A stretch of 64,000 bases of DNA from Linnemannia hyalina. Its lineage: Eukaryota > Mortierellomycota > Mortierellomycetes > Mortierellales > Mortierellaceae. The stretch covers positions 1,054,001 to 1,118,000 of the forward strand of contig JAHRHY010000003.1 in the NCBI GenBank assembly GCA_019671135.1, read 5' to 3'. The notes under the pieces are model-generated. The model did not search any database, was not told where the DNA came from, and was given only the letters and a program-made list of their open reading frames with translations. Shown piece by piece: positions 1 through 64,000 of the stretch (its first letter is position 1; each line of letters begins with the position of its first letter). The translations under genes and the position numbers were made by a program.

Positions 1-2
1 TC

Positions 3-140
3 AAGCGAGTGCGACAGAGTGGGGGACGAGGCCAAGGAAGTAAGGAGGAGGTCCGAGAAGCAGTAAAACACCTTGTGCGTGCTTGTACGGCCGCTAGGGA
101 TGAAGAGTTGGTTGAAGTAGTTGCGAATGGACATGAATAA
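3..140 (+). CDS. 3' end of an unrecognised protein (partial)
   Basis: An open frame enters from the left edge and runs for 45 codons to a TAA at 138-140. The residues are mixed and non-repetitive, with a basic Gly/Arg start and a helix-like Glu/Val/Ala-rich end finishing VVANGHE. An AATAAA overlaps the stop, which fits a gene end. No start or domain is visible and I do not recognise the family. The other two forward frames close sooner. It could be a chance open frame, since only 138 bases are visible. Confidence 0.4.
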   Translation, partial: KRVRQSGGRGQGSKEEVREAVKHLVRACTAARDEELVEVVANGHE

Positions 141-518
141 AACACGACTTTCCTTTTCTTTCTCTGTGCATGGTTGCGTCAATGCTCACGTGCACTATAT
201 ACTCGGGACTGTGTTTTCAAGTTTTAGAATACTTCTTTCATGGAGGTAATTCAGTCTGTTTGTTTCGTTTATCGGCCCATTTTCACTAGTAAAATGGGCC
301 CAAAAACCATTTTCGACTGTACACAAAAAAAAAATGCCTCTTTTTTTCGATTTATCCAGGTTTCCAATAAAACGGGTTAGAAGACTACATCGTGGGAGTG
401 TCCTTGTCGTCTTCGTCACATTACATTCATCACTCTCGAATTCAGCTCTTTTTTTCTCATCATCATCCCGCAACCCATTACCTTTTTTTCTCACATATCG
501 ACTTCACCCTACTCACTC
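141..518. other. Intergenic stretch with a perfect palindrome
   Basis: No gene is seen here. The only clear structure is the inverted repeat at 274-300, listed separately. The right half is T-rich and leads into the decayed transposase reading frame. Confidence 0.6.
274..300. repeat. Perfect 10-bp inverted repeat with 7-base loop
   Basis: GGCCCATTTT at 274-283 is followed by a 7-base spacer containing ACTAGT and then the exact reverse complement AAAATGGGCC at 291-300. It lies about 220 bases upstream of the transposase relic. It could be a hairpin, a protein-binding palindrome or part of a transposon end. No TTAA-flanked piggyBac terminus was identified. Confidence 0.7.
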
Positions 519-1970
519 ATGGACTCCAGTCTCGAGTTCCTCGGTTCCTTTGACGTTTCTGACTCTCAAGGCACCGTAATAGCATCTGCGGAGGAGGTTG
601 ACGAGGCACAGGAGGAGGAGTTGTTGTTTTCGGTCCGTTGTCGTACTCGACCAACGCCTGGTACAGATAACTCTGGGGACGAGGAGGAGGGGAAGGCAGG
701 AGATGAAGGGGTGATAGATGCTCCAGCTCCACCGACAAAGAAAATGAAGGCTGCCAAGAAGGCTGCTAAGAAGCCCGTTCGTGAGACTAGAGAACTCCCG
801 CCTGTACCAGATTTTCGACAATATCTTTCGCCACTACAAGGATGGACACCCAGCACAATCCAACGTTCCCCGTGCTCCTCAACTCGATCAAGAACTGGCA
901 CCAATAAACATATTCAGCCTATTCTTCAGCGGCAAAGTATTTTCGGATATGACCACCTTCACTAACGCATATGCAGCATCAAAAGGAGCCGGCACAGGAG
1001 AGGGATTGCGCCAATGGGTAAAGACCACACCTGACGAACTGCGCATATTCCTCGGCATCATTGTCTACATGGGCGTATTCAGGCAGAACTCTGTCTCTGA
1101 GTATTGTTCAACCTTCCCTGAATGTCCTCAACACAACATCACTAACTTCATCTCCCTCGTCCGCTTCGAACAACTGAGGCGTTTTTTTCATGTCTCCAAC
1201 CCCAACGAGCCTGAGCAACATTGGTTCTCAAAAGTAGAGCCTGTGATAGATAGGTGCTTCGCTTCCTTTTCTTTTATTTAACGAAGAGAGTTACCACTCT
1301 TGCCCTCTGCTAGGCTATAAAAGCTAACTGCGACAATCGCCAGACCCACTTCAGGTTCTTACCGCGTTCTGGATGGACAATAGACCTGTCTCCATGCTCT
1401 TCACCGTCCATGCCCTCAGCCTCGGCGACAACGACTGATCCGCTGTCTAAGATCGCAGACGCCCTCGAGAGACAAGCGCCAACGCAAGTCAGTGCGGGAT
1501 GCTTATAAAGGACATTCCAGGGCGTTACTCCCCATCCCAAAAATCATCGATGACTACAACCACCACATGAACGGAGTCGACATCGCCGACCAGTTACGCA
1601 GCTACTATTCGACTCAGCTCAGGACTTATCGCGCATGGGCTCCGATCTTCTTCTGGTTACTGGATACAACAATCATCAACGCGTACCTCATCAACAAACT
1701 CTTCGGCTCTTTAGTTCAGCCATCGTCGCCTTCTCCCTCGACACGCAACGCCGGCAGCTCGCAGCAGGCACCGTTTGAATCCAATATATACAATTCAGGG
1801 ATATTGTCAGATCGGGGACAGACACAACCTCGCTCAACACGTGGCTCGCAGCTTATCGGCGCAACTTTCGACAGGCGACTCAACAGCTACACCACCAATC
1901 TTCCAACATCGCCGCGCGACGAGGGTGCCCAAGCTGACCGATGAGTTCACGAACCATCCCACCCGTTCCA
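519..1970 (+). pseudogene. Decayed piggyBac-type (DDE_Tnp_1_7) transposase
   Basis: Three overlapping frames carry pieces of one piggyBac-family transposase. The first (from 519) has an acidic, Lys-rich N-terminus. The next (about 815-1281) has the N-terminal domain, with INIFSLFF, TTFTNAYAA and ELRIFLGIIVYMG. A third resumes near 1370 with MDNRPVSMLFTVHAL and continues at about 1492-1970 with the hallmark DYNHHMNGVDIADQ and YRAWAPIFFWLLDTTIINAYL. Between about 1270 and 1370 most of the catalytic DDD core expected in this family is missing, and at least three frame changes are needed to join the pieces. The element is therefore inactive for transposition. Family assignment rests on the MNGVD..DQ block and the following Trp/Asn-rich helix. 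It directly abuts the gene at 1945-3212, in the same frame as that gene and separated by one TGA at 1942-1944. Confidence 0.8.
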
Positions 1971-3212
1971 CCACGCAACCATTTCGGCGTCATCCCACTC
2001 TAGTAGCCCTGTTGGGCAAGGGTCAAGATTATCACCATCAGGGCGAACCACAGATGCGCCCAACCCATCAACGTTCCAGGACTACGATAGATCCTCGACG
2101 GTGTCATCAGTCTCGACGCCGTATTCACAAAGTAACAGCGCATCGCAGATTTTCGAGGAAACATCATTCTTCAACCAGCTCTCGTCGAACGATTCTCTTT
2201 CACGAGAACAACATCAACAACAGCTGCGTGCGGATCAATTGAATCGGGAAGGCGAATATCAATCGTCCTCGCTCTTTGGGCAGAATCAAAGTAGATATGG
2301 CCTCGGGTTCATTGACAACAACCCGACGTCATCTCTGAACTACCATCATTCAGAACGTGGCATCAATCGCGACGATGATGACGATACTGACGGAGATCAT
2401 ACGGACAAGGATGATGATGGGTCAAGTCAGGATGAATCTGGACCATTGAGAGAACAGATCAAGCAACTTCAATTGGAGGATGTGCTGGCGTTCTTGCCTG
2501 TTGGTGGGGCATCTGCCTCGGGGATGCTGCAGAGGCCAGCTGATTATGAGTACCAGAGGAGAACCGCCTCAGGAGACAAAATGCCGTTTCAGCTGGATGA
2601 CGAGTTGGCGAATCTGGAAACCAAGTCTCTTGAGGAGATATTGGGGCACGATGGTGGAGATGAGGATGATGGAGATAGAGTCAAAGGCATTCGGTTCAAG
2701 GACACTATGGCGCCCAGTCGAATGCGGGGGCTTGGTCGTGAAGGTAGCGTCATGATCTTTGACAGGTGTAAACGTCTTGGACAAAGCTGTTCATTTACTC
2801 ACGGGTTGTGTCCTTTCATTGTTGTAGGTGACTCGCCGGCGAAGATCAGGATAAGCCCGGAGCGTTCAGGACCCAATTCTCAAAGTCAAGCGCCCACAAC
2901 TCTGTCGGTTCATCATTCAGTGATCTATCGGGTACGTGTACGTGCTGTTTATTATATGTTGCTCTTCGGTGCATTAAACGAGAGTTTGCTGACTCTCTTT
3001 CTTATTTCGTCCGCGTAGATTCTTCTGTTACCCAATCGGCCATGGAAGATGCTTACTTGTCGGGATACAACAACTCAAAGATGTAAGAGGCATCGTTTAA
3101 GATATGGCTATTACGTTTCAAATTACCAACCTCGCAGCTTCTTTCTTGACTTACACGCTATTTTCTTTTGTGTGATAGATCATTGTTCATGCACGCGTCT
3201 ACCAGGAACTGA
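1945..3212 (+). CDS. Ser/Asp-rich protein of unknown function, 5' end unresolved
   Basis: A long open frame (1945 to about 2767) encodes a Ser/Gln-rich region, an acidic stretch (DDDDDTDGDHTDKDDDG) and a helical segment (EQIKQLQLEDVLAFLP). Downstream, three more coding pieces look spliced: about 2845-2934, 3019-3079 and 3180-3212. They end SLFMHASTRN at a TGA (3210-3212), with good introns at 2935-3018 and 3080-3179. The first intron is awkward. The obvious acceptor at 2827 puts a TGA in frame; a donor at 2768 with a weaker acceptor at 2844 keeps the frame. No start codon is clear: the frame is continuous with the transposase relic except for one TGA, and the first in-frame ATG lies near 2524. 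It may be a host gene whose 5' end was displaced by the transposon, a chimera, or a pseudogene. No domain recognised. Confidence 0.4.
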
Positions 3213-3394
3213 CAATGTCTGTCGCGCGTCTTTCAAGGCCAATGTAGAGTAGCGAATGAAAATTTCGGGCCTCTTTTTTTCACTTTGTTTCCGGCGGCAC
3301 CATTATTCAGGGCTAATCGATAAAGGACAACACCAGCAAGCACATACTTCCTTCACTCCATGGTTGATATAGATGCGATGTTGACAATATAAGT

Positions 3395-4859
3395 TTACTT
3401 TCCGAAAATACGAAAAGTGATGCTGATCCCTTTGACTTCGAGCCACATGCCCTGCCTCTCGTACGCAGAGATGAAAAAAGGCGCCGTTGCCATGTGGAAT
3501 ACCGGCATCAACATAACCCCAACTCCCTTCATCGCACACTGCCTCGTCACAGACCCGCCCTTATACGCTCGCTGGATCGCCTTTCCGATAAAACTCCTGG
3601 ATCGCCTTGGAGACAACAACGCCCGTAGCCTGAATCATGAAATATGCCATCTGGCTCCACCCGTTCTGTCTCCACAGCGCATAGACAATGTACCCGTGCA
3701 TGGCTCCGGACAAGACGAAGACCGCATAGACGGGAGGGGTCTCACGAGCCCACGGCGAACCACGACGACCCAACCGTTCCGGGCCTAGATGCTTAATACA
3801 GAACCGCTTCACAGGGTTAAACCCAAGATCGACCCAGACGTAACGGAAGAGAATATGCCAGTTGATCCAAAAGTCCGTTGGTGAATATGCAAGGAGTGGT
3901 AATTTTGTACCGAGCATGGTCCACTCCTGCGGGTCGGCTCTGTTCCCGGTCGTGGCGCAGTACATGATGACGTTCATGAAGACGGAGGCTCGGAGGTTGT
4001 TGTAAACATATGAGCATACGACGCTGACGATGAAGCCGTACTCGAGTGTTGGGGCCGACATGACTTCCTCTGAGGTGTAGAAGGACAGGAAGTATATGAT
4101 CGAGTCAAAGACGGTTTAGTAAAATAGGAACGCTGGGAGGAGGTCGATCCAGGAGCGGCCGACTGATGGATCAGACTTTTTGCCGTTTTGTTTCCTCAGT
4201 GGCGACCAGAGTTCTTCCTGTAACCGTTCACTGTCCCAATGGAAAAAGTCGATAGTCTCGGCAGTTGATCCAGTCGTCGTCGTTGTTGATGTTGTGGCCA
4301 TCGTCCCGGTCGAGGTTGGGGAAGAGGCGGAAGAAGAATCAAACTTCTTGGATCTCGCAGTTTCATCCTTCGCAGCCCCTGCAGCCCTTCCAGCTAAGAA
4401 ATACCGACTCGGCACCCCAGGCCAAGGCTGAACATAGTACAAATCCACCATCCTAGTAACCGTCGCAATGGAAGCAACTGTCATCGCAAAGTGGAAAAAC
4501 ACAATCGGACAAGTGTACAACAACGGCACCAGCAACAGGACCAGGATGAGAGGAGCCGCTAGGATCTGTTCGACACGACCAGATTTGGGGTGGGACCACA
4601 CAAACATCCTGTACAGGACGATGAGGGCGGTCATGATGGAACCTACGAAAAGGGCGTCGTTGATGACTCTGTTGTGCGGGAAGAGTGGGGAGGTGGTGGA
4701 CTTTGTGGTGACGGCGGAGTAGAATGTGGAGCTGGTTGTCCAGCGCCACGGGGTGGCGAGGATGTGGACGATTGGGAGATCGGAGTGGGTCCTGAGGAAG
4801 GCGGGGAACTGATTGCCAGTGTGTTGCAGCTGGGTGAGTGCAGCTTCAATTGCTGCCAT
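3395..4859 (-). pseudogene. MBOAT / wax-synthase-like acyltransferase with two lesions
   Basis: Reads as one exon from ATG 4857-4859 and would give about 487 residues, normal for fungal members of the wax-synthase (MBOAT_2) group, which are ER-membrane O-acyltransferases. The N-terminal half holds several hydrophobic helices. The C-terminal half carries the family block SPTDFWINWHILFR and the SGAMHGYIVYAL segment, whose His is the likely catalytic residue. Two breaks are visible. An in-frame TAA at 4116-4118 follows LLPAFLFY, although the same frame continues as a sensible membrane helix (TVFDSIIYFLSFYTSEEV). One extra base in the four-base A run at 3590-3593 (T run on the coding strand) shifts the frame; removing it leads to GKAIQRAYKGGSVTRQ and a stop at 3395-3397. 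The total length minus one base is divisible by three. It may be a recent pseudogene, or a working gene with assembly errors. Substrate unknown. Confidence 0.75.
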
Positions 4860-6251
4860 TGTTGAAGAAGGAGAATAAGGAGAATAAGGAAGGATAGGGG
4901 AAGGATTGGCGGAATGGTAGGGGCAATGCTTAGTTCAAGATAGGTCTTCTTTGATCTGCGCTGTAGGTCCGTGAGTGCAATTGTTTGGCAAGTTTTTCTT
5001 TTTGTTGATGGGAAAAGCACGCCAAGGATGATAGGGCAAGGCGCGTTGGTTGTGAAGAGTAGGGGTAAAGAGAAGAATAAAAAGAACGGGAAGGGAACAA
5101 CGATGAATGGGGGAGGTGAATGAAGAAAAAGGAAAGGAAGAGATGACCAGCTGGAACCGGAACACACTTTATTTATTTTTAATGAGTATCAAGCCAGACC
5201 GCAAAGTCCCTTTTACCCTTTCCGTCCCAGTTTTTCGGAAAGTGAGACTTTGCGGTCTGGCAGTGGAGGAGACGAGATATCCTGAGAACGCTTGGAGCGA
5301 ATGAGAAAGGGAGTAAGGAAAATGTACTTGAATGGTGGCGGGTACGTGTGGAGATTAGCTTCGGGTCCGGGGTGAATGACCGAGTTAAGGACTCTAGTGG
5401 ACATGAGGGATCCGCAGAAGAAGCATGGGTGTGGGTCTGCCACTGTCAATTTAATGTGTGGTAGATGGGTGGATAGGAATGCGAGCAGTGAAGAAGTGAG
5501 GGCAGGGTAGAGAATAAAAATTAGAAGGGTCAAGAAGGAGTGAGGGAGAAAGGTGGATGTGAGCGTAACAAGGTTTCAGATCAATTCGCTTCATGAAATG
5601 TCAAGTTCAATGCGTTCGTAATGATTGTCTAGGAAATGTCTAATAAAAAAAACACAAACCGCCAAAGAACAGCCCCTGGCCACAGTCCTTCCTCAACAAC
5701 CTTGTCCATGTCCATCCACTCTTGCCCTCTCTCTACCGCTTCATTCTTTGACCGCACCTACTCCACAGTAATCATGCTGTTACCCCTAGTCCGTTTTAAA
5801 GAAGTACACATTTATTGATTTCTCATCCACCAACATGTTCTTTCGCTCCCTTGCATGGTCATCCTAAAGCAGACCTTTCAATAAAAAATGCTGTCTGTGA
5901 GTGGCGACACGGTGTCAATAGACTCTTGACCACGAACGTATTTATGCCAAAAACTGTGGTACTTTTTTTTTTCTTTCACAAACGTTTAGCAGGACGCCTG
6001 GTCCACTCGTACTGTACAGCAGACCTTCGTCAAAGAGCTAAGTGACTTTTTTACTTCAAAGAGAGGAAGCAAAAAAAAAGAAGCACAGATAGACAGCGCC
6101 TTCGATTTTTAAATAAAAAGCTGGAGCTTCCTCGGTTCCCTTTTTTTTTCTTCAACACACTCTTTCGTCTCCACCACTTATACACAACACACACAAACAC
6201 TCAGCCCCACACAAGACCCAAACACATCAAGTCCGTTCCCTTCCCTCTCCA
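4860..6251. other. Intergenic region between divergent genes
   Basis: The left part is the purine-rich presumed leader and promoter of the MBOAT-like gene on the minus strand. The right part, ending in CA-rich sequence at about 6150-6250, is the presumed leader of the linker-histone gene. A strong hairpin sits at 5193-5261. No convincing gene is seen; short frames here lack splice support and family resemblance. Confidence 0.6.
5193..5261. repeat. Nested hairpin: 16-bp outer and 7-bp inner stem
   Basis: GCCAGACCGCAAAGTC at 5193-5208 is matched exactly by its reverse complement at 5246-5261. Inside, CTTTCCG (5218-5224) pairs with CGGAAAG (5236-5242). The 69-base unit could fold as a long stem with one internal loop. 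It has no U-rich tail typical of a bacterial-type terminator. It could be a short MITE-like element or a structured RNA. Confidence 0.75.
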
Positions 6252-9200
6252 ATGTCTTTGATCCCCAAACCCTCCCATGAGGGAGCCAATCTCTCCGCTA
6301 CCCCGCCTCAAGTCGAGTCCGAGGATGTCGGCGCCGAGGCCAGTGCTAGCAAGCTGACGCCCCAGTCTGCTTCTTCCGTTCTGCCCGCCCGAAGAACCAG
6401 GCAATCCGATAAGTCTCCAGAGCCTGGTATGTGTAGTACAAGACATGGTTCCTGGCCTGTGATAATTCGTCCTTTTTTTGAATGTGAGATGAAACATTGG
6501 GCTAAATGGATCAACCACTCAACTGCACTTCTTTTCTTCCTCTTTTGAATTCATCCTCATGCATAATAGTCGTAGCCAACCAGACTCCCATCACCATCAT
6601 CCTCTTAGATCAGCAGAGCCAAATCGGACAGGAGCACCTGCCCGAGTCCCTCCCCGAGTCCCAAGATTTCGCCACCCCCATCAGCGTCCTCCTCACTCCC
6701 AGCGCCAACGAGGCCGGCGCCTATGACGAGGACGACAGTGAAGATAACGAGGCCGGCGCCTATGACGAGGACGACAGTGAAGATAACGAGGCCGGTGCCT
6801 ATGACGAGGACGACAGTGAAGATGACGAGGACGACAGTGGAACTGACGAGGACGACAGTGGAACTGACGAGGACGACAGTGGAACTGACGAGGACGACAG
6901 TGGAACTGACGAGGACGACAGTGGAACTGACGAGGACGACAGTGGAACTGACGAGGACGACAGTGGAACTGACGAGGACGACAGTGGAACTGACGAGGAC
7001 GACAGTGGAACTGACGAGGACGACAGTGGAACTGACGAGGACGACAGTGGAACTGACGAGGACGACAGTGGAACTGACGAGGACGACAGTGGAACTGACG
7101 AGGACGACAGTGGAACTGACGAGGACGGCGATGAAACTGACGAGGACGGCGATGAAACTGACGAGGACGGCGATGAAACTGAGTACGTCGACAGTGATGA
7201 TGAAGATGTAGACGCCATGCATTTTGACTCTCCCTTAAAGCGTGATCAATATATATCCAGGAAGGCGGAATTTAAGGCGGGCAGGAAGGCGGCCATGATT
7301 AGGACCGGAAGAGCGATCAGGAAGTTGAGGAGGAAGTATAAGAGGAGGGCGGCCAGGAAGGCGGCCAGGAAGGCGACCAGGGAGGCGAGCAGGAAGGCTT
7401 CTGAAGGTGGAAAGAAATATGGTAAAGCCGAGGATACTGAGGCTGTCGAGGACGACGGTGGAGATGACGATAGTACAATCTTTAAGAAAATTAGGGCCAG
7501 AATGGCGGCCAGGAATGCTCCTGAAGGAAGAAAGGAGGATGACAACGCCGAGGATGAGAATGATGCTGGAGAAGGAGATGAGGATGGTGGTTCCCAGGGC
7601 GGTGCTGCTGGAGCTGGTATGGAGGGAGCACAGGGTGCTGATGAGAGTCAGGGTGGAAACGGCACCGATGAGGAAGAAGAAGTTGACGAAGGAAATTCCA
7701 ATGTGGATGAACAGGAGGAAGGAGGTGAATGTGGTGAGGATGGTGAGGATGGTGAGGATGAGGATGAGATTGCAGTTCCTGCTGTTGTCCGTGCAGCTCG
7801 TCCCCATGCAGTTCGTACCCGTACAGCTCGTCCCCATGCAGTTCGTACCCGTGCAGCTCGTCCACGTATAGCTCGTCCCCGTGCAGCTCGTCCACGTATA
7901 GCTCGTCCCCATGCAGTTCGTCCCCGTGCAGCTCGTCCCCGTGCCCCCAAGGGGTACAACAGAGCCAAATTGTGCTTTGTCCAGATGATCACCGTAAGTG
8001 TTTATCTCTCTTTCTCGTCCCGTACCACCTCAAAACATCCCTCGTCTGTGTGTTCAATTATCCGGATGCTAACTTAACCGCTGTTCCTCTGTTCAATATT
8101 TGATGTTTATAGGAGGCCCTGAACTACTACCGCCACGACCCCAAGGGCACGACCCCTACCTCGATCAAGAGCTGGATCTCGTATACCTACAACCTCGATA
8201 ACTTTACCATAGAGGCACAGTTTAAGAGTGCTCTTGATGTAAGTTTTTATGTTTCACTTCCTTTCGTTTGTCTGGATTAGTGGCAGTGTTTTGTTTGGAT
8301 GTGATGTTCTCTGGAACAATGTGGATGAATGCAACTGACAGTTCGTGGTTTCTTTGTATGTTCTTGTATCTTTTTTTGCGACTCGCGTCTTACTTTAGTA
8401 CGGTCTTGGTGTTGAGAAGATCTTCAGGTGCAAGAGTAAGTGTTCTGCCTCCCTACTCCTCATCCATCCACCCACTCATCCACGTTTACATCTGACTACT
8501 ACCCACCTGCGTTCCCATCAATGTTCATTTCCAAAAATACGGTACCGAATCCATGCACTAAATGCGAACAACATTTATGTGATATTAACGACCAACTCTT
8601 TTTTTTTTTTTTTGATTCTTTCAATCTATAGAGAGTCGTTCTCGCTTGGCTCTTGTTGACAGGCTGCAGCAGGATGGCGAGGATTCCGACAGCGACGATT
8701 ATGAAGAAAGTGGAGATGAGCAGGGTGGTCCTCATGGTGGCGGTGGTAGTGGTCAGGGCCAGTCTGGATACGAAGACGAAGACGAAGAGGATGAGGATGA
8801 TGATGAGGATGAATATGGAGAAGAAGAGGAGGAGGAAGATGAAGAGGAGAAGGAAGATGAGGAGGAGGACGATGACGATGATGATAAGGCTCAGTCTGAC
8901 AACAACAAACGGTCCTTCCGGACCGTTACCGCCAACAAGTCCATCGCGGCTACTACCACCAAGAAGCCTGCTGCTCAGTCCAAGAAGATTGCTGCCCCCG
9001 AACCCAAGACTCCGAAGGCTACCAAGACCACCAAGGCTACCAAGACCACCAAGGCTACCAAGACCACCAAGGCTACCAAGACCACCAAGGCTACCAAGAC
9101 CACCGCTGAAAAAGCTGAGATTAAGGTTGAGGGTGAACCCAAAACTAGTACCCACAAGTCGAACAAGAAAACTACTGCCAAGAAGACTCCTGCCGTTTCC

Positions 9201-9695
9201 GCCGCCGAAGCTGCCACCAACACCAAGCTTGCTGCCTATTCCAAGAAGGACACCGCTAAAGAGACTTCTGCGTACAGGAAGGCTGCCGCTGCCAAGAAGG
9301 AGACTGCCAAGGAGGAGACTACCCCCACAAAGGCTGCTATCCCCAAGGCGACGTACGAATACATGAAGCTCGCGGCGACACAGCCTGCTGCCGCTATTAT
9401 TGTCTCCGTCCCCGCTTCTGCTTCTTCCACCGTCAAGCCAGTCACAAAGCATGCCACTCGGGTCACCAAGAAGCGAAACGAGGAGAAGGATGAGGAAGCC
9501 CCCTTGCGTACTGAGGGCACCACGATCCGATCGTTGAAGCGCAAGGCTGATGAGACCACTGATGCCAAGGAAGAGGACAAGAAGAAGGAGGGTACTCAGA
9601 GACTTCGTGGCAAGGATGTGGGCTTCGCTTCTACTGCGTCTGGTTCTTCCAAGTCTCACGGTTCGTCTGGCCCCTCAAAGGCCCGCAAGGTTTAA
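6252..9695 (+). CDS. Linker histone H1-like protein with long acidic repeat arm
   Basis: Five exons close in phase: 6252-6426, 6570-7993, 8113-8238 (about), 8399-8435 and 8632-9695. The H1/H5 globular domain spans the exon 2-4 junctions: YNRAKLCFVQMITEALNYY, then GTTPTSIKSWIS and FKSALDYGLGVEKIFRCK, matching the winged-helix pattern of linker histones that bind nucleosomal DNA. It is unusual for H1 in having a huge N-terminal arm: three copies of a 13-residue NEAGAYDEDDSED unit, fourteen DEDDSGT, three DEDGDET, then Lys/Arg/Ala patches and an Arg-Ala-Pro repeat just before the globular domain. After it comes another acidic tract and a Lys-Thr-Ala-rich tail with KATKTT repeats, as expected of an H1 tail. 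The ATG at 6252 is the first in a CA-rich leader and its exon splices cleanly. It is probably nuclear. Whether it acts as bulk H1 or as a specialised chaperone-like variant cannot be told from sequence. Confidence 0.8.
6824..7180 (+). repeat. 21-bp minisatellite, 14 + 3 variant copies
   Basis: From 6824 to 7117 there are 14 copies of a 21-base unit encoding DEDDSGT, followed at 7118-7180 by three variant copies encoding DEDGDET. The copies are almost identical at the DNA level, implying recent slippage or gene conversion. Three copies of a related 39-base unit precede them from about 6708. All lie in frame in exon 2 of the linker-histone gene. Confidence 0.95.
9005..9107 (+). repeat. 18-bp coding repeat (KATKTT)
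   Basis: About five tandem copies of an 18-base unit (aaggctaccaagaccacc) encode KATKTT in the basic tail of the linker-histone gene. The repeats keep the frame and the Lys spacing. Confidence 0.9.
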
Positions 9696-9983
9696 GTGCA
9701 TCGCTGGACGATGCACGTTTTCCATCAGCCTTTGGATCCCTTTTTTTTCTGTTCTCTCCTAGTACCGCAGATGTTGTATGCATCGCACATTCTGCTTCCG
9801 CGATTGGATTTTGTTTCTCTACCTTTCACCTTTCACCTTTCACCAAGTCACTGGTTGATGCCCTTCTATATTCCATATGTCATCTTTTCTTTTCGTTTTT
9901 TCTACCGCTCTGGGTTGATCGGCCAATGAACGATCCAACTCCTTTCTTCCAATATGCTGCTCTACAATAAACCCCTTCTACTT

Positions 9984-10571
9984 CTACCACTCCTCGACCA
10001 CTTCGTCCTCCTCATGCTCCTCGCTCTCTGAGAGCAACTTGAACAGCACAGGCTGGGGTTGAGCAGCGGGAGGACTTCCATCTACTGTTTCCTCTGCTAG
10101 GGCCTCCTCCCATGCCCTTGCCCGAGCCTCCTCCCATGCCTCCTCCCGAGCCCTTGCCCGAGCCTCCTCTCGTGTTCTTGCCTCGGCCCTTGCCCGAGCC
10201 TCCTCTCGTGCTCTTGCCTCGGTCCTTTCCCTTTCCCTTGCCGCCTCCTGTGTTCTTGCCCTGGCCTCGGCCCTTGCCCTTGCCGCTTCTCGTGTCCTTG
10301 TTGCCCTTGCCCTTGTCCTTGCCGCTTCTCGTGTCCTTGTTGCCCTTGCCCTCGCCGCTTCTCGTGTCCTTGCCATTGCTTGGTTGACGGGCAAGGAGCC
10401 GTGGGGGAGTTGTCGGTGCTGCTGGGAGTCTTCCTCTTCCTCGGGCCATTCCTCGATCTCGTCATCGTCTACTTCCTTTTTCTTCTTCTTGTACGCCCCT
10501 TCAAAGTAAAGCTCCGTTTCGGTTTTCTGTGTGAATTCTATCTGGTCATTTTTGAAGTCGTCGTTACTCAT
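9984..10571 (-). CDS. Arg/Ala/Glu-rich repetitive protein, unknown function
   Basis: A single open frame of 195 residues begins at ATG 10569-10571 (MSNDDFKNDQIEF); an earlier in-frame TTG is not needed. The N-terminus is acidic with a KKKKK patch followed by EEWPEEEEDSQQ. Residues about 65-165 are a degenerate array of TREAARARA / REEARARA units that would form a long charged single helix. The C-terminus (KLLSESEEHEEDEVVEEW) is acidic. The gene is convergent with the linker-histone gene, their stops lying about 290 bases apart, and both carry basic low-complexity repeats beside acidic blocks. No domain is recognised. It might bind nucleic acid or chromatin, but that is inference from composition. 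Confidence 0.55.
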   Translation of the reverse strand: MSNDDFKNDQIEFTQKTETELYFEGAYKKKKKEVDDDEIEEWPEEEEDSQQHRQLPHGSLPVNQAMARTREAARARATRTREAARTRARATRTREAARARAEARARTQEAARERERTEARAREEARARAEARTREEARARAREEAWEEARARAWEEALAEETVDGSPPAAQPQPVLFKLLSESEEHEEDEVVEEW

Positions 10572-12417
10572 ATTTGTTGTGGAGCGATTATACAAATGAA
10601 GTGAAAATGAAGAAGAGGATCGAACTTGTAATAACAGTTTGATAGGTGACTAAACTCTTTCGTAGTGGCTTCTTGTCCAAGGAGGACCAGTCCCCAATGA
10701 TGCCCTCCCATCAAGTGAAATATCAATCATATCATGTTGAGCGCCATGAATAAAAGTCGAATCATCGGTCATGTCGATTTAGCGGCTAGAGGTTCCGTGC
10801 AGTCATTCTGCCCTGTGGCTGTTGATCCTATCTTTCATATCCATTGGATTCCGACCACAATCCTCCCCTCGTTGTTCTCCTTATCTTCGTTCGTTTGCTT
10901 TCCTTTTATTTCTTCATTTTCCTGACATCTTCCATTCATCAACAACACCCGCAACATCACACACCAGCGACATCACACACCCAAGCAGCTACAGCAGCAG
11001 CAAGGCCGCCTCTCAAACAGAGAAAGTGACATGACTTTCCATTTTGGACGGACGACAGAAAAAAACAAAACGGACAAGGGCAATCGCCACACACTCCTCC
11101 AACAAGTCATGGACAGATTTACCAACGAGTTTATTGCCTTCCGCATGGACTATGTGGAATAAGCAATAAATGCTGGAGCAGAAGCAGAAAGAAACCGTAC
11201 CGTACCACACCGATTCATAGAGGCCCAAAACGGCAGCGAAGGAGACGAGCCAACTAATACCGGCTATCATATCATAAATACAACAAAAGCAATAAACATA
11301 TTGCCACCACGTCCTCATGGATTCAGACGCACAAGGCTTCATCAGGAGTCCCAGTAAAGAGGGCAAGTCAGGCGCACGCGACATATGTGCTTTAATAGTT
11401 CAATGGTGGATAAGAGAAAAACAAGGTGCGTCATGACATTTGCAGTTACGGGAGAGGAACAAGCGATGGCCCGAGGAGCCACCAAACATCTGTTATCGTC
11501 CGCCACATAGAAATGAGAGTGATTGCAAAGACCACCGCCACATTTCGATACCAGGACTTTTGTCTCCAACTCTATAATCAAGTGGTGTCGAAACAGTTCA
11601 TGGATAGCTCGTTATCAACAGGAAGCGATCATCGATAAGGGTGAGATTACGCCATGGATGGGAGGTGGTTGCACGAACATGCAGCGAGCGCATGAATTCA
11701 ACATCGTTCGATTAGGTCAAGAGTCACAATGGAAAAGGAACGGAACGAGAACGAGGATTTGGCAGAAATGGAGACACGATACCAGAACGGGACAGCATCG
11801 CAGGTGGACATGAGGATGCAAACCACCAGACGCTGGCACCTGGAATGGAGGGTGTAAAGGGGAACCAGGAGGTCGATTCGAGACCACGAGGGCATGAATT
11901 AGTTGGACACTAATTTCGTTATACACTGCAATAAACCAACCAACACCTTTATCAGCTCTCAGCAGGACACACTTGCATGCAGCCACAGGATAAAGTACGT
12001 CCACTACATACTAACGATTATGAATGACCTATATTCAGGCACCCAAACTTTTGCAACACTCAAAAACCTGCCCGTCCTCCTTCAAAAGCTACATTCTCAA
12101 ATGCTTTTGCACTTGTTCTTTGTCTTCCCATTACGCATGGGGAGCGAGGGGCATTTGATAGACTCGGGAAGAGAAGCTTTACAAAAATCGACTGTCAAAA
12201 CAAAAGAACTACTCAAGGTTTGGTTTTTTATCACATCGTATAATGACCGCGTACCGTTTTCTGGAATTTTGAACGAGTACAATGAAAAAGAAAGGAAGAG
12301 CTGTATTTGTTCAAGCTGTGAGTGAAAGAAGAAGAAAAAAGCTACAATTCTGCTATGTTGTTGCGTTGGATGAGAGATGGCGTCTGTGCCTATGTGCCCT
12401 AGATTGCCTCATCGTCA
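10572..12417. other. Intergenic region, no supported gene
   Basis: About 1.8 kb without convincing coding sequence. A short forward frame near 11730-11850 (MEKERNENEDLAEMETRYQ, ending LEWRV) has a coding-like mix of residues, and minus-strand frames at 11013-11384 and 11717-12004 are Cys/hydrophobic-rich. None has good splice signals, a domain or a clear start. They could be remnants of decayed genes. Confidence 0.5.
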
Positions 12418-15400
12418 CTACAATTCCTCCATCTCGACATCCTCCTCCTCCTCCTCCTGGATGTCTGAACTCTCCACTTCGCCCTGCAGATGCGGGGGCA
12501 GCTTTTGGACGAACGTTCTCTTCTCTCTAATTATATGTGCAATGTCCTGGTCCACTTCCTGTCTCTTTTGGTCATCGTGCTTTCTCTTAGGGTCGAACTT
12601 ACTCCGCTGTCGTCGTAAATCCTGGATCAGCGCGTTGCATTCATCCACCTTATCAAGTATGGTTTGTTGCTCAGCCGTGGCGGGAACCGTTTGGGACTGT
12701 ACGAAGAAGGCAACATACTCGGCCGAACCGGGTGAGGCCATGGGGTCTAGCTTGCTGAGCATATCCATGCTATAAAGCGACATTGTATATGAATTGGTTA
12801 CTGACATGCTCTTTTCGTTACCTCCTTCCTTTGCACATACTGTATGGTAAACGAGAACAATACACTTACCGAGTAAGAAGTTTGCGTGTTGGGTTCTTGG
12901 GTATGGGGAGGACCTTGAGGGTGTCCCAAAATAGATCCCAGTCCTTTGCAGAAGGAACCTCTGTTTCTCTTGTTTTCTTGGGCAGGGCGGCCTTGATCAG
13001 ATTCGTGTACAGGGTCGACAGATTTTCATCCGTATATCCCGATGCTGTGAGAGGGTTAAACGCATTCTCTTTCAGCGCCTTCGACCACATGGCAGCCAAT
13101 CTCTTCGTACCTCTATGAGATCGAGCTCCTCTGACCTCGGACTCAAACGACTAAAGTAACACCAAAGTAGAAGGTCAAGTTAATGAAATGTCGTTTTTTC
13201 ATATACTTTTGTCCTTTGGTTTAACTCACACCCAAACACTTCATACCTGTGGCAACGATGTACTGGCAAGTTCGATGAGGTCCTCCAAGGCGTCCACCCT
13301 CTTGTCCGTGGTGAGGGTGCTGTTGAACGTGTACAGGTGGACACTGTTCAGTAGATCGGCCAAGGGTTTTTGAAAGTGGTATTGGAGGGGCATCGCGTGT
13401 GCCAGCATGGTGGTGGCAGGCTCGAGACCAATCAGGCGTGCCTGCACTCCAGCGATAACTGCGTCAATCAGATGGGCCGCCGAACCCCCCGCACATTCCT
13501 GATAGATCTGGAACTCCGCCACCTCAAGATAGGAATCGCGTCCCGTCGAATCCTCGTCTTTATGCATCACCTTCTCGATGACCCCCGCCCTTGTGGTCAC
13601 GCTCAACATTAACTCGACGACGGCGTTCTTCACCTGTCGAGCCAACAAATTCATCAGTCCGTCATTGAATATAATCTCGTCCTCGTTGTCGGTTGTGAGG
13701 GTGGGTGGTGTTGAGGCGGACATAATGAGTGCAATGTCCATCCAAGTTCGAAACCCCTCTAGCACCACGTCGGTTGGCATGTAACTGGAAGTAAGAATGG
13801 GCATTATGTGCTTGCACATCTCATTGATCCAGCCGTTGCGATTGGCTTGGGTGGCTTGGGCGCCTTGGGTGCTCTGGGTCGTTGAAGTCACGTCGCCGTG
13901 TATCGTTGCCTTCATTAACGAGAGACAGCAAGGAACGATCTATTTGATAGAAGGCGAAATAAATTTTAGTCTTGTTGCATTCATTATAAGAGGCGTTTTT
14001 GCAGCATGGCCTGTTTCACCAAGAACTTACTTTCTCCAAGTCCTGCTCCTTTTCCTCATCCTCCTTTATGAACCTGTCCAACACTTGGGCCGTCGTTCCA
14101 AATACTTTGACATACTCCTCGTGTCCGAGACCCTGGTCGCCGACTGCCACGTTACTAAGTATGGTCGCAAGGGACTCGATGGCATTGATCAATTGAACGG
14201 CCTGGCTCTACATGATTGATTGCACGTCAAAAATTAGTCTGCGCCAAACATATAATATTGTCATATCATCACGTTGAGACAACGGCATTAAACGAAAAAC
14301 CATTGGTGTTAAACCAACCTCATTGTAAGTACCCTAAGCGATCAAACAAAAAAACAAAAAAAAACAAAAGTTAAAACAGAGTAACGTCATCAGGAGAACG
14401 CCGCATGGTGCCCCAGTACATCAGACTTTTTTGTGTTTTCAACTCACCTCACAGACCTCTTTTCCAAGTTTCAAGTACATCACCTCCCCGGCCTTTACAA
14501 GACCCCGGACCTTGCTGTGTAATGTATTGTACGCGTGAGCAATGTTGATGTTTTGTTGTGTCGGGGACGGCTGCTTATCGGGACCGACAACAGAGTACAT
14601 GGCAGCTTCCCATGTCGCAAACGCCTTGGAGACTGCGGCAGCACAAGAACTTGTGTATGTTCTTTTTAACTGGGCAATGCAGACATCAGCAAAGTTGCCA
14701 AAGGTCTGAAAAAGAAAAAAAACGAATGATTTGATTAACACTTTGCATATGTCATTGTGTTACGGATATCGTAGATTATTTCATCCAGACCACCAAAGAA
14801 AAGAACTCACCTTTGGGTCGTTGTTCACCAACAAGGTTAGCGGAAGATCCTGAAGAATGCTGAAGACGGCAACGGTAACGTCCGTGTTCGTACCACAGGT
14901 ATTTACAAGATCAGTCCTCGACGCGGCAAATCTTGTCCGCATTGACAACCTTTTCGTCTCCTCCACCGCACCATCGTCTTTCCACACGGCGTGATACGAC
15001 TGTTGCAGAAAGATTGACAACACGCCTGTCTCTTGGTGGTCCAGGTTAAGGTTGTCGCTGAGAAACATCTTCAACAGTAGCTCGTCATCCTAAAAACAAT
15101 GCAAAAATAAACTCTATGAATGTTTTGCAAAGACACACATACTTTTTCCTCCTGAAAAGAAGTATCAAATACAAACCTTGATTTTCTTGTCAACAATCCA
15201 CAGCAGCTTGACAGCTGTACGGCAGCGGTTCACGTCAGCGGTGGTGAAATAAGCGAGAGTGGGCTCGCCAAGGGCTGTGCGGACAAGCTTGACCATCTTT
15301 AAGACACCCCAAATCAGACCGCGGATATATCGGCCATTGTCGCTTATGCCTGTAAGCCGCCCAAGCTCTACCTTCTTGCCCTTGGCAACCCTTACGAACA

Positions 15401-17358
15401 TGTCGTGAAGAATATTTGCCATTGACGTGGAAATTTTCATGTTGGCATTCATGGCATCATCAAATGGCATGAGGGACAGTAGAAATAGGCGCCGTTGATC
15501 TTGCCTATTCAGGGTCATCATTGGCAAAAGCTGCACAAGGGTATCAAGAGCAAAGGATTGAACAGAACGATCTGCCTCTGAAGCAGCAAGAGATATGAAA
15601 GGATCCTTTGCTGCTTCAAGAAAGCTATCGCCGTCACCTTTTTTGCCTGCCTCAATGGCAACCACTCGTCGCATACTTTTCTGTGCCTCAAGACGTATGA
15701 CATTAGATGGACTTTTGGCCAAAACCAAAAGGAGATCGAATCTGGATGAGGACGCAAACGAAATGGGGTTCGAGATCGACCATGATGACAGGAAGGCCAT
15801 GAAGGACGTCTGCCAATCAGGACTGTCCCAATGAGGTGATGCTCGGACAGCGCTATTAAAAAAAGAAATATGGGGTGTCTGTTAGATAACAGTTTGACAG
15901 AAAACCAAAAAGTCCAAATTGACCACCTTGCACATGCGAGTAAACATTCATACTTACGCTTCAAATGCCATAATAGACTTGTCCAATGCAGCAATCTTGG
16001 CGGTGGATGATGATGTCATCTGGCTAATGGTGTGAGATATGAAGCTGCACCCCAAAAAGAAGGCCATTGAGGAAACTCCGAGACCCCTAAGGAATGGTTC
16101 GATCGATATCCAGATTAGAAACATGAAAAAGGGGTGAGAACTCATTCTGGTTGGAAACAACAAAACAACACCTCTGCGAAATTCATCTCAAGCACTACTG
16201 CCATACCAGTTTCCTTGCATCAAGGATGTGCATAGACGTATCATCAAAGGAGCCGGAGGGGTGGTCGTCTTTGTATTGTCCTTGCCAGCGAGCGAAGGAT
16301 CCATGAGCCACTTTTCCTTGCAGGTTTGAGCCCATGTCCTGATGGCAACATCGACAATTCGTTGGAGGTCATTGTACTCGTCGGCGTCATGGTTTTCTTC
16401 GCCTGGCAAGTCTTCCAGCCGCTATATGAAATGAAAACAATGAAAAAAGGGCGTCAGTCTAAAATCAACATGTTCTGGTAAAGATACAAAAGCCCAAGTG
16501 TTCACAGTTTCAGATTCTACCTTGTCTGAGAGGTTTTGGTTCGAAATGTCAATGTGCGCTTCTTGAACAACCATACTGGCCTTGAGCTTGGACAACTCGT
16601 CAATACCGCAAAGGACCAAAACAAGGTTGACCAGGTGAGTGAGGGCCAGAGTGGCGTTCTTGGAATAGTTGATACCCCATCGCTTCATGGAAGCGATAAT
16701 GTCGTCCTCGGAACTGCGGATGGCATCTAATAAAAAAAAGAGGCCGTAGTGAGTACCAAGAAAAGAGAACTTTTTTTTTGCGAGTTACTCGATGGAAGGG
16801 ATGGACAATGTTCTTCCTTACGGTGAAGATCGGCTGTGGCTCTTCCTTTTTCCTTGGTGACTCCGGGAGCGGCAGGCGTTTCTTCGTCTCCTTGTGACTC
16901 AGTCAGACTTGCGACATCAGCCTCGTCTACTTTTCGCTTCTTACCCGCAACCGTGGCGGAAGTACCGGCTGGAGGAAGGTAATGACGAGTACAAGTAAGC
17001 ATTTGCTGACGTTACAGGAGCCTCAAATGAGAGACTCCAAATGTCAAAGTACTGTATTATTCTTTTTCAAATTTACATAACTATGTCTTTGATACGTACC
17101 ACTTTGCTGGATTTCCGCTTCGTCCATCTCCTGGGATGACATTGCTGCGTCCTCGATATTACTTGTATGTCGGCTTACTGACCGACCTTTACCTCGACGC
17201 GCCGCTGCTCGTCCTCTTGTGCTCTGCAAATATATCAAACAAAAGGGAGGAGTGTTATTACTTGTCAAGTCGTCTAAACAACAGTTTATCGCCGTGTGCC
17301 ATTCATATTTTTATATTACGTCGGTTTTGCTTCCACTGTGTTCGCCTCGTTCTGCCAT
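12418..17358 (-). CDS. Cohesin subunit SCC3/STAG-like protein
   Basis: Thirteen exons, in coding order: 17358-17320, 17223-17100, 16968-16822, 16726-16521, 16421-16199, 16086-15958, 15852-15177, 15089-14811, 14705-14448, 14207-14031, 13939-13247, 13150-12870 and 12769-12418. The product is about 1,194 residues, the usual SCC3/STAG length. SCC3 binds the kleisin arm of the cohesin ring, helps load it on DNA, and is all-helical. Here the N-terminus is disordered and basic (TRGRAAARRGKGRS; GKKRKVDEADV). It is followed by the characteristic start of the helical body, SEDDIIASMKRWGINY..LALTHLVNLVLVLCG, resembling the DD/W-I-Y..L..L.N..L...G block of STAG proteins. A helical body and an acidic C-terminus (EEEEEDVEMEEL) complete it. 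Exon 5 needs one extra base near 16268-16285 to join KEKWLMDPSLAGKD to SGSFDDTSMHILDARK; every other junction is in phase. Similarity is weak in the middle, so another HEAT-type cohesin factor is possible. Confidence 0.65.
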
Positions 17359-18777
17359 GGTGAATCAAAATAAAACTGTGTGGAAGAAAGCGTAGAGGTG
17401 GTTGCTGTTATATGTGTATGTGTATGTGTATGCGTTTGTGTGTACGGAAGTAGGCAAAAGTGTTTTAGGTGGTGGAGTGAAAGAAGAAAAGTCAGCACAT
17501 CGCACCGGTATTTATTTGCTGGGAGGGGGTTGCCTCTGTGATCGCTAATCTCATTAAAAAAACTATCGCCACTGTTGTTTGTTCTCAATGCCTGATTGTA
17601 ATTTTCTTTTACGCCTGATTGCCATCCAGTGGCCGCTATTGTTTCAGGGCTTCATAGCAAGTAGAATAAACAAATATAGACAGCATTTTTGAAAGAGGAG
17701 GTGTTTACCAAGACAGGCACTCAAAGTGAGGTCCGTGGCATTTGTGCATGGAGGATAGTGCAAGAGCATGGTGGTAAATAACCAGTTCGTCTGTCCTCCC
17801 TATTGAATCATGCATCGGCGCTTGAGGTCTGATTGAATAATACAAGATGAGCATGACACAGGGAACAATAGGATGGTGAAGGACAGACATAGAGCAAAAG
17901 AAAAGGGAAGAGGTTATAGACAATCATCGTCCCAAATCGATAGACAGCTTTCTTTAGTTTATCTTTGTAGGCACGAGAGGGTGAAGACACGCGAAACATT
18001 CATTGCCTTATTTCTTCCTGCGTCTGCTGTTGACAATACCAACTTGCTCTTCTTTGCCCGTTCATTTGTTTAACTTGACCAGTATGCTCGTTGTTCTTCG
18101 TGCAGTACTATATCTCAGGTATAAAAGAAGCTCGCTATGCTTGTCACCTTTATTTCATAGCTTGGGAGAGTTATCATATATAAGCTCTATTGTTTCAAGA
18201 GAGACACAAATACAAAGCGAAAGGTAGGGCATGTCAACGAATGGGTTGCATTTTTGGTTGAAGAGAAAGAACAATTAGGAAAATATGATGACAAGGATGA
18301 GGAGGGAGAAGGATGGAAAAAAGGGGGGAGGTGCGGGAGGCGTTCAAGGACACAAAGAAAGTGGCAACTGTAAAAGGGGGTTTGAGCCCATTGATGAAAT
18401 GACAAGACGCGACCGAAGGATGAGCGGCATCGAGGAGGAAGGGAATATCGTTTTTTGGTTAATTGTTCCTTATCCCCATGACAATGTCGCGCCGGATACT
18501 TTTCCTTTTGTTTCCACTGTGCATGGACAGGACATGGGCTGTTATCCAGGGATGAATAGCAGCTGTCTTGGGTCATACCCCAAGCCTTTTCTTCCTTGAA
18601 GTGGAAAACAAAAGGACAAGCAGCCTGGTGGATAATTTATGTGGTATTTCAAAGGGAGCAACGCCAGCACCTTCGGCAACGAATAGTGCACCACGATTGC
18701 CCTCTTTTCGTAAAGCTTTCTTTTTTCATCAGCAACAGTCAAAAGTGGATAGTTTGGTCATTGTAGTAATAGGATCA

Positions 18778-18923
18778 GTTCTCTTTCAATCACCCTGTCA
18801 GTCTCGTATATCATACATATTAAACCACAACCATCCGTGAAGGCTTTGCAGTTCTCTTTCAATCACCCTGTCAGTCTCGTATATTATACATATCAGACCA
18901 CCACCATCAGTGAAGGCTTTGCT
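18778..18923 (+). repeat. Two tandem 73-bp repeats (plus a diverged third copy)
   Basis: Copies at 18778-18850 and 18851-18923 differ at only a few positions. Both begin gttctctttcaatcaccctg and carry an AT-rich core near tatat.atacatat. A third, more diverged copy (tctttcaatcgctcc ... atatataaatacatata) follows at about 18937-18980 and contains the best TATA-like box. The arrangement looks like a duplicated core-promoter segment upstream of the Fanzor-fusion gene. Confidence 0.8.
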
Positions 18924-18964
18924 GTTCTCTCTGCTATGTCTTTCAATCGCTCCTCTCAACCTCA

Positions 18965-18974
18965 TATATAAATA
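18965..18974 (+). promoter_or_regulatory. TATA-like box for the Fanzor-fusion transcript
   Basis: TATATAAATA is followed by the C/T-rich sequence typical of leaders in this window. It is about 850 bases upstream of the ATG at 19817, but three apparent leader introns shorten the mature distance. Assigned by motif and position only. Confidence 0.4.
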
Positions 18975-19816
18975 CATATAGTTTTGTCTCTTTCCTGCTC
19001 CTCTTTTCTTCTCTCTTTTCATCCTCATCCTTCCCTGCCAACCCTCTCATCCTTCCCCTTCCTCTTCATTGTCGACGCCTGCCTTCTACACCCATCTCTT
19101 CACACATTTTCGAACTAGTTCTATTTCCTTCCTCCTCTCCATCCACATCACACTCCAGCACGTCCTCGTCGAGACGAACACCCTCGCACTTCTCATTGCA
19201 GTCCTTCTGTGTTCTCTGCACAAAGGGATTCGCCCCACTCACCCTCTCCCCGCGTCTCGCTGCTCGTATCAAGTACGTGTTTCTTTTCTCTTTGTGTTTT
19301 TATTTCGGCTTAACTCTGCATAGGCTCACATCTTTCTAACTCAGGTACCTTACATTGCTTTCTCTTCTTGCGCTATCTCCTAGATCTCCTTGGCCTATTG
19401 TAATCTACTCCCTCTTTTCACTCCCAAACATCTTGCCCTTGATCGTTCGCGTCTGCGGCAGCAGTTACACAACTCACTTCGTCTTTTTTCGGTGAGTCCT
19501 TTGAGGCATTGCGTTACTCCGCAATCTACATACAGTCCAATGTCGACACCAAAAATATGCCAACTCACCATAATACCTCTCTTTTTTTTTTGACCGGTCT
19601 TCAGGCTCCCTCAGGGTTCCTCTTTAACTCAAGCCGACAGACCTCTTCCTCTTTCTCAAGAGCTCCTGTGTTCGACAGTACGTCTGCTGCATCCATGCGT
19701 TTTCTTTTTATCACAATGAACAGATTGATCACAACACAGCCAAAAAAACAACAACAAGCTAATATCTCCATCACTCTTCCTTGATCGTTGTCTCCATTAG
19801 AGCCTCATCCTGCGTT

Positions 19817-22800
19817 ATGGGTATTGGCGACACATTCCAGCTTCTGGAAGAGAATGCCTTCGTCCCTACGCCTTGCGATCCTCTAGGGTTCGTTCCCCAA
19901 GGCAACAAAACAGGGCACGTCGATGTACTGGCGTGGATGCGCCAGTATTTGATCGCCACCTACTGCAACATCCTCTTCAAGATCTTCAAGGAGGATAGGT
20001 TGGCTGGTCGTGTCGATTGGAATCGCTCTTTGGAAGACGATGTTGTCCGCATTGCGTCGGAGCGTCTGTCCGATGCCCTAAAGAAGCAGCTCGCCAAGAC
20101 TTTCATCCCCGGAAATGTCCTACTTCATATTGATGGGAAACACAACGATCAAAAGGCGCTTGCTCACTCGATCCGTGCTTCCAACGGCGACAAAGACAAA
20201 CGAGCTTTCTACAATAGTATGGCTAAAGTCAAGACCCTGATGGGCCCCTTCTATGGACGCAACATTCCCAAGCCCCGCTCCCGAACCACAGGGAACACCA
20301 GAGACGACGACGATGATACTCCAACGGATGGTAGAGTGCCCTACTCTGCCAGGCACAATGTCTTCCACCGCTCTACCAAGGACAAGATTGTCAAGATTAG
20401 AAAGACCATGAAGGCTCTCTGGAAAAAGGCCCACCCCATGGACGACAACATCAAAAAAGTCACTTGCGCCGCCTTGAACAACCTTGGTCATAACGTCCAC
20501 TCTTGCCGCGGCGAGGCTGACGTATGTATCTCCACTCAAGGAGGCGAGATTTACAGCTTCTCGGGCGACTCTGACTTTTTGTATCATCCCATCCATACAT
20601 TCGTCCGCAAGGATCCAAAGGACCCGACTACCATGCTGGCGTACCCGACACAAGAGGCTCGCACCTCTTTCAACCTGACTCCTGCCGGTATGGCTGCACT
20701 TGCTGTTGTCAGTCGGAATGACTATTCGGTCCATGTCCGAGGATATTCCTTGAAGAAGAACCTTAAAGTCCTCCAGTCGATTAATGGAGCCAAGCCCAGC
20801 GATGCTATCCATCTTTCCTCAGAGGTCCTAGTCACAAGATACTGCCGTGCTGTCTCCAAGCCATGGGAAATAATTAACCCTACCAGGTTCAGTTCTGCAA
20901 TGGACATTTTCGTTCATCACCAGGAAACCTTCAACAATCGTCCAGTCCCATCATCAACAATGTCATTCGATCACGACATGAGGATTTTTGAAGAGGTGTG
21001 CGACAACTATCTTCGGCACTTTCGCAACCCCGCTCTTCGTGGACCCGTATCTCTGGACAATCTGCCTCTATCTTTCTTCACGCCAAGCGTTTATACCCGC
21101 AACAGGGACAGGACAGACTTGGAAGACATAAGGACAGAGTGGCTGGAGGTTCAAAAACGCCTCCGGTTGCAAAATCGGACAGCCCTCATAGCCCCTACCC
21201 TTGTGCTTGCTCCTGCACCTGTTCCAGTCGTCCCCGCCTTGACCATGCCTGTTATCCCACGCAGGATCCCTCCTGTCGAATCTCGTCCAGGTGTATACTC
21301 GTCGGTCATGCCTTTTGTCCAGCGCCCGGCCATCTCCAACTTGACGATGCCTGTTATCCCACGCAGGATCCCTCCCGTCGAATCTCGTCCAGGTGTCTAC
21401 CCATCCCCCTTTCCAGCAAAAACTCTCCCTTTAATCATGCCGGTTATTGCGCCTCGGATTGAACCTGTCGGCTTGCTTGCTTTAGAAACTCTCTATCCAC
21501 ACCGTCATTTTTATCACGTTGACTGGCCTCGTTTGCCTATTTCAGTGTCTGACTTTCCAAGAGATCCTCACTACCGACCGCACAAGGGCTGGATGTCGTC
21601 CAACAAGTACCGCATCCGTAACTACACCATCCCGTCTGGCCCCTCTCCCTCGGCCGACGACGATGATGCGGATCAGCACCAGAGCCAGAAGAAGAAGAAG
21701 AAGAAGAAGAAGGGAGGCATACGCATGAACAAAAAACAGAAAACGGAGGAGGAGAAGCTCAAGGAGGAGGCAGTGAAGCGCGAGAAGGCAGCCGCCCGAC
21801 GACGACCCGATACGTCCAAAAAAGGCCGAACCGAGCCCAACCCTAACGCCACGCCCAAGAACGACGATCCCGCCACGATATTGGACAGGGTATTAAAAGG
21901 AAAGTACGCGCTGAACGTTCTGGAGGTTGGAACGGTCGGTCAGCGACTCAAGGACTCTATCGCCTTCCACTGCAGAAAGAACCTGCCCGAGGTCCGGGAG
22001 CGGATCTTCAACGACCTGAACGACTTTTTCCTGGCTCTGGTCAAGATCGCCACGGACGTTGTCCACGCTGCGCGAATTGCGCTATCATGCTACATCGCCA
22101 AAGTCATGTTGGAGTTTCCTGCCACCACCCAAGCTGAAATCATCGCGCGCAAGAACAAGCTGCAGGACATTGGCGACATTGGCGGAAAGCATTGGTTTGG
22201 CAGCGTACTCAATGTTATTTTTCGATGGGATCAAGCCCGCACAGGGAACCAGGTTGTTCGCGAGATTGTTGACGACTACCGTGCTCTGTGTGCTCAGGCT
22301 GGCCTTGTGCACGATCGCTGGACCGATCTTATCTCCGGCGGAATGAATTTTTTCTTGCAGCAGGTTGGCGGCGACATGGAATCGATAATCCAGGGCCACT
22401 TTCGCGGCAACATCAAGGAGCTGGTTGAGCGCGTTAAAACGACAAACCCGACATGGTGCCAGGGCGAAGGCGCTCCCCTCCTCAACGACATGTACATCAA
22501 TCCCACCAATCCTAAAAACGACAAGCACATGTTTCGCAACTATGGGATCGTTGCAGCATTCTGGACCTTGAACGCCCATCTGCCATCCCACCGACGATTT
22601 GCAATGTTTCCAAAGTACAAGCACAAGGATCTTTATGTCACCATCACGGAGAAGCACATCATGGAGACTTTACCCTTCAGACCAAACACCAGCCCTTCCA
22701 CGCTTGAATTCCTCGCTCCTTTTACTGTCCGCTCGGTCATTGCCCATCCTGGAGAACTTGTGTACCGCCTCTTCATGACCAGCACTGTCGGCTACAAGAC

Positions 22801-23828
22801 GACGTCATGTCTGATGAACCCATCTCAGTCCGGACCCGACTTTCCTCCCTTCTTTTTACCTCCAAGTGTCGACGGTGATGACTTCCAGGATGCCTACGAC
22901 GCCCTTCAGAGCGAGTATGAGATCCGTGGCAATCATGGAGCTACCCCAGCTTTCAGCCAAGCCAAGCGTAACTTCATAGCTGCGATCGACAAGGCTATCA
23001 TGGAGGCCAAAGACGTCAGATCTGCCATCAACGACGACGACCAAAACAAGGAACGCCACCGTCGTATGCATATTCTTCACGGATCAATCCAAACAAACGG
23101 TCTTGACGCCAAGCTCCACGCCTTCCACACCGCCCAAAAGAAACACCTTGCTGGAACCTACGGCCCCAAGACAACCAAGAGTCTCCTAGGCGATATCAAG
23201 ACAAAGTATCCTTCAAGAGACGAATTGCTTCGTGATCATCTCTCTCCCGAGGTGTATCGGATTGTGGCCATGGATCCAGGTCTGGCCAACACCATCACGG
23301 CTGTCATTCTCGACTCTCGCTCACCCAACAGAGTCAGAAACTTGGCAATCTCCAGTGGATCGCAGAAGGAACCAGAGCGGCACCACCGTCGAGGTCTGAA
23401 CGCCGCCAAGAGCAAGAGAGGGATCAACTTTTTGGAGAACTCCATCGTCCCCGTCGAGTTTCCTCAGTTCCGAAATACTGGAGACGATTGGGTTAATTGG
23501 TTGTGCCTGCGAGATTCCATCCGCCTAAATTGTGTGTCGGAACTTGGGGTGTACAAGCGGCTTCGAGCCTTCTATGGTTCCATCATGTTCAAAGTCAAGA
23601 ACAGGAGCTTGAAGTTGGCTCAGAACGCTACACTAAACAAGGCTGTCGGCGTAATCATCCGGTCGTGTGGAATCAAGGGCAAGTGGAGAGAGGGAGACAA
23701 TAGGGTGCGCCCCTTGTTTGTTGCTGGCGATGGCAACTTCACATCCAGGCCCGGTCGGCCCATCCGACACTTGCAGTTCTTCAAGAAGCTAAAGACCAAG
23801 GTAAGCATTATTATGTTCTCTCTCTCCT

Positions 23829-23860
<32 letters not shown>

Positions 23861-24182
23861 GGTTATTGGGTAACAAAAAGACATATCAAACCTAATGCTT
23901 ACATCTTTTCTTGTCTTTGCATAGTTGGTGGCCTTGGGGTACGTGATCGTGTCAGCTGACGAATACTTCACCTCCAAGTCTTGCTGTCAATGCCACACCA
24001 AGAGTGAGGACCATATCACCATGGAGCGTCGCTCCATCCAATGCACACAGTGCAACCGAGTCAGGGACCGTGACCATAATGGGGCGCACAATATGGCTCG
24101 TGCAGCATTGAAATGGATGACGGTCTTTTCTTGGCCTCAAGAGCTGTGTCGTCCCACCCCATCACCACAACCTCAACCTTAA
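19817..24182 (+). CDS. FEN1/XPG-type nuclease fused to a Fanzor (eukaryotic TnpB) nuclease
   Basis: Two exons, 19817-23800 and 23925-24182, give 1,413 residues. The start ATG gives MGIGDTFQLLEE, the canonical MGI opening of XPG/FEN nucleases. FEN-like acidic residues are all present: D36, D106 (HIDGK), E233/D235 (GEADV), D251/D253 (SGDSDFL) and D302 (NDY), the last within a helix-hairpin-like segment as in FEN1. A Pro-rich linker (about 475-560, with an internal duplication) and a Lys-rich, NLS-like tract (about 620-650) lead to the Fanzor part (about 690-1413). Its RuvC-I is VAMDPGLAN (D1153). The segment LFVAGDGNF then precedes ADEYFTSK (E1341), a C1348-C1351/C1368-C1371 zinc ribbon, and RDRDHNGAHN (D1378). 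Fanzors are RNA-guided DNA nucleases carried by eukaryotic mobile elements. No guide RNA, terminal repeats or partner gene were identified. All catalytic positions of both nucleases appear intact and the frame is unbroken. It may be mobile or a domesticated host protein. Confidence 0.88.
21239..21420 (+). repeat. Tandem 102-bp coding duplication in the Fanzor-fusion linker
   Basis: Segments beginning ttgac at 21239 and 21341 are near-identical over about 55 bases, 102 bases apart, encoding two copies of MPVIPRRIPPVESRPGVY. A third, weaker copy (LIMPVIAPRIEPVG) follows. The duplication keeps the frame and lies in the presumed flexible linker between the two nuclease halves. Confidence 0.9.
23801..23924 (+). 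other. Intron of the Fanzor-fusion gene with 29-base T run
   Basis: GTAAGC donor and CATAG acceptor. Splicing joins FFKKLKTK to LVALGYVIVSADEY in frame. A run of T at 23832-23860 lies just upstream of the acceptor region. The intron separates the RuvC core strand from the exon that encodes the alternative Glu and zinc ribbon. Confidence 0.85.
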
Positions 24183-24760
24183 CAGTCATGTTACTCACTA
24201 GGCGCCCCTTGCTGGGACTGCTCATTGTTGATATTAGATGTTCAATTACGTTTCTTCTAATAAATCTTAATACTTCACTGCCATGTGAGTATCAAGTTGC
24301 CGTATCTCTCTCTAGCCAGATGATCATAGGCCTTCAATGTTGTTTTTTGTCCGTTTGCTTCATCAATGGATGGCGGGATGGAGAACCCATGCCAACCATA
24401 AAGACATCAATCCATCCCTCCTCAGTCTCCCTTGTCTTCTTTGTCTGTTTCCTTCTCTCCCTCCCTCCTCGTTGTGGCGGCTTTCAGTCGATCCGGATAC
24501 TCTTAGCCATGCTACTCTACTGATCAAAGGCCACGCGTTGCGGACAGGGTTCCTCAGATCACGTTCATATCTTAGCTTTGAAGACCACATGGGACTACGC
24601 CACCATTCGCGCCTCGATTTTCGCGCTTGAAGTATCATAGCTTAAGATCTGGATGTTCAATTGACCGTTGTTGCTGCAACACGAGAGTTTAGCCCGCATT
24701 GTGGAATGAAGTGATAGAAAATCAAATTAAAAAGTGAATGAAACTATGCGAAATCAAGCA
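24183..24760. other. 3' flank of the Fanzor-fusion gene
   Basis: No gene seen. AATAAA-like signals occur near 24259. A Fanzor guide RNA would be expected in or near this flank by analogy with other loci, but no strong stem or conserved element could be recognised by eye. Confidence 0.5.
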
Positions 24761-24870
24761 ATCTAAAAGCCCCAGGGCCGTCATGATCCCGTATCCCCTG
24801 GTGACGAGAAATCCTGTAGCCACGATGGACATAGGAATGCCTGCCTTCAAGAAATCCAAAGTAGCCTCCT
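24761..24870 (-). pseudogene. Orphan C-terminal fragment of an SLC13 phosphate transporter
   Basis: Read on the minus strand, about 36 codons (KEATLDFLKAGIPMSIVATG, then FLVTRGYGIMTALG) match the last exon of the intact transporter at 25329-25486 (TKDFLKTGVPLSLVATG, then VVITMGYGIMLALGF). Roughly 60% of residues agree and the frame is open, but the stop found in the intact copy is lost. The rest of the gene is absent on either side. It is a diverged paralogue remnant between the Fanzor-fusion gene and the intact transporter. Confidence 0.75.
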
Positions 24871-25328
24871 TAAAATAATAAAATTGTGATGCTCGAAAGA
24901 AAGAATAAACAAGGGTTTTCTCTTCTTTTTACAACAGCAACTTTGAACAACTGTCTCCATGGAATGGGAGGTTCACCTCTTGTTCTATTTGTTCATAACA
25001 CAACACACTCCAACTCACACATACTCATACTCAATCTGCACCTTGTTTTTCATTTCACCATCCCTGGATGCTTTGTATGAGTAGTTTTCCTGTGCATGTT
25101 CGCCGAAGCTACGTGTGCACTTGTATGGATGAACGGTCGTTTTTCAGAGTGGCAGTGAAGAGGAGAGCATATCCAAATATAGAGGGTTGACGATGGGTCG
25201 TGTAAAACACGTGTGCAATTAAATAATAGTAATTTCAATAAAGCGAGAAGGCAACGGGTGATAATAAATATCGAGCAATGGTTTGCCGAAATGAAAGCGC
25301 GTTCGCCTTAATGATACTACGTTCATAT
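24871..25328. other. 3' flank of the phosphate transporter gene
   Basis: AT-rich sequence downstream of the transporter on the minus strand. No gene is supported. Confidence 0.6.
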
Positions 25329-28300
25329 CTAGAATCCAAGAGCCAACATGATACCGTAGCCCATGGTGATAACTACGCCTGTCGCCACTAAAGACAAGGG
25401 AACACCTGTCTTCAAGAAGTCCTTCGTGGATAAGAAAGGAGTGCCCAACTCGTCAGTTACACTAATAGCCGCCATATTAGGGAATCCTGACACTAATGGC
25501 GTTGAGAGACGATTGGGAAGAAAAGAAGTAGGCGAGGAAAAAAAACGAAAAAAAAAAAAGAGTTAGAAACATACAATTTTTTTTAGGAAGATTGGCCGAG
25601 AGACGCGTCTGATCGCGCGTATAGTCAGGAGACAAGGCCCTGGAAGGTCCACACAAGAAAACATACCTGGAAGACCCATGGCAGCACTGCAGATAAGGCC
25701 AGCGCCCATGACGAGGATTCTGGGGTGAGGATCGGGTAAGGTAGCACCAATCTGGGCGACAATTGGTAGAATGATCAACGCCGCGACAGTGTGAGAAATA
25801 AACGTGGCGATAACAAGCGTCAGTCCCGAAAAGATCACAAGGACAACCCAGAGCGAGAATCCCTCGACATAGTCCTGAACGGCCTCAGCAATCATGTGCA
25901 ACAGCCCTGACGACTCGACAGCCTTTCCGAGAGCAATTCCGCCCATGGCGAGGATGATAACCGTCCAAAGAAAATTGTTAAAGTCCTCCTTGGTGAGGAT
26001 TCCAGTTCCGAAGAAGGCGAGGAGGGGGATGATGGCAATGAGTCCCATATCTCCAAAGAGCCACTCGAGCTGGTGTTCAAAGCACCAGAGGAGGATGGTG
26101 ATGGCAGTCACGACGCAGACAAAGACTTGGGTGCCGGTGATGGGATCCTTGGTTGAGCGGATGGTGGAGATGGTGGGAGTGTTGGATGAGGGCTGGTAAA
26201 CCCAGAGGAGAGCACCCCAGATGGCGAGATCGCAGACCAAGCAGATAGGAAGAGCGACGGTGAACCATTCGAGCCAGCTGGGGGCAGGGTGCATGTACTC
26301 AATGGCAATGATATTCTGGGGCGAGCTGATAGGCGAGGCCATACCACCGACGTTCGAGGCCAGGGCAATGCCGAGAATGAGGCACTTTGCAAACGACGAG
26401 CCAGGAGGCAGCGTGCGAAGAATCGGCTAAAATGAATGCGCACATACAACAAAAAAGCAGGATCCATACCAAAAGGGTCTGTTAGCCAATGGAGACAAAT
26501 CACTCCGTCCCTTCACACACACAAAGATAAACATTAATTGCAAGATAGCAAAACCGTACCTGGATAAGAGAAAAGCAAAGGACAGGGGCGGCGACGTTAC
26601 TGATCCACATACTGGCAACAGTGGCGACAAGCATGTTGGCAAGGAGGACAGCGCTAGGATGAGTGCCGGCCTTGGAAAGGACAACAGTGGCCATGGCTTT
26701 GGCAATGTGGAACTTGCTCATGGCTGCAGCGACGGCAAAACCTCCAAGCAGCAGCATGATGACTGGGGAAAACATAAGCGAAAAGATTTTCTTGGCGGCG
26801 GCATGCGAATCCAGTCGTGTATGGTCCTCATCGTCCGCCCGCATGACTCGGAGCATGACCACCAATAGAGGGACCAACAGCGATGTGACAAACAAGGGCA
26901 GCGACTGTGGATAAAAAGTCCGATCGAACGACACATCGCAAAATAACGCAAGGTAGATCGGAAATCAGATAGAGGGGAGGGAAGGAAAAAATGAGGAGCA
27001 GCAATGCGTCAGTAAAAAAGAGCATGGCAAATTGAGGAGATAGACAACGTAGTGAGAACAATTTGTTTGGGTGACTCGGGAACCAATGAAAAAATAAAAA
27101 ATCGTCATTGTTACCTCCGTGGCCCAGAGCAAAGAAGCAAAGACAAGAATGGCAAAGCAGTTCTGCTGCTCAGGTCCCTCGAAAAGTTCGATGTTGAGGA
27201 GTATGGCAAAGACGAGACAGCAAAGGAGGAGCGTCCAGACATTGCCAGTGAGCCACTCAGGGAATTGAATTGATCCAAACGGCGTGCTAATGTTGATAGG
27301 TCCCGTCTTCAACGCAGACGAGGGTCTCACACCAACAGCCTGGCTCTTGCGCTCGATACCAATCATGTCTCGCCAGACAGTGTTGCGCTCCCAGACCATA
27401 TGTTCCTTGAGGTGCATCTTGAGCGAACGTTTGGCAACCTCGGTGTCGCCATTGGTAAAGATCCTGGCGTAGATATCACGAACACGGTCAATCTGTCCCT
27501 GCAGCTTTTCGGTCGTCTCCTGCTTGAAAGGGTAGGCCTGAAGGACGACTTGGTTCATGTAGACCTTCTTAGTGTTGTTCTCAGAGATCTTGTCGTACTT
27601 TTTCAGGATCTTTGAGAATCCGGTGCAGTTCAGCTTGGCATAGGCCTGCAGCTCTGATAGGTTGACAAACATCTCGATGCAATTATGGCGGAATCGCATC
27701 TTTTCGTGCTCCATCTCGGGATCGAACCACATAGACTTGGCGTCATCCTCATCATTGTCGTCCTCGTCGTCCTCGTCGCGGGGAGTCTCGGGTTCGACAT
27801 CGGTGACAATGCTGGTCGAGATTTGAGATGACGTTCCGACTTCTCCGTGCCCTGGAACAAAGGTCGATGACGACGAAGGGTTGGGAACATGACCTACATC
27901 CTGAACGGCCTCTGTTGCAGTATTGTGAGCAGCGGCGTCGGCGTGAGCGAGGGCCTCATCATATCTCCAGCTTCCTGAACGCGCCAAGATCGAGTGTCGG
28001 CTTGCCCTGCTGTTGTTGCGGCTCCTTGTCTTGCGCACACTGCCGCTATTGGGGGCCTTGGATCCAGAGCCGGCGGAGCGAGAGGGGATGGAGGGATCAA
28101 AGTTCTCGACAAACTCAATGTCAGCGGCCAGGGCATCGACCTCGCCGTAGAGCTCCCGCTCCTTCTTGAAGTAAAAGGATATGATCTTTTCCAGCTCCCT
28201 GTCAAGGGCGGGCAAAAACATGTTGTTGGCCCTTGCTCTGGCCTGTGACCGTGCGCCAGTTGAGAGCAAACCGGAACGCTCGTTTGGCTCGCCTTGGTTG

Positions 28301-28830
28301 GGAGAACCCGATCCTGATTCCAGATCATTGCTGGCACCGGCGGCGACCAGGTCCTTTTCGACCTGGTAAATAATCTTTTTCAGATTGTCGTATCTATTTC
28401 ACACATTAACAGTTTTGAGAGAAGAGGGTGAGGAGAGAGTTAGAAGCGGTTCCAACCGAAATGACCTCTCCTTTTTTTCCGCAACGATACCAGTGCAGAT
28501 GGTCCACGGTGTTATTCAAAGCGAAAACACCACATAAAAAGGATTGCAATTGATCCAGGGTGAAAGAACACCGAGAGAGTAGAGGAACCAAGAGACAAGT
28601 TAGACAGAAGTGAAAAGATGAACGTGGGGAAACATGAACAAGGACATAGTCAGGAAGAAGGCATTAACAAAGTTCAAGAGAAGAGTAAAAAAGAAAGAGG
28701 GATTGAAGCCAATAGGAAGCAGGGATGCGAGAGTGTGCGTATGCAGAGTATGCGGGGATGTATCTTACGCGAGGTAGTAGTCGACCCACTCGGGCACGAC
28801 GTTGAACTGCAGCTGATGCGAGAACTTCAT
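25329..28830 (-). CDS. SPX-domain low-affinity phosphate transporter (PHO87/90/91 type)
   Basis: Five exons in phase: 28830-28769, 28393-27115, 26904-26560, 26426-25667 and 25486-25329, giving 867 residues, close to yeast PHO87/PHO90/PHO91. The N-terminus MKFSHQLQFNVVPEWVDYYL is a classic SPX start. LDRELEKIISFYFKKEREL and the Lys-rich helix LNCTGFSKILKKYDK (about 270-290) complete the SPX domain, which senses inositol pyrophosphates. An acidic linker (DEDDEDDNDEDD) interrupts it. About a dozen hydrophobic segments of the SLC13-type permease follow, with SNVAAPVLCFSLIQ and ASNVGGMASPISSPQN as the paired substrate-binding motifs and GLPGFPNMAAISVTDELG near the end. It would import phosphate across the plasma or vacuolar membrane; the two cannot be separated here. 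It is divergent from the gene at 29638. A decayed C-terminal copy lies just downstream. Confidence 0.92.
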
Positions 28831-29637
28831 GCTGACAGCAAAGTAAAAGTGGACAGAAGTAACTGATGGCGGTGAGTGAGAGGTGAGTGTTGAATGAGGA
28901 AGAAGGAAAAAAGGAAGAAAGGAAGAAAGGGTAAGGGATCAATGAGAAAAAAGAGAGATCTGAAAAGTGTGGGGAGAGAGAAGAGTGGGGAGAGAAGAGT
29001 GGGAAGAGAGAAGAGTGGGAAGAGAAAAGAGTGGGAAGAGAGAAGAGTGAAGAGAGGAGAGAAAAAGGGTGAGGGAGATAGGAGAGGATGAGACAGAGGA
29101 AAGAAAGAAAGAAGCGGGCAGCGAAAAAAGTAATAAAAGTAAAAAAAGAAAATGAAAGGCAACACGAAGTGGACACGCTCGGAAAAGGAGGAGTGTCTCA
29201 ATCAAAGTGATCAGTGACTCTGATTCTTCTGAGTATGGCGAGACACTACCACAGTGATCAGCAATCAGAGAGTCAGCTTTCCTTTTAGGGAAAATTTATA
29301 ATCAGCATAGCCTCACGATGGTCAAACGAGCGACCATGGGTCAATTGAAAAACTAGGCACTCATTTGCCTCGCTCTCTCCCAATAAATACCTTGCAGTCT
29401 GCATTCTTTTTTTTTCTTCCTCACACAACAAGTTTCTCTGACAGCATCCTCCCAACTCCACCTTCTCATTCTCTCATTCTCAAACAGCACAGCACTCTTC
29501 GCACCTCCCTTGTACCTTCTTGTCCTTCTCCGTGTGCGCATCGGTTCGATCCCCCATACACCCTTGTGCTCCCTTCCTTCCCCACTCACACCGTCAACAG
29601 TAAACCACTGAGACAAACATAAAGAACAAAAAGAACA
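28831..29637. other. Divergent promoter region with polypurine repeats
   Basis: Shared upstream region of the phosphate transporter (minus) and the gene at 29638 (plus). At about 28970-29050 a degenerate 14-17-base purine unit (variants of gggaagagagaagagt) is repeated five or six times. The right end becomes C/T- and CA-rich, as in other leaders here. No gene seen. Confidence 0.6.
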
Positions 29638-31341
29638 ATGTCGTTCCCTCCAAGATTCATCCGTACCCAGACCCCTCATGCCCTCCAGTCTACACTCGAA
29701 CAGGACTCCGTCGACAGTCAACTCCACAACAGCAACAACAGTGACAAGCTCTTTCAAGACCTCGACAACAACAACAACAACAACAACAGCGACACTGACG
29801 AGAACGACGACGAGGAAAGAGACGAAGGCCGGGAACAGTCAGACTCCATTATCAACCTCAGCCAACCCTCCAGTCTTCCCACCTCATTCCCCCGCTTCGC
29901 CTTCCTCAGCGCACCAACAACGACACAAGGCGACAGCTTCGCCCTGCTCGCCGACAAGACGTCCAAGCGCGTCCGGGTAACACACCCCACGTCTTCTCAA
30001 AACAGGAGCTCAAGCAAGAGCATGAGCAGGAGCAGGAGTACAACCCCGACTCTATTGGACGTTGACGACAGCGATTACAAACCCGCTACCTCGTCCCCCA
30101 CAAAAAGGGTGCGCTTTGACGAATCCAAGAACAGGGTACACTGGCACCACCGCAGCAGCAGTGTCAGCCCACCCGGCAGCCCTGTTCCCGCCATCAACCT
30201 CAAGGCGCAGCCACTTGCTTCTGCTCTTCTCCACCGATCTCAATATGGTGGCAATCAGTCGCCTTCGGCCTCGTTTGACTTTGACGAGAGCTTTACTAGT
30301 GTCAGTAGCAGCACCAGCGGTAATGGCAGCGCCGGGAACCAGTCCCCGGAAAAGTTTACTCTCTCGCTCGAGAACACCTCTCAGGACGTCATGGACTTTG
30401 CATCTAGTCTGACCCGTCTCATGGGTAGTGGCAACTTGGGAGGATCACAGGAATCCGACAGCAGCAGCACCACTGGCACAAGCTTTGCTGCCTTCAACAG
30501 CCCCCTGCCCATGTCGGCATCGTCGCGGATCTTTAGCAACATGTTCCAGGCATCGCCTCCTTCGCCAGTCAGACCCTCCTTCATGTCGTACTCCCCACCT
30601 CCTTCCTCCTCTTTGAGCTCCTGCTGGTCACCCACCATAGACGACGACGAGGACGACTCTATGGAGACGGCCCCTAGAATCTCGCCTCCTCCTCCCCCAG
30701 TTCCCGTCCAGAAGGCCCGCGCACCATTCGTCCCTCGACGACCCCGCAACACTGGCAACCTCTCGCCTACGCGTCCCGGCGCAGTCCCCGGTGCTCCCAG
30801 ACGGTTCCCTTCGATGTTGAAGCGTGAGGCGTCAAATGCCTCCTTCTTGGACAACTACCCAGCTAGCCTTGCGCCTGGACCCGACGACGACGACTACAAT
30901 CCTTCTCCGTCTTCTGTCTCTTGCGTCTCTCCACCTCCTCCTGCAGCAGTGCCAGTCGTTCCAAGAATTCCGACCCCTCCACGTGAAGCCTCCGCGAACC
31001 CCGCCCTCCAGTCTGTTGCCTCTTCTATCATTCCTGTCGTTTCTCTTCCTTTGATGTCGGCAGGAGCTGCCGCCAGCACCCCCTTGCTTCGAAAGTCCCT
31101 CTCGGACATTCCTCTCCGATCACTCAAGAACAGGTCTAATATCAACTTTGGCAACTCTCATTTGGACGCTCAAAAGATTGTCCCCCAGTTCAAGAAGTCT
31201 GCTTCGTTCAACGAGTTCATGGATACCTGTAGCAGCAACAACAACAACAATATCCACAAGAACTTGTCGCAAGAAGATGTCATTATGTCTCTTGCTCCTC
31301 TCTTCCCTCTTCAGAGCTCCATCGACTCCCAGCTTGTTTAG
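29638..31341 (+). CDS. Intrinsically disordered Ser/Pro-rich protein, possible PP1-docking motif
   Basis: A single exon of 567 residues from ATG 29638. It is dominated by Ser, Pro, Asn and Asp, with poly-Asn runs (NNNNNNN near residue 43 and NNNNN near the end), many SP/TP sites and no membrane segment or globular domain. A short basic motif, SPTKRVRFDESKNRVHW, about residue 153, fits the RVxF docking pattern for protein phosphatase 1. Several SP motifs and RRPRN/RRFPS basic sites suggest regulation by proline-directed or basophilic kinases. The C-terminus contains KSLSDIPLRSLKNRS and KKSASFNEFMD, RxxS-like sites. Continuous frame, leader typical of this window, and ordered short motifs support a real gene. 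Function unknown. Confidence 0.75.
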   Translation: MSFPPRFIRTQTPHALQSTLEQDSVDSQLHNSNNSDKLFQDLDNNNNNNNSDTDENDDEERDEGREQSDSIINLSQPSSLPTSFPRFAFLSAPTTTQGDSFALLADKTSKRVRVTHPTSSQNRSSSKSMSRSRSTTPTLLDVDDSDYKPATSSPTKRVRFDESKNRVHWHHRSSSVSPPGSPVPAINLKAQPLASALLHRSQYGGNQSPSASFDFDESFTSVSSSTSGNGSAGNQSPEKFTLSLENTSQDVMDFASSLTRLMGSGNLGGSQESDSSSTTGTSFAAFNSPLPMSASSRIFSNMFQASPPSPVRPSFMSYSPPPSSSLSSCWSPTIDDDEDDSMETAPRISPPPPPVPVQKARAPFVPRRPRNTGNLSPTRPGAVPGAPRRFPSMLKREASNASFLDNYPASLAPGPDDDDYNPSPSSVSCVSPPPPAAVPVVPRIPTPPREASANPALQSVASSIIPVVSLPLMSAGAAASTPLLRKSLSDIPLRSLKNRSNINFGNSHLDAQKIVPQFKKSASFNEFMDTCSSNNNNNIHKNLSQEDVIMSLAPLFPLQSSIDSQLV

Positions 31342-32324
31342 ATGCAGTTACTTTTACTCTTTTTCGTTATTGCCTTCTTCCCATTTGTTTTTGTTCCCGG
31401 TGTAGACGGCACCTTGTATTATTTAGCTTCTCTTTTCCGTACCCTTCTTTGCTTACTCCTCCATATCCACCTTTTAACTATACAACTATACAGCTCTGTA
31501 CCACTAGCTTAGATACCCTTTCACGTCTTCTCGTTTCCCTACCCATTGCCACCATTAAAAAGCACACTTGCTATTCAAAAGAATAAACCCCCACCATGCA
31601 CAAGAAACCACCACCCCTTCAAGTCAAACAAATGTTTTGCCACCGTTGCCATCAAATATAACAGTTGAGCTGAGGGGCTGCAGAGCTAATTTTTGCACAC
31701 CCTTCCGATCTATGTTTTTTTTTTTTTTTGCCACCCAGAAAAGCGATGATGTGTTTGTTTATGTTTGTCCATGCATGCTTCCTGTCCTTTGCCGCCAATT
31801 TCTGTTTTATTGCTTGCGTTTTTGTTTGTTTAGGGATAATACTCGGGCTATTTTTGGTCACAAATGACGCACATGCACAAAAGGCACCATGAGGGACAAG
31901 TAAACATTGACGAAAGCAACAAAGGGGGAGAGGGGGGGGGGACATTGACAACGGCTCACACACCCCTCTAGGTTATCGTTATTGTTCTGTTGTGTATGCT
32001 TCTTTATTTAACTTTGTACAATTCATGACATCCCCACGCTCCTTTAGCCCCTACATTTCTTGTTCTGTGAAAACGAAACAAAAAAGAGAAGGGGTGACAA
32101 AAGAATAGGGATAAGGAGGAGGGTGAGAGGGAGAGGGGGGAAGCATGACAAAGGTTGTGTTGGATGGTTGTGTCGGTGTATGTGCGATGAAAGAGTGGTT
32201 GGTGGTCGGTGGAGAGTTGTGTGTGCGTGTGTGTATGATTTTTGCGTGCATTAATGAACTTTTGCATCCGTCTGCGATTCGCAACTGTAAAGGTGAGAGA
32301 CGCTCAAGAAAAACAAGAGGCTCA
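31342..32324. other. Region between convergent genes, no gene seen
   Basis: T-rich 3' flank of the disordered protein gene and 3' flank of the phosphatase gene. Contains a T run near 31717, a G run near 31930 and GT-rich sequence at 32220-32245. Confidence 0.6.
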
Positions 32325-33885
32325 TCATGAAGTCATCCAGGAGACGACAGTGGTTCTTGAGGAAGGATCCAGATCGTCAGAGTCTCCGACACTGACGAGT
32401 CCATTGGCCTTGTCGGATCCCAGGATGCGCTTCTCGAGGAGGATCAGTTGTGAGACAAAGCCAATGTTAGGGGACATGCACCGGCGCCGTTCGACCACAT
32501 GATCGTATGCTCGCTTGAGGGGCCACCGGTGCTCCTGGATCAGGTACCCAATCACGGTTGCGACAGACCTCGACTTGCCAGCCTGGCAGTGCACATAGAT
32601 TGGTGTCTTGGACGATGCTATGAATAACAAACAATCGATGGAGAAAGTACAAGATTAGATTAGAGAGTCAGAACAATAAGAAAAAAAAAGATTTCTGCAA
32701 TTGCAGAGAGGGAGAGTGCGGAAGCTGTATGTGTATGCATCTGCATGAACCTAAATATAAAAAAAATTCTCTGTCAAACAACTTACCGATGAACTTGATG
32801 GCTTCGTCAAGACCATCTTTCAAATCCTGATCAACATGGTCCCGGAGACCGACCTTGAGATACCCAGCCTGCCCAAAACGTTGGATCCAGAGGTCATCGT
32901 CGCAGTTCACAGCCACGTTGAGCACTCGCTTGATTCCGAGCCGTTCCAATTTCTCGACCTGCTCCTCGTCAACCAACTCGCCTCCGAGAAAGAGAAAGTC
33001 TGGAAGGATCATCGACACTTCCCGCTCGGCTTTGTCATTGTCTTGAAGATGTGATAAGGGCATGCAATTCGTGGAGGAAGATCCTGATCCTGAATGGAAA
33101 GATGACGCTGACCCATTCGACAAGAGAGAAGAATTGGACGAGGACAATGCTGCCGAGAGGGGTGGGTGGGGTGCGTTGTTTGAGTTTGGTGGTGTTACTC
33201 CTTGTCTCCCTTCTCCTGTGGGATATTGTGTCGATGGGTGCACTCCTGGAAAGACTCCTGATTCAGAAAGATCTCCGTAGGATTCTATTGTTGTGTCGCA
33301 AGCTGTATTGTCCCCTTGCCCTGCTGCAGCTGCGGCCGCCGCCCTGGCTCGTGCGACGGCAATGGTAGAGTAGGACGGTGAAGACGGAGACGCCAGCGAG
33401 GAGGAGGAGCCTGGTGTGAAGGTGAGAGATCCAGTCGAGAGGTTGAAGGATGCCCTCCGTCCTTGGCCTTGAATCTGAGACAGATTAGAACCAAGAGACT
33501 CTTGACTGTCGCTCATCGTTCCGTTTTGTTGCTGCTGCTGGGCCAGAAACTGTTGTTGCCTCTGAAGGAGATGTTGTTGTGGATCGATAGAGAGATAGGT
33601 GGGTTTGGGTGGGGTGATACTGAGGGTGAGACTGCCGCCGCTTCCATTGGAACTGCTGTTGCTGTTAGCAAGTTGCTGGCGTTCACGGAGGGTGAGCCCG
33701 CTTCCTGAGGTTGGCGGTGATCTATGTGGGGACTGCTGGGTGATGCCTGTGCTTGCGTTTGTGCTTGCTCCGTTGACGATATGGCTGGCTCCGATAGGGT
33801 TGTCTAGACTGTCGTTTGAGTCTTGTTTCCTGGCGGCGGCCAGTGTCTTTGACACTGGAATCGGACGAGGAGCGGTATGTTCCAT
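32325..33885 (-). CDS. Dual-specificity protein phosphatase, MAPK-phosphatase-like
   Basis: Two exons, 33885-32787 and 32617-32325, give 463 residues. The first 260 or so are low-complexity (Ser/Asn/Gln; QQQQ, AAAAAAA). The C-terminal catalytic domain begins SMILPDFLFLGGELVDEEQ and contains ILNVA-type VLNVAVNCDD, a putative general acid in LRDHVDQDL, and the signature HCQAGKSRS with catalytic C377 and R383. AYDHVVERRRCMSPNIGFVSQL is typical of DSPs acting on MAP kinases. The intron falls just before the catalytic loop. The ATG at 33885 (MEHTAPRPIPV) is preferred; the frame is open further upstream but reads as leader-like Ser/Leu/His sequence. Divergent from the Tctex1 gene. Confidence 0.88.
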
Positions 33886-35082
33886 GACTGATCTGAAGGG
33901 TGGTAGTAGTTGTTGTGAGGGAATGAGTGGAGAGAGTGTGACGACTTGGCTGGACGTAAAGAATGAGAGAATGAGAGAATGAGAGAGAAGAGAATGAGAA
34001 TGAAGAAGTGAATGAGGAGAGTGTGAGAGGAGAGGAGTGTGGGGTGAAGGGGTGAGAAGGTGAAGTAAAAGTTGAAGGATAGGGAAGAGAAAGAGAGGGT
34101 GAAGAAGACGACGAAGAAATAAAGAGGGGGTCAAGCAGCCTCTCTTTTATAAGTTAATGAGCGGAGAACGGATGCAAAAAAAGAATTGTGGTGTGTGCAG
34201 TGGTTGAGTGTGTTGTTTGTCTGTGTCGCTGTGGGAGGGGGTGACAAAAAAAGATCATGACAAAAAAGGGCCACTTTTGCTCTCTTTGAACTCAAAACGA
34301 AAGTGAAGTCATCCTCCCAGTGGTCCAAAGAAGAGCGACAACAAAAAAAAAAAAAAAAAAAAAAAAAGGGAGGGAAACAACAGGGTTGAAAATAGCATGC
34401 AGCATCTCTTGGGGGGTTGTTGGATGTATGGGTTGGGGAAGAGGAATAGGGGGGCATGCTTCGTGCACTCTTCTCTATCTCTATCTCTATCTCTGCGCTT
34501 ACAACTCACCATCATCATTGTTTGATGATGCACAGTATTTTTATCTCATGTCCGCCGTTCTTTTGTTTGATGTTCGATCGTCCAGGCAATGGTCGCCATC
34601 AAGTGAACGAACAAGCATCAACAGGAACCATTGCCAGCTTTGTTCCCACCCCTCCCACTCCCCAAGTCGCACTTGGCACCGTTCTTTCTCCCCCAATGCC
34701 ATGCCAATGATGAGCTAAAAATAAAAGAAACTCAAAAAAAACCATATGGTTTGCCTCCTTGGCAGATGGACCAGCCACACCCTCGTTCGCACGCAGACTC
34801 ACTCGCCTGCAAAGAAAAATCATCGTCACACCATTCAACCAAGCCAAGGCAGCGTGCTCCCTGCCTCTCTCTCCCGGCCCTTGTGAAAATTTTACCTTTT
34901 TTGCATGGCCGAACACACCACTTCCTTCTTCCTTACCCACTCAAAAGAACCGCACAGGACAGGAACCACCTCACACCTCACGGACACCCATACCCTTCTT
35001 CGCCTTTCTTTATCAAAGGATAACAACAACACAGCAACACCTCAGCCGTCTAATAATACCAATATACCCCCCAACAGCAACA
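33886..35082. other. Divergent promoter region
   Basis: Upstream of both the phosphatase (minus) and the Tctex1 gene (plus). Holds a polypurine tract at about 33955-34130 with gaatgaga repeats, an A run at about 34342-34367 and CA/CT-rich leader sequence to the right. Short frames lack support. Confidence 0.6.
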
Positions 35083-36504
35083 ATGGAAAGAGGACACAGC
35101 ATCGGTTCAACAGCCTCCTCCTCGGACGACTCAACCTCGCTCGACAGAGGCAGTGTTACCTCCGGCATCCCATCCTCCTTTGCATCGGCCCATCATCAAC
35201 ACCAGTCCAGCAACGACTCCAACTCTTCCCCATCTACTCCCGGAGGTGGAACACTCGGTCGCAACTCGACTTCTTCCGACCGCGACTCCCACCGTGACTC
35301 CATCTCTCTCAGGCCCACCTTTATGCAAAAGTAAATTGCAGAAGAAGAAAAAAAAACCAAAGATGCCAAGCGCAATGCAGGGAATTGGCCAGGAAACAAC
35401 CCAAACCCTACTTTGGATGTAATGCTAATCATGCACGTCACTCTTTTTTGTTCACAAACGATGATGAGAATAGGTTCCGTCCAGCAGTGGCGACAAAGTT
35501 CATGCAACAGATCCTTCAGACACACCTCCAACACAAGGTCTACAATGCCGACGAAGCACAACGGATGTCTAAACTTATCGCAGAGGAAGTCAAGGCCAAA
35601 CTCATCGGTATGCTTCAAGGGGGAGGCAGCAGCAGTAAACATATCACACCGATGCAAGGGACATCAATAACAAAGGAAGGGAGAGAGGGGGGAGACATAC
35701 AACACACGGCATGCATCTCATAAAAAGTATCAATGTTGCAAGGGAAGAATGCGGGAGACATGCATATTGAAACACCAAAAGGTCTCGGCGAACCAGCATT
35801 CATCACAGGATAATAATAAGTACAAGGACCCCAACAACCAGAAAAACGCAAGAACTCGGCAGCAGGAGAACTTGATAAAAGCAATCATCCATAGCGACTT
35901 GACAACGACAGTAGAACAGGGACTCGATATCAGACACAAGGAACCTAACATCAAGCATCGAGCATCAAGCAAGGGTCATCCAATATTGCTTCAAAGAGTC
36001 GGGCAGTAGCAATTGCATTCTCAGATATGACAAGGAAACAGGAATATCAATACCACTCAAAGAAAAGACATAAGAAACAGGAACACCAACCTCAACTGAA
36101 GGCACGACAAAAGGAAAACAGGAATAGTCAGCACAGATTAACCAACACCATGTCTCCCTAAACTATTTCGAACGCACACTAGAATTGGACTTGGGACGGT
36201 ACAAGTATGTGGTCAATGTGGTTCTGGGCGAGAACTTGGGCGAAGGCGCAAGGATGGACGCTCGATGCTATTGGGACCAGGAATCCGACGGCTCTGCACA
36301 AGCATTCTTCACCAACGTAAGTTTCTTCTCCATCACGGAGCTGAGGCCGGTTTTTCTCGACCGCCCAAATGATGGCAAAAAAAACGCGTCGTGTCTCACT
36401 CACTAATCGAAAATTATACCTTTCTTCCAATTTGTACTCGATTCTTGTACATTCAGGACACGTTGTGGTGTGCTGCTGTTGCGTTTGCAGTCTTCTACTA
36501 CTAG
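35083..36504 (+). CDS. Tctex1-type dynein light chain domain protein
   Basis: Four exons in phase: 35083-35330, 35474-35607, 36183-36316 and 36457-36504, giving 187 residues. The first 82 residues are a Ser/Asp-rich disordered extension. The Tctex1 fold follows: RPAVATKFMQQILQTHL, EAQRMSKLIAEEVKAKL, then RYKYVVNVVLGEN, ARCYWDQESDGSAQAFF and the closing strand TLWCAAVAFAVFYY. This order is that of DYNLT/TCTEX1D proteins, which dimerise and link cargo to dynein intermediate chain. It is closer in feel to the longer TCTEX1D/DYNLT2-like group than to the minimal light chain, because of the extension. The 575-base third-exon gap and the 16-codon last exon make it easy to miss. Confidence 0.9.
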
Positions 36505-39418
36505 GCCTTCAGCTAACTGCACGAAAAGTAATAAAAATAAGGACCAAAAAAACAGTGCATGGCAATCAACGGATACATGACATCCATCCCGCATATGCAA
36601 GCAAAGACGCAGGAGACCTACGGGAGTTACGCCACCACGGGGAGGAGGGACTTGACACCGCATATGCGGGAAAGCTACAGGAAGACAAAACATGGGATGT
36701 AGTCTACAATGCATAAACGCCGCCATCGAGCATGTACTCCACGCAGCAAGGAAGGAAAGAAAAAAAAATGCTGAAAAATAGTGCTCACAACTGTTCGCCA
36801 TCACCGTATCTTCTGGGAAGGAGAAAAGGAGAAAAGGAGAAAGAAAGCTGGGGATTGACAATCCAACTACTGGGAGGACCTTCTGGGAGAAGCTGGGCGT
36901 AGTTTATGCAAAAATTACCCCCCTCCTCCCTCCTCCGAACGAGATGAGCTACCTCCCACGGTGGTGCGGGGTGCGGTGGAGAAGAACAAGTGTCCAGTCG
37001 CCGAAGGGCATGGCAAGTATGACAACTATGACGGGACTACGGGATGAATCTGCTGGTTGGTTTGGCATGTTGAGTAATGTGCGATCATGCGGGACAAAGA
37101 GGTAACAGTTGCGCATGTGTTGTAGATGGACTTTGAACGACAACTCATCGTGCCTCGCTATCATCATCGATAATCGTCTTTTCTTTATCTGTATCTCTAG
37201 ATTAGAACATTTTTCTATCAGATAGAATGAATGAAACTGCAAGAATGAGCAGGTTGTGTAGATTGTTTTTTTTTTGCTTGATGATGCTGTTTGTGCGCGT
37301 ATGATGCTCTTTTGGTCGCGTTACTGCTCTGCTTGCCGAGAGAGAGAGGGACAGGGAGAAAGAGGTTCCTGCAGGCAAATGGGCAACATTATACGCTTGA
37401 GGTGTGACAAAACTGAAATGACGAATGATAGGCTCTGAGGGAAAACGCGGCTGGAAAAAAAAAAGGTGAATAGAGAAGGTCACAGAAGACAAGGGAGGAA
37501 GAAGAGAAGAAGAAAAAAAAGCTGCATATACCACACGTCAAAAAGCGGCCGCAGTGGTATACCGCCGGCGTACACGTCTTCACCTTTTGCTAACCACCTC
37601 CTCTACAAGTCGACGACCAACAAAAAAAACAAAGAAAACACCAACAAGTGAAGTAATGCAAACACACATTCACACGGCCAAACCAAAACACAAACGAACG
37701 TGCAAAGAAGAAAAAGAGTGAAAAAAGAATAAACAAGGGACCAGAAAAAGTGCAAAAAAAAATAATGCCAACCTTGTCTACCTGCCAATCTGGTCTGCTG
37801 GTCGGTTGTTTACGTCCACCTTGTTCCTTAGTTTCCTCCCGCTAAAGCATCGCATTATGCCATGCGGGGGGGATCAGAGACACAAACAAAGCAAAAGAAA
37901 GCTGCTATCTTTCTAGATGTTTTATGGTTCGACTTGAGTAATGCCTTGTGTTTTTTGCATGAATCACAAATAGACTTTCCGATGGAGAGAGAGCGTCATC
38001 GGAAGATGCAAGGACAAGGAATGGAAACACAAAGGAAACAATAACAAGGGAAAAGGGAAAGAAGTGAGAGCGGAATGCTGTCAAGAAAGGGCGCAATAGG
38101 AGAGAGCCAGGTAGGGAGAGTGACACGAAAAGTCAACAAAGAAACTGCCGAACAATCGGAGAGGTTGCGTGAGAGTGGAGTACAGTAGGGGGATAGCTCA
38201 GTAGGACTACGAAAGTGGTCAGAACTCAAAAGGTGCCTTCTTTGTCTAGCCACTTCCTCGAATTTCTCCTCGGCAAAAAAAACAACAAACCTTTAGTGCA
38301 AAAAAAAAAAAAAAAAAAAAAGAGAGACTACAAACCTTTCCGCTACAACCATGTTACACGCCCGAAATCCTAGCCTTCATGGCGCTTGACTCGTTCGCTT
38401 GCTTCACTTTTTGTCAACCCAATCTCTTCGCCCATTTTTTTATGCAATTGTTCGACCTTGCGCTTGTTCTTATCTTCCCTTCCCGATTCTAGGCACTAGA
38501 CATTGGCCCAACCTCACTTCTCTCGCTCTATCACTCTAACTGTCACTCCATTCAAAGTGATTTTCATTTGTTGTTCAAAGGACCCAAGAAAACAAAAATG
38601 CAAACTGCATCAATTCCCGCCCATCTCCTTCATCTTGTCCCCTGTCCTCCCCTGCACCCAATACACCCATCCATTCACTTATTCATTCTAACACAGATGG
38701 ACAGAAGAACTGGGCATAAACAACGTTCTGTAACTCCAAAAAAAATAATGCATTTCCCTCCTCACCTTCTCCCACAATAGGGCAAAACAAAGGGTAAACA
38801 AAACCACACATACAACACGTCAACACTCCAATCCCCTCTCAAGCCGCCCAATTCCTTCTCCACCTCCTTCCTCCTGACTTCTCTTCCTCCTCGTCATTGG
38901 TTTCCGCGCCCTTCGCACTGAGGACAGAGAACAGAGCAACCCTCATGTGGTGTGGTTATGGGTCGGTTCCCCTCCCTTCCCTTCTCCCCTCTCCGCCCCC
39001 TTTTTTCAGTTGGAAGTTGAACGCAGGACAAGCAGGACAGAACATGTATGAATGGTTTGTTTTTTTTCCCGCGCAGATTTGACTCGGGCGGGAGAAAAAA
39101 AACCCAGCATTTAGATGAGAAAAAAAAAGGGGAGGAAGTAGGGTTGGTTGAACAAAAAGACAACCTTGCAGCACACCAAACAAAAAAGCACAAACAAATC
39201 AACATTGAATTAATAGGAAGCGAATCTCTGATTGAATACAAAGAACAACTCAAAACGTATTGTAAAAAATGGGACTGAATACCCTGGAAGGAGTCAGGTA
39301 ATAGAAAAAAAAGTCATGGATAAAACTGTATTGATAGGACAAAGGGAAGAGAGGGGCGGGGGGGAACACAAACAAACGCGTCGCGTGCGTGAGATAAAGT
39401 GTGCGTTGTATGTGTGTA

Positions 39419-39454
<36 letters not shown>

Positions 39455-42400
39455 AGGAAAGACCTTCTTCTGGCCCTTGCAGCATGTCTAAAATTACGAA
39501 CAAAATCTCTCGACCTATCTTACATCAACGCTCTCTCTCTTTTTCCCAAAGACAAACATAAGGTACCGACAGCACTGGCGAGAGAAGCGCAACCGGAGCT
39601 TTGAGATCCCACACTCCACCTCAGCCGATCTCAATGCAATACCGATCTACCAATGAACAGGAAATCAAAGGAGGAATAGAAAACAAAGGCTCATTTTTTC
39701 GGCGCTTATTTTTAATTCTTTGGAGTATTACGATAGATGTGGATGGGATGGGTATGATGATGGACGAATAGTATCTCTCGCATGGGCCTATTGGTGCACC
39801 TACCAGTGTGCTGCTGCTCTGCCGCAGCCCTCTGCTTAGCAGCAGCGGCGGCGAAAGAAAGGGGATTGAGTGAGAGCAGTTGATACAAAAAGCCAAAGCC
39901 GAGGCAGCATGCAAAATAAAGGGCCAAAAGAATCACAACGGCATGCATGAAGGAAGGGAGACAACTATAAGAAAAGACTGAATAAGGTACACGGAAGGAG
40001 AATGAATTGATCCAAAAGAACAAAGGAATGGTCGCGTAAGGCAGGGAAAGGGAAGGGGATGGGAAGAAAGTCTGCATGAAAGAAGGTGTTTCTGGGAAGA
40101 GAATAATTCGCCGAAGGGAAGAAGAGAGAGAATGGAGAGCGCGCTTACCATATATTTTTTCTGTGCCTCCGTCCTCCTCGTGTCCTCTCTCTTTCTTTCT
40201 CACTCTCTTATCTTGGCCCATGAGATGGGTACGACTTACTCTGTTGTCTTCAATTCAATCGATGGATAATAAAGTAAAGAGAATAAAAATAGGACTGAAC
40301 ATAACCCCCGATGTCCATGATCCAATGGTCTAGCGTCTTTTTTTTCTCTTTGTTGTTGTTACTCACTCCTTTTGAATGTGATTCTTTTGAATAACAAACA
40401 ACCCATGCATTATTCAATCATTTATAACATTTTGACCAACAAACGTACGACCCTCATGGATTTTGGTTTAGTTTGTGCCTTGTGTATGTTAAATAAAGGA
40501 AAAGGTTTTTCTCATAGTTGAGCATGATCCATTTTTTTTCCCTTGTGTTCCCATAAACACACACACTTGCACGGCACAAAAGAAAAAATACGAAAGGAGG
40601 CACACAGGCTAACAAATAAAAGCATAAGGAGTCAGACACAAACAACAACATCAATATCAATACAAAAAAAAAGAGGGGTGAAAGACCATCGACCGTGGAC
40701 ACGAGGGAAAGGGGGGAAGGCAGGTTGAATAGGATCGTTGGTATTGTAATTATAACATTTTTCCCTTGCATCAAGCTCACCGATCTCTGTTATGTGTGCG
40801 TGTGCGTGTGCTTGCGTGCATCATGCCGTTGCCTTCCCTGTCGGCTGAAGAAAACAAAAAGAGAAACGCGTCGATCAGGGGTTGGAAAAAGCGGTTGGTT
40901 GGCTGGAAAGTAGGGATGGTAAAAAGCGCGGGAAAAAAACAGTTCGCGCAACAAGGGGGGGGAAAGCGAGGGAAGAGATGCTAGGTGGGTCGCGAAAAAG
41001 TATAAAAGGGAGCAAGACGAATGGTTAGCATCCCTAGATTTTGCATTGGGACGCGTTATTTTTTTTGCTCATTAAGGGATTTGGGATGTTTGAGGCATTG
41101 GGACACACATACGACTATTGCTGCCATATACCACCAAAATCACACACATATCAAAGACACTATATGACTCGAAACAACAACACCCCTGTCGTTTCGTTTC
41201 GAGACAAGCACTACTTCTAACTAACTGACTTACACCCTGCTTTTCTCTCCTTGTCCTACATGCTCTTCCACGTATGCGATTGTCAGGGGTATGGGTACCC
41301 ATGTCCGTGGTGTATTTGGCTCTCTTTATTTTTCTTTTTTCTTCACTTTGACACTGCACCCATGAAGTCCCTATTCAATCTCTTACGCCTTCCTCTCCTT
41401 TCCTTTTTCCCATTCGCCGTTCTCTTTTTTTGCATTACTCGCATCTGGTATCATGACGCCTCCTCCTCTTCCTGAAGTATGAAAACATACTACACCTCCA
41501 AGCAAATTGGTCGGTAATCTAGAACCTTTCTTTTTTTTTTTTTTTTTTGCTGTGAAGGTCCGCACCCAAAAAAGAAAGGAAGGAAGAGGGGCCTGGAAGA
41601 AATGAAACGGGAATGTCCTGTCCCTTCTATTCATTCATCTTCCCTGCTCTTGATCAAAACTAAAGACTCTTCTTTCCTTTTCAATCTTCTCTTCCTCTCG
41701 AACTGTTGTAGTGCATGAATTCCTGCATTTGCGTTTATCTTTTGGGCTGAAATGAACAACCAAAGGAAAGCAAGTGGGAAAAGGGAAGGGAAGAAAGACT
41801 GGGAAGGAAGAGTTAGCCGAATTTTTGTCGTTAGTTTTCTATGTACCGCTTGTCTAGACCTCGCCCTTCCTTTCCACATCCGATCGATCAAGCCCTTCTT
41901 CCGCCTATTGACCCCATTTTCCATCACCAAGAAGGAATAGGGAATGGGAAAAGAAATCCCTTGTTTAGCAACCAAAAACCAAACCAAGAGATGAAAAGAA
42001 AAAAAAACTTGACGAAGTGCAACCAAAAAAAAAAAAGAAGGGGTGCAAAAAAAGAGGGGAAAGTGATGTACACAGACATTCGTTACTCCAAATGTCTCGT
42101 GTCTATTGTCATTTGAAAGAAAGAAAAAAAGAAGGGCGAATTTGATTCCCGAACCGACCTGAAGCCTTTTGTTTTCTTGTTGTGTGTTGTGCGTCTGTGT
42201 GTTACTATAGGTGCGCCTCTTTGGTCAGCTCCTTCCGCCGCATTAACAAATTTTTCTTCCCGCAGACATGTCTTCCCGTCAAGGTAGGGGGAAGGAGAAA
42301 AGAAGGGAGAAAAAAAAGGATCTTTTTGTTTGTCTCTTGTGAACGTTTCTTTTTATTTTCTTTCCCAGATATCAGCCATGCTTATTCCGTGCCAATGAGT

Positions 42401-45400
42401 TCATTCAAACAATCGAAAAAATGTAAAAATGACAGAAAGCGGCCAAAGGAAGAAACGGAAGATGAAGAGAGACGGAGGTTCATTTAATAATGAACGAGGG
42501 GACGGGAAACGTGTACAAACAGAACTTCCCCTTTGCTTTTTTGGTACTGCCTGAGGAAAGGGAGGCGTGCTACTAGAGTGAGAAGAAGAATGCATCATTG
42601 CAAAGGGAAACGAATCCAAAGGGCGAAGGGAAAGAGGAGACGTGGGGCAAACGACGGCAAAAAAGGAAGGATGTAAGGAGGGAAGGGAAAGGGGTTGTCG
42701 CTCTGTTTAGAGTAAAGAAAAAGACAGAAGCAAAACAAGTCAACGGAACACCAGTTCAAGGGTCTAAACGCAACCACAAGCATCCTTTTTTTCTTTTGCT
42801 TGTTGTTGTTGCTCCTTCTCCTTTCTTCCTCATGCCCGTCTTCTCTTCCTCTTTGGGTCTGCCTCATCTCGAAAGGCTCGTTCCTTTTCCTGTGCTTCGC
42901 TACGACTCCTGCAAGATGCTCTGTGTGCAATCATAAAGACAATAAGAGTACAACATAAACATAAACAATCAACACTATGCGCGTGTATGTACGTATGTAT
43001 GTATGTCAATCGCCCCTTATTTTTTTTGTGCAATGGGAACACAATAACAACAAACAACTAGCCATTCCTTTGTACACAACAAATGGACGAATAGAACCCT
43101 ACATGGAAAATCTCTCTCTCTGTCTCCCTTTCCCCCTCTCGCTCTCTCGCTCGCTCTGTCTCCCTGATCTTTGTGTACCATTCCAATGCATTTCGCATTG
43201 GCCAAGGAGCAAAAATGATGCAGCCACCATTGCACAAAAAAGGGGAGACGAGGGGGTCTGTCCTGTCCGCCGGTCGGTCGGAGAGGGAGAGAGCAAAAGG
43301 CATGAGAGAATGACAGAGCATAGATTGGGCATCGGATTGGATGAATGAATGGGCGGATTGAATATCGCAAACACAAAAAAACGAACTACGCCCAAATGCC
43401 GTCTTCATACACCGCACACTGAATAAACAAAATGCGCAACATACACATCTCTCTTACTTTCTTCTTACTCTCTTTACTTTTTTTCCTTTTCTCTCTCACT
43501 CACCCCCTGTCTTTGCGAGAGTAAAGAGACGCTATCTTTTGAACTAAAACGAGAGTACCCGAGGCATTTGGAAAGGGTTCCCGGTCTCTTTTTTTGCGTA
43601 ATGCATCCTCACCCTCTCCATCAGGCCAAGTAGCCAACGTAACGTGTTTTTTCCATTTTTTTTCTCTGTGTGTGTCTCGAACGGAACGATCTGGCCCCTG
43701 TCTCTTTTTCCTACCTTGTCACTCGGCCATTTTACGCCGATCGATACCCTTTTTTTCTCAGCTTCAAGGATGCATTTCAGCCTAATAATTATTTCATAAC
43801 AAGGAGTAAGGGACATTAGAAACAAGGAGAAGGATGGCGATGATGGTGATGATGATGTTGTTGAAGGGAAAAAAAAACGAGAGAATAAAAGCAAAGCTAC
43901 GACGAAAGAAGCACATTCCTAAACTGCCCTACAACTAACTGTGCCCTGCCTCTTCTCAACCTTCTTGTAATCCCCGATGCCCTCCCCATGTCATATCATG
44001 CCTTTTCGAGAACACAAGCGCTCACTCTCTCTCTCTATTGTTGTTTCTGCTACTGCTATGCGTGTTCGGAGGGAAAGCAAAGAGAAAAAAAAATGTTTGT
44101 TGCCTTGAGAGCCGGAGAGAAGAATGTGATGGAGTGAGCAATCGAAGCCAGATTTTTTTGTTGTTGCTGTTGTTGCTGTGAAGCGTTGAGAGCAACAGAA
44201 CGAGACGCCATCAACATAGCCTTCATTCTTGGTTTTTTGGTCCGCTTCCTTTTCTCTGTTGCTCTCGCTGTTCTCGTTCTTTTTTCTCCTATTCTCTTGT
44301 CTCTCTTTCACCCCTCACTTTTGTTCATCTTGCACGCGTTAACGGTAAACTCAATTATTTATTCCAGACGCGAGGGGTAAAGGGAAACAAAAGGGGTGGA
44401 AGACAAAAAAAAAAGCAGCCCAGTCATTGACTGTCGGTGAGCTGCCCTTACCCTTTGCTTACATTTTCAAAGTTTTCATTGAATCGAATGAAAAGGAAAG
44501 AAAAGAAGTACAAAATCCGCCTTGCTTGTAGCTGCAGGTGTTGCACCATGGTTTAAGCATGAACTGGAATGATAGCAAGGGAAATGAATGAATGCACGAA
44601 TGCACGAATGAATGACCGAGATTTCAATCAACTCAATCGGTTTTTTTCTCTTCTGCCGTTTGCTATCATCGTTGTCGTGTTGCTGCTCTCGACATTGCAG
44701 TTGCTGACAGTAGTTGCTTACCTTTCCTCCTTGCTCATATATGCTTGTTCTCATCATCCGTTGCGCCCTCTCGCTCGTTGTCATCATGTCGAATGCCGTT
44801 GCATTTTTCATGCTGACGTTCTACGCAAACATCTAACATCATTCCTTTGCGTGCCCATCCTTCAATACCTCTCGCCCTTCATGTCCATTCTTCCCTCCAA
44901 CTCATTTCCCCTTGCCCTTTGACTTTTTTCTGGTTTTCGTGTTATTCATTACCTCCTTGACCAGTAGAAAAAACATCTTCCTGACTAAGCGCGTTCAAGT
45001 TAAGGCGAGTCAGAGCGAGTCAGATCAAGTCCGTGTCCGAGTTCCGTGCAGCCCGGTCGGTGGAGAGGAACCAACATTAAGTCCAGTTCAGCCCAGCTGG
45101 AAAACATCAACGGCATCAACAAGAACGACGATCCCTTTATCCCTTCATTTTCCCTTTTCCCTTCAAAGTTTTTTCCGCGAACCCTTTAAAATAATAAGTT
45201 CCTCTTTTCTTTTGTTGTTGATGAATTGATGATGATGAGCAGAGAGGAAAAGAGTTCCGTCTATCCTGTCCGTCCTGTCCTGCCCGTCCTGTCTGTACTT
45301 CCGCCCTTCCCACTCCTTCTTCTAATGAGTCCAATTGAACGGATTTCCCTTTTGATAACAAACACCCCGACCCGCGCTTACTTTTGTTTTTATTTGTATT

Positions 45401-48083
45401 CAATAGGGGGGAGGAGAGGGAAGGAGGGACAAAAACGAAATGAAAAAAGGGAAAATGTTAAAGGACAAGAGAAAAAAAAAGAGAGAGAGAGGAGAGAAAG
45501 AATAAAGCAGCGGCATTCATCGTGCATTTGATGCTCCTGCTTGTCAGTCCCCCCTTTTGTATCCTTTTTTTTTACTTTGCCCCCAGAGTGGGTTAATATT
45601 TCTTCTTTTGGGTGCATCAGTCATCACCACCGCCATCATCATCATCATCATCATCAATCATCAACCAGCAACTGTGTTTGATTGACTCCTCTTCATTGTT
45701 ACTTTTTGACTTATTTCATTTATTTGACTGGACTGTGGTAAAATGGACACGCACACAATTTACACACAATACACAGACGCAAACAGACACCCGACTATCA
45801 CTCACCCAGCAACCACCACCACACACACAAACACTCACGCCAACTTACCACTACCCTCTCCTTTTCTCTCCTTCATCAACAAAAAACAATCAACAACAGA
45901 AAAAAACTCGTATAAAAGGCCACTTTCTTCATCAATCGGCTTTCTCTTCTCTTCTTTCCTTTCTCTCCTTCTCCCTCAACCCATCACCACCATCCGCAAG
46001 CCAGCCCACCCTCCTCCTCCCCTACCAAGATCTACCCAACCAAGCCAGTCAGCCAGCCAGTCCTCCACCGCAAGTCTCTAGCCCAAGTCTCAAGTCCAAG
46101 TCTCGTCCCAACCACTCAAGTCTAAGTTTCAAGAAACCCTTTTCACACTTCCTCCGTCAAGTAACCACATACCGTCCGTCCACATCAAGTCCTAACGGCC
46201 ATCCCGATCCAAGGTCACACATTCAAGTTCACAGACACACAGACACCTCCGATCAAGTGGAAATCGTCCCCAAGAGCCCTCTCATACCGTCACTCCCTCC
46301 TCGCTCGCATCATCACTACCGGTCACCGTCACCGTCCGCTCGTTTTTTTTCCCCACCGCCGTCTAACTCTTTAAGACCGTCCAGCAAGTCATAACCGCTC
46401 GCCTCGATCATCAACCGTTCGCCGACCGACCCCTTTTATCTTCACCAACCAACCGCAGGATCCAGGACACAGGAAACAAATTAACAGGAGTCTAATCCAA
46501 CAAAGTCAACAAGTTCAACCCGCTCTCAACACTTAAACCGACCAAGCCTTTTTTTTTTTACTTTCACAAAAAGGTAATTGCAAAGACTCACAGAAAAATT
46601 CGGAAAGTGGAAAGGAAAGAAAGGATGGAAAGGGAACAGCTAAAACCCGAGGAACAAACGGGAGAAGTCGCATTACATTGGAACAACAGCAACAACGCGA
46701 CTAGAAAAGACAAAACAAAAGGAAGAGAGAGAAAGGCATATCATGGAACGAGAATGAAACGAAACGATAGCAATATGATACGAAACAAGCGGAGTGGATG
46801 CGATTCGACTCGAACGAACGAGAAGAAAAAAAAAAAGAGGAGTTGTAAGAGCGAGATTAAGTTGGTAACAAAAAAAAAGGGTTTGGCGAAACAATGCTTC
46901 TCCTGGGGGTACAGGTGGGTGGGTGCATCTCTCTCACTTATTTTTTCTGGGATTTGGTTTGGTTCTTTTTTCTCCTCCCCTTTTCCTCTTCCATCTCGTT
47001 ACTCTTTTTTCTTTGGACGCTTTTGGCATTCTATCTTGCTTTTTATGTCTTTCATTCCAAAACTCCTTTTTTTATCATTTCCCTTTATTTCACCCTGCCT
47101 ACCTGGTTTCCTGGAGAGAGAGAAGGAAGGAAGAGAAGACCCTTTTACGAAATGTTTTCGTTTTAGAGTTTCGAGAGATTTTCAGTTTGTTGTTCTTACT
47201 CAGAGCAAAAGAATGTCGTGTCGAGTAGAAACTCAAGAGGGCTGGAGGAGGGAGAGGGAGTGCAAAGGAAGAGCGACAAGGCATGAAGATGACAAAAAGG
47301 AACAAGGAGGAATAACACTAACAACAGCCGACTGCAACAGGAAGATCAACATATCTGGACAACGGAAAAAAGAAAACAATAAGACAGAGAAGTTGGAGGA
47401 AAAAGAGGAATGAGATGAGACGCTGTCAACTGAAATAGGCGGCGGGAGTGATGAGAACGAGGGGGGGAAGGGAACCGACAAGACAGTGACAGAGAAAAGG
47501 AGTGGGAGGGAGGGAGAAGGAAGCAGGGGGGGAGAAGGGAAAGGAAGAGAAGCGGGTTATTGGGAAACAGGGGTGTCAAGGAGAAGGAGCAAGGGAAGAA
47601 GATTAAGAGAGAGAGAGAGAGAGAGAAGGGAGGAAGAGAAGAGAAGAAAAGAGATGAGAGAAGAAAAAGAGGGAGGGATCGAGCCAGGCTAACAGCAATT
47701 TTTGATTGGAAAGCATAAAAAATGAAAATCGACTGTTGACGACTGTTTACTAACAACACTCGTTTTTTTTTTTCTTTTCTTTCTTTTCTTTCTTATTCAA
47801 TGGGCATGTCCATTCATTTGCACATTCACTCCCCTTTTTTTCAACCGCGACCATGCTCACCTTAATGCCTGTCCGCGTCTCGGGTTACACACGAACGTCT
47901 ATCTCGTCCAACAGTCAGCCAGCTTCCCGCGCCCAGCCCAGGAACAAACAACACACACAACAAACACACTCTGCTCGATACATTCGAATTTTTCACAACA
48001 CAACACACAGTACAGGACCTTCTTTTCAGGCCAGACAGAACCAACTCTACAACCAACCACCCAACAACACAACAACAACAAAC
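36505..48083. other. Long region without a convincing gene (about 11.5 kb)
   Basis: Dominated by homopurine/homopyrimidine tracts, A and T runs (38300-38321; 41528-41547), GT/TATG repeats (39411-39453) and short frames with no domain. Weak candidates: a fragment at about 36560-36780 (GKLQEDKTWDVVYNA, then AAIEHVLHAARKE one frame over); a minus-strand frame near 39780-40010 with one membrane-like helix (VVILLALYFACCLGFGFLY); and a spliceable mini-gene with exons near 42270-42282 and 42369-42487 (MSSRQDISHAYSVPM, basic tail). From about 45.7 kb the sequence becomes CA/CT-rich like a leader, with a donor near 46572, and may belong to the transcript of the 48084 gene. The region may hold non-coding transcription or regulation. 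Confidence 0.5.
39411..39453. repeat. GT / TATG microsatellite
   Basis: Alternating GT and GTAT units over about 43 bases inside the long gene-poor region. Confidence 0.9.
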
Positions 48084-48332
48084 ATGTCTTCCCTTCAGTA
48101 CACTCAGCCCGCTAACTTGGTCTCGATCGAGGATTCCGCTCAGTTTGCACCCCGCTCTGCCATGTCGATGGAGGAGATGATTGCCATGATGTCACAGTCG
48201 TCCCAGTTCTCGAACGATGCCGCCGCCGCCGCTGCTGCTTCCCGTAGCTGGAGACAGAACTCTGAGGACTCTTCCAACTACACCACCGCCACCGTTCCCG
48301 CGGTTGGGGGTCATCGCCGCAACCACGAGTAA
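48084..48332 (+). CDS. Small Ala/Ser-rich protein, 82 residues, unknown
   Basis: ATG at 48084 follows an ACAACAACAAAC leader, and the frame runs to TAA 48330-48332. The product is MSSLQYTQPANLVSIEDSAQ at the start, a Met-rich helix (SAMSMEEMIAMMSQSS), an eight-Ala run with SRSWRQN, and a basic end (GGHRRNHE). The frame is open upstream to 47853, but that part reads as CA-rich leader. It lacks a membrane segment or known domain. A leader of up to 2 kb with an intron appears to lie in front, which is more typical of a highly regulated gene. Small soluble protein; function unknown. Confidence 0.6.
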   Translation: MSSLQYTQPANLVSIEDSAQFAPRSAMSMEEMIAMMSQSSQFSNDAAAAAAASRSWRQNSEDSSNYTTATVPAVGGHRRNHE

Positions 48333-49054
48333 AATGCCGGCGCAGGAAATCGACAACATCTTTCGGGATACGGATTTCTGACGGGGCTCGACTCTACGAT
48401 GACTTTTTCCCTTTTTTTCTCACTCCTAATGACAGGCGATTTCGGCACGGTTTCTCTTTCCCTATCGTGCGACCCGAGACTGACACCAGCCACCTCATCC
48501 GACTAACGGGAAGCCAACACCTCCCAGCCTTCTCTTTTTGTATATTTTTTTCCCTCCTTTTCGCTAACCGGCCTACTTTTCGACCCGATCGCGACATACC
48601 CTTCCATCCGCCAAAAGTTTCTTTTTTTTTCCTCCTCCATTCTTTCTTTTTTCCACCTCCATTGTGGCTGAGCAGACCTTTTGTATCTTCATTTCTCGGT
48701 GTCACCTTGTATCTCAGTCGCCAATCCTTCCTTTTACTTGCTATGTGCCTCATGCCCTTTTATACTTTTTGTTCTTTTCCCTCATGTATCATCCTGTATG
48801 CCTATTCCCTTTTAACCAAAAAAACGTTCTCAGTGCCATTCAGTACCACCTTCCCAAAAAATACACCCATACCTTCAGTTCATTCAACTCCCACCCCCCC
48901 AAAATTCTGTCTTTTCTCTGTTCTTTGCTTTCACTTCAATACCAAAAACTTCCCTTTCAGTACCAAACACAAAAAGAAACAACAAAAACATTTGCTTTCG
49001 TTTGTAGTTCATTTCAATACCCCACAAAAAAGATCGAAATAAAATGATCGACTA

Positions 49055-49090
<36 letters not shown>

Positions 49091-49461
49091 ATGTTGTCCA
49101 TGAAATTGATATGCTGTGCGGTGTTTATTATTCTAAAGGGAGATATTACTATGTTGTTACAATGATGGCTGGAATGAATTGCTTTTGACTGAATTGAAAA
49201 GAAGAAAGAGTAGCCTCATGTCCACCCTTCCAACGGTCAGAAAAAAAATGATACAGATAAGACAAAAAAAAAAAAGGGTGGCGTGCCGTAGGCTCGAGCA
49301 CATATTCAATTAGGAGGGGGGCTGAGATATTGAATACAGGTATGGTGTGGTATGTGTATGATATGATGATAAGAAAATCAAAATAAGATCTGATGCCGAA
49401 GAGCAAAAAAAAAAAATGAGTTTGTTCCAGTGCGTCGGGTCATTTTTTTCCGCTGCAATGC
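48333..49461. other. Region between convergent genes
   Basis: T/C-rich 3' flank, no gene supported. A CT dinucleotide run of about 30 bases lies at 49057-49087. Confidence 0.6.
49057..49087. repeat. (TC)n microsatellite
   Basis: About 15 uninterrupted CT repeats in the 3' region between two convergent genes. Confidence 0.95.
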
Positions 49462-50691
49462 TTAGATGGCGTTGGTGGCGAGCCATTGGTTGATGGACGC
49501 GATATGGGATTCCAAGAACGAGTGCTCTCCTGACGATGGATCGTTGTTTCGAGATTGGGTAAATCGTGGAGATGATGATGCAGAGTCCTGTGAATAGCTG
49601 TGGTATCGGTCCTGGTCCTCCTTGGCCAATGCTCCTCCTGCTCCTGATTGCTGTTGTGCTGAGTTGGAAAGCACGCGGCTCATCCGACAGTCTGGACCCT
49701 TTGAACTAATCATATTACGATATCAAGATCAGAAATGAGGTGTTAATTGGGCGGAGCAAAGAGATAACAATTGTCACACTTCCATATAACAACACCATGT
49801 GGGGGTCCATTTAGTTGTTGTTTTTTCTCGTACCTTGGGACAGCAGAATTAGACTGGTGATCAAATCGCTGCAAATGAGTATAGGACGACAAGGCGTTCG
49901 AGAGAGGGCTTTCGGCAAGGGTTGACCGGTGGTGGATATAGATTGGGCCATCGGGGAGTGTTGGGTGCAGCGGTGTTGATGATAATCCCTAAATGACATA
50001 TGCAAACATCAGGTAAACACCAGGTAAATTCTATTAGTATGTTATTTTTAACCCGTGGAACTATGAAGAGAAAAAAAAGCCGTTTGGAGCGCACGTGCGG
50101 AGTGTGGTATATGAATGTCCATATCGGATGGAAGAATGCGGCTTGCCTCTTCCTTGTGTTCCGAGTTTCCTTCCGTAAACAAAGGAAGGGAGGGCAGCGC
50201 ACGCACAACACACAGGCACAAAAAAATTTATGAGAAAAAAGGAGGTCCGAGGTATGTAACAATAGAAACCTACATCATGGTTCTTGGAGGGAGGAGGGGT
50301 CATGATCTCGACAGATCGATGCATGGCACGGTAGTTGAGGAGGAAGGATGACATGTCGAGGGGATTCTTTGTGATCAATGGCGACTCTGTGTGGATTGGT
50401 ACCGAGAACTGATAAGAGAAGAGTAAAGGCAATTGAGTCGGCTTGTTGTTGGTTGGCATGTGGATCATGATTGCACTGTTCAATTTGCCTGGAGGATTAA
50501 CATACCTCGTCTTCGGGCTCGAGCCATTGGCGACGGCGACGTTCACGGTCTTTTAATTCCTGAATGGTCGTCGAGTTGTCATTCTTGTTGGAGCGCAAGG
50601 ATGATGTGGAGGCAACACTGTCAGAGAGGAAGTCCAACCCTGAGGGTGCTGAAGAAAAGTGGTCGTTGGTGATATTGATGATACTTGGCAT
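49462..50691 (-). CDS. Four-exon protein of unknown function, 239 residues
   Basis: Exons 50691-50506, 50408-50274, 49988-49834 and 49705-49462 join in phase with good splice motifs. The protein starts MPSIINITNDHF and has a charged helix (TTIQELKDRERRRRQWLEPEDE). A segment with FSVPIHTESPLITKNPLDM and FLLNYRAMHRSVEIMTPPPS may be an ordered core. A Ser/His-rich stretch follows, ending FLESHIASINQWLATNAI. No membrane segment or domain is recognised. Clean four-exon phasing is the main evidence that it is real. Other lines of function are not visible. Confidence 0.7.
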
Positions 50692-53600
50692 GTTTGTGTG
50701 TGTAAGGTATGCAGAGTGGACGAAAGGTAGTGGTAATTGGAGAAGGTTGTGTGTGTGTTGTTGTAAGGAATGAGGGAAAGAGGGTCAAAGGAAAGTGAAG
50801 AAGAAAATGACAAGAGAAGGGAGGAAGAGTCTTTTAAGCATTTTTTTTTCTTCATCGATGTTTGAAACAGCGACCGGGTTTGGGCGAAAGAAAGAAAAAA
50901 AGGGCAGCCACGCCAGGGATGCAACCCCAGAACAAATGACGAACATAGAAAGATACGATTAAGCAACCCGACTTTGCCCAATTGTTTTCCTATGCTTATT
51001 TTGAGATGGAAGGAGGGGGAGGGATTGCTCTTTTTTTTTGTTCATGTTTGTCGGCATGTCCAAATCAGATCTTGTCACACAAGTCTGCACCGAGGGCGAA
51101 CAATGTCTTTGAGGAGGAGGAAAAAGATGTGCCTGAGCAAGATTTTTCTCCCTCGTGACTTGGGCTTAAGGGCTATGTTTTAATGCTTCAGAAATGGTCT
51201 GGGCGAAGCCCCCATAGGAATATCCTTCCTTTTAACCTTTGTACCATCAGTTGGTGAAAAGAGAAGAAGCCAGACAACAAGCTCTTTCTTCATCCCCAAC
51301 AAGTTAAGACGCATTAAGTCCCTTTCTAATTTGCCACCAATTTATCCTTTTTCTCCTTGCATGTCCTATTTTTCCATTGCTTCATACTTCCATCTTCAAG
51401 ACTGAAAAACACCCCTGGAAAAGGACCCCTGTGCCCCTGTGTCAGAGTCCTCCACATATTACCCATGTCTTAATAGCCCTCTTTCCCATCCCATTATGTC
51501 CAACGGATCAAGGTAACAACGACTGAATCCGCTTCTCTCTAGAAAAAAAAGAACTTGTTTGTGAAGGCGAAGGAACTAGACAAGAAACAAAGACATATAA
51601 CCAGGGCGGGAGAATACCCCCTATTTTATCTATTTTTTCGTGAACCCCGATCTTACCCTACCACACCGCATCCTCAAAAAAAAATGCCTCAACTCATCCT
51701 GGGGAAAAAGAAAAATCCTCTTTATCGGTGGCCAAGAAAAAACAGCACTTGTTAATCGACTCCAAAGACAAGCTGTTTTTTTATAGTAGAGCAGTTCGGG
51801 AATGATGAGAAGAACAGGAGGCAGTGTAGGTAGTGTATAGAGCATGTGTAGTTGGGCGTGTGTGTCTGTAAATAGTGGTTGAACGTCTTAATTCCCTGCA
51901 CCAACTTTATCCGCCCTGCCACTCGTGTGTGTACCACGGAAAAAGAATGGTGCTACGAGCACAGGGGATTAAGAACAAGGACGCAGTTTACCCTATGCCA
52001 AGGAGAGTCCAAATTTGCGCTGTTGACAAGCCTCTACTCCCTGGACGTTCATTGGATGGTGCCAAGTAGACCTTCGTTTTTACCCTGCTCTTCGGATGAG
52101 ACAGAGTTCAATTACACTCTTATTTTTTTTTCCTTGGCTATTCATTTGGTTGTGTAATGGCATTCGTTGGACTAATCCCCCACGGGTCTGCTGTCAGGAA
52201 TATCGATGTTGCTTCTTTTTACGGACTTGCTTTTGGTGTGAAGGTAACCATACATTGATGTGGGCAAGGTTTAACCAAGTAGCCATGATACTACAAAGAG
52301 CGAATAAAAAAGACGCACATGGGCCTGTAATCAGAAGAAAGAGAGAAAGGGAGAACTGAGCTTTTTTAGCGCTGCGACTGTGCCAATAGAACACAAAAGT
52401 CTGAATGTGACAGAAAAGAGAGGAGGGCTCACTGCAATTTTCCGGTCTGTCTGCCCTTTTTTTGGTACAGTAGACTTTTTTCTCTGTGGTGGCATTTTGT
52501 CCATCTGGACACCTTTTTTCCGCTTTGAGAAAAGATGGCCTTTGTCATCCCCACCTGCTGTGGTGTCAACAGGTATGCACAATAGTCAGTAGTCTATCGT
52601 ATTTATTCATCATCTTTTCTGTTCATCTGCCTGCATCTGTCTACTCCTGATGTCCTTACTCCCTTTGCCTGTCCTTTCTTTTTGCTCCTACCTGCTACTC
52701 CTACATTGTATCCTCGCCACCTTCCATCACCATCACCCTCGGATAGAATAGTACAGGAAAAGAGAGTAAATGAATGAAAGAACAAGGATGAATACCATCA
52801 TTATTTACACCAACAACAGCAGCCACGACCACAAGTGCTCATATGTGGCCTCGGTGTGGACTAATAGAGTGGCTCAGGGAGAAACGAAAATCCGAGGGTT
52901 TGTCTTTTTTTTCCTCTATTCCTTCTTGCGCACGTATCTCCCCCTTTGTTTTGCCTCCCCTTTGTCCAACTTCAATACAGCCGTGAGTCGATGAGGCCCA
53001 GCCCTGACTCAGCCAGCGTCTTTCCTCTATTAGCCAGGCAGCCAATTGTACACTCCAAGAAAAGTGAAAAACACCCCATGTAATGAACTAACCAACATAA
53101 GACATAAAGGGAAAAACCAAAGTGCTCATAAAAAAGACCTGCTGGACATTTTTTTGCGCTATTGTAATGACGCTTGAACATGTAACATGTTGGCAACGAA
53201 AAGGGTGAAATAGGCAGTGATGGGGTCTGCTGGACATTTTTATTTTTTATTTTGGATGTGTCGAATGCACTTTATCCCTGGTCATCGACGACTCTTTCTC
53301 GCTTTCTCTCGTTTCTCTCCTTCCTTCTTTGTTCCTTTTCCTTTTCCTTTTCTTCCTTTTCGTTTATCTCTCATTCTTTATTCACCCGTCAACCTGCTAC
53401 TATATCATCGCCACCCTTCCCTTTTTCCTCCTCTTCTTCTTTCTCTTTTTTCTTTATCGTTCTCTTCTAACTCTCCCTTCACTCCACACTCCTCTCCACT
53501 CTCTGCATTCCTCTCACTCATCCCTTTCTCTCCGCCTCCACTCTCACCCCTCACTTGACTATAGCTGTTGCTATCACCTCTCTCTCTCTTTTACACACAC

Positions 53601-53872
53601 ACACTCTCTCTCTGATTCGCCTTCATTCTCTCATTCACTGTCATTCTCCTCATTCCCTTTTTTTTCTTCTCCTATTGTCAATAACATCCGACCCCTTATG
53701 AACACTCGCCTCACCTCAAATCCAACTTTTCTTCCCGTTCACTATCGACACCTTTTTTATCCACTGCGTCATCCCTCCTAACTCCTAGTCTCACTTCTTC
53801 ACACACGCTACACTCCTTCAGCAGCACACAAAAAGAAAAAATCTTTCCTTTCACATACAACACACATATACA
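50692..53872. other. Divergent intergenic region, about 3.2 kb, no gene seen
   Basis: Upstream of the 239-residue gene (minus) and of the velvet gene (plus). The right part, about 53230-53870, is strongly C/T-rich and is probably the velvet gene leader. Frames in between are short and unsupported. The size fits a regulated promoter. Confidence 0.55.
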
Positions 53873-56318
53873 ATGGTCAAGCCAACCACTCATTCGGCCT
53901 ACTGCTTCGTCAGTGGCCAGTCCGACCCCTCCAAGACGCCTTCATCGTACGTATTATTTCTGACATACAAAAAAAAAAAAAAAGGCCCAGCCTATTTGTC
54001 TTACTCCGAGATTGAGATTGAGAGGGGAAAAGAGAGAATTTGAGCTGCTCAGATCTTTGCTCGTTTCGTTTCTGTTGGTTCCCCGGATAAACATGATCCT
54101 CGGTTCCCTCCCCTCTCTATCTCGTTCACTTGCTCTTGCTCCGACTGGACAAGTCGCCTTGTTATGTTTCTGTTCCTGCAATATGTCTCCTGCCTCCACC
54201 TCCCTTTTTTCTCCTACACTTTTTCCCCAGGATTTTTGGTGTCTCAGACTCATCAATAACGCAACCAAACACCCTTGAACAGCCGCACCGGCCTATTTCC
54301 GTTTATCAATTGTTCGCTATGTTCCTAACCATTCTTCTTTGTTCATTATCAATAGATCCAAGTTTATACTGTCTATTCGTCAGCAGCCTCAGAGAGCCAA
54401 GGTCTGCGGTGTCAAGGAGCGCGACCGTCGTCCAATTGACCCGCCCCCTATCATCCAGATCAAACTGGCCGAACCTTCGATCGATAAGAACAAGTAAATG
54501 CAACCTCTCACCTTCTCTCCGAATATTGAATGCGTGCGAATGTCAACGAGTGGCATGACTTTACGGAAAATTACTGCTATTTTTGCAGCAAACCAAAACG
54601 ATCATCTAACCTTTGTTCATTACCCTCTTTCTACTATTTTCTCACATTCTTCCTTGCTTGCTTGTTGCAGGGACTATCTTCAAAGCCCATACCTGTTCAT
54701 GTGCTGCAATCTCGTCCCCGCCAATGAGCCCGAAGGCGAGATTGTAGCCCCAGCACACCGCGCACTGGCCGGAACCGTCGTCTCGTCTCTCAACCGGCTA
54801 AAGGATGTCGACAACTCTGACGGCGGCTTCTTTGTCTTTGGGGACATGTCTGCCAGAATCGAGGGCCGGTTCCGCCTTCGATTCACACTCTTCGAGCTGG
54901 TCGAGGGTCAGGTCGTACATGTGATGTCCATTGCGTCGAACCCGGTGACGGTCCACTCCAGCAAGACTTTCCCTGGAATGTGTGAGTCGACATTTTTGTC
55001 AAGGAGTTTTTCCGACCAAGGTGTTCGGATTCGGATCCGAAAGGACCACCACGTCAAGCCTAAGAGACCCGTGAACGAATCCACCGACGCAGATGAAGAG
55101 GAGGAAAGCCGCACCTCCGTAGCCATGCACAGTCCTCTCTCGTCCTGCAACGACGGCGATCAAAGCGATCATGACTCCAGCCATGATACTCAGCCCGCGA
55201 AACGAACAAAGCCTTCCACATCGTCGTCGTCGACCGCTGCTGCCAGCACTGGTTCGAAACCTATTACCATTGCCAGTCGTTCAAGACATCATCGATCCAA
55301 GAGCAACTATTCATCCGAGGGAGCTTCGGAGAGGACGCCCCCATCGTCACCTGGGCCCTATGTTGCCTTTGGTTCTGCGCCATCGTGGGGCCGCCACCAC
55401 CCATACAGACTGGACCTCTCCCCTCGGCGGTACGAGGATCCCCGTTATTCGGCTTCGTTGCGGTTCCGCGACCCATACTACGAGCAAGAGAGGCCCTCTG
55501 CATTCTATGAAGGGCTCCACATCGAGTCCAACTCTCGCCTTTTCGAACACCCCGGCTTTGCTCGCAGTGCGTTGGTGCATCATCCAAGAGAGGTCCGTGG
55601 TGGTCGACCTGATCACGGCTACCCTGTTGAGTATGCTGCTCAGAGAGAGCGATCCCGCTCGTTTGGCCACCCTCGGTACATTTCAACCTCCAGCATTGGT
55701 TATTTCCATCACCCCTTCGAAAATCATGGTCCATATTGGGTTGAAGGCCACCCCGTCTACTTTCACGGTCCCGAGCCACCACCACACGCAATTGCCTTGG
55801 CCCATCCTCCTTCTGCCGCCTTTACTTCGCCCCAAGGAGCCCCGTTGTCTCACGCCACGCCATCATCCAAGAGCAGCAAGTCCCGAGCCGTTCCATCTGC
55901 TCGCCACGGATTCCCTGCTTCCCTGTTGAACGACGAAGAGATGGAGGATGTGTCTTCTGACAAACAACAAGATGTTCTTCACAGCCGTACACCGTCAATG
56001 TCGTCACAGCACAGCGAGAGCAACTTCTCGCCGCCCCACCCTTTCTCGCCATCCGAGTTCCATGCACCAACGATGAACCATGGGGCAGGGTCCCATCGAG
56101 AAGCGCCTCCTATGCGCGATACAAGACTTCAAACGCCAACCTCGCCTCATGCTCAAGGTCACCATGCGAGCAGCTCCTCCTCTCGATCGTCGCTCAGCAG
56201 TGCAGGCGGTGACGAGCGGATACACCTTCCACCCATCCACACTCTCTCCACTCATTCCCCGGTAACTTCTCTGAAGTCTTTGGCCTTTTTTCCCCCACCC
56301 ACGAGCGCCTACTCATAG
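53873..56318 (+). CDS. Velvet-domain transcriptional regulator
   Basis: Three exons in phase: 53873-53946, 54356-54493 and 54671-56318, giving 619 residues. The velvet domain (about 25-200) shows the hallmark order LSIRQQPQRAKVCG, ERDRRPIDPPPIIQIKL, SPYLFMCCNLV, LAGTVVSSLNRLKD, GGFFVFGDMSARIEGRFRLRFTLFEL (read as consecutive blocks), SSKTFPGMCESTFLSRSFSDQGVRIRIRK. Velvet proteins are fungal, NF-kB-like DNA-binding factors that pair with one another to control development, spores and secondary metabolism. The remaining 400 residues are disordered: acidic/Ser patches, KRTKPSTSSSS as a possible NLS, and His/Tyr/Pro/Arg-rich sequence. The N-terminal velvet position followed by a long tail is like VosA/VelB rather than VeA, but this cannot be settled here. 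Confidence 0.93.
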
Positions 56319-57001
56319 GCTTCCCTTGCATGTCCATGAATAACTAGAGAAATAAAAAAAAGCAAGCACCACATACAAATTTCTTAGGATGATACATCAC
56401 GTGTGTGCAGCATTTGCGATAACGCGCCTTACCTGCCAGCTGATATTTGTTTTTTTCATGCCTTCTTGATGCTTGCAAACAAAAAACCACCCTCAAGTCT
56501 TTTTTCTTTTCCTCTCGTTCCACTCCTCTTCACCTCATCCTCTTTTACGCCCTTAACGAAAAGGTAAAATGAATCCCAAACGCCACCAACCACCAATGCT
56601 TTTGAATGAGACTCCTCTTCCCCTCCCTCCTCGTACGCGCGCCATGCTAACTTGTCATGAGGATAACCTCGTGCAGCTTGAAGAGTGATGGTGAGAGAAA
56701 GAACATCAGAAATCTACTCATACAGGGGGGAATAGGGCTGTTGGATGGCATTGATCTGTTCATTTGGAAATAAACTGGCAAGGGATGACAAGAGCAACGA
56801 CGACGACCGGGGAGAGTAAACAGCGCTGACCATGGAACGTGACACTAGACTGAACGAACATCAGATAGAAGTTGTGCGTCTTCGCATGAGGGCGAGGCGG
56901 CTGGTATTGTCAGCCTGCTGACAAGCCACCCCACCCCTCGAAAAAGATCACTAATACATCTCACTCTTCTTTCTTCCTGATAACATTTCTAGTTGACAAA
57001 C
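56319..57001. other. Spacer between two same-strand genes
   Basis: 3' flank of the velvet gene and leader of the Myb gene. A CTAG acceptor about ten bases before ATG 57002 suggests a leader intron. No gene seen. Confidence 0.6.
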
Positions 57002-60000
57002 ATGGAGTTATCGAACAAGGAACGCAAGGAGCACAAGAAGCACAAGAAGAGCAAAAAGCACAAGGAGCACAAGGACAAGAAGAGAAAGCATGAAGAAGAC
57101 GATGTTGAGTTAAACGTCGGCAGCTTCAAGAAGGCCCTCGTGACCCCTACCGTCGAGTCCTTGGCCGCCTCAACTGCCGTCCCTCCAACTTCTAGTCGTC
57201 CTGTCACAGTCGGTTCCGCTGGATCTGGAAATTTGGACGAACTGAACATCTTTGGTGGTGGTGACCATTCCAGCGCGGAGGAGGACTCTTCGAGCGATGA
57301 GGACGAGGCGACTGCTCGATCCAAGGTCCTTCAGAAGGCGCGCTCTGTCAACGATGCGACCATGGCCGCTGTCGCTGATCTCTTGACAGCCACTACTGCA
57401 GGTGTGAGTGCGGATGTGATCAAGATGCAGCAACAACTCCAGCAACAGATTCCTTTCACTGCTTCGTCTACCTCTACCGCTACCGCTAGCAGTGCAGAAC
57501 AGCTGACGCGAGAGGAGATCCTAGAGTCGATTGCCGGCATTCCAGCGATGCAGATGCTGCTCCAGCAGGACGGTTTGGCAACCGCAGCCCAGCCACAGCA
57601 GCATCAGGATGCGAACGCGATCTTGATGAGCCTCAGCAACGACCCCTCGATCCTCGCGACTGTCAACAACACAGAGCACCACCCCACCTTGGGTCAGATT
57701 ATGCAGCGGGAAGCCGCGGCGGCGGCAGCGGTAGCGGCGGCGTCCGGATTGCCAGTGCTTGATGGCAAGAGCAGTAGCACCAAGAAGAAGAAGGCGGCCG
57801 CAGCGGCCGGGCCCAAGAGGAACACTCGAACTGGTGTGCCAGCTGTGGCGGCTGCTAACGCTGCCAATGCCAGGACTTTGGAAGAGCAGATGGACTATGA
57901 TATGAGTGGCGCCTCTGAAAATATTCTGCACACCAAGTGGATGATGGCCACCGAGTTGAAAGAGCGAGGTAAGCAATGCTATTGTTGGTCTTTACTGGCT
58001 CTGTCTAGTGGGTGGTTTTGTTGAAATGTTGTCTAATTGCTTTTGTTTTTTGTTATGTTTGTTGGCATGTCTTCTAGGCATCCCATACCGCACGGGAACG
58101 TTCAGTCCGGGGGAGGACAACATTATTCGCCAAAGCATCGACGAATACATTTCACGCCACCATCTGCCCCCGAACGCTCTCCATGAGTGGTTCGAAAAGG
58201 CCTCAGGCCGTGGAGCCGGAAAGGCGGAGCGGAACGAGCTGAAGTCTCTCTGGGTCGAAATTGGTAAGCTTAGTTTATGATGTACTTGGAGCTTACCCTT
58301 GCTGTTGGATAAAGACAACCAACTTCTAACTTTCATTTACACCCTTGCTTTTCAATATCTTTTAGCTGGCCGATTGAAGACGAGACCACTGCTGAACATC
58401 TATTTGCATGTGCGCCGTATGTACCATCCCCAGAACAACATGGGAGTTTGGACAAAGGAAGACGACGACAAGCTGATTGAATACTACGCCAAGCATAAGG
58501 GCCAGTGGACGACAATTGGAGTGGCCCTAGGTCGTATGGCCGACAGTTGCCGTGACCGTTACCGTAACCATCTCAAGGACCTAGCCACGATGAATACTGG
58601 AACGTGGGCACCTGAGGAGGACAAGAAACTGTTGGACATCATGACGGACCTTGCAAAGAAGCAAGGAAAGACCAACCTTGCCGATGCTACGCACATGTGG
58701 ACGGCAATCTCGGAGTTGATGGGAGGTACTCGGTCAAGGCATCAGTGTCGCCATCGATACACCCAGTCCTTGCAGCCCAAGATGGAGATGGCCGACTGGT
58801 TGCCTCCAACTCTTGAACAGACCCTGGCGGCCTCGAACGTGATGTCACTGCGAAAGTCGATTTCTGAGAAGAATGGACAGAAGCGGCAAGCAGAGGCGGA
58901 GGGAGCAGGAGGCACATCACCTTCTAGTGTCCAGCCTGCATCCGCCTCCACCGAGTTCACTGTTCCAGTTGAGGATATCCGCGTCCTTGCTGCTGCCCTC
59001 CAGAACGTCATGCCCAACGGGTCTGATAGTAGTCTTCTTTGGACCCAGGCGATCGGCGGCTCGGGATCGACTCATGCCGGCGGCACCTCTTCCATGTCGA
59101 GTGCCGATCAAGCAGATCATGCGGCTTTGACGGCCGCCATCGCTGCGGCGACCTCACTTCCTGTTCCATCGGCCTCAGCATTGCTCTCTCCAGCATTGTT
59201 GACCGCATCTGCAGCCTCCACCGACAAAGCAGAGACCACCGGCTCTTCTACCACTACCACCACCACAGAAGCCAATGTCACGACCAACACTGTGCCACCC
59301 GCGCCCGAACATCTCCAAAGAAGAACAGGAGCGCGCCAGCGTGCCCTTGATGTCATGCGTCTGATCGAGAAGTCTGAATACAAGGAGTACTCCGAGATCA
59401 AGTGGAAGACCATGGCCAAGAAACTTCGGGCCAAGCTCCAGGAGGCCAACGGAGAGATACTGGGCAAGATCATTGAGGCCCGTGAACGGTTGTCGGCCAA
59501 GAGAGACAAGGCTGTGAGTGATGGTGATCGGTTCAACGGATCAGTGTTGGCGGGTGTTGTGGCAGCAATGGATGCAGCCTTGACGGCCGCCCACGCCGAG
59601 TCGGTGATGACGGTGCAGTTCTCGGCGTCGTCTGCAGTGCTTCAATCAGCATTTGGAGTGACGCGATCCAAAGTTGAGGGGTACAAGACCATGCCGTTCA
59701 AGGAACTGTTGGCCAAGATGACTGCGCTTGAAGAGGAGGAGGTCCGGAAGTATAGAGAGACCAGGAGGATCATTACAAGTCCCGAGTATGCGGAAGCCGC
59801 ACTTGTTCAAGGCCCTTCGGCGAACCGGGAGACGTTTGCTTCTGTGGCGAGGTTCCGTCAGATGCGTACGTATGTCGTCGCGAAACAGGCCGCGTCAAAG
59901 GCACTTTATCAGCACTTTGGAGATAACTCTCGCCGGACATTGAATTCGATCCAGAGCAAAGCCGAAGAGATGTTGCGGGATGAGATGAACTCGGATAGCA

Positions 60001-60251
60001 TGATGCCGATTTTATCGAGGATCCTGCTCAAGATGCAACTCGAGCCTTCTGTTACCTCTTCCCAAGAGGCGGCGGCGGCGGCGACAGCGGCTGCGGCTGC
60101 GGCTGCGACGGAAAATATCCGGACGAACGAGTTTGTCGAGTCTGGAGAGGAGGAATCGGACTATGAGCAGGAGGTTGTTGCCGCTACGGCGGCTGCAGTG
60201 GCTGCTGGCATCGATGACAAGGACCTCTCAGGCGAGGACGAGGACGAATGA
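57002..60251 (+). CDS. Reb1/TTF1-type Myb-domain DNA-binding protein
   Basis: Exons 57002-57968, 58078-58263 and 58366-60251 join in phase, giving 1,012 residues. The N-terminus is a basic Lys/His tract (KERKEHKKHKKSKKHKEHK) typical of nucleolar proteins, then low-complexity Ala/Gln. A Myb-associated segment (about 328-405: TFSPGEDNIIRQSIDEYI, then LKTRPLLNIYLHVRRMYHP) precedes Myb repeats with GVWTKEDDDKLIEYYAKHKG..W.TIGVALGR, RDRYRNHLKDL, and GTWAPEEDKKLLDIM, WTAISELMGGTRSRHQCRHRY. This order is that of Reb1/Nsi1/TTF1, which bind rDNA terminators, stop RNA polymerase I and block replication forks; Reb1 also acts at polymerase II promoters. The C-terminal 450 residues are helical and acidic at the end and not recognised. 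The function is inferred from architecture. Confidence 0.85.
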
Positions 60252-60327
60252 GAGAGAGAGACACTCCCCCCCTCCTTTTGTTGCTTGAGCGCCACCAATA
60301 CCTTCCCTCTCGTTTTCTGACAAACCT

Positions 60328-60354
60328 TTAAACACACACACACACACACACACA
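60328..60354. repeat. (AC)n microsatellite
   Basis: About 12 AC repeats in the 3' flank of the Myb gene, between it and convergent QCR6. Confidence 0.9.
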
Positions 60355-60489
60355 TTTTTTCTATCAACTCTACCGTTACAAAACTATACTTACAAAACAA
60401 TAAAAACTTTCAACATATATTTTATGAAGCTTTAATAGTAGTTGGCTGGAAGCCATGTGTATGGAGAGATGTATAAAGAAGAAAGAAAT

Positions 60490-61851
60490 CTAAACGAGCT
60501 TGTTGAAGTATTTTGGGACAGCCTATTATAGTAAGGAGAAAGTAGAAAGGATGAGGATCGTGGGGTCAGTATCACAAGCCAAACAAAAACAAAAAAAAGT
60601 ATGAAATGTTTTATGTAACGGCCGAAAATTGTCCGGAAACTGAGGGGACCGTGACAAAGGACGATCCCGTCCACAGATGATTCCGCCCTTCCTGCTACTC
60701 TCGTATCGTCCATCCGGGTATATATGCTGTCGGTTTGTCGTCGCTTATTGTCAATGGGCGTATCGTTGTTTTCTACACCAATTGACGTGGTGGTTCCTGT
60801 TGGGTTCCTGATCTTCGATGCGCTTTTTTTTGTGATCTTTTTGATAAAAAAAAACGTTGGTTTCCTTGAAATGCACGAATATAATGCAGTGCTCATTTTG
60901 ATCCTTCTTTTTCCGGCGAGGGTACAAATCCGTCCTGCCGGCGCAATACATAACAAAGGTGGGGGGGAAAGGAAAAAAAGTCAAAAACTTACGCATTCGT
61001 TGACACAGTGCAAGAAGTGGTACAACTCCTCGATGCAGTCCTCGTGGGCTCCGTCCTCGACGCGCTTGGTGCACTCCTCGAGGTGGTGCTTCAATGGGGC
61101 GCAGGTAGAGGTCTCACCGCAAGCTATTATGATTAATAAGGGATCAATCGAAGTTAGCAATTGAAGTGATTTGGAATAAACGCGTGTTGTTATGGATCCC
61201 AGGATTCTGGAGGTGTAATTGAAGATTGGTGCGATAGAAATTAAGCCGGTCGGTCGGGTGGTGTGTGTGGTTTGTGGTTTGTGGTGGAAGGGCGAAAAAG
61301 GCGATGCGGGGCAGTGTTGGCGGGGTCCTTCGGAAAAGTTGGCTGTCGATGTCGTATCAATTAAAAAAAGTGGGAGGGTGTATAACGTCGACGGCGGGGA
61401 AAAAAGAGGGTTGTCGCGAACGGTAGAGGAAGGCGCTGGTGGGAGGTCCTGATCGATCCGAAAGGTGAATTGCTGGCTTTTTTTTTTGCAATCATCCGGC
61501 CGCGTTTCAGGATTCTCTGAATCAATCCGAATGTCCGAAGTGGTCTTAAAAGGGTAAAAAAAAGAGAATGTCCTGCGAAAAAGCGGTGGTAAAGGTCGCC
61601 CGGCATCCATGTTTCTTTTCTTTCTCCTGCCACCATCGACAGCGACAAGAATGCAGAGAAAGAGGAAAAAATAAAATAAACAAGAACCCGAAAGAAAACT
61701 TACCCTCCTCAATCTCGGGCTTGATATCTTCGGGCTCCTCCTCCTCCTCAACGACGACGGCAACCTCCTCCTCGGCCTCCTCAACAGCGACCTCTTCGTG
61801 CTTCTCCTCTGCGTAGACGGCAGGGAACAAATCGGTGATGAAACTCAACAT
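60490..61851 (-). CDS. QCR6: Cytochrome bc1 complex subunit 6 (hinge protein)
   Basis: Three exons, 61851-61704, 61123-60993 and 60522-60490, encode 103 residues. The N-terminus MLSFITDLFPAVYAEEK is followed by a strongly acidic hinge (EEAEEEVAVVVEEEEEPED). The UCR hinge domain comes next: CGETSTCAPLKHHLEEC.KRV and EDCIEELYHFLHCVNEC, with the paired Cys that form disulfides. The last exon is only 33 bases (AVPKYFNKLV) and sits 470 bases beyond exon 2, so reading through exon 2 would wrongly end the protein at VSF. The protein is a small accessory subunit on the intermembrane-space side of complex III, near cytochrome c1. It is convergent with the Myb gene and upstream of the DCN1 gene on the same strand. 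Confidence 0.93.
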
Positions 61852-62222
61852 GGTTGATTATAAAAGTTAAAGAGAGTGGGCGGAAGGGGTGATGGGATGA
61901 GTGTCGGTGATGAGAAAGGGTTGAGATCCGATCCCTTTCGCGAAAGGGACCAACTTTCCGAGGCGATGATGATGACGTCTTGGTAGATATCCGAAGTGCG
62001 ATCAGATATTTGGTGGCGCTAATTTTCGCATCCACTGAACGAAAAAAACAGAGTTGAACGTCCGAATACTACGATGTTGATTAAGTCGATATGTGTTGTA
62101 TTGTGTTTTGATTGTTTTTCTTGTATGCTGAAGTATGTTAAAGCAAAGGAGCGGAATGAGAGATAGAGTGATGCACAAGAAAACACCAAGGTGTTATCAG
62201 GTCAGGTCCCGCGTCTCCAAAA
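61852..62222. other. Spacer between QCR6 promoter and DCN1-like gene end
   Basis: About 370 bases that must hold the QCR6 promoter and the 3' flank of the DCN1-like gene. No gene seen. Confidence 0.6.
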
Positions 62223-64000
62223 TTAGTCCTGATCCAATGTCGTGCGACCGTACTCAACAAAGTCATCAATAAGAACAGGCCAGGCACCTAATAGCAAAGA
62301 GGAATAGACACAACAAACAAATGCACTTGATTAATCCTCTGCAATAGTAATACAATAAAGCGATCGTCCAATGTCCTGACCATTAACAACAACAAGAGAC
62401 ATGTGCTCACCTTCATCGTCGTAGTTTGTGAACTGGGGATCGACCTGGTTAACAAAGTCCAACAACTACATTAAAAAAAACATGCAGCATGCTTTGGGTC
62501 AGTATATCACTCATGCGCATTCTCAAAACAGCATGATAATGAACTTTCTCCAGGACGAAAGAATTAGAAAAAATGCCTCACCAACTGCCAGGTGTCCTTC
62601 GATATGGAGCGGCCGTACTTGTTCTGAACGAAATCGCACCACATGTCAAGTCTTGGGAAGCGATCTGGCAACAAGAGCATCCAAAATGGAATAGCGACAT
62701 CCAAGGCTATTTCAAAGGGATTCAGGGGTGAAAAAAAAGAAGAGTAGACGAGTAAAAAAGGTCAGTCATGGCCAGGGAGAGAAATGACAGCGCACAAGCA
62801 AACAAGTGTGTCAATGCCGAAAAACAATGCACAAGTCTGTCATTCCACATACGCAAACTCTTTTGGTTCTCGCCCAAACCAAAGCTGAACGAAAAGTAAT
62901 AAATCTCCTTGAAAGCTGCGTCGTCCTTGAGTTCCTGGCGCATAGTCTCGATCGCATTCTTCATCTTCTCGATAGTGTCGCATCTATCTCGTCCATATGA
63001 AATGGGCGCGTATTAGTTAAACGGAGCATAATACCATGCGGTCCAACAATCTCAAACAGTTGAATAAAGATTTGCCACCATACCTGAGCTTAGTCCAGCC
63101 CTCGATAAAGCCAGTCCGACTGAACTCGCACATATTCTCAGACTTGAGGTGGTAGGCCATGACTAACATGACAACATCAGTAGGGTCAACGTCCAAGGCC
63201 TCGCAGAACTTCTCCATGCCCTCAATCAGAATATAATCCTTCTCATCTAAAAAGATAGCAGCACAACAAGTTGGAAAGATGATGAGTAATTTCAATAGAG
63301 AAGGACTAACGAGAGAGCGCAAAAAGGAACCAATCCGCAGGAAGGGAAGGGGATAAGATCAAAATGCCTGACCCTTCATCTTTTTCCTCCCTTGCCTCCG
63401 TCTGCTCCCCTGGTTTTTTTCTCCTCCTAGCCTTGCTGTTGCTGTTTGTTGATATCGAGTGGCGGTAATATCGATGATGCTGCTGCTGTTGTTCATGTCG
63501 TTTGTTTGTATCTCCTTTCCATTGTGACCCCTGTTCGTGGGCAGGATGAGGCCATCTCCATCTGTCCTGCCAAACTCGTTTTGTGCTCTGAGCATTACAG
63601 CATACAAAAAACAAAAATATACCCTTGAAGTCGTCAAAAATCTTTTCGATTTGCTTGGAGTTGACGGGTGTGCTCTGCTTTGCGTTGGTCTGAGGCGCAG
63701 CGGTGGCGCCGTTGTAGTAGTTGTTGACCGCGACCTGAATATCCCACTTGGCATCTCTGAGAAGTGTGATGGCAGGCTGCTCCCTAATGGGTTCATCAAT
63801 AAGAAACGCAAGAAGTAAAGTGATAGGGCAAGGGAATTCATTCCCAGTGCAAGATGTTGTCACTCGTTTGGTTAGCTCTCTGTGTAGTGTTTTCGTGTGT
63901 CATGGGTTCTCCCGGTACGAGTAACTGTCGTCGCTAGCAAGAGCAGTGACTGACTGCTACAAAAAAGTAGATGGTGTTTGTGTCCCTTACTTGATGTTGA
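62223..64000 (-). CDS. DCN1: DCN1-like cullin neddylation protein (5' end outside window)
   Basis: Seven exons are visible: 64000-63991 (partial), 63783-63623, 63247-63085, 62983-62853, 62706-62582, 62465-62411 and 62287-62223, all in phase. A UBA-like helix set (KEQPAITLLRDAKWDIQVAVNNYY) is followed by the linker KQIEKIFDDFK and the PONY (DCUN1) domain: MEKFCEALDVDPTDVVMLV, EFSRTGFIEGWTKLR, LKDDAAFKEIYYFSFSF, LPLDVAIPFWMLLLPDRF, MWCDFVQNKYGRSISKDTW and DEGAWPVLIDDFVEYGR. DCN1 promotes transfer of NEDD8 from UBC12 to cullins, activating SCF-type ubiquitin ligases. The start codon and probably the first few residues lie beyond position 64000. Confidence 0.93.

Follow-up and report, generated by a model that had tools for sequence, protein, structure and literature searches.

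Architecture of the locus

The window, a stretch of 64,000 nucleotides from Linnemannia hyalina, carries a gene for a protein of 1413 residues in which an N-terminal FEN/XPG-type nuclease domain is joined to a C-terminal Fanzor nuclease (Table 1). Over exon 1 the gene is identical to the public L. hyalina gene model KI688_008249 (protein P0001). An earlier reading from the sequence only had described one unbroken frame of 1,413 codons; exon 1 is indeed open, while an intron splits off the last 85 codons, and the unspliced frame past exon 1 runs into a stop at 23959. The longest open stretch in 1000 mononucleotide shuffles was 302 codons, and the 1328 codons of exon 1 far exceed chance. The FEN/XPG domain, the linker and most of the Fanzor half, with the junction between the two nucleases and the RuvC aspartate D1153, lie in exon 1, and splicing is therefore not required for the fusion. 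Exon 2 contributes E1341, the four cysteines of the zinc ribbon and D1378. In L022, a divergent relative, a possible GT-AG intron of 99 nt lies at the same place and in the same phase.

Table 1. Features of the fusion gene and its surroundings (positions in the window).
Feature	Position	Strand	Description
5' segment	18411..18601	+	pieces 18411-18449 and 18506-18601 survive, with the ribbon/3' end, in the short deleted copy L039
Fusion gene	19817..24182	+	start ATG to end of stop codon
Exon 1	19817..23800	+	1328 codons, residues 1-1328; open frame equal to P0001 as far as the splice site
FEN/XPG nuclease domain	19817..20830	+	residues 1-338: M1-G2, D36, D106, K113, R120, E233, D235, D251, D253, D302
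FEN C-terminal stretch (to about residue 400) and proline-rich linker	20831..21589	+	residues 339-591
Basic linker	21590..21886	+	residues 592-690, with a KKKKKKKK run
Fanzor REC/WED-like part (label assigned by position alone) and RuvC-I	21887..23800	+	D1153-P-G at 23273-23281
Intron	23801..23924	+	GTAAG...CATAG, GT-AG, 124 nt, phase 0
Exon 2	23925..24182	+	85 codons, residues 1329-1413: E1341 (shifted RuvC glutamate), C4 zinc ribbon, final RD
Candidate omegaRNA region	24183..24262	+	tail of about 80 nt from the stop codon to the estimated 3' end of the element; kept in relic copies

The two halves are separated by a long linker, the proline-rich part of which contains an internal duplication. 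Residues 339-591 are absent from the gene model of P0002, a related protein from Mortierella sp. GBA39. The lysine run of the basic linker may act as a nuclear localisation signal.

The FEN/XPG half

A profile built from 13 N-terminal domains matched solved members of the FEN/XPG superfamily in the PDB, with RAD2 as the best match (E 1.2e-11), followed by FEN1 (1.5e-8), EXO1 (1.1e-5) and GEN1 (3.5e-4). The FEN domain of L022 on its own matched RAD2 (E 4.2e-5) and FEN1 (8.2e-5), and with an E cut-off of 1 the Pfam family XPG_I matched 11 of the 13, the best of them at 7.2e-5. The window sequence alone had no significant FEN/XPG match in the PDB, a four-sequence profile around it reached FEN1 only at E 0.046, and the FEN domain was found by Pfam neither in the window protein alone nor in the FEN exon of L038. 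AlphaFold models of the FEN part (pLDDT 34) and of P0002 (pLDDT 30) were of low confidence and were both discarded.

The window protein has all seven metal-binding acidic positions and both basic positions of the arch, as assigned by human FEN1 numbering. The relatives' FEN domains are only 18-34% identical to that of the window, and among the domains covering each site the acidic residues are kept almost without exception: D36 in 11/11, D106 in 12/12, E233 in 12/13, D235, D251 and D253 in 13/13 each, and D302 in 12/12. The same holds for M1-G2 (10/10), R120 (12/12) and K113 (11/12). The proposal of an N-terminal FEN/XPG nuclease is thus supported by the profile match and by the active-site positions kept in relatives. 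The exceptions are a glutamine (L038) or valine (L024) at E233 and a methionine at K113 (L025), and some FEN sites may therefore be weakened. A simple pattern for the PCNA-binding motif had no match in proteins P0001-P0004.

The Fanzor half

The features that Yoon et al. state for Fanzors are a DPG at RuvC-I, a glutamate six residues ahead of the zinc finger, a C4 ribbon and an RD (PMC10711439). The window protein has D1153-P-G, E1341 six residues before C1348, the cysteine pairs CCQC and CTQC, and an RD ending at D1378; it also matches the Pfam family PF07282 (Cas12f1-like_TNB) at E 1.7e-10. The RuvC, zinc ribbon and final aspartate proposed from the sequence are thereby confirmed, and the motif check placed the catalytic residues of both halves where they had been named. 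The strict pattern DPG-x(120-160)-E did not match the window protein, which fits once the spacing is relaxed to 200, as well as the looser spacing given in PMC3627910. The mismatch is not taken as excluding a Fanzor, because, as its source states, the strict pattern was written for finding Fanzor-like prokaryotic TnpBs (PMC10711439). Among the relatives, RuvC-I reads DPG in L038 and P0003 and DGG or DLG in L019, L022, L028 and L021, and P0002 has a tyrosine in place of the fourth zinc cysteine (C1371) and so lacks a C4 ribbon.

In the PDB, a profile of the Fanzor half found no Fanzor or TnpB, its matches being two designed knot proteins only; over the ribbon region, the full P0001 matched a chain named Transposase (E 2.3e-5), the TnpB-like protein L79 (0.0033) and TnpB (0.0044). 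An omegaRNA made from the conserved 3' tail is only suggested. The predicted RNA fold of this tail was no better than those of shuffled sequences (z 0.49), and Rfam at gathering scores had no match at positions 17000-27000 of the window.

Recurrence of the domain order

That FEN and Fanzor form one protein, as the sequence-only reading held, is supported by the position of their junction within one exon and by the recurrence of the same order in P0002, in P0003 (29% identical) and at dozens of loci in the same genome. Across the L. hyalina genome, 62/91 zinc-ribbon matches are preceded on their own strand, at no more than 5.5 kb, by a FEN locus, and 59 of these 62 pairs lie 2815-3384 bases apart, where about 0.4 would be expected by chance. 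The control arrangements yielded three FEN loci downstream of a ribbon and one on the opposite strand. A FEN locus upstream is missing for 29/91 ribbon matches, and 24/86 FEN loci are not followed by a ribbon match, 7 of these 24 having a match to the RuvC part downstream. In a scan of the IMG/VR viral contigs with P0003, the FEN domain of L022, the Fanzor half of L019 and the window protein, no relatives were found.

Between P0001 and P0002 the FEN half is 94.4% identical and the Fanzor half 92.7 and 96.3%, the two halves diverging about equally. In the comparison of synonymous and nonsynonymous changes most pairs were saturated; for L016-L022, L016-L023 and L019-L029 (57-60% identical) dN is 0.33-0.34 and dS is above 2, near saturation; dN/dS of the FEN domain is 0.16 for L022-L023 and 0.35 for L017-L025. 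Selection on the Fanzor half is not demonstrated by dN/dS, because the sole close pair (dN 0.004, dS 0.003) has too few changes.

Mobility of the relatives

In L. hyalina the fusion is part of a large family, and mobile elements carry several of its members. One family, which includes L038, has 12 copies with 99-100% identity over at least 5.5 kb. Target duplications of 9 bp flank the elements L018, L022 and L023, the latter two of which also have MULE-like ends. L022 moreover carries, on its opposite strand, fragments of a MULE transposase with a SWIM finger. At the window copy, no terminal inverted repeats, 9-bp duplication or ends modelled on relatives were found, nor was a MULE transposase (by Pfam, in eight frames of the window); five 14-base inverted matches in the flanks are T-rich or isolated, and none makes a convincing inverted repeat.

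Proposed mechanism and alternatives

It is proposed, with a probability of roughly 0.45, that the protein is a two-nuclease Fanzor, in which an RNA-guided cut is followed by flap removal and resection by the FEN domain such that repair favours copying of the element. The FEN/XPG nuclease is tethered through the proline-rich and basic linker to the Fanzor1-type RuvC nuclease, which would be loaded with an RNA from the 3' end of the element. Where a copy of the site lacks the element, the loaded half would open an R-loop, and the RuvC domain would cut there. The cut non-target strand could then present a 5' single-stranded end beside duplex, a FEN substrate; the tethered domain would remove the 5' flap and resect 5' to 3', leaving 3' tails. 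These would favour repair from the element-bearing chromatid, so that the element would be kept or copied in.

It is less probable, though worth serious attention, that the FEN domain serves transposition instead, trimming the 5' flaps and short gaps at the joints left once a transposase has inserted the element and letting the 9-bp duplication seal, while Fanzor separately retains the element. Integration joints carry 5' flaps, and both the 9-bp duplications at three elements and the MULE pieces of L022 point to movement of a cut-and-paste type. However, the transposase pieces occur in one family only, and among 23 MULE-domain matches in the genome the two closest to any ribbon match lie at distances of 5.6 kb (C5:1655039) and 17 kb; decayed MULEs would escape this search, because the weak MULE piece of L022 was itself missed. 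A role in transposition also leaves unexplained why FEN is fused to Fanzor and not to the transposase.

Unlikely, though conceivable, is that the FEN domain has little catalytic activity and was kept because it binds DNA junctions, helping to hold the opened target rather than to cut it. The family of L038 has spread to 12 copies with a glutamine for E233, as one with such a domain might, but the near-invariance of the metal-binding positions in other families at 18-34% identity to the window argues for catalysis. Still more doubtful is a role in processing RNA or RNA-DNA hybrids, either by trimming the 5' end of an omegaRNA precursor or by removing R-loops. Hybrid and bubble structures are among the substrates of FEN/XPG enzymes, and one polypeptide holds both domains. 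Against this, SpuFz1, which has no FEN domain, edits when protein and omegaRNA are supplied, as described in PMC10432273, and Fanzor activity therefore needs no FEN partner in cis. A chance fusion, or two adjacent genes wrongly merged, is very improbable: although in other families stop codons lie between the FEN frame and the Fanzor frame, the long exon is uninterrupted, P0003 shares the order, the FEN-ribbon pairs keep a near-constant distance, and the possible GT-AG introns of L022 preserve the frame at 3/4 junctions tested.

The fusions might form a separate RNA-guided class in Mortierellaceae, possibly wider, in which one protein cuts by guide and trims or resects 5' flaps, so that the element biases repair toward its own copying, with many families in this one genome, some recently moved; we consider this slightly short of an even chance. 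A Fanzor with its own end-processing nuclease would offer a way to test whether the purpose of RNA-guided cutting is to have the element copied during repair. Moreover, a natural programmable cutter combined with a resection-type nuclease could be relevant to editing approaches that rely on homologous repair.

Comparison with known systems

The role of Fanzor for host or element is called unknown in the discussion of PMC10432273. SpuFz1, GtFz1 and PpFz1 are described with REC, WED, RuvC and TNB parts, PpFz1 having a cyclophilin-binding insertion as well; unlike the window protein, none of them has an added FEN/XPG nuclease in these descriptions. The C-terminal half shares with Fanzor1 the DPG at RuvC-I, the glutamate six residues ahead of the C4 ribbon and the final RD (PMC10711439), and, as described for Spu-1 (PMC10432273), a conserved noncoding stretch, here of about 80 nt, lies between the stop codon and the 3' end of the element. 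As summarised by Bao and Jurka (2013, PMC3627910), the mucoromycete elements ROr-4, PBl-3 and MCi-4 carry fungal Fanzor1 between MuDR-like ends with 9-bp target duplications, which L018, L022 and L023 share, and the N-terminal halves are highly variable; the words 'FEN', 'fusion' and 'nuclease domain' do not occur in the main text of that paper. A single sentence in PMC11071296 names 'Fanzor flap endonuclease homologs (Fendons)' on two animal-virus contigs. Unlike the window gene, these come in that sentence with no fusion, alignment or fungal case, and 'Fendons' may simply be a loose name. It is the only joint naming in the literature searched, in which a Fanzor-FEN fusion was not found, subscription papers and most preprints being outside its reach. 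The N-terminal half resembles FEN1, Rad2(XPG), EXO1 and GEN1 in its MG start, seven acidic positions, arch lysine and arginine and the region after the last aspartate; unlike in all four, this FEN domain is fused to a Fanzor.

Structure of the fusion gene

The gene lies on contig C23 of a 51.5-Mb assembly; the public gene model matching it, P0001 (KI688_008249) from Linnemannia hyalina (Mortierellaceae), codes for a hypothetical protein whose sole recognised domain is the zinc ribbon. The sequence-only reading had correctly placed the start at 19817 and given the 1413-residue length and the residues cited; its unbroken frame holds for exon 1, whereas the frame as a whole is split by a short intron. 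Since the FEN and Fanzor domains meet inside exon 1, both belong to one polypeptide without any assumption about splicing. The longest open run in 1000 shuffles of this exon was 302 codons at most, against the 1328 actually present. At the three codon positions, the GC content of the FEN part (0.54/0.40/0.62) is similar to that of the Fanzor part (0.54/0.40/0.64), while residues 339-591 have a flatter profile (0.57/0.47/0.51).

Features of the window gene, its surroundings and related loci (L numbers) in the same genome
Feature	Position	Strand	Description
Exon 1	window 19817-23800	+	open frame, 1328 codons
Intron			GT-AG, 124 nt, between exons 1 and 2
Exon 2			85 codons, after the intron
Linker duplicate	window 21224-21405		proline-rich linker; in-frame duplicate of 80 nt, 86%, spacing 102 nt
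Tandem repeat	window 18776-18921		73-base unit, 93%, ~0.9 kb 5' of start codon
Downstream duplicate	window 24771-24857 / 25336-25422		87 bases, diverged (74%); adjoins minus-strand frame resembling sodium:sulfate symporter
Element piece	window 1528-1711		aligns at 96% with bases 1-183 of L038
L038 FEN exon	L038 1495-2172		Q at E233
Shared repeat	L017 1185-2941 / L028 5751-7511		~1.7 kb, 98%; overlaps L038 1-471 at ~87%
L039	C5:1167480-1168130 (L039 1-651)		resembles 'ghost' elements described for Spizellomyces

Identity and active sites of the two halves

As lone query, the window sequence revealed no FEN domain in either Pfam or the PDB; at the level of sequence, the identity of the N-terminal half is settled through its relatives. 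A profile of the window and three relatives matched FEN1 best, but only at an E-value of 0.046, while one built from 13 domains (the window, the related protein P0003 and 11 own-genome copies) matched RAD2 (1.2e-11) and FEN1 (1.5e-8) in the PDB, as well as XPG, EXO1 and GEN1. Locus L022 as lone query reached RAD2 at 4.2e-5 and FEN1 at 8.2e-5, and XPG_I was found in 11 of the 13 members (E up to 1; best 7.2e-5). The other FEN domains are only 18-34% identical to that of the window. Counting only the sequences that cover each position, M1-G2 is kept in 10/10, D36 in 11/11, D106 in 12/12, K113 in 11/12, R120 in 12/12, E233 in 12/13, D235, D251 and D253 each in 13/13, and D302 in 12/12. We take the acidic and basic positions to correspond to D34, D86, K93, R100, E158, E160, D179, D181 and D233 of human FEN1, a mapping based in part on how RAD2 and FEN1 aligned in the 13-domain search.

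The Fanzor half shares the D1153-P-G motif, E1341 six residues ahead of the C4 ribbon and the final RD with the Fanzor hallmarks given in PMC10711439 and PMC3627910; it does not fit the strict spacing pattern of PMC10711439. Exon 2 matches PF07282 at 1.7e-10, and the ribbon region of P0001 matches PDB chains named Transposase (2.3e-5), TnpB-like protein L79 (0.0033) and TnpB (0.0044).

Related proteins and genome-wide pairing

P0003 (1115 aa, 29% identity) has a FEN domain and a Fanzor half in the same order, joined by an acidic linker, and ends near the site of the window intron. P0002, a 1160-aa protein from Mortierella sp. GBA39, shares 94.4% identity with the window protein in residues 1-338 and 92.7-96.3% in the Fanzor parts; residues 339-591 are absent from its gene model, and Tyr takes the place of one zinc Cys. 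P0004 from Mortierella hygrophila (320 aa) comprises part of the FEN half only. In L022, three of four junctions can be bridged in frame by candidate GT-AG introns of 115, 92 and 99 nt (the first being one among five choices), and the 99-nt candidate has the same position and phase as the window intron.

Across the genome, 105 FEN matches (98 and seven further places) merge into 86 loci, and there are 91 ribbon matches, 90 of them above the Pfam cut-off. A same-strand FEN locus lies within 5.5 kb upstream of 62 of the 91 ribbons, and 59 of these pairs are spaced 2815-3384 bases, with ~0.4 expected by chance; as controls, FEN loci lie downstream of three ribbons and on the opposite strand for one. 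The pairs are not independent, as groups of 12, ~12 and ~8 loci score the same or nearly so, near-identity at the DNA level being demonstrated for the 12-locus group only. FEN matches are missing for 29 ribbons, and ribbon matches for 24 FEN loci. Seven of the latter have a same-strand RuvC-part match downstream, L037 retains a Fanzor half, and C2:2066158, with the genome's strongest XPG_I match, is probably the host's own FEN1.

Mobility of relatives

The L038 family comprises 12 copies, including L038, that are 99-100% identical over at least 5.5 kb and therefore moved recently; a piece of this FEN-Fanzor element lies elsewhere in the window. L022 and L023 have ~8 kb in common at 94.9-98.6%. 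Three of five elements inspected at both ends (L018, L022 and L023) are surrounded by 9-bp duplications; L020 has an 8-base one and L019 no clear one. The opposite strand of L022 carries a SWIM finger (E 1.3e-4) and a MULE transposase-like piece whose match to PF10551 (E 1.5e-4) stays under the Pfam cut-off; none of the genome's 23 MULE matches coincides with a ribbon match, the nearest being 5.6 kb away. GTGACGT occurs in the target immediately outside the left ends of L018, L020 and L022, and TTCGGTGACGTA(A/G)TT in the element 3' ends of L018, L019, L020, L022, L023 and L025; these may reflect insertion preference or nesting.

The close family of the window element has no second intact copy that was found in its own genome. 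Fragments at 69-92% DNA identity lie on six contigs (C4, C5, C14, C19, C20 and C48), and those reaching the 3' side stop at 24242-24265, ~80 nt past the stop codon. This tail is retained in relics L034, L036 and L039, where the adjacent coding sequence is gone; L039 is a 0.4-kb copy of two 5'-side pieces, ribbon and tail. In Spu-1, the omegaRNA is an 80-nt stretch from stop codon to 3' end, according to PMC10432273. The window tail is suggested as a candidate omegaRNA; its folding is not unusual (z 0.49). Neither terminal repeats nor a duplication were recognised in the flanks of the window copy.

Possible function and comparison with known systems

The two domains are fused, the catalytic positions are conserved and relatives have moved. 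The Fanzor half could be RNA-guided, and the FEN half would then work on the 5' end that cutting leaves in the displaced strand, which may favour repair copied from the element-bearing chromatid. Alternatively, the FEN half could be a non-catalytic junction binder, a rival for which the Q at E233 in L038 is the most favourable result. That locus lies outside the 13-domain set, its FEN exon matched no XPG model and its other eight compared positions are intact; the Q has spread with the element, as at least seven copies carry 100% the same protein. The FEN half might instead trim transposition joints or process RNA.

Among the literature matches listed, drawn from open-access papers and a minority of preprints, no Fanzor with a FEN/XPG domain was recognisable. 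Viral 'Fanzor flap endonuclease homologs (Fendons)' are named in one sentence of PMC11071296, with nothing further on them in the passages covered.

The proposed copying from the element-bearing chromatid would parallel TnpB, which is proposed in PMC10432273 to help copy its insertion sequence via recombination. The layout of the window copy, its tail and its relics resembles that of the Spu-1 elements and their 'ghosts'.
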